A DNA stretch of 64,000 nt from Paracandidimonas soli (GTDB lineage Bacteria; Pseudomonadota; Gammaproteobacteria; Burkholderiales; Burkholderiaceae_B): NCBI RefSeq assembly GCF_004342005.1, contig NZ_SMBX01000002.1, forward strand, positions 62,001-126,000. Direction: 5' to 3'. This document shows positions 1 to 64,000 of this stretch, piece after piece; position 1 is the first letter of the stretch, and each line of letters starts with the position of its first letter. The notes beneath the pieces are model-generated. The model did no database searches and was not told where the DNA came from. It worked only from the letters and a program-made list of their open reading frames with translations. A program made the position numbers and the translations under genes.

Positions 1-787
1 ACATTGCGAACCAGGACGCAATGAGCAGATCGGGGAAACCGGCCTCGGCCACCGTGGGAACGTCGGGCAGGGAGTCGATGCGCTGGGCGCCGGTAACGGC
101 CAGGGCGCGCAGCTTGCCGGCCTGGATATGCGGCAGCAGCGGAGGAGGGGTAGTGATGGTCATGTCGACGGAGCCGCCCAGGAGATCGGTCAGTGCGGGG
201 CCGGTGCCCTTATAGGGGATGTGCACGGTCTTGATCTCGGCCATTTGGTTGAGCAGCTCGGTGGCCACGTGTTGCAGCGAGCCGTTGCCCGAGGATGCGT
301 AGTTGAGCTTGCCAGGATTGGCCTTGGCGTATTCCACCAGCTCCTGCAGGCTGTTGATGGGCAGCCCGGGACGGATCACGATGACCTGGGGGGCCGACAG
401 AACGTTGGCCACCGGCTCGAAGTCGGTAACAGGATCGAATTCCACATTGGTCTGGACATGCGGGGTGATAACCTGGAAGCCCGAATACTGCAGCAGCAGG
501 TTGTAGCCGTCAGGCTGGGACCGCAGCACGAATTGGGCGGCGATGTTGCCGGATGCGCCAGGTTTGTTGTCGACCACGACGGTCTGGCCCAGGGCCTTGC
601 CCAGCGGCTCGGCTATCATGCGGGCGGCGATGTCGGTGGTGCCTCCTGGCGCCGCTGAGGCGATCAAGCTCACGGACCGGGTCGGATAGTCGGAGGCGAG
701 GGCCGGTGTGATGGCGGCGCACAGCAGGCCGGCGGAGGCCAGCTTGAAAGTGTGGCGGCGCAGTGCCTGGAATTGGCGAGTAGACAT
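1..787 (-). CDS. Bug-family (TctC-like) periplasmic receptor, 3' end cut off by window edge
   Basis: This is a periplasmic solute receptor of the tripartite tricarboxylate transporter (Bug) family, which captures small carboxylates. The protein starts MSTRQFQALRRHTFK, followed by a hydrophobic signal peptide ending near ALAS. It then shows the family hallmarks: YPTRSVSLI, an APGGTTDIAARMIAE segment, NKPGASGNIA, and NPGKLNYASSGNGS further on. About 262 codons are present and the C-terminus runs off the left edge; the family is usually 320-330 residues. The gene lies 17 bases downstream of the HMG-CoA lyase gene and is probably the last gene of that operon. No TctA/TctB membrane partner is in view, as is common for Bug proteins in Bordetella relatives. 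The ligand is unknown. Confidence 0.93.
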   Translation of the reverse strand, partial: MSTRQFQALRRHTFKLASAGLLCAAITPALASDYPTRSVSLIASAAPGGTTDIAARMIAEPLGKALGQTVVVDNKPGASGNIAAQFVLRSQPDGYNLLLQYSGFQVITPHVQTNVEFDPVTDFEPVANVLSAPQVIVIRPGLPINSLQELVEYAKANPGKLNYASSGNGSLQHVATELLNQMAEIKTVHIPYKGTGPALTDLLGGSVDMTITTPPPLLPHIQAGKLRALAVTGAQRIDSLPDVPTVAEAGFPDLLIASWFAM

Positions 788-804
788 TGTTTATCTCCTG
801 ATTG

Positions 805-1782
805 TTATGGGTTGCCGGCCGTGAGCTGGTCCGGTGGAAATCGCTCGGCCAGCCAGGCGGGAGCGGGGTGGGTATGCAGGCGGTGTCCGGCCGCGAGCAA
901 GGGAAGGTTGAAATCGCGTTGCACCAGGGCCGGCAGGCCGCGCACAACCGCAAGCAAAGCAGGCAGGTCGACGGACGTATCGATGCCCATGCACTGGAAC
1001 ATATGCACCAGTTCCTCGGTGCTGACATTGCCGCTTGCGCCCGGGGCGTAGGGACAGCCGCCCAGACCGCCGGCGGCAGCGTCGAAGCGGGTGACGCCGG
1101 TCTGCCAGGCGGCTATCGCATTGGCCAGCGCCATGCCGCGGGTGTTGTGCAGGTGGATGGTCAGCGGCGTAGAGGGCAGGGCCTCCTGGACGCGCTCGCA
1201 CATTTCGGCGACCTGGCTGGGATAGGCCATGCCTGTGGTGTCGCACAGTGTGATGCCCGAGGCGCCGGCATCGACCACGCTGCGTGCCAGCCGGATGACG
1301 TCTTCCGGGTTGACCTCGCCCTCGAACGGGCAGCCGAAGACGGTGGACAGCGATACATTGCAGGGCAGGGCGGGCTGCGTGTTTGCAGCGGACAGAATAC
1401 CCAGCAGTTGAGCCAGGGACTGTTCGCGCGTCATGCGCAGGTTGGCGCGGTTGTGGGTCTCGCTGGCTGACATGACCAGGTTGATTTCGTCCATGGCGCA
1501 TTCGCGAGCGCGTTCCAGTCCCCGGATATTGGGAACCAGGGCGGTGTAGACGACGCCGGGCCGGCGCTGGATGCCACGCATGACTTCCTGCGCGTCGGCC
1601 AGGGCCGGTATAGCCTTGGGAGAAGTGAAACTGGTGACTTCGATGCGAGCGAAGCCGCAGGCCGAAAGCGCGTCGACAAATGCAATCTTGTCCGGTGTGG
1701 GAACGTGGGCGCGTTCGATCTGCAGGCCGTCGCGCGGACCGACTTCGTTGATCTCGATGCGCGCAGCGCCTTTTATCATCAT
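805..1782 (-). CDS. hydroxymethylglutaryl-CoA lyase family protein
   Basis: A TIM-barrel lyase of 325 residues in the HMG-CoA lyase/DRE-TIM family, which cleaves 3-hydroxy-3-methylglutaryl-CoA or a related acyl-CoA to acetyl-CoA and a keto acid. Visible hallmarks are NEVGPRDGLQ near the N-terminus (metal and catalytic Arg-Asp), EVTSFTSPKAIPALADA, the metal-ligand HLHNTRGMALAN and the C-terminal GGLGGCPYAPGASGNVSTE signature with the active-site Cys. Its start codon overlaps the stop of the upstream CoA-transferase gene (ATGA), indicating translational coupling. Pairing with a class III CoA transferase and a Bug receptor suggests breakdown of an imported branched or dicarboxylic acid through its CoA ester. 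The exact substrate is inference. Confidence 0.93.
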   Translation of the reverse strand: MMIKGAARIEINEVGPRDGLQIERAHVPTPDKIAFVDALSACGFARIEVTSFTSPKAIPALADAQEVMRGIQRRPGVVYTALVPNIRGLERARECAMDEINLVMSASETHNRANLRMTREQSLAQLLGILSAANTQPALPCNVSLSTVFGCPFEGEVNPEDVIRLARSVVDAGASGITLCDTTGMAYPSQVAEMCERVQEALPSTPLTIHLHNTRGMALANAIAAWQTGVTRFDAAAGGLGGCPYAPGASGNVSTEELVHMFQCMGIDTSVDLPALLAVVRGLPALVQRDFNLPLLAAGHRLHTHPAPAWLAERFPPDQLTAGNP

Positions 1783-2978
1783 GCCAGGACTCCTCGTGCC
1801 CGCAGGTCGGCCAGCGTGGCGGCATCGAAGCCCGCATCAGCCAGGACACTGTCGGTGTGCTCGCCCAAGGTGGGCGCGCGACGGTCGACGCCGCCGGGGT
1901 TGTCGGAAAGTATCGGGAATACGGCGGGCATCTCCACGTCGATGCCGCTGGCGGCCTGTATGCGTGTGATGGCGCCACGTTCGCGGTAGTGCGGGTCTTC
2001 GGCGATCTCGCGTATCGAATAGATGCGGCCAGACGGCACGCCGGCGGCTTTCAGCGCTTCAAGCATGGCATCGATGTCGGTTTGCGATTCCGTCCAGGCT
2101 TCGATGGCGGCGTCCAGTTCGTCTACCCGGGCGACCCGGCCGTCGTTGTGGGCCAGCGCCGGGTCGTCGGCGAGGTCCTGCCGGCCGATGCAGCGCATCA
2201 GGCGCTGGAAGATGGCGTCGCCATTGCCTGCGATCAGGATGTGGCTGCCGTCGTGGCAGCGGTAGGCGTTGGAAGGGGCGATGCCGGGCAGGGCGGCTCC
2301 GGCGGGCTGGCGCACGGCGCCGAATGCCGAATACTCGGGCAGCAGGCTTTCGGTCAGGTTGAACAGGCTTTCGTACAGGGCGGCGTCGATCATCTGTCCC
2401 TTGCCGCCGCGCGCGTCGCGCTGATAGAGCGCCAGCAGCACGCCCAGGGCGCCATGAAGCCCGGCGATGGTGTCTCCCAGGGACAGGCCGGCGCGTACGG
2501 GCGCTCTTCCGGGTTCGCCGTTCAGATAACGCAGGCCGGCAAAGGCTTCGCCGATGGCTGCGAAGCCCGGTTCCTGGGCGCGTGGTCCGTTCTGTCCGTA
2601 GCCTGATACCCGCAGCATGATGAGCCGGGGGTTCAGTTCGTGCAGGGTTTCCCAGGACAGGTCCCATTTTTCCATGGTGCCCGGGCGGAAATTCTCGATC
2701 AGGATGTCGGCATCCTGCGCCAGCTTGCGCACGATGTCCTGGCCTTCTTTCTGGCGCAGATCCACACAGACGGATTTCTTGCCGCGCGATTGGGCCTCCC
2801 ACCAGACCGAGGTGCCTTCATGCAGCAGTCGCCATTTGCGCAACGGGTCGCCCACGCCGGGCGGTTCGATCTTGATGACTTCTGCGCCGAAATCGGCAAG
2901 TGTCTTGGCGGCAAAGGGGCCGGCGATCAACTGGCCAAGCTCGATGACCCGGCAGCCGGCGAGAATCTGGCTGGACAC
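1779..2978 (-). CDS. CaiB/BaiF (class III) CoA-transferase
   Basis: A 399-residue class III CoA transferase, which moves CoA from a donor acyl-CoA to a carboxylic acid. The N-terminus shows the family pattern (GCRVIELGQLIAGPFAAKTLADFGAEVIKIEPP), with the catalytic Asp expected in the ENFRPGTMEKWDL region or just after it, and a glycine-rich GEPGRAPVRAGLSLGDTIAG segment in the middle. It is the first gene of a three-gene minus-strand operon with HMG-CoA lyase (4-base overlap) and a Bug receptor. The LysR gene just upstream on the same strand is separated by about 100 bases. The likely role is activation of an imported acid that the lyase then cleaves. The substrate cannot be read from sequence. 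Confidence 0.93.
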   Translation of the reverse strand: MSSQILAGCRVIELGQLIAGPFAAKTLADFGAEVIKIEPPGVGDPLRKWRLLHEGTSVWWEAQSRGKKSVCVDLRQKEGQDIVRKLAQDADILIENFRPGTMEKWDLSWETLHELNPRLIMLRVSGYGQNGPRAQEPGFAAIGEAFAGLRYLNGEPGRAPVRAGLSLGDTIAGLHGALGVLLALYQRDARGGKGQMIDAALYESLFNLTESLLPEYSAFGAVRQPAGAALPGIAPSNAYRCHDGSHILIAGNGDAIFQRLMRCIGRQDLADDPALAHNDGRVARVDELDAAIEAWTESQTDIDAMLEALKAAGVPSGRIYSIREIAEDPHYRERGAITRIQAASGIDVEMPAVFPILSDNPGGVDRRAPTLGEHTDSVLADAGFDAATLADLRARGVLA

Positions 2979-3082
2979 TGTTGCTCCTCATGATATTTCT
3001 TATTACGGAGCAAGCCTAACCCCTGCATGAGAGTGGAAGGAATCGACAATCGCGCAACAGGGCTTTCTTCAAATGCGAAAGC

Positions 3083-4018
3083 TCAACGGTCTGAAGCGAC
3101 GGAAGACGCAGGTTCGGTACTTTCCGCCTGGTGTTTCAGGTGCCACAGCAGCAGGCGGGCGGGCGTGGTCAGGGCTTCGCTGTTGCGCACCCCGAGCAAC
3201 AGCCAGCGGCGCGCCCAGCCGTCATTCAGTCTGATCAGCTTGAGTTTCATGGAGCGCGCGTGTGGAGCAGCGGCCCGCCGGGGCAGAATACCTATCATCC
3301 GGGTGGTGGCGACCATACGGCAGATGGCGTCGAAGCTGCGCACCTGGATGCGTAGCCGCAATACTTGATCCAGGCGTGTGCTTTCTTCCTGCAGGCGCAT
3401 GGCCAGCGAGGTCGTAGGGGGCAGGCCAACATAGTCGAAGTCGATGGTATCGATGAAAGAAAGCGTCTTGCGCCCGGCCAATGGATGTTCAGGGTGAGTC
3501 ACCAGCACAAGTTCGTCCCGGCGGTAAGGGACGGTTTCCAGATCATTGCAGGGAGTGCGGTCGGCAAAAATGCCCAGGTCGGCGCGGTTGTCACGCACCA
3601 GCTGCACGATGTGATTGCTGTTGTGCTCTTCCAGGTCGATGCGTACGCCCGGCTGCGCCTGCATGAAGGCGGCCAGGTCTTCGGGCAGGAACTGTGTAAG
3701 CGAAGACGTATTGGCGGCGATGCGAATCTGACCGCGAAGCCCGTGCGCAAAGTCCGACAGAGAGCCTGCCATCTGGCTGACTTCGTGCAGCACGCGCTGA
3801 GCATGCGCCAGACAGGCATGTCCGGCCTGTGTCAATTCGACGCCGGAGCTCAGGCGGTACAGCAGGGGCGTCCCCAGCGCGGCTTCCAGGTCGGTGATGC
3901 GCCGGCTGGCGGCGCCCACCGCAAGATGCGCCCGCCGGGCGCCGCCCGAGATGCTGCCTTCACGGGCGACATCCACGAACAGAGCAAGTGTCACAAGATC
4001 GAAACGGGCGGGATTCAT
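3083..4018 (-). CDS. LysR-family transcriptional regulator
   Basis: A 311-residue LysR-type regulator. The N-terminal winged helix (FDLVTLALFVDVAREGSISGGARRAHLAVGAASRRITDLE) is followed by a periplasmic-binding-like effector domain (RGQIRIAANTSSLTQFLPEDLAAFM onward). It sits directly upstream of the CoA-transferase/lyase/Bug operon in the same orientation, so it may control that operon or be transcribed into it. The effector is presumably related to the operon's acid substrate; that is inference. The tail after about residue 290 is poorly conserved and Ser/Ala-rich. Start chosen at the ATG giving the canonical HTH position. Confidence 0.9.
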   Translation of the reverse strand: MNPARFDLVTLALFVDVAREGSISGGARRAHLAVGAASRRITDLEAALGTPLLYRLSSGVELTQAGHACLAHAQRVLHEVSQMAGSLSDFAHGLRGQIRIAANTSSLTQFLPEDLAAFMQAQPGVRIDLEEHNSNHIVQLVRDNRADLGIFADRTPCNDLETVPYRRDELVLVTHPEHPLAGRKTLSFIDTIDFDYVGLPPTTSLAMRLQEESTRLDQVLRLRIQVRSFDAICRMVATTRMIGILPRRAAAPHARSMKLKLIRLNDGWARRWLLLGVRNSEALTTPARLLLWHLKHQAESTEPASSVASDR

Positions 4019-4117
4019 TGCGGACGGGGTTAAAGGATGGATACGTTGCCGATGTTACTGTCTGACAAGCACCCGGTAAACCCATCTTGAGCCCGCGCGA
4101 GCCTTTTCTGCAGCCCC

Positions 4118-4388
4118 GCTTGCTCACGCACTTCGCTTCGGGATACACAATGGCGCCATGGGACTGTATGACGGAGCCGGCAAGCCCGCTTTCGATGGCT
4201 GCGATCTGGCCTGCCAGGCTGGAGCTGTTGTAAACCACGCGATATCGGCGTCCCTGCCGTGCGAGGGAATTGATTGCGCTGCGCTTGGCAAGACTGGTGC
4301 TTTCATAGACGGCAATAGGCAAGGGGGCGCGTCGCCATGTCTGAGTTGGGAAGAGCCGACCCAGCCATGGCCTGCACCGGGCGTCCGA
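4118..4388 (-). pseudogene. remnant of a second LysR-type regulator (effector domain only)
   Basis: On the minus strand a reading frame between a stop at about 4391 and the region near 4120 encodes a fragment that matches the C-terminal half of LysR effector domains. It reads WRRAPLPIAVYESTSLAKR, then GRRYRVVYNSSSLAGQIAAI and ESGLAGSVIQSHGAIV, followed by sequence that no longer resembles the family. There is no helix-turn-helix region and no plausible start with a ribosome site. The only in-frame start-like codon (TTG at 4322) lies inside the domain. I read this as a decayed gene; it fills the 380-base gap between the intact LysR gene and the hydrolase gene. Confidence 0.6.
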
Positions 4389-4399
4389 TCAGGATACCG

Positions 4400-5116
4400 T
4401 CAGTGCCGTTCCTGCGCATTCAGCCAGCGGATGATGGCTGCGGCGAGCTCCTCGGGCTGCTCCAGGGGAATCATGTGGCCGCTGCCGTCGAGCACTTGAA
4501 GAGACGCATTGGGGATGGCCTCGAACAGTTCATTCGCTTCTTCCAGGGAACGCAGCGCATCGCCTGCGCTCGCGACAATCAGCGTCGGACATCGTATGGC
4601 TGTCGTTGGAACGCCGGATCTGCGCAGTCCCGATTGCGTTACCAGGGCGTCGTACCCGAGCCGGACTCCCATGCGCTTGATGCGGGAGATGAGCTCGGCG
4701 TCCTGGGATCGGTCCGCGTGCAATGATCTGGCGACTGTTCCTCGGCTCAATCCTTTGAATGTGGCTGGAGAAAGGGCCTTTATGGCTTGCAGCTTGTGCT
4801 TTGCCTGTTGCTCGGTGTCCTCGCGAAGAGAACTGGCTATGATCACGAGCGCATCCACTTTCTCCGGGTAATCCGCCGCCAGTTGCCTGGCAATGTATCC
4901 GCCCAGGGAAAAACCGATCAGCACAAACCGCTGGGGCAGATGATTCGCGATATGCCGTGAAATATCGCGAATGGTTTGGCCGCCTGTCAGAGAAGCGTGG
5001 CAAATCTCCCAGTCCTCGGGAAGATGGCGTCCGAACTCATCCCAGAGTGTTTCATCGAGCATGAACCCGGGAACCAGAACGACCTGGCGCGGGGGAGTAT
5101 CCACAGGCTTCTTCAT
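4400..5116 (-). CDS. alpha/beta hydrolase
   Basis: An alpha/beta-fold hydrolase of about 238 residues. The visible catalytic elements are VLVPGFMLDETLW (oxyanion region), GFSLGG (nucleophile Ser in the GxSxG elbow), an acidic residue in SAGDALRS and the His in DGSGHMIPLEQP. This layout resembles small esterases and lactonases of the RsbQ/BioH-like superfamily. The start is uncertain: the ATG at 5116 is chosen because homology-like sequence begins soon after, but an ATG at 5149 and a GTG at 5158 are in frame, and none has a strong ribosome site. It precedes a degraded LysR gene and follows a thioesterase gene on the same strand. The substrate is unknown. Confidence 0.85.
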   Translation of the reverse strand: MKKPVDTPPRQVVLVPGFMLDETLWDEFGRHLPEDWEICHASLTGGQTIRDISRHIANHLPQRFVLIGFSLGGYIARQLAADYPEKVDALVIIASSLREDTEQQAKHKLQAIKALSPATFKGLSRGTVARSLHADRSQDAELISRIKRMGVRLGYDALVTQSGLRRSGVPTTAIRCPTLIVASAGDALRSLEEANELFEAIPNASLQVLDGSGHMIPLEQPEELAAAIIRWLNAQERH

Positions 5117-5179
5117 TGAGTTTGGTCTCGGGCATGCCGAATCTGGCATGGTCGGCACTGATGCGCGGATCGCATGCCG

Positions 5180-5602
5180 TCATTTCTTGAGTTGCAGCCA
5201 TGTCGCCGTCGCAAAGGCGATGATATCGCCCTGCTCATCGGTCATGGTGGATTTCAGGAAAGAGATGGTCCGTCCCCGGCGCGTGAATTCTCCGCGGCAT
5301 TGCAGTTTTCCCTGGCGGGCGGCTTTCACATACTGCGTCTTCATTTCCAGCGTGGAGCCAGGCCCCTGGACGTGATTGAGCAGGTGGCCCATTGAAATAT
5401 CCATTACGGTGGCAATTATGCCCCCGTGCAGCGAGCCCTGGGGATTGAACATGAAGTCCTTGAGTTCGAAGCTGACAATGCATTGGCCGTCGAGATAGTC
5501 GAATTCAAGGCCCAGGAGCCGTGCAATGAAGAATTCTTCAAAGGCCGGTTTTTCAGTCTCCAGGGCAAGGTTGAATGCCGATACTGCTGCGGGTCTATCC
5601 AT
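5180..5602 (-). CDS. PaaI-type hot-dog fold thioesterase
   Basis: A 140-residue single hot-dog domain protein of the PaaI/YdiI thioesterase group, which hydrolyses acyl-CoA thioesters in the cytoplasm. The diagnostic motif is FNPQGSLHGGIIATVMDISMG, with the HGG loop and catalytic Asp in the following helix. The C-terminal strand FTRRGRTISFLKSTMTDEQG is also typical. Length matches the family. It lies immediately upstream of the alpha/beta hydrolase gene on the minus strand, so the two may be cotranscribed. On the other side it is divergent from the diguanylate cyclase gene. The acyl group is not predictable. Confidence 0.88.
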   Translation of the reverse strand: MDRPAAVSAFNLALETEKPAFEEFFIARLLGLEFDYLDGQCIVSFELKDFMFNPQGSLHGGIIATVMDISMGHLLNHVQGPGSTLEMKTQYVKAARQGKLQCRGEFTRRGRTISFLKSTMTDEQGDIIAFATATWLQLKK

Positions 5603-5867
5603 GCTGTTCTTCCGTCGAGGTTGTTGGATCCGTGACTTTTATCACGCCTTTGGCATTCAGATCCATCAATTGATCGCGAGACAGGCCGGCGTCCAGAACG
5701 GACTCCATGTTTCCGCGGTGCAGCGCGTCATCGGCGCCCCAGATGCCCCAGACGGGGCATGCGGCTGGCCAATGCCAGAATGGTGGCGGACAGGAGAGGA
5801 TTGCCGTAGCAAGAACGCAAATATTTGCGATAATCCGGTTTTACAAAAATATACGAGGATTGACCGG

Positions 5868-7772
5868 ATGATTCGCCTGAAGGCGCTTGAGGTCGGGGAT
5901 GCTGCCGTGCAGCCGGCTGGCGCCTTCTGGCGCCGGCTGCTCCGCATGACGCTGAGTCCGGTCATCGTGCTGGTTTGCGCCACCGTTGTCGTCGCCCTCT
6001 GGTGGATGACGATGCAGCGCATCGAGTTCGAACGCGAGCAGGCGATAGAGGCGGCCATGAAGTCCAATGCCAATCTGGCGATTGCGTTCGAGCAGCAGGT
6101 ATCCCGCACCTTGCAGGCAGCCGAGCAGATGGCGGCCTTCGTGCGTGAGCAGTACCTCAGCAACGGGAAGCATATCGATCTGCGCAATTGGGTCGAAAAT
6201 CGGATCATCCGCGAAGAAACATTCAACATTATCAGCGTGGTGGATGAAACAGGCGCGGTCGTCAGCAGCAGCAAGGAGGGAGGGCTGGTCAATTATGCCG
6301 ACCGGAAATTCTTCCTGATGCAGCGCAACAATCGCCATGACACGCTGTTCATCAATGAGCCTGTGATCGGCCGCGTGACGGGGCGCTGGCAGGTGCCGAT
6401 GTCGATGCGCATTTCGCCGCCGGACGGCAGCTTCGCGGGTGTGGTTGTAATGTCGGTCGATCCTTCCAGCTTCTCCGTTTTCTATCACCAGACGGACCTG
6501 GGCGACAAAGGGCTGATGGAGCTGGTCGATCTTGACGGCGTCGTGTTCGAGCGCAAGCTCGGCGAACACAGCAGTTTCGGCGTCGACGTCAGGGATCTGC
6601 ACTGGTTCCAGCGGCGGCTGGATGAGCCGGCGGGCGATTTCATCGATGACGGCGCTGCGCTGGACGGCGTGGTCCGTATCGTCAGCTACCGAAGGATGCG
6701 GGATTATCCCCTGATGGTGACGGTAGGGGTATCCTACGATGATGAGATGACTCCGGTCAGACAACGTCGGATCAGCTATCTTGCCCTGGCGAGCGTTGCG
6801 ACGGCCGCGCTGTTGATACTCTCGGCCCTGCTGATGTGGGCGCTGGCGCGCCAGCGCGCGGTGGCCAATGCCTTGCTGGCCAACGAGGCCCTGTTCAGGG
6901 CGACCTTCAATCAGGCGGCGATGGGCATTGCGCATATCGCGCCGGACGGCCGCATCCTGGGGGTCAATGAGAAATTCTGTCGCATGCTGGGATACAGCCG
7001 CGAAACGCTGTGCGGATTGACTGTGTACGATCTGGGGAATGCGCGGGACGGCGACAGGATGCGGCAATTCATTGCGCAGCGCCTGTCTTCCAATGCCCGG
7101 ATCTATCCCCAGGAAATCGAGAAAGCCTACAGGCGCGGCGACGGCTCTTTGCTGTGGGTATGCGAAGCGCTGAGCGTGGTGCGCAATTCGCATGGCAAGC
7201 CGAAGTTTCTCGTGGCCGTCACGCAGGACATTACTGCGCGCAAGGAGCTCGAGGAACGCCTGTCGCACGATGCCATGCACGATGCGCTGACGCGTTTGCC
7301 GAACCGCGTCATGTTCCATGACAGGTTGTCCAAGGTATTGGCGTTCGCGCACAGGCACGACACGCTGGCCGCTGTACTGTACCTGGATCTCGACGGTTTC
7401 AAGGAAGTCAACGACAGCTACGGCCACGCGGTGGGCGATGTGTTGTTGCAGCAGGTTGCCGAGCGGCTGCGCAATAGCGTCAGGGAAGAGGATATGGTGG
7501 CCCGCCTGGGCGGCGATGAGTTCGCCATCGTGCTGCCGTGGCTGTCGGACGAGCGGGATTGCGGTGTTGTCGCCGAGAAGGTGATCGCGGCGCTGTCGGA
7601 GCCGTTTCATCTGAAGGAGGGGCCGGCCGTCATTTCCGCGAGCGTGGGCGTGGCGGTCTTCCCCGTCCACGGGCAAGACGTCGCCACTCTGGTCGTACAT
7701 GCCGATGGGGCGATGTATGCAGCCAAGCATGCAGGAAAGAACAGGTATTGCTATGAGCCGTTGCGGGCCTGA
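5868..7772 (+). CDS. membrane diguanylate cyclase: Cache sensor, PAS and GGDEF domains
   Basis: A 634-residue inner-membrane enzyme that makes cyclic di-GMP from two GTP. Order: a transmembrane helix near residues 28-47, an extracytoplasmic Cache-type sensor (about 50-300), a second helix (ALASVATAALLILSALLMWAL), a PAS domain (ALFRATFNQAAMGIAHIAPDG onward) and a C-terminal GGDEF domain with intact GGDEF at about residues 548-552. An RxxD inhibitory site (REED) lies five residues before the motif, so product feedback is expected. There is no EAL domain. The frame is open further upstream over the divergent thioesterase gene, but the ATG at 5868 has GAGGA about 8 bases before it and puts the first membrane helix in place. 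The sensed ligand is unknown. Confidence 0.92.
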   Translation: MIRLKALEVGDAAVQPAGAFWRRLLRMTLSPVIVLVCATVVVALWWMTMQRIEFEREQAIEAAMKSNANLAIAFEQQVSRTLQAAEQMAAFVREQYLSNGKHIDLRNWVENRIIREETFNIISVVDETGAVVSSSKEGGLVNYADRKFFLMQRNNRHDTLFINEPVIGRVTGRWQVPMSMRISPPDGSFAGVVVMSVDPSSFSVFYHQTDLGDKGLMELVDLDGVVFERKLGEHSSFGVDVRDLHWFQRRLDEPAGDFIDDGAALDGVVRIVSYRRMRDYPLMVTVGVSYDDEMTPVRQRRISYLALASVATAALLILSALLMWALARQRAVANALLANEALFRATFNQAAMGIAHIAPDGRILGVNEKFCRMLGYSRETLCGLTVYDLGNARDGDRMRQFIAQRLSSNARIYPQEIEKAYRRGDGSLLWVCEALSVVRNSHGKPKFLVAVTQDITARKELEERLSHDAMHDALTRLPNRVMFHDRLSKVLAFAHRHDTLAAVLYLDLDGFKEVNDSYGHAVGDVLLQQVAERLRNSVREEDMVARLGGDEFAIVLPWLSDERDCGVVAEKVIAALSEPFHLKEGPAVISASVGVAVFPVHGQDVATLVVHADGAMYAAKHAGKNRYCYEPLRA

Positions 7773-7795
7773 AGCCGGGCCGCCGCTGTTCGGCC

Positions 7796-7820
7796 CCTGT
7801 GAGTAACAGGCACTTTTTTT
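7796..7820 (+). terminator. Rho-independent terminator after the GGDEF gene
   Basis: A short stem (CCTGT/ACAGG) with a GAGTA loop is followed after three bases by seven T. A second GC stem (GGGCCG/CGGCCC, 7777-7796) lies just before it. Position and T-run suit termination of the diguanylate cyclase transcript. Confidence 0.6.
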
Positions 7821-7980
7821 CATGTTTGTAAGGTATTACCCTGGATGGCGCCAGGGGTGTTGCCCTGTTCGCCTGAAAAACAGTTCACAATACTAGATTG
7901 ATGTTGCGTACGGCGGTTGCGGTATCGCATCGTGCCGGGATTCGCAATTTTGCTTTCGTGTGTTTTTTCTGGATTGCTTC

Positions 7981-9180
7981 ATGACCCGTATCGTTCTGTT
8001 CGAAAACATACATCCCAGCGCCGTGGAGGTTTTTGCCGCCGCTGGACTGACCGATGTCGTTACGCATGCATCGTCGCTGGCTCCGGACGCCTTGCGCGAA
8101 GCGCTCAAGACTGCTGACCTGGTCGGCATCCGGTCGCGCACGCACCTGGATGCGGCGCTGTTCGATGCCTTCCCGCAGATTCGCGCCGTCGGCTGCTTTT
8201 GCATCGGCACCAACCAGGTGGACCTGGAGGGGGCATTGCTGCGCGGCGTGCCGGTGTTCAACGCGCCGTTCTCCAACACGCGCTCAGTGGCGGAGTTGGT
8301 GCTGGGCGAAGCGATCCTGCTGCTGCGCCGCGTGCCCGAGAAGAATGCGCGGGTCCACGAAGGTTTCTGGGACAAGACGGCCGATGGCGCCTTCGAGGCG
8401 CGCGGCAAGACGCTGGGCATCATCGGGTACGGCAATATCGGCTCGCAGGTAGGCACGCTGGCCGAGGCCGCGGGCATGCGCGTCATATTCCACGACATCG
8501 AAGCCAAGCTGCCGCTGGGCAATGCCCGCGCCGTCACTTCGCTGAAGAAGCTGCTGGCTCAGGCGGACGTCGTATCGCTGCACGTGCCGGGCGGCCGCGC
8601 CACGCAGAACATCATCAATGCTTCCGCGCTGGCGTCGATGAAACGCGGCGCGATCCTGATCAATGCCTCGCGCGGCACCGTGGTCGATATCCAGGCATTG
8701 CACGACGCCCTGGTCAGCGGCCATCTGTCGGGCGCGGCCCTCGATGTCTTCCCGACCGAGCCCAAGAGCGTGGCGGAACCGCTCGACAGTCCTTTGCGCG
8801 GCTTGCCCAACGTCATCCTGACGCCGCATATCGGCGGCAGCACCCAGGAATCCCAGGAGAACATCGGCCGCGAGGTTGCCGAGAAGCTGGTGAGCTTCGC
8901 GCTTGGCGGCACCACCAAGGGATCCGTCAATTTCCCCGAGATTCCCTATCAGGCGGCCGAAGGCACGGCGCGCATCCTGCATGTGCATCGCAATGAGCCG
9001 GGCGCGCTGGGCACGCTGAGCAGCCTGATGGCGCAGCACGGGCTGAACATCATCAGCCAGCACCTGCAGACGCGCGGCCAGATCGGTTATGCGGTTTCGG
9101 ACGTTGACGGCGAAGTCGGCGACGACGTGCTTCAGACCTTGCGCGCCCACCCGATCACGGTGCGCTGCGATATCGTCTGA
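7981..9180 (+). CDS. serA: D-3-phosphoglycerate dehydrogenase
   Basis: A 399-residue NAD-dependent dehydrogenase that oxidises 3-phosphoglycerate in the first step of serine synthesis. The Rossmann motif GYGNIGSQVG, the INASRGTVVD stretch with the catalytic Arg, and TPHIGGSTQESQENIG with the catalytic His are all present. A C-terminal ACT domain (ILHVHRNEPGALGTL to the end) suggests serine feedback, as in E. coli SerA. The ATG at 7981 is preferred over an in-frame GTG at 7960 because family members begin close to RIVLFENIHP. Its 3' end overlaps the convergent nsrR gene by about 49 bases. Confidence 0.95.
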   Translation: MTRIVLFENIHPSAVEVFAAAGLTDVVTHASSLAPDALREALKTADLVGIRSRTHLDAALFDAFPQIRAVGCFCIGTNQVDLEGALLRGVPVFNAPFSNTRSVAELVLGEAILLLRRVPEKNARVHEGFWDKTADGAFEARGKTLGIIGYGNIGSQVGTLAEAAGMRVIFHDIEAKLPLGNARAVTSLKKLLAQADVVSLHVPGGRATQNIINASALASMKRGAILINASRGTVVDIQALHDALVSGHLSGAALDVFPTEPKSVAEPLDSPLRGLPNVILTPHIGGSTQESQENIGREVAEKLVSFALGGTTKGSVNFPEIPYQAAEGTARILHVHRNEPGALGTLSSLMAQHGLNIISQHLQTRGQIGYAVSDVDGEVGDDVLQTLRAHPITVRCDIV

Positions 9181-9617
9181 TCTTCTTCGGCGCAGGCGGG
9201 TAGCGCAAGGCCGTCGCCGGGCTGCGCCAGGATGTCAGCCAGCGTGTATTGATCCAGGCGCAGCAGGAAGTCCTGCAGCGCTTGGTCGATAATGTGGGTC
9301 AGCCGGCAGCGGCCCGTCAGGGCGCAGCGGCTGTCGGGCAGAAAGCACTCGATCAGCGCCATATCGTTTTCTGTATCACGCACGATGCTGCCCAGGCGCA
9401 TCTCCTGCGCCGGACGGGCCAGCCGCATGCCGCCGTTCTTGCCACGGACGGTTTCCAGCCAGCCTTTCTGCGCCAGCCTGTGCGTGATTTTCATCAGGTG
9501 CGGCTCGGAAATACCGTGGGCCTGTGCGATTTCGGCAATGGTGCACAGGCGTTCGGGATGCTCGCCGACATACATCAGCAGCCGCATTGCATAGTCTGTC
9601 ATGGCGGTCAGGCGCAT
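9132..9617 (-). CDS. nsrR: Rrf2-family nitric-oxide-sensing repressor NsrR
   Basis: A 161-residue Rrf2-type winged-helix regulator. The start MRLTAMTDYAMRLLMYV matches the conserved NsrR N-terminus. Three cysteines spaced C-x6-C-x5-C (ECFLPDSRCALTGRC) are where NsrR binds its iron-sulfur cluster, which NO destroys to lift repression. It is the last gene of a minus-strand globin-nnrS-nsrR operon, 13 bases after nnrS, which fits negative autoregulation through the palindrome at 11348. The C-terminus is about 15-20 residues longer than in E. coli and reaches into serA on the other strand. Confidence 0.88.
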   Translation of the reverse strand: MRLTAMTDYAMRLLMYVGEHPERLCTIAEIAQAHGISEPHLMKITHRLAQKGWLETVRGKNGGMRLARPAQEMRLGSIVRDTENDMALIECFLPDSRCALTGRCRLTHIIDQALQDFLLRLDQYTLADILAQPGDGLALPACAEEDQTISQRTVIGWARKV

Positions 9618-9630
9618 GCGCGGATCCTTC

Positions 9631-10860
9631 TCAGCGATTTGCCGCAGCGTCGGCGCGGGGACGGATCAGCCGGGGCAGGAAACGCCAGAGATACAGCCCG
9701 AAGGCGCCGATCCAGCAAGCGGTCGCCGTGTGCAGCAGCATCAGACTGAGGCTCGACGGCCATAGCGCCCCAAGCCGCAGCGCAAAGCTGGCCAGCACCA
9801 GGTAATAGCTGGCCAGCATGCTGCGGTCCAGCGCGATGGGATAGCCCAGGTGGCCGAGCGCGGTGCGCGTCAGCATACCGATGATGAGCACGCAGAAGCC
9901 GCCGATGCCGATGATATGGGCATGGATGGCGGGACGCGCCCAGGCGCCCTGCGCCAGGCCGGAATAGAGGAATGCCGCATACAGCAGGCCCAGCGCCAGG
10001 AACAGATATCCCAGGAAGAGAATCCAGAGCAGGGGCTTGTGCAGGACGGACATAGGCTTCCAGGCAAACCATTGCCACAGCGCGATCAGGCTGATGGCGG
10101 CCAGCACGGCGGCCAGCAGTGTGTTCTGTCCCGCTGCGATCAGCAGCACGGCCAGTCCGCCCAATACCATCTGCGCGTGCCCCGTGCGCGTATGCATGGG
10201 CAGTTGCAGGCCCGGCACCATGCGCATGGTGAAGAAAGGGATGACGCGCCGGGCGATGAGCAGGGCCAGGATGGCCATGACCAGCATGCCCAGGTTGAAC
10301 TGGCGCATCAGCCCCAGGTAGTCCTGGCGCAGCACCGCCATCAGGAACAGTGTATTGGCGATACAGCCCAGCCCGATCATCAACACGGGGACGCCGTAGT
10401 TGCGGAGGCTTTTTCCTTTGACCATGACGCGGGCCAGGGCAATGCCGGCAATGCCGAAAAACGCCACTTCCAGCGCGCCGGCCACGACGATCGCGTTGTG
10501 GCCTGGCAGCAGGTAGCCGATGCGAGCCAGAACCCACAGCACACAGAGCCATCCAAGCGGTTTGCCCTTGATGGGGTTGAATCCCGTCCATGTGGCGCTG
10601 GCTGTCAGCAGGAATGCGGCGGCGATGGTGGCGATGAAGCCCCAGAGCATTTCATGGGCGTGCCATGCCATGCCCAGCCAGGGCGAGGGAATGAGCTGGG
10701 GCATGAAGACCCAGATGGCAAGCGATATCAGCGCCCAGGAGGCGCCGGCGATGTACAGGGGCCGGAATCCCAGGCTCAGGAAAGCCTTCCATTCCGGGCT
10801 CGAGCACTGCTTCAAAGACGCGGAGGGCTCATTGATGGAAACAAGTTTGGGTTCAGCCAT
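9631..10860 (-). CDS. nnrS: NnrS family haem-copper membrane protein
   Basis: A 409-residue polytopic membrane protein of the NnrS family, which protects cells from nitrosative stress. About twelve hydrophobic segments are visible. The characteristic WHAHEMLWGF near residue 65 carries the histidines thought to bind haem. Further His-containing helices such as HIIGIGGFCVLIIGMLTR are typical. The start overlaps the end of the upstream globin gene by 8 bases, and nsrR follows after 13 bases, so the three genes form one transcription unit under an NsrR-like operator. The biochemical activity of NnrS itself is not settled. Confidence 0.92.
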   Translation of the reverse strand: MAEPKLVSINEPSASLKQCSSPEWKAFLSLGFRPLYIAGASWALISLAIWVFMPQLIPSPWLGMAWHAHEMLWGFIATIAAAFLLTASATWTGFNPIKGKPLGWLCVLWVLARIGYLLPGHNAIVVAGALEVAFFGIAGIALARVMVKGKSLRNYGVPVLMIGLGCIANTLFLMAVLRQDYLGLMRQFNLGMLVMAILALLIARRVIPFFTMRMVPGLQLPMHTRTGHAQMVLGGLAVLLIAAGQNTLLAAVLAAISLIALWQWFAWKPMSVLHKPLLWILFLGYLFLALGLLYAAFLYSGLAQGAWARPAIHAHIIGIGGFCVLIIGMLTRTALGHLGYPIALDRSMLASYYLVLASFALRLGALWPSSLSLMLLHTATACWIGAFGLYLWRFLPRLIRPRADAAANR

Positions 10861-11260
10861 GGCGGATCTCGGTGAGTGTCATCTGGTCGGGGTCGTGATT
10901 CATCTGGTAGCCGTACCAGAGGCTGCGGGCGATGCGCTGAGAAAACTCCTCTGCTTTCCTGGCCATTGCAGCGTTGGGCTGGTCGCGGGTTGTCTGGTGG
11001 AAAAGATCGAGCCAGTGCTCGAACAGCGGGGCGCTGAGATCCGGCAGCGCGATGTGCTTTGTCATGGGAGAGCCCTGGTATTCGCCCGTGCCGAGCAGCA
11101 GGGAAGACCAGAAACGCACCATGATGGCCAGGTGCGCGTCCCAGTCGTGCAGGTGGCGGTCGAAAATGGGACCCAGGGAGCCGTCCTTGCGGACGCGGCC
11201 ATAGAAATCGTGCACGAGATCCTGGATTTCCTGCGGAGTACAGAGGGGAGTATTGCTCAT
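10853..11260 (-). CDS. group III truncated haemoglobin
   Basis: A 135-residue truncated globin of group III, related to Campylobacter Ctb, likely binding NO or O2 at haem. The N-terminal region DLVHDFYGRVRKDGSLGPIFD and the FWSSLLLGTGEYQGSPMTKHIALP stretch, with the probable proximal histidine in TKH, are characteristic; so is a Trp-rich LWYGYQMNHD end. It is the first gene of the globin-nnrS-nsrR operon, with a 23-base NsrR-type palindrome about 90 bases upstream. The role as an NO-detoxifying or NO-binding globin is inferred from family and context. Confidence 0.9.
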   Translation of the reverse strand: MSNTPLCTPQEIQDLVHDFYGRVRKDGSLGPIFDRHLHDWDAHLAIMVRFWSSLLLGTGEYQGSPMTKHIALPDLSAPLFEHWLDLFHQTTRDQPNAAMARKAEEFSQRIARSLWYGYQMNHDPDQMTLTEIRHG

Positions 11261-11347
11261 GTGGATACTGTTGCGTCGGGGCTGAGGGCTGGAAGGGCGG
11301 ATATCGGAGCAGGCTTGCGCGGCTCGTTCGCCGCTGCGGAATTCTTT

Positions 11348-11370
11348 AAGATATATATTATATGAATCTT
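11348..11370. promoter_or_regulatory. probable NsrR operator
   Basis: A 23-base imperfect palindrome with AAGAT at one end and ATCTT at the other and an AT-only centre. It matches the length and outer arms of the known NsrR site (AAGATGCATTT mirrored). It stands between the globin operon (start 11260, minus) and the kinase-like gene (start 11434, plus), so it could control both. It is an AT-rich island in a GC-rich context. Confidence 0.75.
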
Positions 11371-11433
11371 ATAGGCGACGGCATTCGGCGTCAAGCTTAG
11401 CGCCTATAATCATTCCCCACGATTGAGCAAGGA

Positions 11434-12366
11434 ATGAAAGAGGTGGATCTGCCCGAGAACCTGCGCGAGCCGCTGGAAACGTTGCTGGCGAATGCGGATG
11501 ACGATTCGAGGATCACCGAGCTGCGCGTGGATGGCCGCGCATATATCGTCAAGATCCAGGAGCGGTGGCGGTTTCCCCGGTTGGCCATGGGCGCGCGCCG
11601 CGCCCGCGCGGTACTGGTGTCGTGGCTGTGCCGCCTGCTGTTCGGACAGCGCCCGCAGGCGGACCAGTTGCTGCGCAACGATGTCTGGTTCGAAGGCAGG
11701 CGCCTGAAATTCCTGCATGGGCGCGGCGTGCGTGTGCCGGAAGTTTTCTACCATACGGAACAGGTCCTGGTCATGCAGGAAATCGGGCGCGTGTTTCCGG
11801 AGCATATCCGAGAGACAGAGCCCCGAGATCGGTTGCCGTGGCTGGACCGTGCCACGCGAGCCTTGGCCGACTTCCACCGGCGGGGGTTCTGGCATGGCGG
11901 GGCGCAGCTGCGCAATATCACCTGGTTCCAGGACGAGGTATGGCGGCTGGATTTCGAAGAAGCCGTCGGCGACGGCCTGGCGCTGCCGGTGGCGCAGGCC
12001 TATGATTTTTTCCAGTTGCTGCAGTCGACCATGCAGTCGCGCGAATTTCCCGAGGCCGACCGCTTGGCGATCGGCGCCTGGATGCTGCTGCTTTACCTGG
12101 AACGGAATCGGGATGCCAGCGTGCGCGCGTCCATGGCGGACATGGCGAACGGGTTCCGCCGGCTGAGACCGCTGCTGAAATTGCTTTCCTTCATTCCCGG
12201 CCGGGATCTCAAGGCGCTCTGGCGCACCAGCCAGGTAATGCAGCTGGTTTTGCTGCCTGCAGTAAGGCAGGCGGATGCGGAGCAACTGCGGCGGCAGTCT
12301 GCCAGCATCGAAGCCCACAGCGCGAAAACCATGCCTGAACTATTGCGAAGCGTGGAAAACGCGTAG
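11434..12366 (+). CDS. protein-kinase-like fold protein of unknown function
   Basis: A 310-residue protein with scattered features of the protein-kinase/Kdo-kinase fold. These are a VKIQERWRFPR segment with a candidate ATP-binding Lys, VLVMQEIGR (hinge-like), ADFHRRGFWHGGAQLRNITW (catalytic-loop-like, His-Gly instead of the usual His-x-Asp) and WRLDFEEA, which may hold the metal-binding Asp. The C-terminal third is helical and without recognised motifs. It is divergent from the globin operon across the NsrR palindrome, so NO control is possible. The function is not established; it could be a lipid/LPS core kinase relative or an inactive pseudokinase. Confidence 0.7.
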   Translation: MKEVDLPENLREPLETLLANADDDSRITELRVDGRAYIVKIQERWRFPRLAMGARRARAVLVSWLCRLLFGQRPQADQLLRNDVWFEGRRLKFLHGRGVRVPEVFYHTEQVLVMQEIGRVFPEHIRETEPRDRLPWLDRATRALADFHRRGFWHGGAQLRNITWFQDEVWRLDFEEAVGDGLALPVAQAYDFFQLLQSTMQSREFPEADRLAIGAWMLLLYLERNRDASVRASMADMANGFRRLRPLLKLLSFIPGRDLKALWRTSQVMQLVLLPAVRQADAEQLRRQSASIEAHSAKTMPELLRSVENA

Positions 12367-12513
12367 GCAGGCTTGAGGCGGAATCCGCAGGCGCGCCGCA
12401 TCCCGGATCCGTCAAGGCCATGAGTGTTGGGGCCGGAGTCATGAAGGCCTCATTCATGCTTGCGCGTCACTGGGCGAGCGCATACTATATTTATCTATCA
12501 GAAGGAGACCACC

Positions 12514-12864
12514 ATGTCGCAGACGGTAAGAATGCTGACGGATTCGTTTGCAGTGGCGCCGCAGCTGACGGCGGAAGACATGCCCGCCGTCGCGGCGGCA
12601 GGCTTCAAGAGCGTCATCATCAACCGGCCCGATTATGAAGCAGGGCCGGACCAGCCGGCTGCCGCCCAGGTCATGGCCGTGGCGCAGATCGAAGGAATGG
12701 CGGTTAGCTATCTGCCTGTCGTCAGCGGAGCCATCACCCAGGAGGATGTCGTTGCCTTCGCGGAGTTGCTCAAGACCATGCCGAAACCGATCCTGGCCTA
12801 TTGCCGCTCCGGCGGTCGCTGCACGCAGCTGTTCCAGGCGGCCTCCGCTCTGGACGAGCTATAG
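12514..12864 (+). CDS. DUF442/TIGR01244-type sulfurtransferase-phosphatase-like protein
   Basis: A 116-residue protein of the beta-lactamase-hydrolase-like (DUF442) group, structurally close to dual-specificity phosphatases and rhodaneses. The FAVAPQLTAEDMPAVAAAGF opening, SVIINRPDYE and the active-site loop AYCRSGGRCTQLF, with the nucleophilic Cys, are diagnostic. The start at 12514 follows a strong AGAAGGAG; a longer in-frame start at 12460 lacks such a site. In other bacteria relatives are fused to, or placed beside, sulfide-oxidising enzymes, but no such partner is next to it here. The substrate is unknown. Confidence 0.88.
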   Translation: MSQTVRMLTDSFAVAPQLTAEDMPAVAAAGFKSVIINRPDYEAGPDQPAAAQVMAVAQIEGMAVSYLPVVSGAITQEDVVAFAELLKTMPKPILAYCRSGGRCTQLFQAASALDEL

Positions 12865-12898
12865 GCATGCAATGTAACGAACCATATTGCATGTGACA

Positions 12899-12912
12899 TT
12901 GATTTATTTCAA
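12899..12912 (+). promoter_or_regulatory. FNR/ANR-like box upstream of the UspA gene
   Basis: TTGAT-TTAT-TTCAA differs from the FNR/ANR consensus (TTGAT-N4-ATCAA) at one position. It lies about 80 bases before the UspA start. Universal stress genes under ANR/FNR control are known in proteobacteria, so oxygen-limitation induction is plausible. Confidence 0.5.
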
Positions 12913-12991
12913 CAAAGACGCCCCATCAAAAGTACTGCCGATGGGGAAGTTGGGTTAAGCTGAATATCATTCAACAAGGGGAGCACTCACT

Positions 12992-13453
12992 ATGTTCAAG
13001 AAAATCCTTATTCCGACCGACGGATCTTCGCTTTCGGCGCAAGCCGCAAACAAAGGTGTGTGTTTTGCCCGCTCCATCGGGGCAGAGGTCGTGGCGCTTT
13101 ACGTGACGCAGCCGTTTTCCGCGACCGTGGGCTTCGACGGCATGGCGGCCGCATATGCCATTACCAACGAAGACTACGACAAGAAAGCGGCCGAGCAGGC
13201 GCAGAAGCACATCCAGGCAGTGCTGGACCGCGCCGAAACCGCCGGAGTCAAGGCAAGCGGGCGCGCCGTTTCCAACTTCAACGTCGCGGACGGCATCGTC
13301 CAGGCGGGAGAAGAAGAACACTGCGACCTCATCTTCATCGGCAGCCATGGCCGCAGCGGTCTTTCCCGCCTGCTGCTGGGTTCGGTTACCAGCAAGGTGC
13401 TGAGCCTGGCGAAAACGGCCGTGCTGGTCTACAGGGTCAAAGAGCAGGACTGA
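12992..13453 (+). CDS. universal stress protein, UspA family
   Basis: A 153-residue single Usp domain protein. It opens with KKILIPTDGSSLSAQAANKG and ends with the ATP-binding motif GSHGRSGLSRLLLGSV (G-x2-G-x9-G-S), so it is probably of the nucleotide-binding UspA class. A long central helix region (KKAAEQAQKHIQAVLDRAE) is typical. The start has AAGGGGAG just upstream. It is a single-gene unit with an FNR-like box ahead and a terminator hairpin behind, consistent with induction under low oxygen or stress. The biochemical role of such proteins is generally unclear. Confidence 0.93.
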   Translation: MFKKILIPTDGSSLSAQAANKGVCFARSIGAEVVALYVTQPFSATVGFDGMAAAYAITNEDYDKKAAEQAQKHIQAVLDRAETAGVKASGRAVSNFNVADGIVQAGEEEHCDLIFIGSHGRSGLSRLLLGSVTSKVLSLAKTAVLVYRVKEQD

Positions 13454-13466
13454 TCGCATCCCTTGT

Positions 13467-13489
13467 CGCCCCCCAAGGGGGCGCTTTTT
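13467..13489 (+). terminator. Rho-independent terminator after the UspA gene
   Basis: CGCCCCC pairs with GGGGGCG across a three-base loop, followed shortly by five T. It lies 14 bases after the UspA stop codon. Confidence 0.75.
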
Positions 13490-13529
13490 GCCTAGGGGCG
13501 GTCCGGCGGCAAAAAGAAAAGAGAAAAGG

Positions 13530-13557
13530 CCCTGCCTCTTCGAAGCGGGGTTTTTTT
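13530..13557 (+). terminator. second hairpin with T-run upstream of moaA
   Basis: CCCTGC pairs with GCGGGG around a CTTCGAAG-containing loop and is followed by seven T. It may act as a back-up terminator between the UspA gene and moaA, leaving only about 50 bases for a moaA leader. Confidence 0.5.
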
Positions 13558-13609
13558 CTGGATGCCGCCCTCCGGACGCATCGCGGTATTCATCGGTTAA
13601 CATGTCGGC

Positions 13610-14701
13610 ATGAGTCGAGTCATTTTTCATGAGGCGGCCGCAACCCTGGAAAACAGAGGGGCGGCGGAAGGTTTCCAGCCGGGGCATCTGGTCGATGCGC
13701 TGAGCAGGCCGCTGCGCGACCTGCGCATCTCCGTCACGGACCGATGCAATTTCCGCTGCTCCTACTGCATGCCGCGCGAAGTGTTCGACAAGGAACATGT
13801 TTTCCTTCCCCAGAGCTCGCTGCTCAGCTTCGAGGAAATCACACGCGTGGCTCGCGCCGGCGTGGCGCTGGGCATACGCAAGTTTCGCCTGACGGGCGGC
13901 GAGCCCCTGATGCGCAGGCATCTGGAGCGGCTGATCGAGCAATTGGCGCAGTTGCGCACGCCCGAAGGAGAGCCGGTCGAGTTGGCGATGACGACCAACG
14001 GCGCCATGCTGGCCCGAAAGGCCGCCGCGCTGAAAGAGGCTGGCCTGCATCGCGTTACCGTAAGCCTGGACGCGCTGGACGATACCTTGTTCCGGCAAAT
14101 GAGCGATGGTTCGGCGAGCGTGCACGACGTGCTCGAAGGCATCGAGGCGGCGGCAAATGCCGGTCTTGCGCCCGTCAAGGTCAACATGGTGGTCCGCAAG
14201 GGCCTCAACGAAGCCCAGATCCTGCCGATGGCGCGCCATTTCCGCGGCAGCGGCCATATATTGCGCTTCATTGAGTTCATGGACGTCGGCAATACCAATG
14301 GCTGGAACCTGCGGGAGGTCGTGTCCTGTAGCGAGATCCACGATGCCATCCATGCCGAATATCCGCTGGAGCCCGTGCCGTCGTCCTATCGCGGCGAAGT
14401 GGCGCAGCGCTGGCGCTATGTGGATGGCGCAGGCGAAATCGGCATCATCAGCAGCGTCACGAATCCTTTCTGCGGCGATTGCACGCGGGCTCGGCTGTCT
14501 CCCGAAGGCAAGCTGTTCCTGTGCCTGTTCGCCAATCGCGGCCACGATCTGCGCACGCTGCTGCGCAATGGCGCGAGCGACGAGGCGCTTGCCGCGCAAC
14601 TGGCTTCCATCTGGATACCGCGCAACGATCGCTATTCCGAAATACGCGGAAAGGCGACGGCGCAGACGCAAAAGATCGAAATGAGCTATATCGGCGGGTG
14701 A
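13610..14701 (+). CDS. moaA: GTP 3',8-cyclase (molybdenum cofactor biosynthesis protein A)
   Basis: A 363-residue radical-SAM enzyme that, with MoaC, turns GTP into cyclic pyranopterin monophosphate, the first step of molybdopterin synthesis. The N-terminal cluster motif CNFRCSYC binds the SAM cluster. The C-terminal [18 protein letters not shown] motif binds the second cluster. The conserved C-terminal Gly-Gly tail (SYIGG) is intact, as are LTGGEPLMR and NTNGWNL. The N-terminus carries roughly 25 extra residues before the domain, common in this group. mobA follows after five bases. Confidence 0.97.
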
Positions 14702-14706
14702 TCGGT

Positions 14707-15375
14707 GTGGATAGCGTCAGCGGCCTGATACTTTCGGGGGGGCGCTCCAGCCGGATGCAGCCCGTGCCGCAATGGCGGGCGGGCGACGAAGAATCCGCCG
14801 TGCTGGACAAGGGCCTGCTCAGGCTGAATGGCCGTCCCCTGGTCGCTTTTTGCAAAGATAACCTCACGCCTTGGGTCGGCGATATCTACATCAGCGCCAA
14901 CCGGTTTGCGGACGTCTACGGTGCTTATGGCACGGTCGTGCCGGACGATCCAGTCTATGGAGAATCCCAGGGGCCGCTGGTGGGTATCGCCAGCGTGCTG
15001 GCGCTGATCCGCACCCCCTGGCTGTGCGTGCTGCCGGTGGATTCTCCCGTCGTGCCGCCGCGCATGGCGCCGCGCCTGGCGGAGGCCTTGCAGGACGGCA
15101 GGCATGACATCGCCTACGTGATGACGGACAGGACCCACCCGCTGTGCATGCTCATCCATGTTGCTTGCCTGCCGGCGCTGCGCGCCTATCTGCTGTCGGG
15201 GGGGCGCAGGGTGCATGGGTGGCTGATGTCGCAACGCAGCCTCGGCGTGGATTTCAGTAACGAAAACGACAAGGTCTGGAATGTGAATACGCCCGCAGAT
15301 CTGGAAGACTTGCGGGCGTATGTCGAAGCGGCCGGCGGGGCGCCTGGTCAGGCCAGCCAGAGCGCCAGCGGGTAA
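14707..15375 (+). CDS. mobA: molybdenum cofactor guanylyltransferase
   Basis: A 222-residue nucleotidyltransferase that attaches GMP to molybdopterin to make the guanine dinucleotide form. The nucleotide-binding opening GLILSGGRSSRM, the KGLLRLNGRPLV segment with the conserved Lys, the DDPVYGESQGPLVGIASVL region and VLPVDSPVVPP (metal-binding Asp) are present. A GTG at 14707 is chosen because it comes just after the moaA stop and starts the domain directly. The insertion PVPQWRAGDEESAVLD between the P-loop and the Lys motif is longer than in E. coli MobA. The 3' end overlaps the convergent moeA gene by 28 bases. Confidence 0.92.
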   Translation: MDSVSGLILSGGRSSRMQPVPQWRAGDEESAVLDKGLLRLNGRPLVAFCKDNLTPWVGDIYISANRFADVYGAYGTVVPDDPVYGESQGPLVGIASVLALIRTPWLCVLPVDSPVVPPRMAPRLAEALQDGRHDIAYVMTDRTHPLCMLIHVACLPALRAYLLSGGRRVHGWLMSQRSLGVDFSNENDKVWNVNTPADLEDLRAYVEAAGGAPGQASQSASG

Positions 15376-16556
15376 TAGGGAGCGGCCGAGCCCGCGGGCA
15401 TGCTGGCGCCGGGGGCGACGCGCGCAAGGCCTGTGGCCCAGGTGAGGGAGCTCATGACGCCGGAGCTTTGCTGCGCATAGGCGCTCAGTTGCACGGGCTG
15501 TCCTTGTTTGAGCGATGCCTGCACGCGCATGAACTCGATGCGGTTGGGGTCTTTATTGACGATGTCCTTGGCGAAGACGCCCCACTGGACCTGCGGATAA
15601 ATGATGCCGCGGCCCTGCATGTTGCGGATCAGCGGCGACACCAGCAGCGTGAATACCGAGTAGGCGGAAACCGGATTGCCGGGCAGGCATACGACGGGGG
15701 TCTTGCCGATATGGGCCAGGGCAACGGGCTTGCCCGGTTTCATATTGACGCGCCACAGGCTAAGCGTGCCGCCGTGCGCCTCGATGGCGGGCTTGACCAG
15801 GTCTTTTTCGCCGACGGACACGCCGCCGGCCGTCAGCACCAGGTCGGACTCGGCCAGCAGTTGGCGAAAGGCCGCATCCAGGGACTCGGCTGTATCCTCC
15901 GCGTGCAGCACGCAGGAAACCTCGGCGCCCAGCCCCTGGGCCAGCGCCGCCAGCATGAATCCATTGGAGTTGTAGATTTGCGAGGGAGCCAGGCTGTTGC
16001 CCGGCATGACCAGCTCATCGCCGGTGGTGAGGATGCCGACGCGCAGGCGGGCGTGGACTTCGACCTCGGCGATGCCCTGGGATGCAAGCACGGTGATCTC
16101 GGCGGGGCCGATCAGCGTGCCGGCTGACAGGACCTTGCCGCCCGAATGCATGTCTTCTCCCCGGTAGCGCACATGAGCGCCTTTGGCGGGAGCCTGGTGG
16201 ATCTGCAGCACGCCATCGGCTTCTGTGCAGTCTTCCTGCATGACGACGGTATCCGCGCCTTCCGGCATGACGCTGCCGGTGAACAGGCGGATGGTCTTGC
16301 CGGGCTGCAGCGGCTCCGGCTGCATGCCGGCGAAACAGCGCTGCTGCACGGGAAGGCGGGCATCCGGCGACCAGTCAGCGAACCGTATGGCATAGCCGTC
16401 CATCGCGCTGTTGTCGTGCGGCGGCAGGTCGATGCTGGCGATGATGTCGCGGGCCAGCACGCGGCCGCGCGCCTGGTGCAGGGGGCAGTGTTCCGTGCGG
16501 CCCGAAGGGGCGCCGGCAGCGGCAAGCTGCTGCTGTGCAGTATCGAAATCAAGCAT
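15348..16556 (-). CDS. moeA: molybdopterin molybdotransferase
   Basis: A 402-residue MoeA, which inserts molybdate into adenylylated molybdopterin. Recognisable are DLPPHDNSAMDGYAIR, RLFTGSVMPEGADTVVMQED, VGILTTGDELV with IYNSNGFML, LTAGGVSVGEKDLVKPAIE and VCLPGNPVSAYSVF, that is, all the usual catalytic and substrate-binding segments in order. It begins 6 bases after the moaB stop on the minus strand and closes the moaC-D-E-B-moeA series, running towards mobA. Confidence 0.96.
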   Translation of the reverse strand: MLDFDTAQQQLAAAGAPSGRTEHCPLHQARGRVLARDIIASIDLPPHDNSAMDGYAIRFADWSPDARLPVQQRCFAGMQPEPLQPGKTIRLFTGSVMPEGADTVVMQEDCTEADGVLQIHQAPAKGAHVRYRGEDMHSGGKVLSAGTLIGPAEITVLASQGIAEVEVHARLRVGILTTGDELVMPGNSLAPSQIYNSNGFMLAALAQGLGAEVSCVLHAEDTAESLDAAFRQLLAESDLVLTAGGVSVGEKDLVKPAIEAHGGTLSLWRVNMKPGKPVALAHIGKTPVVCLPGNPVSAYSVFTLLVSPLIRNMQGRGIIYPQVQWGVFAKDIVNKDPNRIEFMRVQASLKQGQPVQLSAYAQQSSGVMSSLTWATGLARVAPGASMPAGSAAPYYPLALWLA

Positions 16557-16562
16557 GTTGGT

Positions 16563-17075
16563 CTACTTTGGTGAGCGGAAGCCGGAGCCGAAGTTGCATG
16601 GCCGATGGGAGCTGTCCAACTGATCGCGCAGAATGCCTTCCCATGCGGTGCGGCATGCGCCGGTGGATCCCGGCATGCAGAAAATGAGAGTGCCGTTCGC
16701 CGAGCCGGCGAAGGCGTCGGATTGCAGGCTGGAGGAACCGATTTCCAGGAAGGAAAGGTGGCGGAACAGCTCGCCGAATCCGGCGATCTGATTGTCTAGC
16801 AAAGGAACGATGGCGCGCGCGGCGGATTTCCCGTGCCCGGTGCTGCCGTTGCTCAGGATGACCTGGATGCCGTCGTCGACGACCCACTGGCTGATGACGC
16901 TGCGGATCCGGTAGATGTCGTCCGGGCAGATCATGCGCTGTACGCAGCGGTGCCCGGCTTCTTGCGCGCTGGTTGCAAGATAGTCGCCCGAGGTGTCGTT
17001 GCCCGAGTGCCTGCTGTCGGATATGGTCAGCACGGCAATGTTCAGGGCAACGGAGGTTTCGGCTGCCTTGCTCAT
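16563..17075 (-). CDS. moaB: MoaB/MogA-type molybdopterin adenylyltransferase with an unusual active-site loop
   Basis: A 170-residue MoaB/MogA-fold protein, expected to adenylylate molybdopterin before molybdate insertion. Most of the family pattern is clear: LTISDSRHSGNDTSGDYL, GFGELFRHLSFLEIGSSSLQSDAFAG, IFCMPGSTGACRTAW and QLDSSHRPCNF. The central loop, normally GGTG followed by a conserved Asp within about five residues, here reads SNGSTGHGKSAARA (about 75-88) with no Asp. The DNA there reads cleanly in this frame, so it is either a lineage variant or a loss of function. The start at 17075 is the ATG overlapping the moaE stop. Confidence 0.9.
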   Translation of the reverse strand: MSKAAETSVALNIAVLTISDSRHSGNDTSGDYLATSAQEAGHRCVQRMICPDDIYRIRSVISQWVVDDGIQVILSNGSTGHGKSAARAIVPLLDNQIAGFGELFRHLSFLEIGSSSLQSDAFAGSANGTLIFCMPGSTGACRTAWEGILRDQLDSSHRPCNFGSGFRSPK

Positions 17076-17548
17076 GCGGATTCTCCTTTGTCGCCATGCC
17101 GCCATTGCTCGGTTTTCTCGGTATCGGATTCGCGCTGCTGCACCCAGAACTTTTGCCCGTCCGACAGGGTTTCGCGCTTCCAGAACGGCGCCCTGGTCTT
17201 GAGGGCGTCGATGATGTATTCGCATGCGCGGAAGGCCTCGCCCCGGTGGGCGCTGGCGACCGCCACCAGCACGATCTGCTCGGACAGCGGAAGTTCGCCG
17301 ACGCGATGCACCACGGTGTAGTCCAATACGCTCCAGCGGGCGGCGGCTTCCTGGCAGATGGAGAGGATTTCGTTCTCGCACATGCCGGGATAGTGTTCCA
17401 GGTACAGGCTTTGCGTACCCTGGCCTTGCGCGTAGTCGCGGACGTAGCCGGTGAAGGAGACCAGCGCGCCGGCGTCGCCCGCCGTGCGCTGGCGCAGCGC
17501 GGCGATCTGGTCCGCCACGGAAAAATCGGCAGGGGATACCAGGATCAT
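17072..17548 (-). CDS. moaE: molybdopterin synthase catalytic subunit
   Basis: A 158-residue MoaE, the large subunit of molybdopterin synthase, which with thiocarboxylated MoaD converts cyclic pyranopterin monophosphate to molybdopterin. Family segments include ALVSFTGYVRD, LEHYPGMCENEI, HRVGELPLSEQIVLVAVASAHRGEAF and the C-terminal KTRAPFWKRE, with its catalytic Lys residues. It overlaps moaB by four bases (ATGA) and starts four bases after moaD, so expression is coupled. Confidence 0.96.
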   Translation of the reverse strand: MILVSPADFSVADQIAALRQRTAGDAGALVSFTGYVRDYAQGQGTQSLYLEHYPGMCENEILSICQEAAARWSVLDYTVVHRVGELPLSEQIVLVAVASAHRGEAFRACEYIIDALKTRAPFWKRETLSDGQKFWVQQRESDTEKTEQWRHGDKGESA

Positions 17549-17552
17549 GGCG

Positions 17553-17804
17553 TCAGCCTCCGGTGACCGGATCGAACACGGCGACTTCGTCGCCGGGCTG
17601 CAGCACGCGGTCGTGCGGGCTGTGCTGCTGGTTGACCGCCAGCTTCAGGCGCGAGACGGGCGCCAGCCTGGGATAGCGCGCTTCCAGTTCGCGCAGCCAT
17701 GCGCTGGCGGCGATGGGAGCCGCCAGGGGCCAGGATTCTTCGCGCACGCCGGTCAGTTCGGCGACACGGGCGAAATAGAGTACGTCAAGGGTTGTGCCAT
17801 TCAC
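17553..17804 (-). CDS. moaD: molybdopterin synthase sulfur carrier subunit
   Basis: An 83-residue ubiquitin-fold sulfur carrier. The C-terminus ends VFDPVTGG, the Gly-Gly tail that is adenylylated and thiocarboxylated. NQQHSPHDRVLQPGDEVAVF is the usual region before it. It overlaps the end of moaC by 20 bases and is followed four bases later by moaE. Confidence 0.94.
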   Translation of the reverse strand: MNGTTLDVLYFARVAELTGVREESWPLAAPIAASAWLRELEARYPRLAPVSRLKLAVNQQHSPHDRVLQPGDEVAVFDPVTGG

Positions 17805-18279
17805 CGCTTTTACCTCCGGATTTATAGCTTAGCCTGATGGTTTCGATGACGATGCCCTTGTCGGCGGCCTTGCACATGTCGTAGATGGTCAATGCGGCGA
17901 CGCTGCAGGCGGTCATGGCCTCCATCTCGACGCCGGTCTTGTAGTCGGTGCGGCAGGTGGCGGTGACCGTAATGCTGTGCGTGTAGTCGTCGGGCTGGAA
18001 ATCCACCCCCGCAAAGCTCAGCGGCAGGCTGTGGCACAGAGGGATGAGCTCCGCGCAGCGCTTGGCCGCCAGTATGCCGGCGATGCGCGCAGTGTTCAGC
18101 ACATCGCCCTTGCTGTTGGCCTGGGCGTTGAGCAGGCCGTAGGCCTGCGGGCTCATGCGGACGCGCGCGCTGGCGATGGCCGTGCGCAGCGTGTTCCGCT
18201 TGTCGGCCACATCGACCATGCGGGCATTGCCCGATGCATCGAGGTGCGTCAGGACGGCGGGAGAGGAAGTTTCTGTCAT
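17785..18279 (-). CDS. moaC: cyclic pyranopterin monophosphate synthase
   Basis: A 164-residue MoaC acting with MoaA to form cyclic pyranopterin monophosphate. The signature stretches are MVDVADKRNTLRTAIA, KGDVLNTARIAGILAAKR, ELIPLCHSLPLS, TGVEMEAMTACSVAALTIYDM and the C-terminal KSGGKSGEW. The frame is open further upstream, but the ATG at 18279 (METSS-type start, MTETSS) matches family length. It leads the moaC-D-E-B-moeA unit on the minus strand, divergent from the MFS gene. Confidence 0.96.
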   Translation of the reverse strand: MTETSSPAVLTHLDASGNARMVDVADKRNTLRTAIASARVRMSPQAYGLLNAQANSKGDVLNTARIAGILAAKRCAELIPLCHSLPLSFAGVDFQPDDYTHSITVTATCRTDYKTGVEMEAMTACSVAALTIYDMCKAADKGIVIETIRLSYKSGGKSGEWHNP

Positions 18280-18409
18280 GTTGCAATTGCCGTGATCGCG
18301 GCATCGTCTGTAACGGATGATTATGGTAATAGTACCAAGGCTTGCCGTATGATTGTTGAGTCCTTGGTTGCGGCACATGACCGCGCGCAAATCGCATAGG
18401 AATGCAGTT

Positions 18410-19822
18410 GTGATACGGATGATCCTGGCGTTTTTTTCCCTGTACCTGGCAACGCTGCTGTTGCTGGTCGGTTCGGGCCTGTTCAATACCTATGTCGGCG
18501 TCTACCTGACGTCGCTCTCCGTGTCGGAAATCTGGGTCGGCGCCCTGATGGCGGTCTATTATCTCGGGCTGGTGCTCGGGGCGCGCACCGGCCACAAGCT
18601 GATCATCAAGGTCGGGCATATCCGCGCCTATGCCGCCAGCGCCGCCGTCGTCACGGTGACGGTGCTGTTGCAGGTGCTGATCAGCGAACTGTGGGTCTGG
18701 CTGCTGTTCCGCTTCGTGGCCGGCATGGCCATGGTGACGATGCTCATGGTGCTGGAAAGCTGGCTGAACGAGCAGACGGAAAACCATCAGCGCGGCAAGG
18801 TGTTCGCCTTCTACATGGTGTTCTCGGGGCTGGGCACTGTGCTGGGCCAGCTCACGCTGCCGCTGTTCGGCCAGATGGAGTACGAGCCCCTGGTGTTCGT
18901 CGGCATCTGTTCCGCGCTGTGCCTCATTCCCATTGCGCTGACCGGCCGCCTGCACCCCGCGCTGCAAGTGCCCGCGCCGTTGAATGTGCGCTATTACCTC
19001 AATCGCGTGCCGGTCTCGCTGACGGTTCTTTTCATTGCGGGCATGATCACCGGCGCCTTCTACGGCCTGGCACCCGTGTTCATCGTGCGCCAGGAGGTCT
19101 CCAGCGAGCAGGTGGCGCTGTTCCTGGCTTCGGCGGTGGCGGCGGGCCTGGTGTCGCAATGGCCCATGGGCTGGCTGGCCGATCGCGTCAACCGCGCGGA
19201 CATGATACGGATCAATGCGGTCATCCTGACCCTGCTCGCCATTCCTCTGTGGGGGTGGTGGAGCGCGCCGTTCTGGGCGCTGATCGCGCTTGCGTGCATG
19301 CTGGGCGTGCTGCAGTTCACGCTTTATCCTCTGGGGGCCGCCTTCGCCAACGACAATGTCGATCCGGACCGCCGGGTTGGCCTGAGCGCCATCCTGCTGA
19401 TGGTGTACGGCCTGGGAGCCTGTATCGGGCCGCTGCTGGCGGGCATGCTCATGCAGCAGTTCAATCCCAACGCGCTGTACATCTTCACGTCTTTGTGCGC
19501 GGGTGTTCTTGCCGTGTTCGTGCGCACGCAGCACATCTCCGGAGACCATCTCAGCCAGGATGCTCCCACGAGCTTCGTGCCCATGCCGGATACCTTGCAG
19601 AGCTCGCCCATTGCATCGGTGCTGGATCCGCGCGTCGATATGGAGCACGATGTATCGCACGAGCCGGTTCCGGAAGAGCTGCTTGCGCCGGACGGCGACG
19701 CCGGCTCCCAGGAGCCGGAGGAGCATCCCCCGGCAGGAGAGGGCGAGGACCCGTCAGCGGGGAATCAGCAGCAGGATGGCGCCGATGGCCAGGGCGATGC
19801 CCAGCGCGTTCACCCAGGATAG
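18410..19822 (+). CDS. major facilitator superfamily transporter
   Basis: A 470-residue MFS permease with about twelve hydrophobic helices across roughly the first 390 residues. It has an AVYYLGLVLGARTGHKLI loop at the A-like motif position and a matching SQWPMGWLADRVNRADMIR in the second half. It resembles the YcaD-like sugar/drug MFS group. The last 75-80 residues are hydrophilic, acidic and Pro-rich (ELLAPDGDAGSQEPEEHPPAGEGED) and probably cytoplasmic. The GTG at 18410 has AGGA at suitable spacing; an ATG at 18419 is possible. The tail-coding region overlaps the convergent EamA gene by 69 bases. The substrate is unknown. Confidence 0.88.
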   Translation: MIRMILAFFSLYLATLLLLVGSGLFNTYVGVYLTSLSVSEIWVGALMAVYYLGLVLGARTGHKLIIKVGHIRAYAASAAVVTVTVLLQVLISELWVWLLFRFVAGMAMVTMLMVLESWLNEQTENHQRGKVFAFYMVFSGLGTVLGQLTLPLFGQMEYEPLVFVGICSALCLIPIALTGRLHPALQVPAPLNVRYYLNRVPVSLTVLFIAGMITGAFYGLAPVFIVRQEVSSEQVALFLASAVAAGLVSQWPMGWLADRVNRADMIRINAVILTLLAIPLWGWWSAPFWALIALACMLGVLQFTLYPLGAAFANDNVDPDRRVGLSAILLMVYGLGACIGPLLAGMLMQQFNPNALYIFTSLCAGVLAVFVRTQHISGDHLSQDAPTSFVPMPDTLQSSPIASVLDPRVDMEHDVSHEPVPEELLAPDGDAGSQEPEEHPPAGEGEDPSAGNQQQDGADGQGDAQRVHPG

Positions 19823-20614
19823 CTTTTCCCGGAAGAGGCCTGCGCCGACCAGCGTGCCCAGTGAAATGACGCCGATGTTCATCGCGGAAAACACCAGCGT
19901 CGGGTTTTCCGGGAAGACCTGGTGGGCGCGGATGTAGAAGTAGATATTGCCGAAGTTCAGCAGGCCGAGCGCCAGGCCGGCCACGATGTTGCGTCGCGCC
20001 CACTGAGTGCGGCGAATCGTCAGCCAGGCGAAGATCAGGATGCCAGCCAGCACGAAGGCGGTGAACAGGCTGCTGGGGAAGGCCGCGCCGCTTTTCGCCA
20101 GTTGCTTGAACATGATGTCGATCACGCCGTAGCCGAACCAGACGCCCAGTAGGACGAGGATGGCGGTGTAGCTTGGGGTTGCCGCCGCCTCCGCATTCTG
20201 GTTCTGCCTCGGACGCAGCAGCAGGCAGACCAGGGCGACCAGCGCCGTGACTATGCCCAGGGCCTTGGATTGCGTCAGGGTTTCCTGGAAGATCACGAAC
20301 GAAGCGATCAGCGGCAGGAACAGGGACAGCCGCTGTGCCGCGTCGCTGAGTACGATGCCCGCGTGGCGCACGGCGGCGGCCATGATCAGGAATACGGACG
20401 GCAGCAGAAAGCCCAGTGCAGCCAGGATCCACCACGGCGTGGCCGGCGCCAGCAGCGAGGCGGGATCGGGCCGCAGGATGAAAAAGCACAGCGATGCCGC
20501 CACGACATAATTGACGGCGATGGCCTGGGCCACATCGATCTGCTGCTTGCGGGCAATCTTGAGCAGTACGGAGACGGCGACGCTGCACAGGATGCTGGTG
20601 AAAAGGATCAGCAT
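19754..20614 (-). CDS. EamA/DMT-type transporter
   Basis: A 286-residue drug/metabolite transporter family protein with about ten membrane helices arranged as two EamA repeats. The second repeat opens with TPSYTAILVLLGVWFGYGVIDIMFKQ and closes with ISLGTLVGAGLFREKLSWVNALGIALAIGAILLL, the usual pattern. It could export or import a small metabolite. It lies directly downstream of bioB (22 bases) on the same strand, so a link to biotin or its precursors is possible but only positional. Its 3' end overlaps the convergent MFS gene. Confidence 0.88.
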   Translation of the reverse strand: MLILFTSILCSVAVSVLLKIARKQQIDVAQAIAVNYVVAASLCFFILRPDPASLLAPATPWWILAALGFLLPSVFLIMAAAVRHAGIVLSDAAQRLSLFLPLIASFVIFQETLTQSKALGIVTALVALVCLLLRPRQNQNAEAAATPSYTAILVLLGVWFGYGVIDIMFKQLAKSGAAFPSSLFTAFVLAGILIFAWLTIRRTQWARRNIVAGLALGLLNFGNIYFYIRAHQVFPENPTLVFSAMNIGVISLGTLVGAGLFREKLSWVNALGIALAIGAILLLIPR

Positions 20615-20635
20615 GGAATGATTCTCTTGGTATGG

Positions 20636-21643
20636 TTAGTGGCGATGAGCGCTGCTGCGCAGCCCCAGGCGCTCGAACAATTGGCGGTCGCTGTCTTCCA
20701 GCGGGTTTTCCGTCGTCAGCAGGCGTTCGCCATAGAAAATGGAGTTGGCTCCAGCCAGGAAACAGAGTGCCTGCAAGCTGTCGTCCATGTTTTCGCGGCC
20801 GGCGGAAAGCCGAACGACGGCCTTGGGCATGGCGATGCGCGTTACGGCGATGGTGCGCACGAATTCGAACGGATCGATGTCTTCCGCGTGCTCCAGCGGC
20901 GTGCCTGCGACCTTGACCAGGTTGTTGATGGGGACGGATTCGGGATAGGGGTCGAGGTTGGCCAGCTGCGAGATCAGGCCAGCGCGCTCGCGGCGCGATT
21001 CGCCCAGGCCGACGATGCCGCCGCAGCAGACGTTCAGGCCGGCATTACGCACGCGTTCCAGGGTGTCAAGGCGGTCCTGGTAGGTCCGGGTGGAGATGAT
21101 GGTTCCGTAGAATTCCGGAGATGTGTCCAGGTTGTGGTTGTAGTAGTCCAGTCCGGCGTCGCGCAGCGCTTCCGCCTGGCCGTCCTTCAGCATGCCGAGG
21201 GTGACACAGGTTTCCATGCCCATCGCCTTGACGGCGCGCACCATCTCCATCACGGAGTCCAGCTGTCTTGCCGTGGGAGAGCGCCAGGCGGCTCCCATGC
21301 AGAAGCGCTCCGCGCCTCGCTCCTTTGCCTGGCGAGCGGCTTCCAGCACGTCTTCGATGGGCAGGAGAGCTTCCTTTTCCATGCCGGTATCGTAAGCAGA
21401 GGATTGCGGGCAATAGGCGCAGTCTTCGGAACAGCCGCCGGTTTTGATGGACAGCAGGCTGGAGAGCTGGATCGTGTTCGGATCGTGGTGCTGACGGTGG
21501 ACGGTCTGTGCTTGATGGAGCAGGTCGTTGAACGGCAGGGCATACAGCGCCAGCAGCTTGCTGACTGTCCAGCGGGAAGAGGCGCCGGCCTGTACCGTGC
21601 CGGAACGGGGGCGTTGAACGGGAATTTCCAGTAAAGCGGACAT
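20636..21643 (-). CDS. bioB: biotin synthase
   Basis: A 335-residue radical-SAM enzyme that inserts sulfur into dethiobiotin. The cluster motif [24 protein letters not shown] and the [13 protein letters not shown] segment are classic BioB. The SAM cluster and the Cys/Arg ligands of the second cluster are present. The frame is open back to 21727, but the ATG at 21643 has AAGGAAA about 7 bases upstream and gives family length. No other bio gene is in the window. No BirA-type palindrome was recognised upstream. Confidence 0.96.
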
Positions 21644-21950
21644 GCGCGGTTTCCTTGATGCGGGACGGTTGCATGAGTGATCAAGCCGCGAATGGTAGAT
21701 ACGGATTTTCCCCGTGGCAATATCCAAATGTTTTTATATTCCTTTATTTTTCTACAATAATCTTTCAATTTCCTGTATTTTTGGTTTATCGTTTGTGAAG
21801 TCGGATGCTCTTCGCGAGAATGCGCCCAGGGCGCGAAATTGCATCAAAATGAAACAATCCAATCTGGCCCGACGCCTGTCACAAGTGATTTACTATATGC
21901 CGCGTCGGGCGCATCGATGGACGTCGGGCTTTTTGAAGAAGGGGTGAGAT
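21644..21950. other. gene-free, AT-rich intergenic region between bioB and nfeD
   Basis: About 307 bases separate the divergent bioB and nfeD starts. The part from about 21715 to 21800 is strikingly AT-rich for this genome and probably holds both promoters. A 77-codon frame here shows no family resemblance and no ribosome site, so I do not call a gene. Confidence 0.6.
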
Positions 21951-22388
21951 ATGGCCTGGATCTGGCTGGGATTGGCACTGCTCGTGCTGGTCGCCGAATT
22001 GCTGTCGGGCACGATATTCCTGCTGTTCGTCAGCCTGGGAATGCTCCTGCCCGGGCTCGTGCTGTTCTTCAGGCCGGAGCTGCCGTTTTCCATCCAGCTG
22101 CTGATGTTCAGCGTGATCGTGCTCATCGGCCTTGTGGTTTATATGCGTTCGCGCAAGCGCAAGCGTTTTCGCGAGGACAACAGCCTCAATTCGCCGGACG
22201 TAGGCAAGCTGGTCGAAGTCAAGGAAGAGGGCAATCGCGCCAGCTATCGGGGCTCGGGCTGGGACGTGATGCTGGACGGATCCCCGGAGCCTCTCAAGCC
22301 GGGTCGCTACCGCATCGTCGAGGTGCGTGGGACCGTGCTCATCGTCGCGTACCCGCAGGCGGACAACACGTCCGCCAATGCACGATGA
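21951..22388 (+). CDS. NfeD-family membrane protein
   Basis: A 145-residue NfeD1b-type protein. Two or three N-terminal membrane helices (WIWLGLALLVLVAELLSGTIFLLFVSLGMLL and IQLLMFSVIVLIGLVVYM) are followed by a small OB-fold domain from about residue 75 (VGKLVEVKEEGN to VVEV/VRGTVLIVAYP). Such proteins pair with SPFH/stomatin proteins in membrane microdomains. The SPFH gene begins about 100 bases downstream on the same strand, which fits. The ATG follows GGGGTGAG closely. Confidence 0.9.
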   Translation: MAWIWLGLALLVLVAELLSGTIFLLFVSLGMLLPGLVLFFRPELPFSIQLLMFSVIVLIGLVVYMRSRKRKRFREDNSLNSPDVGKLVEVKEEGNRASYRGSGWDVMLDGSPEPLKPGRYRIVEVRGTVLIVAYPQADNTSANAR

Positions 22389-22490
22389 CGCGCCGGATGC
22401 GGGATTTTCCGCCGGCGCATGGCGTGGGCGAAAGCTGGCGCAGGCTGGGGCGTTCGCCCTGTGCCATTTGATTTTCAGGGAGATGTATCC

Positions 22491-23447
22491 ATGTTCTATT
22501 TCTATGATTCCGCTACAGTCACCTTGCTGGTGCTCGGATTTCTCGCGGTGCTGGTGCTGTTCAAGTCCATCTGCATCGTTCCGCAGCAAAGCGCCTGGGT
22601 GATCGAACGCCTGGGCAAGTTCGACCGGGTTCTTCAGGCCGGGCCTGGGTTCATCATTCCGTTCATCGACCGCGTCGCATACAAGCACAGCCTGAAGGAA
22701 ATTCCGCTGGACGTGCCGAGCCAGGTCTGCATCACGCGCGACAACACGCAATTGCAGGTCGACGGCATCCTGTATTTCCAGGTGACCGATCCCAGGATGG
22801 CGTCCTACGGATCGTCCAACTACATCAATGCGGTGACGCAGCTGGCGCAGACGGCGCTGCGCTCGGCCATCGGCAAGATGGAGCTGGACAAGACCTTCGA
22901 AGAGCGCGACATGATCAATGCGGCCGTCATCGCCGCGCTGGACGAGGCGGCGCTGAACTGGGGCGTGAAAGTGCTGCGCTACGAGATCAAGGACCTGACC
23001 CCGCCCAACGAGATCCTGCGCGCCATGCAGGCCCAGATCACGGCGGAGCGCGAGAAGCGCGCATTGATCGCCGCGTCGGAAGGGCGCAGGCAGGAACAGA
23101 TCAACATCGCCACTGGTGAGCGCGAGGCTGCCATTGCCCGCTCCGAGGGGGAAAAGCAGGCGCAGATCAACCAGGCCCAGGGCCAGGCGACGGCCATCCG
23201 CGAAATCGCCGATGCCACGGCCATGTCCATCCAGAAAGTGGGGTCTTCCATCGTGCAGAACGGCGGCATCGAAGCAGTCAATCTGCAGGTGGCCGAGCGT
23301 TATGTGGAAGCCTTCAGCGAGGTGGCCAAGAAGGGCAATACCCTGATCCTGCCCGCAAACCTTGGGGATGTCGGCAGCCTGATCGCCTCGGCCATGACTG
23401 TGGTCAAGTCGGTCAAGGACAAGGAAGGAAGCGCGCAGCGCCCGTAA
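22491..23447 (+). CDS. SPFH/stomatin-like membrane protein (QmcA-like)
   Basis: A 318-residue SPFH-domain protein with one N-terminal membrane helix (VTLLVLGFLAVLVLFKSICIV). The prohibitin-like domain starts at PQQSAWVIERLGKFDRV. The long Ala/Glu-rich coiled coil at about 200-265 (ITAEREKRALIAASEGRRQEQ onward) is the family's oligomerisation region. It resembles E. coli QmcA and slipin-2 proteins and pairs with the upstream NfeD gene. It likely scaffolds membrane complexes or proteases. The ATG at 22491 is preceded by AGGGAG; an in-frame start at 22419 would add an unlikely leader. Confidence 0.94.
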   Translation: MFYFYDSATVTLLVLGFLAVLVLFKSICIVPQQSAWVIERLGKFDRVLQAGPGFIIPFIDRVAYKHSLKEIPLDVPSQVCITRDNTQLQVDGILYFQVTDPRMASYGSSNYINAVTQLAQTALRSAIGKMELDKTFEERDMINAAVIAALDEAALNWGVKVLRYEIKDLTPPNEILRAMQAQITAEREKRALIAASEGRRQEQINIATGEREAAIARSEGEKQAQINQAQGQATAIREIADATAMSIQKVGSSIVQNGGIEAVNLQVAERYVEAFSEVAKKGNTLILPANLGDVGSLIASAMTVVKSVKDKEGSAQRP

Positions 23448-23467
23448 TCGGACGCTGGAAATCTGGT

Positions 23468-23508
23468 TCGGGCAAGGCATGCGTCATGCGGCCTTGCCCG
23501 ATTTTTTT
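23468..23508 (+). terminator. Rho-independent terminator after the SPFH gene
   Basis: An 11-base stem (TCGGGCAAGGC with its complement) is followed by seven T. It follows the SPFH stop by about 20 bases and touches the stop codon of the convergent exporter gene, so it may work in both directions. Confidence 0.85.
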
Positions 23509-24145
23509 ATCCAATCCCGCCAAATGCCAATGTCAGCGCCAGCGCGGCCATGACGAGCGCGATGAGACCGTCCAGCACCCGCCATGCGCGAGGATTGGAA
23601 AACAGCGGTGCAAGCATGCGCGAGCCGGCTCCCAGCACCAGCAGCCAGACCAGGCTGGCCATCACGGTTCCCAGGGCGAAGGCCAGGCGCGCGTCCGCAA
23701 AGCTCTGCGCCAGCGAACCCACTACCATCATGTCGAGCCAGAAATGCGGATTGAGCAGGCTGAACCCTATGGCTCCCAGCAGCGCGGCGCGGCGCGAGGA
23801 CAAGGCCCGGCTTGAGTCCGGCGATATCGCGCTGGGCGTGCGCAATGCCCGGCGGGCGGACTGAAATGCATACCAGCTCAGGAAGGCGACCCCGAACCAG
23901 AGCACGAATCCGGTCAGCCAGGGAGCCAGGCGGGTGATTGCCTGCAGGCCAAGCACGCTGCCGAAGATGAAGATCGCGTCGATCAGCGCGCAGACGGCAA
24001 GAATGCTGAACAGGTGGGAGCGCATGAGCCCCTGGCGCAGGATGAAGGCGCTTTGCGCCCCGACGACGGCGAACAGGCCCAGGCCGGTCGCGATGCCGCT
24101 CGCCCATGCGGACGCCATGGAAGGAGAAAGAATCAGCGGAAACAT
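23507..24145 (-). CDS. LysE/ArgO-type amino-acid exporter
   Basis: A 212-residue LysE superfamily exporter, probably exporting arginine and/or lysine. It has six hydrophobic segments. The N-terminal GLGLFAVVGAQSAFILRQGL and the mid-protein GFSLLNPHFWLDMMV (the conserved NPxxxLD-like stretch) are characteristic of the ArgO/LysE branch. It is divergent from an ArgP/LysG-type LysR regulator across about 200 bases, the classic arrangement in which the regulator activates the exporter when basic amino acids accumulate. Confidence 0.93.
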   Translation of the reverse strand: MFPLILSPSMASAWASGIATGLGLFAVVGAQSAFILRQGLMRSHLFSILAVCALIDAIFIFGSVLGLQAITRLAPWLTGFVLWFGVAFLSWYAFQSARRALRTPSAISPDSSRALSSRRAALLGAIGFSLLNPHFWLDMMVVGSLAQSFADARLAFALGTVMASLVWLLVLGAGSRMLAPLFSNPRAWRVLDGLIALVMAALALTLAFGGIG

Positions 24146-24348
24146 GTGATCGTCCGATTAAAGAGTACAAAAGCCCCCGCGCCGCGTTTTCAGCAGCGAT
24201 GGATGCCGGGTACAAGGTGGAAGGGGCTGCGTGACGCTGTCCGAATGAGGGAACTGTTGCAAAAACCGCAGCCAAGGCCATATTTTTGTGGATACGGCAT
24301 ATAAAATAAAGCTAATTAATCTTAACTATATGAAGAAAAGCTAAATAT

Positions 24349-25245
24349 ATGAAGATAGACCACGGAAACCTCAAGGCGCTGGCCGCAGTCGTGCGGGAAG
24401 GCAGCTTCGAGCGCGCGGCGGCTGTGCTCAATGTCACGCCTTCCGCGGTGTCGCAGCGCGTGAAAGCACTGGAGGAACGCATGGGCCGCCTGCTGGTCCG
24501 GCGCACCGTGCCAGCGGCTGCGACCGAGGACGGTCAGGTGCTGGTCCACCTGGCCGAGCAGACGGCGCTGCTGGAGCACGACGCCTTGAATCGTCTGGGC
24601 CTGGGGGACGAGGCGGAGGGCGCCTGCATTTCCGTGGCGGTCAATCACGACAGTCTGGAAACCTGGTTCATGAAAGCGGCCCAGCTGTTTTCCAGCCGCG
24701 CTTCCGCCACGCTGGAGATGTATTCCGAGGACCAGGACCATACCGACACGCTGTTGCGCAATGGCGCGGTGCTGGGGGCCGTCACATCCAGAAGCGAGCC
24801 GGTCCAGGGCTGTCGTGCCTATTCGCTCGGGCGCATGCGCTACGTCGCCTGCTGCTCGCCGGATTTCCATGCGCGCTATTTCAATGGCGGCGTCAATGCG
24901 CGCACACTGGCCGTCGCGCCTGTGCTGGTCTTCAGCCGCAAGGACGCCATGCAGGCCAACTTTGCCCGCAGGATCATGCGCAACGCTCCGTGGAAGCCGC
25001 CCGTATGGTGGGTGCCGTCTTCCCGCGCGTTCGTCCAGGCCACGCTGGGCGGCATCGGCTGGACGATGAATCCGCTGCCTCTGGTGCAGGAATACCTGGA
25101 CAGCGGGCGAGTGGTCCTGCTGCGTTCCCGGGCTTGGGAGGACGTCCCTCTATACTGGCAGCACTGGCGCGTCAACTCGGCGGCAATGGATCAGTTGACG
25201 GAGGCGGTGCTGGAAGCGGCGAAGGGGCTTGTAAAAGGGCGCTGA
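24349..25245 (+). CDS. argP: LysR regulator of the ArgP/LysG type
   Basis: A 298-residue LysR protein. The N-terminus MKIDHGNLKALAAVVREGSFERAA with LNVTPSAVSQRVKALEERMGRLLVRR closely follows ArgP/LysG. The effector domain is entered around CISVAVNHDSLETWF and contains the typical ADGAVTS-like stretch (GAVLGAVTSRSEPVQGC). The divergent LysE-type gene supports control of basic amino-acid export. The upstream 200 bases are AT-rich close to the start (24285-24348) and must hold the shared operator region. The symbol is by similarity of protein and context. Confidence 0.9.
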   Translation: MKIDHGNLKALAAVVREGSFERAAAVLNVTPSAVSQRVKALEERMGRLLVRRTVPAAATEDGQVLVHLAEQTALLEHDALNRLGLGDEAEGACISVAVNHDSLETWFMKAAQLFSSRASATLEMYSEDQDHTDTLLRNGAVLGAVTSRSEPVQGCRAYSLGRMRYVACCSPDFHARYFNGGVNARTLAVAPVLVFSRKDAMQANFARRIMRNAPWKPPVWWVPSSRAFVQATLGGIGWTMNPLPLVQEYLDSGRVVLLRSRAWEDVPLYWQHWRVNSAAMDQLTEAVLEAAKGLVKGR

Positions 25246-25308
25246 AGAAGAAACGCGAGCCCATGCCGTGCACGGTTCTTTGAAGCGCTTGCCGCGGGCG
25301 CGGAGCGT

Positions 25309-26088
25309 TCAATTGCCTGGCGCTTTGCCGCCTTCGATATCGTTTCCCGACAAGACACGAGTGATGCTGGCGGCCTCGCGGCAGACGATTTCGATCAGCA
25401 GACGGCGGTCCTGTTCGTAGCGCCATGTGGGAGCGCCCAGATTGAGGGCGGCAATGACTCTGCCGTCGGTGCCGAAGATAGGCGCCGACGCGCCCGACGC
25501 GCCTTCCACATTGGCATCCATGACTTCGGCATAGCCGTCCTTGCGTATCTTTGCCAGCCATTGCCGGATGGCTTCGGGATCGGTCTGCGTGCGCGAGGTG
25601 ACTTTGACCAGGCGATGCGGCTGCAGCCATCGCTTCAGATCGTGTTCGGGCGAATGCGCCATGATGGCCAGCCCCATCGATGTGCAATGCAGCGGCCTGG
25701 GATGGTCCAGCGATGCGTCGTACCGGACTTCCTTGGGGCTGACGGCCTTCGCCAGATACTGCACATTGCCTTCTCCCGTCAGCGAGCCGATGAATGCCGA
25801 TTCCAGGCTTTCCTGCGCCATCCTGGACAGAATCGGCGCGGCGATGCCCAGCAGCCTGGTGCGCAGCCCCCCCACCCATCCTCCTCGCAGCTCCGGCGGC
25901 AGCGTGTAGCCGTTTTCATCGCGCAGCAGATAGCCCCGGCCGGTCAGGGTCAGCAGCAAGGCTTGCGCGCTGCTTTTGGGGATATCCAGTTTCCTGGCTA
26001 CCTCCGTCACGCCCATTGGCTCGGTGGCGGCGGAGAACAGTTCCAGAAGATCGAGAACGCGAGTCGCGGATTTGACATGGTCATTCAT
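25309..26088 (-). CDS. IclR-family transcriptional regulator
   Basis: A 259-residue IclR regulator. The N-terminal winged helix (VKSATRVLDLLELFSAATEPMGVTEVARKLDIPKSSAQALLLTL) is followed by the effector-binding domain with LHCTSMGLAIMAH and the C-terminal GASGASAPIFGTDGRVIAALNL. The ATG at 26088 is used; an upstream ATG at 26142 is in frame but adds a leader without family similarity. It is divergent from the DapA-like/Bug gene pair and probably controls it in response to the pathway substrate. Confidence 0.9.
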   Translation of the reverse strand: MNDHVKSATRVLDLLELFSAATEPMGVTEVARKLDIPKSSAQALLLTLTGRGYLLRDENGYTLPPELRGGWVGGLRTRLLGIAAPILSRMAQESLESAFIGSLTGEGNVQYLAKAVSPKEVRYDASLDHPRPLHCTSMGLAIMAHSPEHDLKRWLQPHRLVKVTSRTQTDPEAIRQWLAKIRKDGYAEVMDANVEGASGASAPIFGTDGRVIAALNLGAPTWRYEQDRRLLIEIVCREAASITRVLSGNDIEGGKAPGN

Positions 26089-26236
26089 GAAAAGACGTCC
26101 ATTGCGGACCTGGGAAAACAGGCCTAGAATGTTTATGTTCATAAACTATAGTTTATATATGTGAACAAAGCAAGTGGCCTGTTGGCTGTGGGCCGCTTTT
26201 TTCGATCAAACCATCATTGTTGCGAGGAATACGGGT

Positions 26237-27163
26237 ATGGAGAATCAAAAGCGCTTTTCGCCGCAGGATATCATCGGCATTCTGCCGCCTCTGCTGACGC
26301 CTTTCGACGAAAAGGAAGACATCGTGGAGCCGGTTCTGCGCGAAGAGGTCCGCTATATGCTGGCCCAGGGCGTGCATGGCCTGGTCCCCGGCGGCAGCGC
26401 GGGCGAGGGCAATACCTTGTCTATCGATGAAGCGCGGCAGGTCATCGGCGTCACTTGCGAAGAGGTCGATGGGCGCGTGCCCGTCATTGCCGGGATCATT
26501 GCCAACAGCACGCGGGAAGCCATCCAGAAAGCCAGGGCCGTGTCGGACCTGGGCGTATCCGCCTTGCAGATAACGCCCGTGCACTATATCTACAGGAACG
26601 ACGATGATTCCATGATCCGGCACTTTTCCGCCATTCGCGAAGCGGTGGACATTCCGATCATCATCTATAACGTCATCCCCTGGAACTATCTTTCGGTGAA
26701 CCTGCTGTTGAGGCTCATGCGGGAAGTGCCGGGAATTTTCGGCGTCAAGCAAAGCGCGAGCGATGTCAAGTCGATGGCCGACCTGCTGTTGATGGCGGAT
26801 CCCCATATGCGCATCTATGCCGCCATCGATGCATTGCTGTATCCGACGCTGGCGCTGGGGGCGCATGGCTCGATATCGCAGATCCTGGCTGCCATGCCGG
26901 GGCCCTGCGTGGAAATGTGGAATCTGGTCCAGCAGGGAGAGCACGAGCGCGCGCGCGAGCTGCACAATCGCCTGCTGAAGGTCTGGAACGCCATTTCGGG
27001 CGACAACAGGCTGGCGGTAACGAAGCATGTGCTGTCGCTGCAAGGCATTCCGGTCGGAGGGCCGCGTTCGCCGCTCGCGCCCGCATCGGCGGAGCAGCGG
27101 CGCAACGCGCGCATGGCGCTGGCAGAGCTGTTGGGGGAAGACAAGCTGGTATCCGCGAACTGA
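26237..27163 (+). CDS. dihydrodipicolinate synthase-family aldolase/dehydratase (catabolic paralogue)
   Basis: A 308-residue DapA/NanA superfamily TIM barrel. The GGSAGEGNTLS loop, the catalytic Tyr in IIIYNVIPWN and the Schiff-base Lys in FGVKQSASD are in place, so it should act on a keto acid by aldol cleavage, condensation or dehydration. It is distinct from the housekeeping dapA at 60140. The IclR regulator upstream and a Bug receptor 70 bases downstream point to catabolism of an imported sugar acid or similar compound. The substrate cannot be assigned. Confidence 0.88.
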   Translation: MENQKRFSPQDIIGILPPLLTPFDEKEDIVEPVLREEVRYMLAQGVHGLVPGGSAGEGNTLSIDEARQVIGVTCEEVDGRVPVIAGIIANSTREAIQKARAVSDLGVSALQITPVHYIYRNDDDSMIRHFSAIREAVDIPIIIYNVIPWNYLSVNLLLRLMREVPGIFGVKQSASDVKSMADLLLMADPHMRIYAAIDALLYPTLALGAHGSISQILAAMPGPCVEMWNLVQQGEHERARELHNRLLKVWNAISGDNRLAVTKHVLSLQGIPVGGPRSPLAPASAEQRRNARMALAELLGEDKLVSAN

Positions 27164-27233
27164 GTCGGGTTGGCCTAGAGTGTCCGGCGCCTCCATGCCG
27201 GAGCTCAAGGCCGTTCATGTTGAGGAGACTTTC

Positions 27234-28199
27234 ATGAAAAAAATGCTATCCACCGTATGCATGGCTGCTTCGTTGTGCCTTGGCGGTTCGCCCGCCATGG
27301 CGGCTTATCCGGACCAGCCCATCAAAATGATCATTCCTTTCGGCGCCGGCGGAACGACGGATGTCGTGGGCCGGGTCATCGCCGAAAAGCTCGGAGACGA
27401 GCTGGGGCAGCCAGTCGTGGTCGAAAACCGCGGCGGCGCCAGCACCATCATCGGGACGAGCACGCTGGCCAGGGCGCCGGCGGACGGCTACACCATCATG
27501 CTGGCGACGCCGGATTTCACCATCAATCCAAGCCTGCAGTCATCGCTTCCCTACAAGACGCCCGAGGACTTTACGCCCATCAGCCTGATTGCAACCTATC
27601 CGCTGGTACTGGCCGCCAATGCCGGGCAGGGCATCGCTTCGGTGTCGGACCTGATCGAGAAAGCGAAGGCCAATCCGGGCAAGCTGAACTACGCCTCGGC
27701 GGGCAATGGCTCGATCCAGCATCTGTGCGGCGCCATGCTGGTCGATATGGCGAAGCTGGACATGGCCCATGTCCCGTACAAGGGCGGGGCGCCAGCCGCG
27801 ACCGATCTGGCGGCCGGCCGGGCATCCGTGCTTTGCAGCGGCGCGCCACCCCTCGATCCTTATGTCCAGAGCGGCAAGGTGCGCATCCTGGCGGTCAGCA
27901 CGCCAACCAGCCATCCGGCGTTGCCGGGCGTGCCCAGCATCGCGGAAAGCGGGGTGCCGGGTTTCGACATTACCGCCTGGTTCGGTTTCATCGGCCCGGC
28001 GGACCTGCCCAAGGATGTCCTGCAGCGCCTGAACAGCGCGATCGTAAAGGTCATGAAGGATCCGGCGCTGCGCCAGCGGCTTTCCATTCTTGGGGCGGAG
28101 CTGGGGGGCAGTTCTCCGGAGGCGCTGGGAAGCCTGATCGATGATGAAATCGAGAAATGGCGGAGGGTGGTTGCCGCCAATGACATCAAGGCGCAATAA
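27234..28199 (+). CDS. Bug-family (TctC-like) periplasmic receptor
   Basis: A 321-residue periplasmic receptor. The signal peptide MKKMLSTVCMAASLCLGGSPAMA is followed by AYPDQPIKMIIPFGAGGTTDVVGR, NRGGASTIIGTSTLARAPADGYT and NPGKLNYASAGNGSIQHL, all typical of Bug proteins. The ATG at 27234 gives a clean signal peptide; the frame is open far upstream through the previous gene. It likely captures the substrate of the adjacent DapA-like enzyme, but no membrane subunits are encoded nearby. Confidence 0.94.
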   Translation: MKKMLSTVCMAASLCLGGSPAMAAYPDQPIKMIIPFGAGGTTDVVGRVIAEKLGDELGQPVVVENRGGASTIIGTSTLARAPADGYTIMLATPDFTINPSLQSSLPYKTPEDFTPISLIATYPLVLAANAGQGIASVSDLIEKAKANPGKLNYASAGNGSIQHLCGAMLVDMAKLDMAHVPYKGGAPAATDLAAGRASVLCSGAPPLDPYVQSGKVRILAVSTPTSHPALPGVPSIAESGVPGFDITAWFGFIGPADLPKDVLQRLNSAIVKVMKDPALRQRLSILGAELGGSSPEALGSLIDDEIEKWRRVVAANDIKAQ

Positions 28200-28383
28200 G
28201 GCTGGGCCGATGCAGTGATGGATGTCGCGGCTTTTGGAAAACAAAGCGGCTTTGCAATCATCCGGCAAAACTGCTCGTTCGGCGGTGTTCACAAAGTGCA
28301 ATTCCTCACACGGAACGTATTCGTGTACAATTGCGCCTCTTTGCCTCGCCGCCTTTCTGCGGCGTAACATGAGGCGAGACAGT

Positions 28384-28460
<77 letters not shown>

Positions 28461-28465
28461 ATGTT

Positions 28466-28506
28466 CACGCGGCTTTGCAAGGTTTTTGCAGCGCCGTGTT
28501 TTTCTT
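28466..28506 (+). terminator. terminator after tRNA-Pro
   Basis: CACGCGGC with TTTGCA pairs imperfectly with TGCA and GCGCCGTG, followed by TTTTTCTTTT. It lies six bases after the tRNA. Confidence 0.55.
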
Positions 28507-28533
28507 TTGCGATGAAGCATCGGTAATTGGATG

Positions 28534-28827
28534 TCAGGCATGGATAGGCTCTACGGTGAGCTTTACTCCTGCCGCCCGAGCCAGCTTCAGTACGGTGTCA
28601 TAGCGAGGCTTGGCGCCAGGCGCCAAGGCTTTGTAAAGGCTTTCCCTGCCAACGCCAGCGTCTTTTGCCATTTTGGTCATGCCCCGTGCCTTGGCTACAT
28701 CAGCAAGCGCTGCCAGAAAAAGGGCGGGGTCATCCTCTTCCAGAGCTGCGGAGAGATATTCTGCGATAGCTTCTTCGCTGTCGAGGTATTCGGCAGCATC
28801 GAAGGGGGCTAGTTTGATGGTGCTCAT
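28534..28827 (-). CDS. antitoxin of a toxin-antitoxin pair (addiction module antidote protein)
   Basis: A 97-residue helix-turn-helix antitoxin of the addiction-module antidote family (HigA-like). The N-terminus MSTIKLAPFDAAEYLDSEEAIAEYL and the HTH stretch ALADVAKARGMTKMAKDAGVGRESLYKAL are characteristic, with the end KLARAAGVKLTVEPI. It starts within four bases of the toxin gene's end, so the pair is coupled. As in other such modules it probably binds and neutralises the toxin and represses the shared promoter. Confidence 0.9.
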   Translation of the reverse strand: MSTIKLAPFDAAEYLDSEEAIAEYLSAALEEDDPALFLAALADVAKARGMTKMAKDAGVGRESLYKALAPGAKPRYDTVLKLARAAGVKLTVEPIHA

Positions 28828-29129
28828 GATTGTTCCTCTTGGATTTTCTTCCACATGGCGATAGCAGTCTTGATGTCCTGCTTCTGTGTAGATTTGTCGC
28901 CACCGTTGAGAAGCAGGTAGACCACTCGGCCCTCACGTGCGTAATAGAGCCGATAGCCGGGTCCGAAGTGGACGCGCATTTCCCACACACCTTCTCCGAC
29001 GGGTTTCACATCACCGAAGTTTCCCAGGCTGACTTGCCTGATGCGGATCACGATCCTTGCTTTGGCCTTCAAGTCTTTCAGTCCTGCAAGCCATGCAGTG
29101 AACAAATCGGTTCGGTTGATTGTGTTCAT
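28824..29129 (-). CDS. RelE/ParE-superfamily toxin (HigB-like)
   Basis: A RelE/ParE-fold toxin of 101 residues, probably an mRNA interferase-type protein. The segments DLFTAWLAGLKDLKAKARI, LGNFGDVKPVGEGVWEMRVHFGPGYRLYY and VYLLLNGGDKSTQKQDIKTA match the addiction-module killer family (TIGR02683-like). The toxin gene precedes the antitoxin, as in higBA. The ATG at 29129 is preferred over the one at 29147 because the latter lies inside the promoter palindrome, upstream of the predicted transcription start. Confidence 0.9.
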   Translation of the reverse strand: MNTINRTDLFTAWLAGLKDLKAKARIVIRIRQVSLGNFGDVKPVGEGVWEMRVHFGPGYRLYYAREGRVVYLLLNGGDKSTQKQDIKTAIAMWKKIQEEQS

Positions 29130-29136
29130 GTGGGTG

Positions 29137-29166
29137 ATTGTATCCATTTGGATACGATTCGGTCAA
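29137..29166 (-). promoter_or_regulatory. toxin-antitoxin promoter with operator palindrome in the spacer
   Basis: Read on the minus strand: -35 TTGACC (29166-29161), an 18-base spacer, then -10 TACAAT (29142-29137). A perfect palindrome GTATCC-AAAT-GGATAC (29155-29140) occupies the spacer and part of the -10, a classical place for repression by the antitoxin complex. Only seven bases lie between the -10 and the toxin ATG at 29129, so the transcript should be leaderless or nearly so. Confidence 0.7.
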
Positions 29167-29300
29167 TAGAAAATCGTCTTGGAAGCACTTCTCTACTATA
29201 GGGGAGCGGCTTGTCCTCGATTTCGGTGAGTTGCGGGACCAGAACGGGTGCAGTCGGATTGCCGCCTCCGTTTCTGGTTTCTTTCCGCACTCAATGTCGA

Positions 29301-30893
29301 TCACTCCTCCCCGGCATCCTCCTGCGGCTCGGAAGCATTGGGGTCGACGATATGCCGGGTGATGCGCACCTGGCTGATCCTCCGGCCCTCCAGCGCCTGC
29401 ACCACGAAGTGCAGTTGCACATTGGGCCGCTGCAGGGTGTATTCGTCGCCGACCGCGGGCAGGCGTCCGAATTCCTGCAGCAGGTAGCCTGCCAGCGTAC
29501 TGAATTCATCGTCCTCGTCGCTGAGGCCGCTGATGTCCAGCGTCTGCTCCAGCTGGTGCAGGTCGGTGCCGCCATCGACCATCCAGCTGTTTTCGCCGTC
29601 CGGCGTGATGTCCGGGGTTTCGTCCTCGTCGGGGAAGTCGCCGGCGATGGCTTCGAAGACGTCGATCGGCGTGACCAGGCCTTCCACCGCGCCGAATTCG
29701 TTGATGACGATGACCAGCTGGCCGCGCGCGCCCTTGAGCGTTTCCATCAGGTCCAGGATGCCGATGGTTTCATGGACGATGATGGCGGGACGCAACTGCT
29801 TTTCGTTAACCTTGCCGCGCTGGAGCAGGTCGGCGATCATGTCCTTGGCGCGGCCGATGCCGACGATTTCATCCAGGGATCCGCGACAGACCGGATAGAA
29901 GCCGTGCGGCGTGACTGTCAGTGTCTCGCGGATGGCCTCGGGACCGTCGTCCAGGTTGATCCAGCTGATGTCCGTGCGGGGCGTCATGATGGAATGCACG
30001 CTGCGCTCGGCCAGCCTCAGCACGCCGCTGACCATGTTGCGCTCTTCCACGCCGAAAGGCAGCTCGCCGCCCGGAGGAAGCGCGACGATTTCGGAGACGG
30101 GCTCGTCGGATGCGGGGCGCTTGCCCAGCATGCGCAGGATGCCTTCGGCGGTGCGCTCGCGCATGGGCTTGTGGGCTTCGGCCGTCAGCATGTTGCGGCG
30201 GGCGAGCTGGTTCAGCGTCTCGATCATGACCGAGAAGCCGATGGCCGCGTACAAGTAGCCCTTGGGCACCTTGAAGCCGAAGCCTTCGGCCACCAGGGCG
30301 AAACCGATCATCAGCAGGAAGCCCAGGCACAGCACGATGACGGTCGGGTGGGCGCTGACGAAACGAGACAGCGGCTTGGACGCCACCAGCATGATGCCGA
30401 TGGCGATAATGACGGCAGCCATCATCACGGGCAGGTGATCGACCATGCCGACGGCGGTGATCACCGCGTCGAGCGAAAACACGGCATCGAGCACGACGAT
30501 CTGCGTGACGATGACCCAGAAGCTGGCGTAGACGCGCGGACCGGAGATTGAGTGTGTCTTTCCTTCGACCCGCTCGTGCATTTCCATGGTGCCCTTGAAC
30601 ACCAGGAAGAAACCGCCCAGGATCATGATGAGGTCGCGTCCCGAGAAGCTGGAGTCCCATACGGTGAACAGCGGCTCCGTGAGCTTGAACATCCAGGAAA
30701 TGGCGGTCAGCAGGCCAAGGCGCATGACCAGGGCGAGCGACAGGCCGATGATACGCGCGCGGTCGCGCTGTGAGGGTGGGAGCTTGTCTGCCAGAATGGC
30801 AATGAAGATCAGGTTGTCGATCCCCAGTACGATTTCAAGCAGTACCAGGGTGATGAGACCTAGCCATATGGCCGGATCCAGGAGGAACTCCAT
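29301..30893 (-). CDS. TerC-CBS-CorC membrane protein (YegH/YoaE type)
   Basis: A 530-residue protein with an N-terminal TerC domain of about seven helices (residues 1-235), then a CBS-domain pair (about 300-420; [32 protein letters not shown]) and a C-terminal CorC/HlyC transporter-associated domain ([20 protein letters not shown]). The TerC part has acidic membrane motifs such as [17 protein letters not shown] and [12 protein letters not shown] expected for metal binding. The architecture matches E. coli YegH/YoaE, proposed metal-ion or membrane-homeostasis transporters; the transported ion is not known. No riboswitch was recognised upstream. Confidence 0.92.
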
Positions 30894-31029
30894 GAGGGAC
30901 TATCCGTGAATTAAAAGTCCGATTATAAGGATTTGAGACGAAAACAAAAGTATTGCGGCGCAATATGGTCATATGGATTTTTGCCGCCGGAGGCAACTGC
31001 CCAAGGCAATATTTTTCTTGACCTGAAAA

Positions 31030-31099
31030 AACAGCGGCGGTAGGATTTGAACCGTTGTCACACGGATGCAATGTGTTCCACTGTTGCTTCCGTGTTTTA
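31030..31099. other. tRNA-Cys-like relic / hairpin with T-run
   Basis: Within the 295-base gap between the divergent TerC-type and livK genes there is a strong hairpin: ACACGGATGCAA pairs with TTGCTTCCGTGT apart from one mismatch, followed by TTTTA on the plus strand. On the minus strand the same stretch includes TTGCATC in an anticodon-loop-like position (anticodon GCA), then GGTTCAAATCC as in a T-arm, but the acceptor and T stems do not pair. It may be a decayed tRNA or only a terminator-like hairpin. Confidence 0.3.
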
Positions 31100-31125
31100 T
31101 TGGACCATAAAATGCTCAAAATGAG

Positions 31126-31131
31126 TATAAT
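31126..31131 (+). promoter_or_regulatory. -10 element for the livK-type gene
   Basis: A perfect TATAAT sits 58 bases before the start of the substrate-binding protein gene. The best -35-like sequence, TTGGAC at 31100, is 20 bases away, which is long. The promoter assignment rests mainly on the -10. Confidence 0.45.
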
Positions 31132-31188
31132 TATTCGGGCGCGGATGTGCGTCCATGAACGGAGTCCTTCGGGGCAAAAGGAACCGAT

Positions 31189-32397
31189 ATGTATCGTCAG
31201 CGGTTGGGAAAAATACTGTACATGGCTGCGGCGGCAGTCTCCTTCCAGGCGGCTGCTGCCAGTGATGTCATCCGCATCGGCGAACTGAACAGCTACAAGA
31301 CGCAGCCCGCGTTCCTGGAGCCGTACAAAAAGGGCATGGATCTGGCCGTGGAGCAGATCAATGCGGCTGGCGGAGTCAACGGCAAGAAGCTGGAACTGAT
31401 CGTCAGGGACGACAACTCCAATCCGGGCGATGCCGTGCGCACGGCCGAGGAATTGATCACGCGCGACCGCGTGGACGTGCTGACCGGCACCTTCCTGTCG
31501 CATATCGGGCTGGCCGTGTCGGATTTCGCCAAGCAGCGCAAGCGCTTCTTCCTGGCCAGCGAACCGCTGACCGACAAGATGGTCTGGGAGCAGGGCAACC
31601 GCTATACCTACCGCCTGCGCAATTCCACCTACATGCAGGTGTCCATGCTGATCCCCGCCGCTGTGCAGATGAACCGCAAGCGCTGGGCCATCGTCTATCC
31701 CAACTATGAATACGGACAGTCGGCGGTCGCCACGTTCAAGCGCCTGTTGAAAGAGGCGCAGCCGGACGTGGAGTTCGTGGTCGAGCAGGCTACGCCGCTG
31801 GGCCGCATCGATGCCGGCAATGTGGTGCAGGCGCTGGCGGACGCCAAGCCCGACGCCATGTTCAACGTGCTGTTTGCCACCGATCTGGCCAAGTTCGTGC
31901 GCGCCGCCAATCAGCGCCGTTTCCTGAAGGACCTGCCGGTCGTCAGCATGCTGACGGGTGAGCCGGAATACCTGGATCCGCTGGGTCGCGAAACGCCGGT
32001 GGGCTGGGTGGTGACAGGGTATCCGTGGTATGCCATCGACACGCCGGAGCACAACCGCTTCCTGAAGGCCTACCAGGATCGGTTCAATGATTATCCCCGC
32101 CTGGGGACGCTGATCGGCTACAACGCCATCCTGTCGCTGGCGGCCGGTATTGAAAAGGCGGGCTCCACCGATACCGAGGCGCTGATCGCCGCTTTCAAGG
32201 ATCTGACGCTGGACACGCCGGTCGGGCCCATCACCTACCGCGGGCTGGATCACCAGTCGACCATGGGTGCGCACGTGGGCACGCTGGCCATCGAAAACGG
32301 CAAGGGCGTGATGACGGATGTCCGCTACGTGGACGGCGCGACCGTACAGCCCGACGACGAACTGGTGCGCAAGCTGCGCCCGGCGGACGCGCAGTGA
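31189..32397 (+). CDS. branched-chain amino-acid ABC transporter substrate-binding protein (LivK type)
   Basis: A 402-residue periplasmic binding protein. After a signal peptide (KILYMAAAAVSFQAAAA) the mature part begins SDVIRIGELNSYKTQPAFLEPYKKGMDLAVEQINAAGGVNGKKLELIVRDD, the hallmark of the type I (LivJ/LivK) fold. Ligands for this family range from leucine to amides and aromatic acids, so the substrate is uncertain. It is followed, after a hairpin-rich spacer of about 200 bases, by a fused permease-ATPase gene and livF, forming a full ABC system. Confidence 0.93.
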   Translation: MYRQRLGKILYMAAAAVSFQAAAASDVIRIGELNSYKTQPAFLEPYKKGMDLAVEQINAAGGVNGKKLELIVRDDNSNPGDAVRTAEELITRDRVDVLTGTFLSHIGLAVSDFAKQRKRFFLASEPLTDKMVWEQGNRYTYRLRNSTYMQVSMLIPAAVQMNRKRWAIVYPNYEYGQSAVATFKRLLKEAQPDVEFVVEQATPLGRIDAGNVVQALADAKPDAMFNVLFATDLAKFVRAANQRRFLKDLPVVSMLTGEPEYLDPLGRETPVGWVVTGYPWYAIDTPEHNRFLKAYQDRFNDYPRLGTLIGYNAILSLAAGIEKAGSTDTEALIAAFKDLTLDTPVGPITYRGLDHQSTMGAHVGTLAIENGKGVMTDVRYVDGATVQPDDELVRKLRPADAQ

Positions 32398-32417
32398 CCA
32401 CGCGCCGGAGTGCAGGA

Positions 32418-32561
32418 CTCGGCCTTCAGGCCGAGGTCGAGCGAGGCAGTACCCATGCGGTGCCGAAGGCGCCCCCGTATTGTGGCGGAGATGCTCCGGC
32501 CCTTGGGCCGGAGTTCTTCACCATGGATCGAAGCGCAGGCCTCGCCGCTCACGGCGAGGCC
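32418..32561 (+). repeat. three GC-rich intergenic hairpins between livK and the fused permease gene
   Basis: Three perfect inverted repeats stand in a row: 32418-32435 (7-base stem, TTCA loop), 32494-32513 (8-9-base stem) and 32538-32561 (10-base stem, CTCA loop). The first and third are followed by similar GAGCG(A/G)(G/T)GCAGT sequence, so they look like diverged copies of one unit. None has a T-run. Likely effect: protection of the upstream receptor mRNA from 3' decay and lowered expression of the membrane genes. Confidence 0.75.
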
Positions 32562-32593
32562 GAGCGGTGCAGTTTCTATTCGGGGCCGGGCGC

Positions 32594-35413
32594 ATGACGC
32601 TGTCGGGCCTGTTCGTCCAGTTCATCAACGGCCTGGCGGAGGCCTCGTCGCTATTTCTCGTCGCGGCGGGCCTGTCGCTGATCTTCGGCGTGACGCGCAT
32701 CGTGAACTTCGCGCACGGTTCGCTGTACATGCTGGGGCTGTACGTGGCCTACAGCCTGGTGGAGCGCTGGGGGGATTCGGCGCTGGGCTTCTGGACGGCG
32801 CTGCTGTGCGCGGCCTTGCTCATCGCCATGCTGGGCCTGTTGATCGAAGTGCTGCTGCTGCGCCGCATCTATCGCGCGCCGGAAATGTTCCAGCTGCTGG
32901 CGACCTTCGCGCTGGTGCTCATATTCAACGATGCCGCGCTGTGGCTGTGGGGGCCGGACGATCTGCTGGGCCCCCTGGCGCCGGGGCTGGATGGCGCGGT
33001 GGAACTGTTCGGCCGCTATGTTCCCGTCTATGACCTGTTGCTGGTCGCCATCGGGCCGCTGGTCCTGCTGGCGCTGTGGCTGCTGTTGACGCGCACGCGC
33101 TGGGGCGCGCTGATCCGCGCCGCCACGCAGGACCGCGAAATGCTGGGCGCCCTCGGCGTGAACCAGGCCTGGCTGTTCACCAGCGTCTTTGCGCTGGGCG
33201 CATTCCTGGCGGCCCTGGGCGGCGCGTTGCAGATACCGCGCCAGCCGGCCGCGCTGGCCCTGGATCTGAGCATCATCGGCGATGTCTTCGTGGTCGTGGT
33301 GGTCGGCGGCATGGGATCCATTCCTGGCGCCTATCTTGCCGCCTTGCTGATTGCCCAGGTCAAGGCGCTGTGCATTGCGCTGGGCGTGGTGTCCATCGGC
33401 GGATTCGAATTCGCCTTTCCCAAGCTGACGCTGGCCGTCGAATTCATCTGCATGGCGCTGGTGCTGGTGTTCCGCCCCTGGGGATTGCTGGGCAAGCCTC
33501 TGGCGCAACTGCGGCACCAGTCCGCCGTGGAAGCCCCCCTGGCGCAGAGTTCGGCTGGCGAGCGCCGGGTCTGGCTGCTATTGCTGGCGGCGCTGGCCTT
33601 GACGCCGCTGTTGTCCTCAAGCCTGCCTTACGCGCCGATTCTGATCCAGGATATCCTCATGACGGTCCTGTTCGCCGCGAGCCTGCATTTCATGATGGGG
33701 CCCGGCGGCATGGTGTCTTTCGGGCACGCGGCCTATTTCGGGCTGGGCGCCTATGCGGCCGCGCTGTTGTTCAAGCTGGCGGGATGGTCCATGCCGGCGG
33801 CCATGCTGGGCGCGCCGGTGCTGGTGCTGCTGGCCGCCATCGTCTTCGGCTGGTTCTGCGTGCGGCTGTCGGGAGTCTACCTGGCCATGCTGACGCTGGC
33901 GTTCGCGCAGATCGTCTGGTCCATCATTTTCCAGTGGGACGGCCTGACGGGGGGCTCCAACGGCATCATCGGCATCTGGCCGGCGCAGTGGCTGTCCGGC
34001 GACCGGTTCTTCTACCTGGTGTTGGCTGTCGTCGTCGCGGGGGCATGGATGTTGCGGCGGATGCAGTTCTCGCCGTTCGGTCATGCCTTGCGGGCCAGCC
34101 GGGACTCAGCCATGCGCGCCGATGCCTGCGGCATCCCGGTGCGCTCGGTGCAGTGGGCGGCGTTCAGCGTGGCGGGCCTGTTCGCCGGTCTTGCGGGAGT
34201 ACTGTTCGTGTTCGCCAAGGGCGGGGCCTCTCCGGAAGTCATTTCAGTGGCCAAGTCGGTCGATGCCCTGGTGATGGTGCTGCTTGGCGGGATCCAGGCA
34301 ATGGCCGGTCCTGTGCTGGGCGCGACGGCCTTCACGCTGCTGCAGGACTGGTTCGTCGGCGCGACGGAATACTGGAGGGCCTTGTTCGGTCTTGTGATCC
34401 TGATGCTCGTGCTGCTGTTTCCTTCGGGGCTGGCGGGGGCGATCCAGCTATTGCGGGACAAGGCCCGCGGAAAGCGGCGCAGTCTTCGGACGGGCAAAAT
34501 ATCCGAAGGAGGCAAGCCCTTGCATGAGCAGGATCCGTGGAAGGAACTGGCCCAGGCCATGGACGGTCTGCCCGGAGCGGCGCGCACGGACGGCGGCACG
34601 GCGGCGATGCCTGCCCCAAGTCCCGCGCACAGCGGCGGATCCGCGTCCTCGGGAGAGCCTTTGCTGAACGTTCGGGGCCTGACGAAGCGCTTTGGTGGAA
34701 ATGTGGCCGTGGACGAGGTCGAGTTTTCCCTTGCGCCAGGCGAGATGCTGGCGCTGATCGGACCGAACGGTGCGGGAAAAAGTACGACATTCAATATGCT
34801 TGGCGGGCAGTTGAAAGCGGACGGAGGCTCGGTGCTGTTCGACGGGACGGAGCTGCTGGGAAGACCGTCGGGCGCGATGGCCTCCATGGGGATCGGACGC
34901 ACATTCCAGATATCGACGCTGTTTGCTTCGATGCGGGTCGTGGAAAATGTGCAGATTGCGCTGATGGCCAGTCAGGGCAGGATCTGGAATGCCTGGAAGG
35001 CCGCGGCGGATATCGGGCGCGAAGCTGCGCTGGAGCTGTTGGATCAGGTCGGCATGCGGGACCAGGCGGACCTGCCCTGCAGCCAGTTGGCCTATGGCGA
35101 CGTCAAGCGCGTGGAACTGGCCGTCAGCCTGGCTGCGCGGCCCAGGCTGCTGCTGATGGACGAGCCGACGGCGGGCATGGCGCCTTCCGAGCGCGCAGGC
35201 CTGATGGCGCTGGTGCGGCGGCTGGCCAGGGAGCGCGATATGGCCGTCCTGTTCACCGAGCACAGCATGGACGTGGTGTTCGGCTACGCGGATCGCATCG
35301 TGGTGCTGTCGCGGGGCAGGCTGATTGCGCAGGGCGACGCACAAGCGATACAGAGCCATGCACAGGTCCAGGCGGTTTACTTCGGGACGGGGAAGACTTT
35401 CGATGCCAGGTGA
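32594..35413 (+). CDS. fused LivH-LivM-LivG: two permease domains and an ATPase in one polypeptide
   Basis: A 939-residue single reading frame joining three normally separate ABC subunits. Residues about 1-300 are a LivH-type permease (LSLIFGVTRIVNFAHGSLYMLG). About 320-630 are a LivM-type permease (GMVSFGHAAYFGLGAYAAALL, AMLTLAFAQIVWSIIFQWDGLTGGSNGI). After a Pro/Gly/Ser-rich linker of about 65 residues, 695-939 are a LivG-type ATPase with Walker A GPNGAGKST (about 722), signature-like LAYGDVKR, Walker B LLLMDEPTAG and switch His in FTEHSMD. All motifs needed for function are present and no stop or frameshift separates them. livF follows within five bases. Start at the ATG 32594; the frame is open further upstream through the hairpin spacer. 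Confidence 0.93.
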   Translation: MTLSGLFVQFINGLAEASSLFLVAAGLSLIFGVTRIVNFAHGSLYMLGLYVAYSLVERWGDSALGFWTALLCAALLIAMLGLLIEVLLLRRIYRAPEMFQLLATFALVLIFNDAALWLWGPDDLLGPLAPGLDGAVELFGRYVPVYDLLLVAIGPLVLLALWLLLTRTRWGALIRAATQDREMLGALGVNQAWLFTSVFALGAFLAALGGALQIPRQPAALALDLSIIGDVFVVVVVGGMGSIPGAYLAALLIAQVKALCIALGVVSIGGFEFAFPKLTLAVEFICMALVLVFRPWGLLGKPLAQLRHQSAVEAPLAQSSAGERRVWLLLLAALALTPLLSSSLPYAPILIQDILMTVLFAASLHFMMGPGGMVSFGHAAYFGLGAYAAALLFKLAGWSMPAAMLGAPVLVLLAAIVFGWFCVRLSGVYLAMLTLAFAQIVWSIIFQWDGLTGGSNGIIGIWPAQWLSGDRFFYLVLAVVVAGAWMLRRMQFSPFGHALRASRDSAMRADACGIPVRSVQWAAFSVAGLFAGLAGVLFVFAKGGASPEVISVAKSVDALVMVLLGGIQAMAGPVLGATAFTLLQDWFVGATEYWRALFGLVILMLVLLFPSGLAGAIQLLRDKARGKRRSLRTGKISEGGKPLHEQDPWKELAQAMDGLPGAARTDGGTAAMPAPSPAHSGGSASSGEPLLNVRGLTKRFGGNVAVDEVEFSLAPGEMLALIGPNGAGKSTTFNMLGGQLKADGGSVLFDGTELLGRPSGAMASMGIGRTFQISTLFASMRVVENVQIALMASQGRIWNAWKAAADIGREAALELLDQVGMRDQADLPCSQLAYGDVKRVELAVSLAARPRLLLMDEPTAGMAPSERAGLMALVRRLARERDMAVLFTEHSMDVVFGYADRIVVLSRGRLIAQGDAQAIQSHAQVQAVYFGTGKTFDAR

Positions 35414-35417
35414 GCAC

Positions 35418-36170
35418 ATGCCTTCATCATCCGGGACTTCCGCGCAGCAAGTCTTGCTGCGCGTCGCGGGGCTGTGCGCCTGGTACGGCGAGGCCCAGAT
35501 CCTGCACGATGTGTCGCTGGAGGTGCGGCGCGGCGAAGTCGTCGCGCTGATGGGCCGCAACGGTGCAGGCAAGTCCACGACCATGCGCAGCCTGGTGGGA
35601 CTGGTGGCGCGCCGCAGCGGCGTCCTGGACTTCATGGGGCATGATCTGCTGCGCCTGCAGCCGTATCAGGCCGCGCGTTGCGGACTGGGCTATGTGCCCG
35701 AGGACAGGCGCGTGTTTTCCGAGCTGACGGTGCTGGAGAATCTGGACCTGGGTCGGCAGCCGGTCCGCGTCTGGCCGGATGGAAGCGAAGTTCCGCAATG
35801 GACTGTCGAGCGCCTGCTGGATCTGTTCCCTTTGCTGCTTCCGTTGCTGAAGCGCCCGGCGGGCCTGCTGAGCGGGGGAGAGCAGCAGATGCTGTCGGTA
35901 GCCCGCACGCTCATGGGAAATCCGTATCTCGTGCTGCTGGACGAGCCCTCCGAAGGTGTCGCGCCCGTGGTGGTCGAGCAGATGGTGGAAATGATCCAGG
36001 CCCTGAAGGCGCACGGCGTCAGCGTGCTGCTGTCCGAGCAGAACCTGCATTTCTCCGCGCTGGTATGCGAGCGCGCCTATGTGCTGGAGAAAGGCTGCGT
36101 GCGCTATGACGGCAGCCTTTCGGCACTGCGGCAGGATGAGGAAAAGCTGCGCAGCCTGCTTTCCATTTGA
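35418..36170 (+). CDS. branched-chain amino-acid type ABC transporter ATPase (LivF type)
   Basis: A 250-residue ABC ATPase of the LivF class. Walker A is GRNGAGKST, the signature LLSGGEQQMLSVAR, Walker B LVLLDEPSEG with SEGVAP typical of LivF, and the switch region LLSEQNLHFS replaces the usual His. It pairs with the LivG domain of the upstream fusion to form the ATPase dimer. The ATG at 35418 has AGGTGAG just upstream; an ATG at 35403 overlapping the upstream gene is the alternative. Confidence 0.94.
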   Translation: MPSSSGTSAQQVLLRVAGLCAWYGEAQILHDVSLEVRRGEVVALMGRNGAGKSTTMRSLVGLVARRSGVLDFMGHDLLRLQPYQAARCGLGYVPEDRRVFSELTVLENLDLGRQPVRVWPDGSEVPQWTVERLLDLFPLLLPLLKRPAGLLSGGEQQMLSVARTLMGNPYLVLLDEPSEGVAPVVVEQMVEMIQALKAHGVSVLLSEQNLHFSALVCERAYVLEKGCVRYDGSLSALRQDEEKLRSLLSI

Positions 36171-36172
36171 GA

Positions 36173-36199
36173 ATGCCGGCGCACGCAATGCGCCGGCAT
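36173..36199 (+). terminator. strong hairpin after the liv operon
   Basis: ATGCCGGCGCA pairs perfectly with TGCGCCGGCAT around a five-base loop, directly after the livF stop. There is no T-run, so it may act as an mRNA 3' end stabiliser or a weak terminator between the convergent liv and pldA genes. Confidence 0.5.
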
Positions 36200-36225
36200 C
36201 CCGGGCCTGGCCGTCCTGTTGCGGA

Positions 36226-37539
36226 TCAGGGTACCAGCGACAGGCCGATACGGACTTGCGGGGACGTCTTCTCGCGATAGTCCAGCATCGTCATGCCGTA
36301 TCCCTGGAAGTACTGGACATGGAAATAGCCGCCCATGTTCAGGAACGTGCGGCGCAGCGGCCAGGCAAGGTCGATCTGCGTTGCTGTGCGTCCGTGCTTG
36401 CCCTGCTGGTACATGCCGGAAAGCACCAGCCCATTGTCCTGCGCCCAGCGCAGTTTCCAGTCCACATTGCCTGCGTAGTCGCGATAGTGCGGCGTGGTTT
36501 CGTCGGCCTTGAAGTAGGCCTTGATGCGGGGCGCGAAGGTCAGCGTGCTGCCGCCGGCAAAGCGGTGGCTGAATTCAGGCTGGATGAAGACATCGTTGAT
36601 CGAGCGCGAATCGGGGCCTTCCTTGCCGTTGGACTTGTGTTCCACGCCGGAGGTCAGGCCCATGAACCAGCGCCTGTCATCCGACTGGAGAATGGCGTCC
36701 TTTTGCCAGAACAGGCTGGGGTTGTACGTCGTATCGATGAATGGGTTGGAGTCGGACGACAGGTCCCAGATCGAGGTCTGGGTATAGCCCACGTACCAGT
36801 GGTTCATGAAGCCGGCCTTGTCGGGGCTGGGCGGCGTGAACGGGCGGAACTTGAAGCTCAGCTGGAAGCGGGCGTTCAGGCCGCCCTTGTTGCCCAGCAG
36901 GAAATACATGGGATCGTGCGGCGACAGCGCATTGCGGAAGCTCTCGAAAGGGGAGTGCGAGGCGGGCCTCGCGGCCACCTCGGCCGGCGCGGGGCCGGAC
37001 TCCGTTGAAGCGCCGGCTGCGGCCACCGTGGCCGGATCCGCCGGCGCCAGCTCCCGCGATCCAGGCAAGGACGCCAGCACCGGGCCGTTGGCCGGAGTTC
37101 CAGCGATGGAGCTGCCTTCCAATGAGCTGGTGTCCAGTGCGAGCAGCGTGGGCGTGCCCTCGACGTTGACTGCCTGGAGGCCTGTCAGCGATGGCGGGAC
37201 GACGGCGCTCCAGGTGAAGGTGACGAAGTTGTTGACCGGCACGCTGACGCTGCCATAGCCGGCGGAAAGCGCCGCCAGGCTGCGCAGCGCGCTGCCGTCG
37301 TTGCCGCGCCACTGCAGCACCAGGTTCTCCGGCGGCGTCCAGTCCAGTGCGCTGTCCGTATCGTTGAACAGGACGGCGCGGATGGTGACGGTTTCTCCGG
37401 GCACGGCATGCGCCTGCTCCAGCGTGTACTGGATGCCGGCGTGCGCGCGCGATGCGCCGAATGCGGCAATGAGGGCAAGCGAAGCCAGGAGGACGATGCG
37501 GGGAAGGCGGGAACGAAGCACGGAACTTGCGGAACTCAT
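36226..37539 (-). CDS. pldA: outer-membrane phospholipase A with N-terminal extra domain
   Basis: A 437-residue outer-membrane phospholipase A (OMPLA), which hydrolyses phospholipids in the outer leaflet when membrane asymmetry is lost. The catalytic set is visible as EHKSNGKEG: His301 and Ser303, with Asn315 exactly 14 residues after the His as in E. coli (142/144/156). The C-terminal half is a beta-barrel. The protein has a signal peptide ending ASRAHA and about 170 extra residues before the barrel, including a beta-rich segment and a Pro/Ala-rich linker. E. coli PldA is about 290 residues. Confidence 0.9.
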   Translation of the reverse strand: MSSASSVLRSRLPRIVLLASLALIAAFGASRAHAGIQYTLEQAHAVPGETVTIRAVLFNDTDSALDWTPPENLVLQWRGNDGSALRSLAALSAGYGSVSVPVNNFVTFTWSAVVPPSLTGLQAVNVEGTPTLLALDTSSLEGSSIAGTPANGPVLASLPGSRELAPADPATVAAAGASTESGPAPAEVAARPASHSPFESFRNALSPHDPMYFLLGNKGGLNARFQLSFKFRPFTPPSPDKAGFMNHWYVGYTQTSIWDLSSDSNPFIDTTYNPSLFWQKDAILQSDDRRWFMGLTSGVEHKSNGKEGPDSRSINDVFIQPEFSHRFAGGSTLTFAPRIKAYFKADETTPHYRDYAGNVDWKLRWAQDNGLVLSGMYQQGKHGRTATQIDLAWPLRRTFLNMGGYFHVQYFQGYGMTMLDYREKTSPQVRIGLSLVP

Positions 37540-37728
37540 TTTGACGGATGTATTGTGTTGGCGGTAATCGTGGGGCGAAGGGCATATCGGCCCGCAGCCT
37601 TTCGGACAGGCGGGTTAATTTACACCGGAATGTGCGGGTGCACGCTACGCGATGTAACTCCCGAGTTTTCGCAGTCTGCCGGGATATGCCGTTTTGGCTG
37701 TTGCGCCCCGGAAATCAAAGGATATTCC

Positions 37729-38202
37729 ATGTCAGCATTGGCCGAGATTTGGCAGACAGTGGCAAGCGAGTTTTCCGATATCGCGGACATCAAAGAGGCC
37801 ACGATAATCGTGCTTCGCCTGGGGCTCGCCGTCGCTTTGGGAGCCGCCATCGGCTACGAGCGCGAGAGGCGGGGAAAAGACGCGGGCTTGCGCACGCATA
37901 TGCTTGTTTCCCTGGGGGCTGCGATATTCGTTCTGGTGCCGGTTGCCAGCGGCATGCAGGTGGCTGACATGAGCAGGGTGATGCAGGGCGTGATTGCCGG
38001 GGTTGGCTTTCTCGGGGCAGGCGCCATCCTGAAGCAGGAAAAAGACCAGGCGGTAAGAGGATTGACGACGGCCGCAAGCATCTGGGTCGCCGCGGCCATC
38101 GGCATGGCGGCAGGCTATGGACGAGAAGCCACCGCCGTGGCCAGCACGCTCGTTGCCTTGTTTGTCCTGGCGGTTGTAAGCCGCGTGGAGCGAAAAGGCT
38201 GA
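37729..38202 (+). CDS. MgtC/SapB-family membrane protein
   Basis: A 157-residue MgtC-like inner-membrane protein with four hydrophobic segments. The stretches VLRLGLAVALGAAIGYERERRGKDAGLRTHMLVSLGAAIFVL and GVIAGVGFLGAGAILKQ are the family signature. It contains only the membrane domain, without the C-terminal soluble extension of Salmonella MgtC, so it is closer to YhiD/SapB. AAAGGAT precedes the ATG at 37729. The role may lie in magnesium or acid adaptation, by family only. Confidence 0.9.
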   Translation: MSALAEIWQTVASEFSDIADIKEATIIVLRLGLAVALGAAIGYERERRGKDAGLRTHMLVSLGAAIFVLVPVASGMQVADMSRVMQGVIAGVGFLGAGAILKQEKDQAVRGLTTAASIWVAAAIGMAAGYGREATAVASTLVALFVLAVVSRVERKG

Positions 38203-38216
38203 TGCGATCTGGAAAA

Positions 38217-38293
38217 TGGCCTGCCCTACAGGAATCGAACCTGTGACCCCAAGTTTAGAAGACTTGTGCTCTATCCAACTGAGCTAAGGGCAG
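38217..38293 (-). tRNA. tRNA-Arg (anticodon TCT)
   Basis: Read on the minus strand: acceptor stem CTGCCCT/AGGGCAG, D-arm TAGCTCAGTTGGATAGAGCA, anticodon stem CAAGT/ACTTG with loop CTTCTAA (anticodon TCT), T-arm ACAGGTTCGATTCCTGT, discriminator G and encoded CCA. Confidence 0.97.
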
Positions 38294-38368
38294 ACTTCTT
38301 GCTTCAGGCAATCAAGCATTTTACCCTGACTGCGGGAATGGTGTGAAAAGCGTGAACCCTTTGCGGTA

Positions 38369-39070
38369 TCAGTCTCTTGGCCGAGTTTCAGAAATTCCGA
38401 AAAGCCGTTCCAGCCCGCCCCGCAGGTGCGCCATCATGGCATCGTGCGCAGCCTGGGGATCCCGGCTGCGGATGGCGTTGTCGATGGCATGGTGTTCGCG
38501 CCGCGTATCGGCGGCGCGCTTGATGCCGGGCTGCGGAGACAGGTCCCGGATGAGGCGGATGGCGATACGGGTCTGCTCGGCCAGCGCGGCCATGGTCATG
38601 GAGAAGAAACGGTTGCCGCTGGCCACGGCAATGGCCCCGTGGAAGGCGATGTCCTCTTCGATGCCTGGTTCGCCCCGCGACATGGCCGCATCCAGTTGGC
38701 GGCGTTTGGCGGTGATGTTCTCTATCATCTCGGGCGTGCCGTGGCGCGCCGCGCAGGCGGCGCTTTCTCCTTCGATCAGGCGGCGGAACTCCAGGAAGTT
38801 GCGCACGTCGGGAATGCTCTGCAGCGGATCGAATGACGTGTGTTGCAAAACGGGAGGCTTGCCGACGAAATTGCCCGAGCCGCGGCGGGCGTGGACCCAG
38901 CCTTCGGAGCGCAGTCTTGCCAGCGCCTGGCGTACTACGGGGCGCGAGATGCCCAGCGTTTCCGCCATCCGGTTTTCCGCGGGAAGGCGGTCGTCCGGCT
39001 GCAGGCCTTCGTGCTGGATGAAATCCAGGATCTGGCGATACGCCATATCGCTGAGGGGGGAAATGGTCAT
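38369..39070 (-). CDS. GntR-family regulator, FadR/FCD type
   Basis: A 233-residue GntR regulator. The N-terminal winged helix contains YRQILDFIQHEGLQPDDRLPAENRMAETLGISRPVVRQALARLRSEG. The C-terminal all-helical FCD domain includes FRRLIEGESAACAARHG and ends with the metal-binding histidines in IRSRDPQAAHDAMMAHLRGG. It is divergent from the enolase-superfamily/Bug gene pair and most likely represses it. A palindrome in the intergenic region is a candidate operator. Confidence 0.92.
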   Translation of the reverse strand: MTISPLSDMAYRQILDFIQHEGLQPDDRLPAENRMAETLGISRPVVRQALARLRSEGWVHARRGSGNFVGKPPVLQHTSFDPLQSIPDVRNFLEFRRLIEGESAACAARHGTPEMIENITAKRRQLDAAMSRGEPGIEEDIAFHGAIAVASGNRFFSMTMAALAEQTRIAIRLIRDLSPQPGIKRAADTRREHHAIDNAIRSRDPQAAHDAMMAHLRGGLERLFGISETRPRD

Positions 39071-39140
39071 TGTGGGAGCCCCGGAATAATATGGTCAACG
39101 GACACGCACGATCGGCAGGTACATCGATCATTATTAGTAA

Positions 39141-39164
39141 TACAACTTTCCATTGTAATTGACA
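39141..39164 (+). promoter_or_regulatory. candidate GntR operator and -35 element
   Basis: TACAA-N7-TTGTA (39141-39157) is a perfect palindrome directly followed by a consensus -35 TTGACA (39159-39164) on the plus strand. It stands about 100 bases before the enolase-superfamily gene. The position would let the FadR-type regulator block RNA polymerase. Confidence 0.5.
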
Positions 39165-39259
39165 ACTTTTCTGGCTTGAACGACGATGCGATGCGTGAAC
39201 GGAAACAGGATGGACCCTGCGCCGTTCAATCCGAGCCACTCTTTGAAGTCTGAAGATCC

Positions 39260-40459
39260 ATGTCGAAAATTACAGCTATCCGCAGCATCCGCATCAAGGA
39301 ACGTCCCAATCTGATCTGGGTGGAAGTCGAAACCGAAGACGGCCTGAAAGGGCTGGGAGAATCCTTTCGCGGCGCACAGGCCGTGGAGGCCGTGCTGCAC
39401 GAGCAGGTGGCGCCCTGGCTGCTGGGGCGCGATGCCAGGCAGATCGAGGCGGTTTCCACGCACCTGATGCATCCTTACGTGGGATTCCACAGCGCCAGCG
39501 CGGAAGTGCGGGCGGCCAGCGCCATCGATATCGCGCTGTGGGACCTGGCAGGCAAGCGCCAGAACCTGCCCGTCTACATGGCGATGGGCGGAGGCGTGCG
39601 CGACAGCATTCGCGCCTACAACACTTGCGCGGGCTACGCCTACAACACCGGCGGCGTCGCGCGTCGCAGCACGGACGGAACGGAGAAGCCGATAGGGCCG
39701 TACGACGACCAGGTGGCGTTCATGCGGGATGCCGGCGAACTGGCGCAGAGCCTGCTGGACGAAGGCTATACCGCCATGAAGATCTGGCCGTTCGACGCCT
39801 ATGCGGCATCCAGCGGCGGGCATCTCATCACTCTGCCGGACCTGAAGCGTGGACTGGAGCCGTTCCGCAAGATACGCGCCGCGGTCGGCGACAAGATCGA
39901 GGTGATGTGCGAGTTGCACAGCCTGTGGACGCACAATGCCGCCGTGCGCATCTGCCAGGGGCTGGAGGAGTACGGCGTGTTCTGGGCCGAGGACCCCATC
40001 AACAAAATGAGCGACGGGCAGGCGCTGGCGGATTTGCGGCGCCAGACGCGCACGCCCATCTGCGGCAGCGAGACCTTGGCCGGAACGGTGCCGTTCCGCG
40101 ATCTCCTGGCCGCCGATGCGCTGGATATCGTAATGCTGGACCTGGCATGGTGCGGCGGCCTGACGGAAGGCCGCAAAATCGCCGCTCTGGCGCAGGCGTA
40201 CTCCCGTCCGCTGGCGCCGCACGACTGCACCGGGCCGGTCACGCTGGTGGCGGGGCTGCACCTGGCCCTGCATGCGCCGACCGCAATCTTCCAGGAGGTC
40301 GTCAGGGCTACGCTGAGCACGTGGTACCGCGATCTGGTGACGGTCCTGCCCGAGGTGCGTTCGGGCATCGTGATGGCGCCGCAAGGCCCTGGGCTTGGAA
40401 CGGAGCTGCACCCGCAGGTGGCGCAGCGCGAGGACGCGGTCGTCCGCGTCAGCCGATAA
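39260..40459 (+). CDS. mandelate racemase/muconate lactonising enzyme family protein (sugar-acid dehydratase-like)
   Basis: A 399-residue enolase-superfamily enzyme, which abstracts an alpha proton from a carboxylate using Mg2+. Metal-ligand regions are visible as EVMCELHSLWT, FWAEDPINK and CGSETLAG; a catalytic Lys lies in YTAMKIWPFD and a His in LAPHDCTGPVT. The pattern resembles sugar-acid dehydratases (galactonate/mannonate-like) rather than true mandelate racemase. It is followed by a Bug receptor and controlled presumably by the divergent FadR-type protein. The substrate is not assignable. Confidence 0.88.
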   Translation: MSKITAIRSIRIKERPNLIWVEVETEDGLKGLGESFRGAQAVEAVLHEQVAPWLLGRDARQIEAVSTHLMHPYVGFHSASAEVRAASAIDIALWDLAGKRQNLPVYMAMGGGVRDSIRAYNTCAGYAYNTGGVARRSTDGTEKPIGPYDDQVAFMRDAGELAQSLLDEGYTAMKIWPFDAYAASSGGHLITLPDLKRGLEPFRKIRAAVGDKIEVMCELHSLWTHNAAVRICQGLEEYGVFWAEDPINKMSDGQALADLRRQTRTPICGSETLAGTVPFRDLLAADALDIVMLDLAWCGGLTEGRKIAALAQAYSRPLAPHDCTGPVTLVAGLHLALHAPTAIFQEVVRATLSTWYRDLVTVLPEVRSGIVMAPQGPGLGTELHPQVAQREDAVVRVSR

Positions 40460-40521
40460 GAGTGATCTGAAGGTAATCTGTGGCCGATATGTCGTCGCGC
40501 CACGAAAAAACGGAGGCAATA

Positions 40522-41493
40522 ATGAAGAACATGATCGTTGCGGGTGTAGTGCTGGGATGCATGACGGCGGCAGCGCCGGCGCTGGCGAAAGAGTGGCCGG
40601 AGGAAAAGCCGGTCCAGGTGGTGGTCCCGTTTCCTCCCGGGGGATCCACGGACACCATAGGCCGCCTCGTGGCGGAGCAGCTGCAGAAGCGGCTGAACCA
40701 GAGCTTCGTGGTCAACAATCGCGCGGGCGCGACAGGCACCATCGGCGCGACCTATGTGCAGCGCTCGGCCCCCGACGGCTATACGCTCATGCTGTCGTCG
40801 CTGGGAACCTACGTCATTGCGCCGCACCTGTACAAGTCGGTGACCTATGACGCGCTGACCGATTTCGATTACATCAGCATTCCGGTGCAGGCGCCCAACG
40901 TGCTGGTGGCGGCGCCGGCCAAGACGGCAAGCACCGTGGCGGACGTGGTGGCGGAACTGAAGGCCAATCCGGGCAAGATCAGCTTCGCCAACTCGGGCTA
41001 CGGCGCGTCGGATCACCTGTCCGCGGAAGTGTTCCTGCAGCAGACCGGCACCGAAGGCATGCACGTGGCCTACAAGGGAGGGGCGCCGGCCATCAATGAC
41101 CTGATGGGATCGCAGGTGGATTATTCCTTCCAGAATGTGAACGCGGTGCTGCCCCATATTCTCTCGGGCAAGCTGAAGGCGATCGCGGTGACGGGCGCCG
41201 AGCGCTCCAGCGTGCTTCCCGATACTCCCACGCTGGCGGAAGAGGGTGTGGCCAATTCCGTCATCTATTCCTGGCAGGGGCTATCGGCTCCCAAGGGGCT
41301 GCCGGCCGATATCAAGAAGAAGATCGCCGATGCCGTGATCGAGGGGTTCAAGGATCCGGAGGTCTCCGGAAAGCTGGAGAAGCTGGGCTTTGTGGTCGAG
41401 CCGAGCACGCCCGAGCAAATGACCGAGTTCCAGAAAGCGGAATTCCATCGCTGGAAGGACCTGATCGAATCGCGCGGCATCACCATCGAGTAA
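40522..41493 (+). CDS. Bug-family (TctC-like) periplasmic receptor
   Basis: A 323-residue receptor with signal peptide MKNMIVAGVVLGCMTAAAPALA and the mature start EWPEEKPVQVVVPFPPGGSTDTIGRLV. NRAGATGTIGATYVQRSAPDGYT and NPGKISFANSGYGASDHL follow the family pattern. GGAGG precedes the ATG at 40522. It lies about 60 bases after the enolase-superfamily gene and probably delivers that enzyme's substrate to a permease encoded elsewhere. Confidence 0.94.
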   Translation: MKNMIVAGVVLGCMTAAAPALAKEWPEEKPVQVVVPFPPGGSTDTIGRLVAEQLQKRLNQSFVVNNRAGATGTIGATYVQRSAPDGYTLMLSSLGTYVIAPHLYKSVTYDALTDFDYISIPVQAPNVLVAAPAKTASTVADVVAELKANPGKISFANSGYGASDHLSAEVFLQQTGTEGMHVAYKGGAPAINDLMGSQVDYSFQNVNAVLPHILSGKLKAIAVTGAERSSVLPDTPTLAEEGVANSVIYSWQGLSAPKGLPADIKKKIADAVIEGFKDPEVSGKLEKLGFVVEPSTPEQMTEFQKAEFHRWKDLIESRGITIE

Positions 41494-41538
41494 AGGCTTA
41501 GTCCCGCCCGCCGGGCAGTGAAAGGGCGGAGCGCTCGT

Positions 41539-42135
41539 TCAGCGGTGGATCACCACCAGCAGGGCGCGCGCTTCCATTTTGCCTGTGTTGCGGATGGCAT
41601 GGTTTACGTCCGCGGGATAGCGGGCGGTCTCTCCCGCGCGCAGCTTGCGCTGCTCGCCTTCGATTTCCACAGATACCGCGCCGGACAGCACTGTCAGATG
41701 CTCGTGCGTGCCAGGCTCGTGCGCCTCGGACACTAGCTCGCCGCCGCCGTTCAGTGTCAGCTCGTACCATTCGAATTTTCCCGCCAGCTCGATCGGTCCC
41801 CAGACGCGCAACTGGTAGCCCTTGTCTTCGCCGGCAAGCGTGGGACAGTCTTGCTGCCCCATGACGCGAATGCTGTTTTGCGGGCGGCTGGGCGTGAACA
41901 ACTGATCCAGGCTGATCCCCAGTGCATTCGTTAGCCGCCATGCTACGGCGATGGTGGGATTCGCCTTGTTGCGCTCGATTTCGGACAGCATGGATTTCGA
42001 AACGCCGGCTGCGCGCGACAGGTCTTCCAGCGTCAGCTTGCGGGCCATGCGCAGGCGCTGGATATGCTCCCCGACTCGCGGAGGAGTGCCGAGGGTGTCC
42101 GAGGGAGATGTTTCCTTGGGCGTGCGTGTTGCCAT
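41539..42135 (-). CDS. XRE-type regulator with C-terminal cupin domain
   Basis: A 198-residue regulator with an N-terminal XRE helix-turn-helix ([46 protein letters not shown]) and a C-terminal cupin ([52 protein letters not shown]), the arrangement of PuuR-like sensors that bind a small ligand. It is divergent from kbl, with a 16-base palindrome in between, and likely controls the kbl-TRAP genes. The ATG at 42135 starts the protein; a longer frame exists but enters the promoter region. Confidence 0.91.
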
Positions 42136-42170
42136 GATGATCCGGGCAGCCGATTGCCTGCCGTATGGGT

Positions 42171-42186
42171 TTCCTATATATTGGAA
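42171..42186. promoter_or_regulatory. palindrome between the XRE-cupin gene and kbl
   Basis: TTCC-TATATATT-GGAA reads almost identically on both strands (one mismatched pair). It lies 36 bases from the regulator start and 23 bases before kbl, a natural operator position for the divergent regulator. Confidence 0.45.
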
Positions 42187-42208
42187 TTCTATTCTATCGG
42201 AGTTCACT

Positions 42209-43411
42209 ATGTCGAATGCACGTTACGAAGCCCATGTGGAAACCATCCTGGAGGGTATCCGCGAAGCGGGTTTTTACAAGACAGAACGCATCATTGCTGC
42301 GCCGCAGTCCACCGAAGTCCGCCTGGCCGATGGCAGCAGCGTACTGAATTTCTGCGCCAACAATTATCTGGGGCTGGCCGATGACAGGCGCCTGATCGAA
42401 GCGGCCAGGTCCAGCCTGGACAAGGACGGCTTCGGCATGGCGTCGGTACGGTTCATCTGCGGCACGCAGACGGTCCACAGGCAGTTGGAGGCCGCGCTGT
42501 CCTCCTACCTGGGCAAGGACGACACCATTCTGTATTCCAGTTGCTTCGACGCCAATACGGGCCTCTTCGAAACCCTGCTGGACGACCAGGACGCTATCAT
42601 CAGCGATGAACTGAACCACGCCAGCATCATCGACGGTGTACGCCTGTGCAAGGCCAAGCGTTTCCGCTACCGCAACAACGACATGCAGGACCTGGAAGCG
42701 CAATTGCAGGCGGCCGACGCCGCTGGTGCGCGCTTCAAGCTAATCGCTACCGACGGGGTTTTCTCCATGGATGGCATCATTGCCAACCTGCGGGGCATTT
42801 GTGCGCTGGCCGAACGCTACGATGCGCTGGTCATGGTGGATGACTCCCACGCGGTGGGCTTCATGGGAGAGGGAGGCCAGGGCACGCCGCACTACTGCGG
42901 CGTGGCGGACAAGGTGGACATCCTCACCGGAACCTTCGGCAAGGCGATGGGTGGAGCTTCAGGCGGATACGTGGCTTCGTCCGCCAGGATCGTCGCGCTG
43001 CTGCGCCAGCGCAGCCGTCCCTATCTGTTCTCCAATGCGCTCGCGCCCAGCATTGCAGCCGCAACCTTGCGCGTATTGGAGCTGCTCCAGAGCGAGGAGG
43101 GCGCTGCGCTGCGCCGAAAAGTGCACCAGAATGGTGCGTATTTCCGCAAAGTGATGTCGGAATCAGGATTTACGCTAATTCCCGGTGAACATCCGATTAT
43201 CCCTGTTATGCTGGGCGATGCTCGCTTGGCGGCAGAAATGGCGCAGGCGATGCTTGGATATAGAATCTATGTTACCGGATTCTCCTTCCCTGTCGTCCCC
43301 AAGGGCAAAGCCCGCATTCGCACGCAGATGAGCGCCGCGCATACAACGGAACAGCTCGACCGCGCCGTAGATGCGTTCGCCAAAGTGGGGAAGCAATTGG
43401 GAGTAATCTGA
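42209..43411 (+). CDS. kbl: 2-amino-3-ketobutyrate CoA ligase (glycine C-acetyltransferase)
   Basis: A 400-residue PLP enzyme of the alpha-oxoamine synthase family that cleaves 2-amino-3-ketobutyrate with CoA to glycine and acetyl-CoA. E. coli Kbl has 398 residues. Signatures: [55 protein letters not shown] and the PLP Lys in [15 protein letters not shown]. The ATG at 42209 has CGGAG upstream. It begins a plus-strand run with a TRAP transporter; the partner threonine dehydrogenase lies about 4 kb away, convergent at 46460. Confidence 0.95.
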
Positions 43412-43452
43412 ACGGATTCGCAACATCGATACAAAATCACAAGGAGATTTCC

Positions 43453-44430
43453 ATGCGCATCAAATTGACAGTTCTGCTGGGCGCGTCCGCATTGGGTATG
43501 GCCGCAACGGCGGCGCATGCCGAGCAATGGGACATGCCGCTGGCCTATCCGGCAAGCAATTTCCACTCCGAGAACGCGGCGGAATTCGCCGTTTGCGTCA
43601 AGGACAAGACGGGCGGCAAGCTGACGATCGTCACGCACCCCAATGGTTCCCTGTTCGCCGGCAACGATATCAAGCGCGCCGTGCAGACCGGCCAGGCCCA
43701 GATCGGCGAACGCGTGACGTCCGCGCATGAAAACGAGAACCCCATCTTCGGCATCGAAGCCATTCCGTTCCTGGCTTCGTCGTTCGACGCTTCGGACAAG
43801 CTGTGGAATACGGCGCTGGACAAGATGAAGCAGGTGCTCGATTCGCAGAATCTGGTCTATGTCTATTCGGTGCCATGGCCCGCCAGCGGCTTCTACACCA
43901 AGAAGGCCATCAATACAGTGGACGATCTCAAGGGCATCAAGTTCCGCGCCTATAACGCCGCAACCGCCCGCATCGCAGAACTGGCCGGCATGATCCCCAT
44001 GCAGATCGAAGCCGCGGAGCTCAGCCAGGCGCTGGCCACGGGCGTGGTCGACAGCTTCATGACGTCGAGCACGACAGGCGTGGATACCAAGGCCTGGGAG
44101 CAAGTCAGCCATTTCTATGACGTGCAGGCATGGCTGCCGCGCAATACCGTGTTCGTCAACAAGCGCGCATGGAACGGCCTGGATGATTCGACCCGCGCTG
44201 CCATCACGGAATGCGGCGACATCATGCAGAAGACAGGGCTCGAAAAGGTCAAGGGCCTGGCTGCGAAGTACATCCAGACGCTGAAGGACAACGGCATGAC
44301 GGTCGAGCCCCCCAGCCCCGAGCTCGAGGCTGGATTGGCCAAGTTCGGCGAAGTCATGACGGAAGAGTGGCTGAAGAAGGCCGGCCCGGATGGGAAAGCC
44401 ATCATCGACGCCTATAAGGCAGCCAATTAA
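43453..44430 (+). CDS. TRAP transporter substrate-binding protein (DctP type)
   Basis: A 325-residue periplasmic receptor of a TRAP transporter. A signal peptide (MRIKLTVLLGASALGMAATAAHA) leads to EQWDMPLAYPASNFHSENAAEFA. The DDLKGIKFRAYNAATARIAELAGMIPMQI segment with the ligand-carboxylate Arg region is characteristic, as is VVDSFMTSSTTGV. It is 40 bases after kbl and is followed by the two membrane subunits. The ligand is probably an organic acid or amino acid; the threonine-pathway neighbours are suggestive only. Confidence 0.93.
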   Translation: MRIKLTVLLGASALGMAATAAHAEQWDMPLAYPASNFHSENAAEFAVCVKDKTGGKLTIVTHPNGSLFAGNDIKRAVQTGQAQIGERVTSAHENENPIFGIEAIPFLASSFDASDKLWNTALDKMKQVLDSQNLVYVYSVPWPASGFYTKKAINTVDDLKGIKFRAYNAATARIAELAGMIPMQIEAAELSQALATGVVDSFMTSSTTGVDTKAWEQVSHFYDVQAWLPRNTVFVNKRAWNGLDDSTRAAITECGDIMQKTGLEKVKGLAAKYIQTLKDNGMTVEPPSPELEAGLAKFGEVMTEEWLKKAGPDGKAIIDAYKAAN

Positions 44431-44444
44431 CTTGCTTCGATAAA

Positions 44445-44469
44445 AAGCCTGGCCATTGCGGCCAGGCTT
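44445..44469 (+). repeat. intergenic hairpin between dctP- and dctQ-type genes
   Basis: AAGCCTGGCC pairs perfectly with GGCCAGGCTT across a five-base loop; only GTTT follows. It is likely an attenuator or mRNA stabiliser that keeps receptor levels above permease levels. Confidence 0.65.
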
Positions 44470-44498
44470 GTTTCAACCCTGCTCAAGGAATCGATCCC

Positions 44499-45017
44499 GT
44501 GACCGCATTGCTTTGCAAGTTGCGCAAGCCACTCGATACTCTTTATCTATTGGCCGGCGTGATTTCGGCCATTTTCCTGGTGGCCATCCTGGTCATCATC
44601 ACGATGCAGATCGCGGCGCGCGCGCTGAGCATCAATTTTCCCGGATCCAGCGATTACGCCGGCTACATGATGGCAGCGGCTTCGTTCATGGCGTTCGCCT
44701 ATACGCTGAACCGCGGTGGCCATGTGCGCGTCAGCCTGCTCCTGGGGCTGTTCGGCGAGCGCCGCTATCTGGTGGATACGGTCTGCCATCTGATCGCCAC
44801 GATTTTCTCCTGCCTGCTGGCCTGGCATGCCAGTACGATGGTGTATTGGTCCTGGATGCTGGGCGATGTCAGCCAGGGGCAGGATGCCACGCCGCTGTGG
44901 ATCGTGCAGATGCCGGTGGCCGTCGGCTCCATCATCCTGGCCATCTGCTTCATCGACAATTTCGTCTCGATGCTGCTGCGCAGGCAAGACAATATCGTGG
45001 CCGACATCGTCGAGTAG
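44499..45017 (+). CDS. TRAP transporter small permease (DctQ type)
   Basis: A 172-residue membrane protein with four hydrophobic helices and the DctQ pattern (AARALSINFPGSSDYAGYMMAAASFMAFAYTLNRGGHVRVSLLLG). A GTG start is used at 44499, with AAGGAA about 10 bases before. It forms the membrane complex with the large permease that begins 28 bases after its stop. Confidence 0.92.
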   Translation: MTALLCKLRKPLDTLYLLAGVISAIFLVAILVIITMQIAARALSINFPGSSDYAGYMMAAASFMAFAYTLNRGGHVRVSLLLGLFGERRYLVDTVCHLIATIFSCLLAWHASTMVYWSWMLGDVSQGQDATPLWIVQMPVAVGSIILAICFIDNFVSMLLRRQDNIVADIVE

Positions 45018-45045
45018 CCACACCGGATACCGAAAAGCAACAATC

Positions 45046-46344
45046 ATGGATCAATTCTACGTAATCGGGATTTTCCTGCTCATCCTGCTGCTCCTGCTGG
45101 GCAGCGGCGTATGGGTGGGGCTGGCGCTGCTGGGCTGCGCCTATATCGGTATCGAACTGTTCACATCTCGTCCCACAGGCGATGCCATGATGACCGTGCT
45201 GTGGCGCGCGTCGTCCTCATGGTCGCTGACGGCGCTGCCGCTGTTCATCTGGATGGGAGAAATCCTGTATCGCACGCGCCTGTCGGAGGATATGTTCAAG
45301 GGGCTGGCGCCCTGGATGTCGCGCCTGCCCGGCGGCCTGCTGCATACGAATACGGTCGGCTGCACCATCTTCGCCGCGGTATCGGGCTCTTCGGCGGCCA
45401 CCTGCTCAACGGTGGGCCGCATGGCCATCCCGGAGCTGCGCAGCCGCAACTATCCGGAGCATCTGGTGTTGGGCACTTTGGCGGGGGCCGCGACGCTGGG
45501 CCTGCTGATCCCGCCGTCGCTCATCCTGATCGTCTATGGCGTCACGATGAACGAGTCCATCACCAAACTGTTCGTCGCCGGCGTTATCCCGGGGCTCGTG
45601 CTGGCCTTGCTGTTCATGGTGTATACCGCCATTGCTTCCAAGCTGGACAAGAACTGGAATCCCAGGCCGGAGCCCTCCATTCCATTCCTCGAGAAGCTGC
45701 GCGCCTCGCGCGCGCTGCTGCCGGTCGTGGTCCTGATCGTTTTCGTGATCGGCTCCATGTACTTCGGCATTGCCACGGCGACGGAAGCAGCCGCGATCGG
45801 GGTGCTGGGCGCTCTGATCCTGGCCGCGGTCCAGGGGTCCCTGAACTGGCACACGTTCGTGGACAGCCTGATGGGCGCCACGCGCACCTCGGCCATGATC
45901 GCGCTGATCCTGGCGGGAGCCGCCTTCCTGACGCTGGCCATGGGCTTTACCGGGCTTCCCAGGCAGCTTGCGGCCTGGATCGGGTCGCTTGGCCTGTCCA
46001 AGATGGAGCTGCTGATGGCGCTGATGGTGTTCTACATCGTGATCGGCATGTTCCTGGACGGCATTTCCTCCGTGGTGCTGACCATGGCGGTCATCGAACC
46101 CGTCATCCGCCAGGCCGGCATCGACCCGATCTGGTTCGGCATTTTTGTCGTGATTACCGTGGAAATGGCGCAGATCACGCCTCCCGTGGGCTTCAACCTG
46201 TTCGTGCTGCAAGGCATGACGGGCCGCAGCCTGCTCTATCTCGCCAAGGTCTCGTCGCCCATGTTCCTGATCATGGTGCTGATGGTGCTGCTGATGATTG
46301 CCGTTCCCGAACTGGCGACCTGGCTGCCCGGCAGGGTGCGATAG
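45046..46344 (+). CDS. TRAP transporter large permease (DctM type)
   Basis: A 432-residue membrane protein of about twelve helices, the sodium-coupled transport subunit of the TRAP system. GCTIFAAVSGSSAATCSTVGRMAIPELRSRNY and GAATLGLLIPPSLILIVYG are family hallmarks, with PPVGFNLFVLQGMTG near the end. The ATG at 45046 begins the first helix directly. A terminator follows about 60 bases after the stop. Confidence 0.94.
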   Translation: MDQFYVIGIFLLILLLLLGSGVWVGLALLGCAYIGIELFTSRPTGDAMMTVLWRASSSWSLTALPLFIWMGEILYRTRLSEDMFKGLAPWMSRLPGGLLHTNTVGCTIFAAVSGSSAATCSTVGRMAIPELRSRNYPEHLVLGTLAGAATLGLLIPPSLILIVYGVTMNESITKLFVAGVIPGLVLALLFMVYTAIASKLDKNWNPRPEPSIPFLEKLRASRALLPVVVLIVFVIGSMYFGIATATEAAAIGVLGALILAAVQGSLNWHTFVDSLMGATRTSAMIALILAGAAFLTLAMGFTGLPRQLAAWIGSLGLSKMELLMALMVFYIVIGMFLDGISSVVLTMAVIEPVIRQAGIDPIWFGIFVVITVEMAQITPPVGFNLFVLQGMTGRSLLYLAKVSSPMFLIMVLMVLLMIAVPELATWLPGRVR

Positions 46345-46402
46345 CAAGCGGGTCAACGGATGCCCGTCCTGGAAGTTCCGGGGCTTCACTGGCACTAAAA
46401 GC

Positions 46403-46436
46403 AAAAGCCTCCCGGCCATCAAGCGGGAGGCTTTTT
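46403..46436. terminator. bidirectional terminator between TRAP genes and the threonine dehydrogenase gene
   Basis: AAAAGCCTCCCG pairs with CGGGAGGCTTTT around a nine-base loop, giving A-runs and T-runs on both sides. It serves the convergent TRAP and dehydrogenase transcripts. Confidence 0.85.
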
Positions 46437-46459
46437 CACGGAAAACGCGTGTCCGGCGA

Positions 46460-47416
46460 TCAGGCAGTGGCGGAGCAGGGGCATCCGAGCCCGGTCAGCA
46501 TCTCCGTCACCAGTTCGGGCAGGCCGATGCCCGGTTTCCAGCCCCAGTCCTGGCGGGCGGCGCTGTCGTCGATGGAGTCCGGCCAGGTGGAGGCGATCTG
46601 CTGACGGTAGTCGGGTTCGTAGACGATGCTGAAGTCGGGGACGTGACGGCGGATTTCCGCGGCGATTTCGGCGGGAGTGAAGCTCAGCCCGGCAAGATTG
46701 TAGCTGCCGCGTTCGCGAATGCTTTCGGACGGTGCGGCCATCAGCTCCAGCGTCGCCCTGACCGCATCGTCGATATACATCATCGGCAGGGCCTCGTCAT
46801 GGTCGAGGAAGCAGCGGTAGGGCTTGCCGTTGCGCACGGCATGGAAGATATCGATGGCGTAGTCCGTCGTGCCGCCGCCGGGAGGAGAGCGATGGGAAAT
46901 CAGGCCTGGGTAGCGCAGGCTGCGCACGTCCACGCCGTAGTTCTGGTGATACCAGCGGCACCAGCCTTCGCCGGCCTGCTTGGAAATGCCGTAGACCGTC
47001 GAGGGCTCCATGATGGTTTTCTGCGGCGTGTCCTGCGCGGGCGTGGTTTCACCGAAGACGGCGATAGAGCTCGGCCAGAAGACGCGTACCTCGGTTTCGC
47101 GGGCCAGTTCCAGCACATTGAGCAGGCCCTGCATGTTCAGGTGCCAGGCACGCAATGGATATTGCTCGCCCACGGCGGACAAGGTTGCCGCCAGATGGTA
47201 GATCTGCGTGATGCCATGTTTCTCCACCATGTCGCGCAGCGCGGCGGCGTCCAGCACGTCGAGTTGTTCATAGGCCAGTTCGGCAAGCTTGCCCTGCGGC
47301 GCAATGTCGCTGGTGAGGACGTTGGCGCTGCCTGCCTGTGCGGCAAGTCCGGCCGCCAGTTCTGTTCCCAGTTGGCCGTTGGCGCCAATTACCAGGATCC
47401 GTTGTTCATGTGTCAT
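46460..47416 (-). CDS. NAD-dependent epimerase/dehydratase family protein, probable SDR-type L-threonine 3-dehydrogenase
   Basis: A 318-residue extended short-chain dehydrogenase. The NAD-binding motif GANGQLG, the active-site Ser in FWPSSIAVFG and the Tyr-Lys pair in TVYGISKQAGE are present. The stretch RSLRYPGLISHRSPPGGGTTDYAIDIF is characteristic of the SDR-type L-threonine 3-dehydrogenases (as in Cupriavidus and animals), which oxidise threonine to 2-amino-3-ketobutyrate. Kbl, which consumes that product, is encoded in the same cluster, strengthening the call. The ATG at 47416 has GGAG seven bases upstream. A sugar epimerase role is the alternative. Confidence 0.82.
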   Translation of the reverse strand: MTHEQRILVIGANGQLGTELAAGLAAQAGSANVLTSDIAPQGKLAELAYEQLDVLDAAALRDMVEKHGITQIYHLAATLSAVGEQYPLRAWHLNMQGLLNVLELARETEVRVFWPSSIAVFGETTPAQDTPQKTIMEPSTVYGISKQAGEGWCRWYHQNYGVDVRSLRYPGLISHRSPPGGGTTDYAIDIFHAVRNGKPYRCFLDHDEALPMMYIDDAVRATLELMAAPSESIRERGSYNLAGLSFTPAEIAAEIRRHVPDFSIVYEPDYRQQIASTWPDSIDDSAARQDWGWKPGIGLPELVTEMLTGLGCPCSATA

Positions 47417-47606
47417 GCCCAATCTCCGCAATTCCAAAATACCGGAAATATTCGATATGTTGAATATTTATTCATTATATGGGAATTATGGGCGCATGCA
47501 ATCGAAATGGCGGATGATGCCGAAACAAAGAATCTGGCATGCGCCGTATGAGGCGGATACAGTCTGGACCAGCCGGCCCCGGCCGCGACTGTACTTTGAC
47601 GTGCGC

Positions 47607-49061
47607 TCAAAGATAAGGGCTGGCCAGCCAGATGATGCGATTGCGCAGGCGCTTGCGGAACGGAATGGCCGCCAGGTCGTCCAGCGTAAGCGGGACGGAG
47701 TCGGCGATATCAGCGTCGATGCGCCGGGCGATTTCCGCCGTGATGGCGGGGTCGTAGATTTCGACGTCCAGCTCGAAATTCAGCCGCAGGCTGCGCGGAT
47801 CCATGTTTGATGAGCCCATCAGGCTCCAGCCCTCGTCGATGGTCAGCAGCTTGGAGTGATTGAAATTGCCGTTTTGCCGCCAGACGCGGCAGCCGTTCCT
47901 GATGAACTGGTCCAACTGCGCAGTCATGGCATAGTTGACCAGGCGCAGGTTGTTTTTCCCCGGGATGACAATGTCCACGGTGATGCCGCGCCTGGCTGCG
48001 GTGTTCAGCGCGCCGGCCAATACCAGGTCGGGCAGGAAGTAGGGGGACTGGATGCGGATATGGCGCTGCGCGACGGCAAAGGCGCCCAGCAGCAGGTGAT
48101 GAGTGCTCAGGATGGTGCGGTCCGGTCCGGACTGTATGCAGCGGGCCACGATATTGGCCGGCATCAGCCCGGGTTCCGGCTCGTACCAGGTGGAATGCGG
48201 CAGGATTTCATGTGTCGTGAATTCCCAGTCGTGGGCGAATACCGACAGTAATTGCTGCGCTACCGGGCCTTCCAGGCGGAAGTGCGTGTCCTTGGCCAGT
48301 TTCGTTCCCGCAAGCTCCCGGACGAAGCCTTCGCGGATGTTCATGCCTCCGGTAAAGCCGATGCGGCCGTCGATGACCAGTATCTTCCTGTGGCTGCGCA
48401 GATTGGCGTAGGGCATGCGCAGGCCCAGCGGATTCGTCATGAATAGCGCCGTGCGTATGCCGTGTTTCCTGAGCCAGCGGTTGATCGGCGGATGCGAGTA
48501 TTTCGCGCCTACGGCGTCTATCAGCACCCGGATCTCCACGCCCCGCTTCCGGGCGCGCAGCAGGGCCTGGGCAATCTCCAGTCCAGCCCGGTCCTTGTCG
48601 AAGATGTAGCTTTGCAGCGCTATGGTGCGGGTTGCGCCGTCGATGGCCTGCACCATGGCGGGATAGGTTTCGTCGCCGCCGCACAGCAGTGCGATGGCGT
48701 TGCCAGACCGCAGGGGAAAGCGCGAAACGCGGTTGCCTACCTTGCACAGCGAGTCGAACTGGCTGCCCGATATGTCCGAGACATCTGGGCAGTTGCCGTT
48801 TTGCTCGCCCAGATACTGGCGGAAGCTGCGGTCGCGTTGCTGCTGCAACTGGCTGTGGCGCACGCGGTTGATGCCGGCGATCAGATAGAAGGCGGAACCG
48901 AAGATGGGGGACAGCAGGATGACGCCGACCCAGGCGATGGCGGCGCGCACGTCCTGCTTGGTCATGGCTGCATGCGTGGCGGCCGTGGCGCTGGCGATGA
49001 TGCCGGCGGCAAAGATCAGGTGCGGCCAGTATTCCTGGAACAGGGCATGCAGATCGTCCAT
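47607..49061 (-). CDS. cls: cardiolipin synthase
   Basis: A 484-residue phospholipase-D superfamily enzyme that joins two phosphatidylglycerols into cardiolipin. Two N-terminal membrane helices (LIFAAGIIASATAATHAAM, IAWVGVILLSPIFGSAFYLIAG) precede two HKD motifs, HRKILVIDGRIGFTGG and HSKLLTIDEGWSLMGSSN. It resembles ClsA/ClsC-type synthases in layout and length. It is apparently a single-gene unit on the minus strand. Confidence 0.94.
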   Translation of the reverse strand: MDDLHALFQEYWPHLIFAAGIIASATAATHAAMTKQDVRAAIAWVGVILLSPIFGSAFYLIAGINRVRHSQLQQQRDRSFRQYLGEQNGNCPDVSDISGSQFDSLCKVGNRVSRFPLRSGNAIALLCGGDETYPAMVQAIDGATRTIALQSYIFDKDRAGLEIAQALLRARKRGVEIRVLIDAVGAKYSHPPINRWLRKHGIRTALFMTNPLGLRMPYANLRSHRKILVIDGRIGFTGGMNIREGFVRELAGTKLAKDTHFRLEGPVAQQLLSVFAHDWEFTTHEILPHSTWYEPEPGLMPANIVARCIQSGPDRTILSTHHLLLGAFAVAQRHIRIQSPYFLPDLVLAGALNTAARRGITVDIVIPGKNNLRLVNYAMTAQLDQFIRNGCRVWRQNGNFNHSKLLTIDEGWSLMGSSNMDPRSLRLNFELDVEIYDPAITAEIARRIDADIADSVPLTLDDLAAIPFRKRLRNRIIWLASPYL

Positions 49062-49208
49062 GCGTGAGGAGGCGCCTTTACATAGATAGGTTCTGTGCGA
49101 CTCGGCAAGTATATCGGCAGAACCGCATTAAAGGGCGGCTTATTGGCGCCGTGGCGGGAATGCGGCTGCGATCGGCAGGCGCATCCGGCATGCGGGGCAG
49201 GGGTTGTT

Positions 49209-49451
49209 TTAGCGGGCGCCGTCGGTGCCGGGGCGTCCTCTCAGGCTGTCGAACCAGGCCGGGTTGGCACTTCCCTGGCCCGCGAATTTCTGGAGCCTGG
49301 ACGGAGAGCGCCAGACGCCGCCGCCGATGCCGGGCTGCGGCCTTACTGCATACCAGAACCATCGGCCGTCTTCGTCCTGGGCCAGCCAGTCCCATCCGGC
49401 GGGGGCGTCGTTCCAGTCGGGCATGGGCTCGGCAGGGGAGTCATATGGCAT
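49209..49451 (-). CDS. small Trp-rich protein of unknown function
   Basis: An 80-residue soluble protein without signal peptide or membrane segment. It is unusually rich in Trp (WNDAPAGWDWLAQDEDGRWFWYAV) with a Gly-rich turn and GSANPAWFDSLRGR near the end. AGGAG lies 6 bases before the ATG at 49451; a second in-frame ATG at 49457 abuts the ribosome site and is less likely. I do not recognise the family; the good ribosome site and protein-like composition support a real gene. It stands between cls and the recombinase gene at the edge of the accessory segment. Confidence 0.6.
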   Translation of the reverse strand: MPYDSPAEPMPDWNDAPAGWDWLAQDEDGRWFWYAVRPQPGIGGGVWRSPSRLQKFAGQGSANPAWFDSLRGRPGTDGAR

Positions 49452-49480
49452 CGTCATCTCCTGTATCCAGGGGTATCAAT

Positions 49481-50041
49481 TTACTCGAGGAAGCGCTGAA
49501 GCGTCCGGGGATGGACGGCATACTGTTTCGCCAATGTCTCGATGGGAGTGTCATTCGCGATCGCGATCTCTATTTCCGTACGCTGAATGCAACTCAACAA
49601 TGGCTTGCGGCCGACATGCTTGCCCGCCGCGCGCGCGGCGGCCATTCCCGCTTTTGTGCGCTCACTGATGAGCGCGCGTTCAAATTCGGCCAGCGCAGCC
49701 ATTACGTGAAACAGCAGCCGTCCTCCCGAGCTTGTGGTATCGATGCTTTCCATCAATGATACAAAATGAATATCTTTTTTCCCGAAATGCTCGATCAGGT
49801 CGACGAGATATCGCAACGAGCGGCCCAGGCGATCCAGGCGCCATACCACCAAGGTATCGCCTGGCTTCAGCCTTTTTATAAGTTTGTCCAGCCCGGGACG
49901 GGAATGAACAGCACCCGAAACGCCATGGTCAGTATAGATCCTCAGGCAGTCGGCACGATTCAACGCGGCTATCTGGAGTTCGAGGCTTTGATCTTCGGTA
50001 GATACGCGCGCGTATCCATACCGTACATTGTTGGTTGACAT
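49481..50041 (-). CDS. serine recombinase (resolvase/DNA invertase family)
   Basis: A 186-residue serine recombinase of Hin/Gin/TnpR size. The catalytic domain opens YGYARVSTEDQSLELQ with the nucleophilic Ser14, continues with GDTLVVWRLDRLGRSLRYLVDLIEH (catalytic Arg pair) and FHVMAALAEFERALISERTKAGMAAARAAGKHVGRK, and ends with a helix-turn-helix (PIETLAKQYAVHPRTLQRFLE). It cuts DNA at short dyad sites and inverts or deletes the segment between. Base composition around it is lower in GC than neighbouring genes, a sign of transfer. No transposase is next to it. Confidence 0.93.
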   Translation of the reverse strand: MSTNNVRYGYARVSTEDQSLELQIAALNRADCLRIYTDHGVSGAVHSRPGLDKLIKRLKPGDTLVVWRLDRLGRSLRYLVDLIEHFGKKDIHFVSLMESIDTTSSGGRLLFHVMAALAEFERALISERTKAGMAAARAAGKHVGRKPLLSCIQRTEIEIAIANDTPIETLAKQYAVHPRTLQRFLE

Positions 50042-50489
50042 CTCTATGGTCTTCCCGTGGAAAAAGTCACTTGCCAGTTACAGGCAACAACATGACCGTC
50101 GCACGGCTCTGATGTCACCCTTAGTTGATGACATCGCCAAGGAGTGGACTATCTCATATCACTTCAACACCAAACGAATCAATGACGCCGCGCTAAGCAA
50201 GCTCCAGCTTCCGGACACGTAACCTGAAGCTTTCCTTTGAGAAAAGAATGCTACCAAGTGTTAAGCCAATATGTAAATTGCGGGTGTAGCGAGATTTGAC
50301 AAAAGGCACCCCTTTTGGAATTACAAATTTCTTTACAAAAACTGGCATAAAGCTTCACCCTTTCGCTGGGTTTTCTTGTACCGTCCCATTCTGACACAAG
50401 GGGTCCCTTTTGTCGGCCCGCCATGGCGTGGGCGGCGGCATGGCGCAGTTCCATCCAGCCTCTGTCGTTAAGCGCGATCGGACAAAATA
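50042..50489. other. gene-free AT-rich region between the recombinase and EAL genes
   Basis: About 448 bases without a supported gene between two divergent starts. It contains the facing palindrome pair described separately. A 58-64-codon plus-strand frame at 50028-50222 has no ribosome site and no family resemblance. An 88-codon minus-strand frame over 50251-50517 also lacks support. Composition is clearly poorer in GC than the core genes. Confidence 0.6.
50298..50414. repeat. pair of facing 18-20-base palindromes flanking 77 bases
   Basis: Copy 1 (50298-50317) is GACAAAAGGCACCCCTTTTG; copy 2 (50395-50414), read on the other strand, is GACAAAAGGGACCCCTTGTG, 18 of 20 identical. Each is itself a dyad (CAAAAGG against CCTTTTG, one mismatch in copy 2) with the same central dinucleotide AC, and the two face each other. 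Copy 1 starts within a consensus -35 (TTGACA at 50296-50301). They could be recombination sites for the adjacent serine recombinase or paired operators upstream of the EAL gene. Confidence 0.65.
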
Positions 50490-51851
50490 ATGAGAACGCC
50501 GATCGATCTCCACGCAATGCGCATGGCTGCTCGTGTGGCGGTATCGCGTTATTTCGCGATCATTCGGATCACGAATCTCTCCGAATTGACATCCGCTTAC
50601 TCGGTCGACGCACGGTCGATCGTCGATAGGCACGTAAAGCACCGGCTGGCCTCGGTCTGGCGACATGTTCCCGGGATTTTCTTCCAGGATGGTCCGTGCC
50701 TCCTCGTGGATCTGCCGGCATGCATGGCAGGGAGCATCCGCAATGAGGACGTTCTGTGCGAGCAGCTCAATGCTCTTGTGATGGAAGAGCCGGTGATGTG
50801 CGGCACGACGAGCGTATATCTGAAAGTCGAAACCACGCTGATCGAATGCCCGGATAGCGAATGGAGGCTGCTACGGGATGGAGGAATCTCCAGACTGGCG
50901 AACCACCTGTTCGACACCCTGAAACTCAAGGAAAAAAACGGAAAAGAAAAGGCTTTCAGGGCTGATATGGCGCTGACGGTCTCCCTGTTTTCCCAGTTGG
51001 CGAATGGCGAACTCGTTCTGGCCTTTCAGCCTATCCGATCGGCTCATGACAGAAATGTAGTGATCTACTGGGAATCGCTATTGAGACGACGAGTCAATCA
51101 GTCGCCCCCTGGACTAACGACTTGCGCGGACTACATCGCTGCCGCGGAAAGAGCAGGCTTGGCAAGCCGGCTGGATCGCAGCGTGCTCTGGGCCCATATT
51201 GCCTTGTTGAAGGCGCATCCCGACGTGAAGCTGGGCTGCAATATCTCTGCCCAGTCATTGAAGTTCGATGCCTGGTGGCGCGTATTGTTCGATGCCTTGT
51301 CCGGGCAGCCCGATGCGGCAAGCCGACTGACCATCGAGATCACGGAAACCAGTCCCGTTACCGCTGACGACGAAGCAATGCTGTTGCTGCGGACGCTGCG
51401 ATTGTTGGGTTGCAAGATTGCCATCGACGACATGGGGGCGGGCTACAGCACCTTGAGCTTCGCTCTACGGGCGAAGCCGGATTTTATAAAGATAAACGAG
51501 ACTGGCCTGGCCTTGAGCGACGAACCCATATCGCTGCGCCGGGACAGGGTAGTGAAGCAGCTCATCAAGCTTTGCAGCCATCTCGGTTCATGCGTCATCG
51601 TGGAAGCAGTAGAGTCCGAGGACGACGCGACAACCGTGGCGGATTGGGGCGCGCATGGCCTCCAGGGCTACGTTCTCGGCCGGCCTGGCGTGTCGCCTCC
51701 CTGGCTGAGCGCGCCGGCAATCGTCTGCGATGCTTTTGCATCGGGCCACGAGAGTCACGGCTCGTCTCCTCTGTTTGCGCACATGGTCCGCGCTTCCGCC
51801 GCGTCGGCAAATCGGGAAGACCGCGAAGAAAGCAGGAGCCCGCGTGCATAA
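50490..51851 (+). CDS. EAL-domain protein with degenerate GGDEF-like N-terminus (c-di-GMP phosphodiesterase-like)
   Basis: A 453-residue cytoplasmic protein. Residues about 1-160 look like a GGDEF fold without active-site motif. The EAL domain (about 165-420) has ESLLR in place of EALLR at 195-199, NISAQSL, EITET, IDDMGAGYS in place of the usual DDFGTG, FIKIN and VEAVES, so the metal-binding Glu, Asn, Asp-Asp and Glu residues are kept and activity is possible. The last 35 residues are low-complexity. The ribosome site before 50490 is weak; an ATG at 50520 is an alternative. The next gene, a winged-helix regulator, overlaps its stop by 8 bases. Confidence 0.9.
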   Translation: MRTPIDLHAMRMAARVAVSRYFAIIRITNLSELTSAYSVDARSIVDRHVKHRLASVWRHVPGIFFQDGPCLLVDLPACMAGSIRNEDVLCEQLNALVMEEPVMCGTTSVYLKVETTLIECPDSEWRLLRDGGISRLANHLFDTLKLKEKNGKEKAFRADMALTVSLFSQLANGELVLAFQPIRSAHDRNVVIYWESLLRRRVNQSPPGLTTCADYIAAAERAGLASRLDRSVLWAHIALLKAHPDVKLGCNISAQSLKFDAWWRVLFDALSGQPDAASRLTIEITETSPVTADDEAMLLLRTLRLLGCKIAIDDMGAGYSTLSFALRAKPDFIKINETGLALSDEPISLRRDRVVKQLIKLCSHLGSCVIVEAVESEDDATTVADWGAHGLQGYVLGRPGVSPPWLSAPAIVCDAFASGHESHGSSPLFAHMVRASAASANREDREESRSPRA

Positions 51852-52656
51852 GTTCGACATCACACTGCTCGTGCTGAGCCGGCCGTCAAGCCTGGCGTCG
51901 ATTCAGCTCATGAGGCTGTTCGAGCATTTCACCGCAATAGGACTGAACTGCAAGGTATCGACGGCTGCTTTCGAGGTTTCCGGCGCCCGCCCCATGCTGC
52001 GGCCCCATGTGATCGTGGTGGATGGGACAGACAACGAAACACAGGATTCTTGCGCCATCGCATCGGCCTTGCGCGATGAGCGGGGCGCATTTGTGGTCCT
52101 GCTTCTTGATAACGAAGAACGCTCGTTCGAGGCCTTTAGTCCGCCGCTGAATGTGGATCTCTGTTTCTCCATCCGAACGAACCACGTGCTGATGGCCGAA
52201 GAAATACTGGCGGCGCTGTATGACGGTCCGGCATACGTGGACGAGGACGATGTTGAGTCACACCGGCGTCAACCGCCTTCGCCGTCTTCGAACCCTTATG
52301 GAAAGAGCTTCTGGGGGTTCAAGGATGACGGCCGGACCCTTGTCGCACCCACAGGAGAGGCGGTGGCGCTGACGCGTGTGGAGCGAAAACTGATGCGCAG
52401 ATTTCTTAAATCGCCGTCCAAGGTGATCACCTCCAAAGAGTTTGATGATTCATCGCTTTACCCAGGCCATGGCTTGAACGGCGAAAGCCTGAGGAGCGTC
52501 GTCGCCAGCCTTCGCCGGAAGTTCCGGGAAGCAGGCACATCAGTGCCGATCTATTCCTACCAAGGTGAAGGCTATTTTTTCAGGGGAGGGCGCTTCATAC
52601 GGAGGAAGTTGTTAAGAATCAATGACCATGGCGCGAGCCGCCATCTTTTTCAGTAA
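51844..52656 (+). CDS. OmpR-type winged-helix regulator with receiver-like N-terminus
   Basis: A 270-residue regulator. The C-terminal half is a clear OmpR/PhoB-type winged helix (ALTRVERKLMRRFLKSPSKVITSKEF, ESLRSVVASLRRKFREAG, IYSYQGEGYFF). The N-terminal 115 residues alternate strand and helix like a receiver domain, with an Asp in HVIVVDGTD at the phospho-acceptor strand position, but other receiver residues are not obvious, so it is probably atypical. A GTG at 51844 overlaps the EAL stop; no better start is seen. The autotransporter gene begins 53 bases later, making it the likely target or operon partner. Confidence 0.82.
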   Translation: MHKFDITLLVLSRPSSLASIQLMRLFEHFTAIGLNCKVSTAAFEVSGARPMLRPHVIVVDGTDNETQDSCAIASALRDERGAFVVLLLDNEERSFEAFSPPLNVDLCFSIRTNHVLMAEEILAALYDGPAYVDEDDVESHRRQPPSPSSNPYGKSFWGFKDDGRTLVAPTGEAVALTRVERKLMRRFLKSPSKVITSKEFDDSSLYPGHGLNGESLRSVVASLRRKFREAGTSVPIYSYQGEGYFFRGGRFIRRKLLRINDHGASRHLFQ

Positions 52657-52708
52657 CTGCAGCAATGACGAAACACCGATTCTTTGAGAGGCGGACGAGG
52701 AGTGAGAG

Positions 52709-55700
52709 ATGAGTAAAGCTACGACACGCGGGATTGCACTGAGGCGAACGGCGCTTGCCGTCGCTCTTTTTGGTGTATTCGGATATGTTCCGTCCAGCGG
52801 CGCGGTTGACCTGGTTGTTGGCAACGAGCACGACCTGGGACAATCCAATATGACCTCAAGCACGATCACTGTGATTGACGGCGGGGTTCTTACGGGGGAT
52901 GGGGCGTCGGTAAGCGGTAGCGCATACGATGTCCTGCGTGTCGATTCCGGCGGCAGCGCGACACTGGTAAATACCAGCCTGTCCAATGATCTCGATCATC
53001 CGACGGGGACAAACGGCCGTACCGCAAGAGCCACGGGCGCCAACGCCAACCTGACCTTGATCGACTCAGATATCGGGATAAGCGCGCATTCCACGAACGC
53101 TGGCGCGGACTACAACCATGCGTTTACCGCCGGCGTCGGCGCCGATGGCGGCGGACATGTGGACATCCAGGGAGGCAGCATCACCGCGGAAGGGAGCAAG
53201 CGCACCGTTGGCATGCAGGCCAATGACGGGGGTTCGATCAGCGCGCGTGATCTCGAGATCACTACGCACAATCACTTCGGGCACGCGGTGCAGGTGTATC
53301 GGAATCCCGCCGGAGCAGAAATCGACACGTATGTCAGTCTGGATCGGGTGTCGATCAGAACGCTGGGAGAAAACTACTCTCTTGGCGTACAGGTTGCGAA
53401 CAAGGGCGCAAGCCTTGCCGCAACCGATACCAGCATCGTTACCGAAGGAGCAGCCAGCTCCGGCGTCGAAGTTTTCAACGGCGCCACGGCTGAGCTTGTA
53501 AATGGCTCCATCACCACCAAAGGCGACGTTGCAGCCGGTGTGCGCGTGTATGGCGGCGCTCTGGGTTCGGGCTTGGTCAGCGTGGACGGCACCCGGATCG
53601 TCACCGAAGGCCAATATTCCTCGGGCATCCTGGCCGGCGATGCTGCCGAGCCCACCAGCGGCGTCGTTGGCGTCCGGAATGTCGATATTGCCACGGCGGG
53701 CAACCACGCCTCCGGCATCGAGGCCGCCCATGGCAGTCTCGTTCTCAGCACTGATTCCAGCCTGCGCACTGGGGGCGACCAAGCGCACGGCGTTTACATA
53801 CATAACGGCGGCTCGGCTGCACTGAATGGCGATTCGATCACTACCGACGGGCTGCATTCATACGGCATGTTCGCCTCAGGTTCAGGTTCCACGATTTCGG
53901 CCGTTGATACCAATGTGACCACGAACGGAATCCGCGGCTATGGGGCGCATGCCGACGGCGGCGGGGTGGTCGATCTGGAGGGAGGGTCCGTAACGACAGC
54001 CAATCCAAAAGGGCAAGGCTCCCAGGATGGCGACGGTTCGCGGGCTTACGCCTTGTACGCGAAAGGAGCCGGCTCGGAAATAAGATCGCAAGGCGGGACG
54101 CAGGTTACTACCCTGGGCCAGCGGGCGTATGGCGCCTATGCCGAGCATGGCGGCCGCATAGAATTGAATGACGCGACCATCGCGACTCACGGGTTCATGG
54201 CCTATGGCATCTATGCGAACTGGGAAGGCTCGACGATCGAAGCAAACAATGTGGACATCACGACGACAGGGGAAGTGGGCGATGGAGTCTGGGCCTGGAG
54301 CGGCGTCGTCAATTTGAACGGAGGCTCCGTCACGGTGGGCGGGGAACCGAATCCCAACTGGCCGCATGAAACTGCCAACGGCCTGGTGGCGGTTGGCGGA
54401 ACGGACCTGGAGGCGGGAGGCGTCATCAATGCCACTGGCGCCCGGATCCGGACGATGGGGACCGATAGCGCTGGCGTTGTGGCCGGCGCTCGAAACGGCA
54501 CGGTACCTGTCAAAGGGACCGTCAACCTGACAGATTCGTCGGTTGATGTGCTTGGCGAGGGAAGCGTTGCCGCCCGGGTCAGCTATGGCGGAACCTTGAA
54601 CGCGACAGGCTCGATGCTGCGTTCGGCGCAGGGCAACGGCATTGTCATGACTGATGATGCGACCGTGCATCTGGTCGGGACAAATATCGAAGCGGCGCGT
54701 GCCTCGCTGGTTTCCAATCTCAACTCGGCGGGACGGACCCAGAACATCGTGATCGGCTCTGGTTCTACGCTGACCATGAACAATGGCACATTGCTGCAAG
54801 TCAATCGCTCCAGCGAAGGGATGGATGGCGTTGTCAATCTCACCCTTGGAGCCGGTTCCAGCGCGCGCGGCGATATCGTCGATCTGGACGGTTTGAGTCC
54901 TGGGAGCCCGGCACGCGAGGGGCGGACGAATTTCATTGTCGACAGTGGCGCCAGCTGGGTCGGCATGGTCCAGGGCATCAACGATGTCAGCATGGAAGAC
55001 GGGACCTCGTTTGTCGACGAGGGCGGCGCCCCCATTGCCGGTAATGTGAGAGTTGGAGAAAACGCGACGCTGATCTTCAATAACGGCGCGACGATAGGCG
55101 GCGGATTGTCGACATCAACCGGTACCCAAGGAATATTCAACGGAGCAGCGACGCTGGGCGGCAGTATTGTCGGCACGGGTTCAATCTTGCGGTTCAATGA
55201 TTCCGCCAACATCGGAGGCGGAATCAGTACGGCATCGACAACCGTTGCATTCAGCACCAGCGCGCCCACGATCATTGGGGGTGACGTGGACCTGGACCAG
55301 GGCTCCGTCCTGAACGGCGGCTCAAGCGCAACGCCTGTCGTCATCCACGGCAACGCCAATGTCCATAACGGTTCGATTCTTGGCGGCAACCTGTTCGTAG
55401 AGGGCGCGCTGGGCGGCAGCGGCGGCACGTTGAGCCCAGGCAATTCCATCGGCACCCAAAGCTATGCGACAAGCGCCGGCTTCAGCGGCGCGTATGTCGC
55501 CGAGGTGAACGGGAAAGGTCTCTCTGACCTTATCGTTATCCGGGACGGCAACTTTGATCTGTCCGGGATCGGCTTGACTGTTGCACAGGAAAACGGCGAT
55601 GGCGGCTATCTGCTCAACCATGCATATACCATCGTAAGGACGGAGGCCGGCGATATCGTCAATGAATTCGCCTCGGAAACCCTGGATCCTGTCAGCTTTG

Positions 55701-56896
55701 CAAATGCGAGGGTCAGGCTTGATCCGGTCCAGTATGGCCAGAAGAATGTGCAGATCAGCCTTTCAGTCGACGAAGCCGGCATCGACAGCACATCCTGGAG
55801 CCCGAACCAGCAGGCCGCCTATCGGGGCGTCATATCCGCTGGCTCTGGCAACCCGCTGGCTTTCGCGGTTCTGGCATCCCCTGACATGGATAATGCGTTG
55901 AACCAGATTTCGGGTGAGTTGCATGGCAGCACGCAAGCCGCACTGCTCAATGCCAGTCATTTGATGGTGCGTACCTTGTCCAACCGGATGCGTGACAGCC
56001 TGTCGGCCGGCGCCATCCCTGTCCCGGCCAATCCAGATGCCTCCGCGATAACTTCCGGCTATCCGCTGTGGGCGGAAGTGGTTGGCAACTGGAGTACGCT
56101 GGACAGCGACGGGAATGCCGCGAAGGTGGACACTCGGACCGGAGGCTTGTTCCTTGGGGGCGATGCGGAAGCAGGGCAGGGCTGGCGTGTCGGCGGCGCC
56201 CTGGGCTTTACCGATGGCCAGGTCAAGGTGGACGGACGTTCGTCCAAGTCCGACGTTACAAGTTATACCGCAGCCTTGTATGCTGGCAACAGCTGGCCTA
56301 CCGGCCGAGGTAATCTGAACTGGCTGGGTGGTTTCGCCTATACCCACCACGATATCGATACCCGCCGCAGTGTGAGCGTGGGCGGGCCCCAGACCTTGAA
56401 GGCAGGCTATAAGGCGAATACCACGCAGCTATTTGCCGAACTCGCCCACACCTTCCCGCTTGGGCAGGCCAGTACGCTCGAACCCTACCTTGGCCTGGCA
56501 TGGGCAAGCCAACGCGCGAAAAGCTTTGCTGAAACGGGCGGAGTGGCGGCGCTGCGAGGAAAAAGCACGCATGACGATGTCGTGAGCACGACTGTTGGGC
56601 TGCGCGGCGCAACCGCGCTCGATATGGGGGACAGGCAGGCGACCCTGAAAGGCGGCCTGGGGTGGCGTCATGCCGCAGGCGATATCGACCCTCGCCGTCA
56701 TATGGCCTTCAGGCAGGGCGGCGGCGCCGAGTTTGCGGTGGCGGGCGCGCCGATCGCCAAAAATGCGGCGGTCGTCGATTTGAGCGCAGAGTTCAGCATC
56801 GGCAAGAAATCATCGGCCGGCTTGTCGTACGCAGGCCAGTTCGGCGACGGAAACACCGATAACAGCGCTTCCTTGTACTGGAAAACGCGTTTTTAA
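52709..56896 (+). CDS. autotransporter (type Va) with repeat-rich beta-helix passenger
   Basis: A 1395-residue surface protein. A signal peptide (about 1-33, basic n-region then ALAVALFGVFGYV) leads into a passenger of Gly/Ser/Thr-rich repeats. Between about 110 and 590 a unit of roughly 20-25 residues recurs in the style GGSxTTxG...YGxYAxxGG, as expected for a right-handed beta-helix. GGTLSPGNSIGTQ near 908 and the following SDLIVIRDGNF are typical of the pertactin/AidA-like passenger end. The C-terminal 280 residues (from PLWAEVVGNW) are the outer-membrane beta-barrel, ending in Phe (YWKTRF). It is likely an adhesin or biofilm factor. GAGGAG precedes the start. No RGD motif was seen. Confidence 0.93.
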   Translation: MSKATTRGIALRRTALAVALFGVFGYVPSSGAVDLVVGNEHDLGQSNMTSSTITVIDGGVLTGDGASVSGSAYDVLRVDSGGSATLVNTSLSNDLDHPTGTNGRTARATGANANLTLIDSDIGISAHSTNAGADYNHAFTAGVGADGGGHVDIQGGSITAEGSKRTVGMQANDGGSISARDLEITTHNHFGHAVQVYRNPAGAEIDTYVSLDRVSIRTLGENYSLGVQVANKGASLAATDTSIVTEGAASSGVEVFNGATAELVNGSITTKGDVAAGVRVYGGALGSGLVSVDGTRIVTEGQYSSGILAGDAAEPTSGVVGVRNVDIATAGNHASGIEAAHGSLVLSTDSSLRTGGDQAHGVYIHNGGSAALNGDSITTDGLHSYGMFASGSGSTISAVDTNVTTNGIRGYGAHADGGGVVDLEGGSVTTANPKGQGSQDGDGSRAYALYAKGAGSEIRSQGGTQVTTLGQRAYGAYAEHGGRIELNDATIATHGFMAYGIYANWEGSTIEANNVDITTTGEVGDGVWAWSGVVNLNGGSVTVGGEPNPNWPHETANGLVAVGGTDLEAGGVINATGARIRTMGTDSAGVVAGARNGTVPVKGTVNLTDSSVDVLGEGSVAARVSYGGTLNATGSMLRSAQGNGIVMTDDATVHLVGTNIEAARASLVSNLNSAGRTQNIVIGSGSTLTMNNGTLLQVNRSSEGMDGVVNLTLGAGSSARGDIVDLDGLSPGSPAREGRTNFIVDSGASWVGMVQGINDVSMEDGTSFVDEGGAPIAGNVRVGENATLIFNNGATIGGGLSTSTGTQGIFNGAATLGGSIVGTGSILRFNDSANIGGGISTASTTVAFSTSAPTIIGGDVDLDQGSVLNGGSSATPVVIHGNANVHNGSILGGNLFVEGALGGSGGTLSPGNSIGTQSYATSAGFSGAYVAEVNGKGLSDLIVIRDGNFDLSGIGLTVAQENGDGGYLLNHAYTIVRTEAGDIVNEFASETLDPVSFANARVRLDPVQYGQKNVQISLSVDEAGIDSTSWSPNQQAAYRGVISAGSGNPLAFAVLASPDMDNALNQISGELHGSTQAALLNASHLMVRTLSNRMRDSLSAGAIPVPANPDASAITSGYPLWAEVVGNWSTLDSDGNAAKVDTRTGGLFLGGDAEAGQGWRVGGALGFTDGQVKVDGRSSKSDVTSYTAALYAGNSWPTGRGNLNWLGGFAYTHHDIDTRRSVSVGGPQTLKAGYKANTTQLFAELAHTFPLGQASTLEPYLGLAWASQRAKSFAETGGVAALRGKSTHDDVVSTTVGLRGATALDMGDRQATLKGGLGWRHAAGDIDPRRHMAFRQGGGAEFAVAGAPIAKNAAVVDLSAEFSIGKKSSAGLSYAGQFGDGNTDNSASLYWKTRF

Positions 56897-56917
56897 CTGA
56901 TCGCTTGCATGCACGAG

Positions 56918-56954
56918 GCGCGCCGGCCGTTGAGAGACGGCCGGCGCGCTTTTT
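56918..56954 (+). terminator. Rho-independent terminator after the autotransporter gene
   Basis: A 13-base perfect stem (GCGCGCCGGCCGT and its complement) with a six-base loop is followed by five T. Confidence 0.9.
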
Positions 56955-56976
56955 CTATTGAGTAGGGGCCTGAACG

Positions 56977-57003
56977 AAAAAGCCCGCTCAATTGGCGGGC
57001 TTT
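56977..57003 (-). terminator. terminator of the tRNA-His transcript
   Basis: On the minus strand AAAGCCCGCC pairs with GCGGGCTTT and is followed by TTTTTCG. It lies about 65 bases downstream of tRNA-His. Confidence 0.75.
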
Positions 57004-57066
57004 GATCCGGTTTTCAGGTGCCGAAACTGCCTGAGTTTCATAACAGCATGAAAACCAAAGAAATTC

Positions 57067-57143
57067 TGGGGTGACCGATGGGGCTCGAACCCACGACAAC
57101 CGGAATCACAATCCGGGACTCTACCAACTGAGCTACGGTCACC
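57067..57143 (-). tRNA. tRNA-His (anticodon GTG)
   Basis: Read on the minus strand: extra G at -1, acceptor stem GTGACCG/CGGTCAC, D-arm TAGCTCAGTTGGTAGAG, anticodon stem CCGGA/TCCGG with loop TTGTGAT (anticodon GTG), T-arm GTGGGTTCGAGCCCCAT, discriminator C and encoded CCA. Confidence 0.97.
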
Positions 57144-57412
57144 ACTGAAACGTAGAACCATGCCGAAATGCATGTCTTCGTATCGTTCTTTTGCGCTTGC
57201 TTCCGCGAAAGAAACGAGATTCTAGCACGAACTTGAGCTTTTGTTCCAGCTTCTTCGGAAGGATGAAAAACGCATCCGGGATGGATGCGCATCCCGAATC
57301 GGCCCATGGAAAAATGCTCCTTTGGCGCTTGTCGTTTTATTGCAACTTTTATCCGGCGCGCCCCATGGAGGCAGCCTTGTTTTCGCATGGAGTTCTTTCG
57401 TTGGACAACCGT

Positions 57413-57426
57413 TTGATTCGAATCAA
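57413..57426 (+). promoter_or_regulatory. FNR/ANR box upstream of the cytochrome c peroxidase gene
   Basis: TTGAT-TCGA-ATCAA matches the FNR/ANR consensus perfectly and is a full palindrome. Its centre is about 84 bases before the start codon, so a class II promoter starting near 57461 would leave a leader of about 40 bases. The rest of the 360-base gap between tRNA-His and the gene holds no other recognisable feature. Confidence 0.8.
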
Positions 57427-57503
57427 TACAGAGACAAATAAACCATGTTGTCATGAGGGTAATTAAAAGACTTCTGTTTCACTTCACTCATAGGGAAGCC
57501 ACC

Positions 57504-58559
57504 ATGCGTCTACGTACACTTGCCGCCGCCTGCGCCATTTCGGCTGTTTTTGGTCCGGCCGCCGCCAATACCCTGCCGGTGCCTCCGGCAGCCGAGTTGC
57601 GTGAGACCTCGCGCAACCTCTTCAAGCCCATTCCTCCCGTCGAAGTCACGGTCAAGGAAAAGGGCGTGAGCGCCGAACAGATCGAGCTGGGCAAATGGCT
57701 GTTCTTCGAACCGCGCCTGTCGCGCAGCCATGTCATTACCTGTAATACCTGCCACAGCGTGGGCACGGGTGGCGCCGATAACGTGCCGACCTCCATCGGC
57801 CACGGCTGGCAGAAGGGCCCCCGCAACTCGCCTACGGTGCTGAATGCCGTGTTCAACATTGCCCAGTTCTGGGACGGCCGCGCGGCCGACCTGAAAGAGC
57901 AGGCCATGGGTCCGGTGCAGGCCAGCGTCGAAATGAACAGCACGCCCGACGCCGTCGAGGAAACGCTCAAGAGCATCCCCGAATACGTGGATGCGTTCAA
58001 CAAGGCGTTCCCCAACGACAAGGATGCGGTCAGCTTCGAGAACATGGCGCGTGCGATCGAGGCCTTCGAAATCACACTGACGACGCCGAACTCGCGTTTC
58101 GACCAGTTCCTGGAAGGCAAGGACAGCCTGAACGATCATGAACTGACCGGCCTCGGACTGTTCATCAACAAGGGCTGCGTGGCCTGCCATGCGGGCGTGA
58201 ACGTGGGCGGACAGTCCTACTTCCCGTTCGGCGTCATCAAGAGGCCTGGCGGGGACATTCTGCCCGAGGGCGACAAGGGTCGCTTCGCCGTGACCAACAC
58301 CGCGGCCGACGAGTACGTCTTCCGTGCAGGTCCGCTGCGCAATATCGCGCTGACCGCACCTTATTTCCATAGCGGCGAAGTGTGGGATCTTGAAGAAGCC
58401 GTCGCGATCATGGGCAGCAGCCAGCTGGGCCACGAGCTGAACGATCAGGAAGTCAAGGCCATCACCGCCTTCCTGCACACGCTGACCGGCGAACAGCCCA
58501 AGGTCGAGTACCCGACCCTGCCGCGCAGCACCAGCAAGACGCCGCGCCCGCAGCAGTAA
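57504..58559 (+). CDS. di-haem cytochrome c peroxidase
   Basis: A 351-residue periplasmic di-haem peroxidase that reduces H2O2 with electrons from cytochrome c. After a signal peptide (MRLRTLAAACAISAVFGPAAA) it has two haem-attachment motifs, CNTCH (ITCNTCHSVGTGG) and CVACH (KGCVACHAGVNVGG), and the family stretches LGKWLFFEPRLSRS, GPRNSPTVLNAVFN and GPLRNIALTAPYFHSG. The frame is open upstream, but the ATG at 57504 with AGGGAAG starts the signal peptide. Control by FNR/ANR is likely from the perfect box upstream, as for bacterial ccp genes in other proteobacteria. Confidence 0.95.
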   Translation: MRLRTLAAACAISAVFGPAAANTLPVPPAAELRETSRNLFKPIPPVEVTVKEKGVSAEQIELGKWLFFEPRLSRSHVITCNTCHSVGTGGADNVPTSIGHGWQKGPRNSPTVLNAVFNIAQFWDGRAADLKEQAMGPVQASVEMNSTPDAVEETLKSIPEYVDAFNKAFPNDKDAVSFENMARAIEAFEITLTTPNSRFDQFLEGKDSLNDHELTGLGLFINKGCVACHAGVNVGGQSYFPFGVIKRPGGDILPEGDKGRFAVTNTAADEYVFRAGPLRNIALTAPYFHSGEVWDLEEAVAIMGSSQLGHELNDQEVKAITAFLHTLTGEQPKVEYPTLPRSTSKTPRPQQ

Positions 58560-58626
58560 TGGGTATTCTGGGGTAACCGCGGCACGGACTGGCATTGGCT
58601 TCGACAGACCGTAAAGGTCGCGGAAT

Positions 58627-58651
58627 CCGGACACGCCTCCAGTGTGTCCGG
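58627..58651 (+). repeat. hairpin after the cytochrome c peroxidase gene
   Basis: CCGGACAC pairs with GTGTCCGG across a nine-base loop, about 70 bases after the stop. There is no T-run, so it is a weak terminator or stabiliser candidate. Confidence 0.4.
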
Positions 58652-58776
58652 TTCGTCCCGGACATGGCTTATTGCCACGTTCCGGGACATTTTGTTTTTG
58701 AAGGCCGCACATCCCGTTTGCCTTGCTTCTGGCTGGCACGTAAACTTGTTTCTTTGACCGTCACAGGATATCCGGC

Positions 58777-59403
58777 ATGGCGCAGCTTTTCGTTGTCCAC
58801 CCCCAGAACCCACAGGCCCGGCTGTTGAAACAGGCAGGGGCGCTACTGGCTGACGGCGGGCTGGTTGCAGTCCCTACGGATTCCAGTTATGCGGTCCTCG
58901 CCCGCCTCGACGACAAGGCGGCTGCCGATGCGTTGCGCCGTCTGCGCGGCCTGGACGAGCGCCATCATCTGACGCTGCTGTGCCGCGATCTTGCCGAAAT
59001 CGGCCATTTCGCCAAAGTCGACAACCAGCAGTACCGCCTGCTCAAGCTGGCCACGCCCGGCCCCTGGACTTTCATTCTGGAGGCTACGCGCGAAGTGCCG
59101 CGCAGGGTGTCGCACCCTTCGCGCAAGACGATCGGCATCCGCGTGCCCAGCCACCCCGTGGCGCGCGACCTGATCGAGTTCGCCGGTTCCCCCCTGATGT
59201 CCACGACGCTGGTTCCCGAAGGAGAGGAAGATCCGCTGAACGATGCCCAGGAAATCATGGACAGGTACTCGGGGCAACTGGCCGCAGTGGTCGATGGCGG
59301 GGCATGCCCATTGCGGCCCACGACCGTCATCGACCTGACAGGATCCGTGCCGGAAGTGCTGCGCCTCGGCGCGGGAGATCCTTCGACGCTGGGACTGGAC
59401 TGA
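58777..59403 (+). CDS. Sua5/YciO/YrdC family protein (threonylcarbamoyl-AMP synthase-like)
   Basis: A 208-residue YrdC-fold protein, closest to the YciO branch. VPTDSSYAVLARLDDKAA, RLRGLDERHHLTLLCRDLAEI, the PGPWTFILEATREVPRR stretch and IGIRVPSHPVARDLIEF are the conserved nucleotide and threonine-binding regions. Sua5/TsaC proteins make threonylcarbamoyl-AMP for the t6A tRNA modification; YciO proteins share the fold but their activity is less certain. The M50 protease gene begins five bases after the stop. Confidence 0.9.
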   Translation: MAQLFVVHPQNPQARLLKQAGALLADGGLVAVPTDSSYAVLARLDDKAAADALRRLRGLDERHHLTLLCRDLAEIGHFAKVDNQQYRLLKLATPGPWTFILEATREVPRRVSHPSRKTIGIRVPSHPVARDLIEFAGSPLMSTTLVPEGEEDPLNDAQEIMDRYSGQLAAVVDGGACPLRPTTVIDLTGSVPEVLRLGAGDPSTLGLD

Positions 59404-59407
59404 TCGC

Positions 59408-60058
59408 GTGGAATCCCTTATCCAGACCATTACCGTCTATGCCTTGCCGGTGCTGTTCGGTATTACGCTGCATGAAGCGGCGCACGGCTATGTCGCCCGG
59501 ATGCTGGGCGATCCCACGGCTTATCACGCCGGGCGCGTCAGCCTGAATCCGGTCAGGCACATCGACCCCATCGGAACCATCGTGGTGCCGCTGGCGCTGC
59601 TGTTCAGCACCAAGCTGCTGGGCGGGGCGGGGGTGCTGTTCGGCTGGGCGAAACCTGTTCCCGTCGATTGGAGCAGGCTGCGCCGCCCCAAGAAGGACAT
59701 GCTCTGGGTGGCCCTGGCCGGCCCGGCCTCCAATCTGTTCATGGCCATCCTGTGGGCGCTCAGCCTGCGCCTGCTGGTCGAGGCGGGAGCGGGTCCCAAC
59801 GATTTCTGGGTGCGCATGGCCATCGCGGGCGTCCAGGTCAATCTGGTGCTGATGGCGCTGAACCTGATGCCGCTGCCTCCGCTGGACGGCGGGCGCATCG
59901 TCTTCAGCCTGCTGCCGGATCGCATGGCATGGCAGTTCTCGCGCATCGAGCCCTACGGCATGGTCATCCTGATCGTCCTGATGCTGACAGGCGTGCTCTG
60001 GGTGTTCCTGCAGCCGCTGCTCCTGTTCGGGCAAACGATCATTCGCTGGTTTCTTTGA
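59408..60058 (+). CDS. site-2 protease family protein (M50 membrane metalloprotease)
   Basis: A 216-residue intramembrane metalloprotease. The zinc motif HEAAH (ITLHEAAHGYVARMLGD) and the second ligand in LNLMPLPPLDGGRI are in place, with about five or six membrane helices. It lacks the PDZ domain of RseP and belongs to the short S2P group. A GTG start is used, five bases after the YciO-like gene. The substrate is unknown. Confidence 0.92.
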   Translation: MESLIQTITVYALPVLFGITLHEAAHGYVARMLGDPTAYHAGRVSLNPVRHIDPIGTIVVPLALLFSTKLLGGAGVLFGWAKPVPVDWSRLRRPKKDMLWVALAGPASNLFMAILWALSLRLLVEAGAGPNDFWVRMAIAGVQVNLVLMALNLMPLPPLDGGRIVFSLLPDRMAWQFSRIEPYGMVILIVLMLTGVLWVFLQPLLLFGQTIIRWFL

Positions 60059-60139
60059 TCACTTCGGCGGCGAATCCGTTAAACTTCAAGATTGTTGTGC
60101 GCCTGATGGTTCAGGCGCGTCTCTGGAGACACTTTCATC

Positions 60140-61042
60140 ATGGCAAGCGCGGATTCCGCAGCACGAATGTTCCAGGGCAGTATTCCTGCCCTCATCACTC
60201 CCATGCATCCCGACGGGACGCTCGATTTCGAGACCTTCCGAAAATTGATCGACTGGCATGTGCAGGAAGGCACCGACGGCTTGGTGGTCGTGGGAACGTC
60301 GGGCGAGTCGCCCACGGTCACGGTGGACGAGCATGCGGAGCTGATCCGTGTGGCGGTTGAACATGCGGCCGGACGCCTGCCTGTCATTGCCGGCGTCGGC
60401 GGCAACTCCACCGATGAAGCCATCCATCTCGCCCAGCATGCGCTGGACGTGGGCGCCCAGGCGGGGCTGTCGGTCGTGCCTTACTACAACAAGCCTACCC
60501 AGGAAGGCCTGTATCGGCATTTCCGCGCGATCGCCGAAGCGGTCGATCTTCCTACCATCCTGTACAACGTACCGGGCCGTACCGCCGCGGACATGTCGAA
60601 CGATACAGTGCTCAGGCTGGCGCAGGTACCGGGAATCATCGGTCTGAAGGATGCAACTGGCGATATCGGCCGCGGCGCGCTGCTGCTGCGCGATGCGCCC
60701 GAAGATTTCCTGGTATTCAGCGGAGACGATCCGACCGCCGCCGCATTGATGCTGCTGGGCGGCGTGGGCAATATCTCCGTGACGGCAAATATCGCTCCGC
60801 GGCTGATGCACGAGCTTTGCGTGGCCGCGCGGGAAGGCAATGTTCCCCTGGCGCGTCAATTGAACGCCAAGCTGGCCGGTTTGAACAAAAACCTGTTTAT
60901 CGAGTCGAACCCCATTCCCGTCAAGTGGGCAGTGGCCGAGCTTGGTCTTTCCCAGCTGGGCTACCGCCTGCCCTTGACGCCTCTGCACGAGCAATACCAC
61001 GCGATTGTGCGCAATTCCATGAAAGAAGCAGGCTTACTCTGA
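60140..61042 (+). CDS. dapA: 4-hydroxy-tetrahydrodipicolinate synthase
   Basis: A 300-residue DapA that condenses pyruvate with aspartate semialdehyde in lysine and diaminopimelate synthesis. [39 protein letters not shown], the catalytic Tyr in ILYNVPGRT and Schiff-base Lys in IGLKDATGD are all in place. bamC follows directly with one base between stop and start, the same dapA-bamC (dapX) linkage as in E. coli, which supports the housekeeping role over the paralogue at 26237. Confidence 0.96.
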
Positions 61043-61043
61043 A

Positions 61044-62174
61044 ATGACGATGATGCATAAACAGTCGAAAATCGCGGGCATCGTGCTGGCGGCCAGTGCA
61101 ATGGCGCTTTCCGGATGCTCCCAGGTCAATGAATTGCTGGGCAGCGAAGAATCGGTGGACTACAAAAGCACCGTGCGCGGCGAGTCACTCAGCATTCCGC
61201 CCGATCTGACGCAGGCAAATACTTCCACCCAGTACCGCGCGCCGGAAGGCACGGCCACGTTCAGCGACTATGCGCAGGGCAACGCCGAACGGGCGGTGGC
61301 ATCCAAGGACAGCGAGATCCTGCCCGAGGCCAGCGGCATCAAGGTCATGCGCGACGGCGATATCCGCTGGCTGTCCGTCGACCGTCCGCCGGAAGAGGTC
61401 TATCCGCGTCTCATCGAGTTCTGGGGCGACCAGGGTTTCACCATCCAGTCCCAGGATCCCCGCACCGGCGTGATCGAGACCAATTGGGCGGAAAACCGCA
61501 AGAAGGTTCCCGAAGGCTGGCTTCGCAGCCTGCTGAAGATCGTCGACCAGGTCTTCGACAGCGGAGAGCGCGAACGCTTCCGCTCGCGAATGGAGCGCGT
61601 CAACGGCGCCACCGAGATCTATATCAGCCACCAGCAAATGATCGAGACTCCCGCAGGCGATGAAGCGACGTTCCGCTGGGTTCCGGGCAAGGAAGATCCC
61701 AACCTGAATGCCGTCATGCTGGCCCGTCTGATGGTGTATCTGGGAACGGACGTCGAGCAGGCGCGCACGCTGGTGACGCAGGCCGAACAGGGCGTGGATC
61801 GCCCGCAGGTGGTGACGTCCGCCAGCGGCCAGGCGGAGCTGACGCTGAACGAGCCCTTCGACCGGGCATGGCGCCGCGTGGGCGTGGCCATCGATTCCGC
61901 CGGCTTCACGGTGGAAGACCGGGATCGTTCCAGCGGCGACTATTTCATCCGCTACCTCGATACCGATACGGGCATCAAGCGCGAGCAGCCCAACATCTTC
62001 TCCCGCATGTTCGGCGGCAAGAACACGACGGAAGCCGACCAGTTCCGCATCCGCGTGACGGAGCAGATGTCCGGTACTGTCGTGACCGTCCTGGACAAGA
62101 GCGGCAATCGCGATACCAGCCAGACGGCGCAGCGCATCATCGGCGTGCTGGCGGACCAGATGCGGGTCAGGTAA
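61044..62174 (+). CDS. bamC: outer-membrane assembly lipoprotein BamC
   Basis: A 376-residue lipoprotein of the BAM complex. The lipobox is LSGCSQ (Cys at about residue 25), followed by the unstructured stretch SVDYKSTVRGESLSIPPDLTQANTSTQYR, which in BamC contacts BamD. Two helix-grip domains follow (about 100-230, EVYPRLIEFWGDQGFTIQ; about 245-370, FDRAWRRVGVAIDSAGFTVEDRDR). The start is the ATG one base after dapA. A bidirectional terminator lies between it and mutS. Confidence 0.94.
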   Translation: MTMMHKQSKIAGIVLAASAMALSGCSQVNELLGSEESVDYKSTVRGESLSIPPDLTQANTSTQYRAPEGTATFSDYAQGNAERAVASKDSEILPEASGIKVMRDGDIRWLSVDRPPEEVYPRLIEFWGDQGFTIQSQDPRTGVIETNWAENRKKVPEGWLRSLLKIVDQVFDSGERERFRSRMERVNGATEIYISHQQMIETPAGDEATFRWVPGKEDPNLNAVMLARLMVYLGTDVEQARTLVTQAEQGVDRPQVVTSASGQAELTLNEPFDRAWRRVGVAIDSAGFTVEDRDRSSGDYFIRYLDTDTGIKREQPNIFSRMFGGKNTTEADQFRIRVTEQMSGTVVTVLDKSGNRDTSQTAQRIIGVLADQMRVR

Positions 62175-62206
62175 TAAAATTCCGCGCGCTTCGGCGCGTG
62201 CGACGG

Positions 62207-62239
62207 ACGGGGGTTCCGCCTAGATGGCGGAACCCCCGT
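62207..62239. terminator. bidirectional terminator between bamC and mutS
   Basis: A perfect 14-base stem (ACGGGGGTTCCGCC and complement) with a TAGAT loop, followed by a T-rich TTTGCTTTTG stretch on the plus strand. It separates the convergent ends of bamC and mutS. Confidence 0.8.
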
Positions 62240-62258
62240 TTGCTTTTGTCGCAGCAGC

Positions 62259-64000
62259 CTATAGGCCCAGCCGCAGCCCGGCCTGCAGGCGGTACATGGC
62301 TTCCAGCGCTTGCCTGGGCGTCAGGTTGTCGATGTCGATTTGTTCGAGCGCTTCCTTCAACGCCAGGGCCGACGCAGTGTCTGGATCGGGCCTGCATTCG
62401 TCCTGCGCTTCGATGGGCGCCTGCGGGGAAGTATCGGCGGCGGGACCGGCAAATAGGTCCAGTTGCGGCGTCGGCGCGCCGGAAGCCTCCAGGCGCGCCA
62501 GCTCGCGGGCGGCATGCCTGATGACGGCGGAAGGAATGCCGGCGCGTTGCGCCACCTGGATACCATAGCTGCGGCTGGCGGCGCCCGGGCGCACTTCGTG
62601 CAGAAACACGATGCCGGACGGGGATTCCGCCGCCGCCAGATGCACATTGGCGGCAGCCGGAGCCTCCGACGGCAGACGCGTGATCTCGAAGTAATGCGTG
62701 GCGAACAGGGTCAGGGCCTGGTTGTGAGTCAGCAGCCGGTGCGCGATCGCCCAGGCCAGCGCCAGGCCGTCATAAGTGGACGTGCCGCGTCCGATTTCGT
62801 CCATCAGCACCAGGCTCTGCGAGGTGCTGGCGGCCAGGATGGCGGAGGCTTCCGTCATTTCCATCATGAAGGTAGAGCGTCCGCCGGCCAGGTCGTCCGC
62901 GGCGCCGATGCGCGTGAAAATGCGGTCGATGCTGCCGATGCGGGCGTTGCGCGCCGGTACGAAACTGCCGACGCGCGCCAGCAGCGCAATCAGCGCGATC
63001 TGCCGCATGTAGGTCGATTTACCGCCCATATTGGGGCCGGTGATCAGCAGCATGCGGCGTTGCGCGTGCAGCTCGCAGTCATTGGGCGTGAAGCGCTCGA
63101 TGCTGTGCTCGACGACAGGATGCCGGCCCGCTTCGATCCAGATTTCGCTGCCATCGCTGAGCTCGGGGGCGACCCACAGATTGTCCCGCGCATGCTCGGC
63201 CAGGGCGGCCAGCGCATCGATTTCCGCCAGGGCCGCGGCGCAGGCGGACAGCAGGAGAGCATATGGAGCCAGCGTGTCAAGCAGCGTGTCGAACAGCCAC
63301 TTTTCGCGCGCAAGGCTGCGGTCCTTGGCGGACAGCACCTTGTCTTCCCATGACTTCAGTTCCGGTGTGATGTAGCGTTCGGCATTCTTCAGCGTCTGCC
63401 GGCGGCGGTAGTCGTCGGGTACCTTGTCCGCCTGGCCTCGGGAAACCTCGATGTAGAAGCCGTGGACGCGGTTGTACTCCACGCGCAGATTGCCGATGCC
63501 GGTGCGCTCGCGCTCGCGTGCCTCCAGCTCGACCAGGAAATCCCCGCTGTCCGAGGCCAGGCGTCGTAGTTCGTCCAGCTCCTCGTCATAGCCGGCGGCG
63601 ATGACGCCGCCGTCGCGGATAAGCTGGGCCGGTTCTTCCGCGACAGCTGATTGAAGCAGCCCTCCGATGTCTTCCGGAACCTGCAGCCGATCCAGGTATG
63701 GCGTGAATTGTTCGGGCGATGCGAAGCGGCCCGACAGGATGGCGATGGTGTCGGGAAGGGTTCGGATGGCATCCCTGAGACTGGCCAGTTCGCGCGGACG
63801 CACGCTGCGCAGCGCCAGTCGCGTGGCGATGCGCTCGATGTCCGGATAGCGCTTCAGGCTGGCCTGCAGCAGATCGAGCGGATCGGAGGCGGCAGGCATA
63901 TCCTGGGCGGATGCTCCGGCTATATCGGACAGCAGTGTGGCGATGACTTTCTGACGCTCTGACGCCTGCTCGTTGGAGCGCAGCGGATGATGCAGCCAGC
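62259..64000 (-). CDS. mutS: DNA mismatch repair protein MutS, N-terminal part beyond the window
   Basis: The C-terminal about 580 residues of MutS; the gene continues past the right edge, where [19 protein letters not shown] of the lever region is the first sequence visible. The core/clamp section includes [24 protein letters not shown]. The ATPase domain has Walker [14 protein letters not shown], the [12 protein letters not shown] motif and HYFEITRLP, with the dimerisation end [13 protein letters not shown]. It recognises mismatches together with MutL. An internal ATG at 63899 is not the true start. Confidence 0.97.

Follow-up and report, generated by a model that had tools for sequence, protein, structure and literature searches.

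The genome of Paracandidimonas soli encodes, in one uninterrupted reading frame, two permease domains and an ATPase domain of an ABC importer, parts that such importers usually keep on separate chains. Our best explanation, which we hold with moderate confidence, is that the gene is a LivH-LivM-linker-LivG fusion within an operon of the HAA class, and that free LivG is likely also started from it, at the in-frame codon TTG643. The operon lies on the forward strand of the 64,000-nucleotide stretch of DNA analysed here (the window: contig NZ_SMBX01000002.1, positions 62,001 to 126,000) and runs from a substrate-binding protein gene through the fusion to LivF. Its parts, with HM denoting the joined LivH and LivM permease, are as follows:

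31189..32397, forward strand: substrate-binding protein gene, 402 aa (Peripla_BP_6, Pfam E 9.7e-68)
32594..35413, forward strand: fused LivH-LivM-LivG-type gene (open frame of 939 aa; domains; structure model with pLDDT 87)
32594..33493, forward strand: LivH-type permease domain, approximately residues 1-300 (BPD_transp_2; alignment to unfused HM relatives)
33548..34432, forward strand: LivM-type permease domain, approximately residues 319-613 (BPD_transp_2 at 355-605)
34433..34660, forward strand: basic HM tail and Gly/Pro/Ser/Ala-rich linker, approximately residues 614-689 (stretches with pLDDT below 50)
34661..35413, forward strand: LivG-type ATPase domain, residues 690-939, stop included (ABC_tran at 707-860)
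35418..36170 (alternative start 35403), forward strand: separate LivF-type ATPase gene (ABC_tran; best NCBIfam model UrtE, below its cut-off)

That LivH, LivM and LivG share a single frame, as the original prediction proposed, is borne out by translation of 32594-35413, which meets no interruption in 939 codons before the stop, and by Pfam, which places BPD_transp_2 in two stretches (E 9.8e-70) and ABC_tran at residues 707-860; the linker spans approximately residues 623-688. The frame is open upstream as far as 32318, and the alignment of relatives begins at ATG 32594. Two further points of that prediction, that the LivG motifs are intact and that LivF is separate and starts within five bases, also hold: the translation contains GPNGAGKST, LAYGD, LLLMDEP and TEH, which we take to be Walker A, signature, Walker B and H-loop, and ATG 35418 of LivF lies 4 bases past the stop of the fused gene. 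LivF has a second in-frame ATG, at 35403, which overlaps the end of the fused gene and has the better ribosome-binding site (-7.0, against -3.8 at 35418).

Openness of the junction is by itself weak evidence for a fusion, because simulated sequence of the same composition stays open over 27 codons in 52% of runs and over 73 codons in 18%. That two permeases and an ATPase share a frame, in this domain order, is beyond chance. A critical issue is nonetheless whether the frame is real. The genome is a draft of 23 contigs, and read in frame 2 the HM tail would finish with RRRQALA and a stop (TGA 34525) that falls right on an ATGA overlap, the pattern of most relatives. An erroneous base or a faulty assembly in this tail could hide that stop, leaving HM and LivG as separate, overlapping genes. 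We consider this improbable. Codon usage in frame 2 is poor over 34480-34524 (-6.9 vs -0.8 in frame 0), and nothing is gained by letting the tail change from frame 0 to frame 2 (-0.0, vs -0.07 without a switch), the best switch falling at the very end; on the HM tails of relatives the same kind of test ranks the true frame best in only 15 of 27, making this noisy ground. A start of LivG at ATG 34524 is moreover impossible, because that frame stops before the ATPase.

Judged on sequence, the operon is that of a type I HAA-class (Liv/Urt-like) ABC importer in an Alcaligenaceae-like bacterium. Both ATPases carry ABC_tran, their best NCBIfam models being LivG/UrtD and UrtE/LivF, and the nearest models for the operon pieces as a whole are LivG/UrtD, UrtB, UrtC/LivM and UrtE/LivF. 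Among the NCBIfam matches listed, however, each Liv and Urt model scores under its curated cut-off. The Liv equivalog label (LivHMGF) is withheld on the bit scores of LivG (202 of 362), LivM (121.9 of 366) and LivF (175.2 of 441), and the urea transporter label (UrtABCDE) on those of UrtA (89.5 of 492.75), UrtB (162.9 of 250.3), UrtC (150.6 of 296.2), UrtD (186.1 of 304.1) and UrtE (222.1 of 285.8). The C-terminal LivG motif BCA_ABC_TP_C, at residues 909-933, reaches 22.4 bits for a cut-off of 25.5, and the flanking genes, of TerC type and for a phospholipase A1, give no hint of substrate. Because the listed Liv and Urt models all fall below cut-off we keep the class at HAA (Liv/Urt-like) and assign no substrate; the branched-chain amino acids suggested originally are not carried forward.

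How widely the three-domain order is distributed was addressed first within the family, where 204 of 268 genomes gave a match at E <= 1e-90, a limit that places weaker-scoring distant paralogues outside the survey. The junction was read for each HM match with an open frame of at least 800 aa, shorter frames being set aside as too short for H-M-G, save those cut by contig ends; such cuts affect some of the 204 (for example G014, G028, G047, G066 and G235), and G254 contributes a paralogue only. H-M-G frames occur in seven of the 204: this genome, the sole representative of its genus in the genome collection, and G165, G168, G169, G170, G171 and G167, all six of one Oligella-like genus (the fusion of G167 is read only as far as the contig end). 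In all relatives with the junction read HM is one frame of approximately 600-655 aa and, the fused exceptions aside, LivG is a separate gene. The HM stop falls within an ATGA overlap in 25 of 27 near relatives, and because that stop is part of the ATGA the LivG of these relatives begins in another frame.

Several long frames proved not to be fusions of this kind. Those of G133, G219 and G223 are interrupted by stops between HM and G, and the 1140-aa frame of G254 by a stop between H and M; in the 938-aa frame of a G086 paralogue M and G share a frame with H in another, making it an M-G fusion; and in a set of 63 genomes the rows of 800 aa or more, all of them read, are unfused. A junction table flagged eight of 104 loci as fused (L001, L006, L014, L038, L078, L079, L082 and L060). 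L060 was removed, its frame being open only across a stretch of unknown bases; L006, L014, L038, L078, L079 and L082 are Oligella-type, and L038 and L079 look like one genome.

In the named genome collection one of 26 loci is truly fused (Oligella ureolytica, L038). A sample of 398 Pseudomonadota contained 41 genomes matching at E <= 1e-75, and among these the only fusion, judged by open frame and stops, is that of the present genome. Counting annotated records, the best 60 plasmid records hold no single gene spanning all three domains. Actinomycetota, a phylum beyond the genomes surveyed, probably also have annotated fusions of permease and ATP-binding parts that are similar in length. Within the literature searched, from which most subscription papers are absent, no account of a LivH-LivM-LivG fusion turned up, nor in passages of PMC2821768, PMC1853089 and PMC11466899.

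This domain-order search upholds the rarity claimed for the three-domain fusion: seven of 204 family genomes, and no other in the phylum sample. It also alters the claim. The fusion is real, and rare in the groups searched, but by comparison of these genes the joining of H and M is not new, being common to the subfamily; HM was already fused, and therefore only LivG was added. The rare part is the added LivG.

The occurrence of the same architecture in an Oligella-like genus raises the question of whether the fusion was inherited from a common ancestor and lost elsewhere, as membership of the same family and identical domain order might suggest. A tree was built by a quick method from the permease portions of 93 HM sequences, after 12 of 105 rows had been dropped: L060 (an artefact), L080 (cut), L096 and L125 (distant) and eight presumed copies. 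Five Oligella-type fusions group together (SH-aLRT 100) next to the unfused G164, whereas the window gene falls in a different clade (99), so that each stands among unfused genes. Forcing the six fused rows together lowers the log-likelihood by 114.7 (p-AU 2.8e-6, again by the quick method), a test of the gene tree and not of a many-loss scheme, on a group chosen because of the fusion and with G164 on a long branch. The linkers, moreover, are unequal in length and without evident similarity, and G164, itself of the Oligella-like genus, is unfused. We regard common ancestry as very improbable; within this one family of bacteria the H-M-G fusion apparently originated on at least two occasions.

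Traces of how the window fusion may have been assembled come from alignment with seven relatives. CATGAGC, at which stop and start overlap in the relatives, is kept in the window, and between it and the LivG coding start lie approximately 130 additional bases. The kept motif is:

34522..34529, forward strand: GCATGAGC, out of frame, a possible relic of the ancestral overlap of HM stop and LivG start (CATGAG invariant in the seven relatives)

The match is short and could be due to chance. The relatives suggest an ancestor in which HM was already a single permease gene and livG overlapped it as a gene of its own. In the present lineage a change of frame would then have bypassed the HM stop (the tail of HM now lies in a different frame, so that translation passes the presumed old stop), and approximately 130 bases would have been gained before livG; both events would have been needed. 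An origin of the linker by copying from within the genome is rejected: the extra bases have no second copy there, the best other match being 33 bases at E 0.06. So is an origin as a degenerate copy of the dispersed repeat that lies upstream (described below; best score -0.3 bits).

HM would now continue via a flexible linker of approximately 65-75 residues into LivG. An AlphaFold2 model of the fused protein from a 49-row alignment (mean pLDDT 87.1, pTM 0.86) predicts three confident domains and a disordered linker, pLDDT falling below 50 at residues 634-646, 656-673 and 678-681 and in the last five. The 25 residues of HM tail before the linker hold 8 K/R and 2 D/E and, under the positive-inside rule, a basic end is expected on the cytoplasmic side. 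With its attachment point in the cytoplasm the tethered ATPase could thus dock at its site and pair with LivF in the manner of a free subunit; a flexible tether of such length would not obviously hinder docking. The best 60 solved structures by sequence and the 50 fold matches listed cover the ATPase domain, including LivG-type MJ1267 (1g6h), and among these best matches nothing bears on the fusion.

The junction also holds a putative internal translation start:

34505..34512, forward strand: internal Shine-Dalgarno-type (SD) sequence GAAGGAGG (duplex energy to the anti-SD -12.2 kcal/mol)
34520..34522, forward strand: TTG in frame at residue 643, 7 bases downstream of the SD and the putative start of a free LivG of 297 aa

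The strength of this site is unusual. Among start-like codons nearest LivG in unfused relatives the median is -6.8 kcal/mol and only one of 96 is as strong as -12.2; none of 96 in-frame start-like codons within three gene bodies of the operon reaches -10; and the starts of the fused gene and the binding protein stand at -5.0 and -5.8, those of LivF being given above. In the fused frame the codon-usage log-odds lie close to zero or just below it over 34440-34519, turn positive from 34520 to approximately 34600 and weaken again at approximately 34570-34670, where frame 0 is not always best. AAGGAGG with a TTG at the same spacing is expected by chance 0.42 times per 64-kb window, and TTG is a weaker start codon than ATG.

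Because a very strong ribosome-binding site precedes an in-frame TTG, free LivG is probably made too, and tethered and free LivG would then coexist in the cell. The fuller proposal, that one gene yields two ATPase forms through an internal start kept inside the fusion, is put forward tentatively, as a little short of an even chance. Its main competitor is that all LivG resides within the 939-aa protein, the internal SD being a non-functional relic or a product of chance. Such an arrangement is viable, since Oligella-type genes persist in several genomes although in the five scanned the best linker site (-6.9 kcal/mol, at a GTG) is not strong; furthermore, in the local mRNA structure predicted here little of the SD is exposed, the TTG and six of the eight SD bases being mostly paired (unpaired probability 0.01-0.16) and two SD bases unpaired with probability 0.82-0.87. 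What counts against it is that the SD, in frame and well spaced, surpasses 95 of the 96 start-like codons in unfused relatives, and we think it unlikely, if a good deal less so than a sequencing fault.

If LivG is also started at TTG 34520, the 1:1:1 stoichiometry that the fusion had been thought to force is no longer forced. Nor does the fusion create an asymmetric ATPase pair, the other consequence originally drawn from it: an asymmetric LivG/LivF pair together with one copy of each permease is the normal composition of this importer class, which has both asymmetry and one-to-one composition anyway.

Between the binding-protein gene and the fused gene lies a copy of a dispersed repeat of approximately 125 bases with three hairpins:

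32395..32521, forward strand: repeat copy starting at the TGA stop of the binding-protein gene (R1 model match 32383-32529, 138 bits, 12 flank bases included)

The genome holds at least 50 copies (at least 51 matches scored; read in L176-L205 and L216-L235), and nine of 61 genomes, this one included, have a match, the other eight with 1-10 copies each. Changes on both sides of a pair occur at 7 of 34 hairpin pairs. Most copies begin with a stop codon, and in 25 of 50 (15/30 and 10/20) that very codon closes an open frame of 120 aa or longer, compared with 26 of 310 TGAs in the 20 stretches of the second count, the elements' own included (Fisher test of repeat starts against an approximate control of 16/300, p 2e-7); 13 of 14 such upstream frames scanned have a Pfam match. 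In Alcaligenaceae strain CAII-56 (L040 6870-7013) the HM stop is the exact site of a weaker copy (39.6 bits), which lies between HM and LivG and separates the usual ATGA overlap. At gathering thresholds Rfam finds only three tRNAs in the window and not the repeat, and in the repeat region only three weak matches, far below gathering scores. A REP/RAYT origin is rejected, there being no Y1_Tnp (PF01797) match in the genome. The literature searched yielded no description of the repeat; the nearest known kind met there is the ERIC repeat of enterobacteria, of 127 bp (PMC2759123).

The biochemical novelty of the fusion is modest because pairwise fusions (H-M, M-G, G-F) also occur. Its interest lies in a permease-permease-ATPase chain that has apparently arisen at least twice in a family, indicating that the ATPase can be tethered. 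If LivG does exist in two forms here, this gene and the Oligella-type lineage would together be a natural experiment, run more than once, in which one ATPase of a heterodimeric importer is tethered to its permeases. The window version with an internal ribosome-binding site and the Oligella type without one offer a clean comparison, which could help to test whether import depends on free ATPase subunits or on their exchange.

Among known systems the unfused HM, G and F importers of Alcaligenaceae and other Proteobacteria (for example L007, L008 and, from Paralcaligenes ureilyticus, L043) share, where checked, the order binding protein, HM, G, F, and the HM of the nearest Alcaligenaceae loci is 68-75% identical to that of the window; unlike in the window, LivG is a gene of its own, usually with an ATGA overlap. 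LivM-LivG fusions, annotated 'branched-chain amino acid ABC transporter ATP-binding protein/permease', resemble the window gene, as do L163 and L236, in joining a permease by a linker to a LivG-type ATPase, but keep LivH separate and are distant paralogues (approximately 33-38% identity). The LivG-LivF fusion of Allopusillimonas ginsengisoli (L041 6884-8590) belongs to the same operon type and has a long low-complexity linker, yet joins two ATPases where the window fusion joins permease and ATPase; L024, from 3390 to its end, resembles it. In the present genome other importers have long open frames in which H and M pieces, or M and G pieces, lie together (C1:395508-397271, C2:679586-681301 and C4:85562-87343), and several fusion arrangements seem, from their sequences, to coexist among its importers of the class. 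Closest in architecture are the Oligella-type fusions (L038, from Oligella ureolytica DSM 18253, with L006, L014, L078, L079 and L082), which have the same H-M-linker-G order in one frame; in a further one, L080, the fused H-M-G is read to the contig end. The five aligned are 55-56% identical to the window protein over its whole length and belong to the same subfamily. Their linkers are shorter, 46-56 residues vs 76 in the window gene between the same anchors, and, unlike the window gene, the five scanned have no strong internal ribosome-binding site and form a separate clade.
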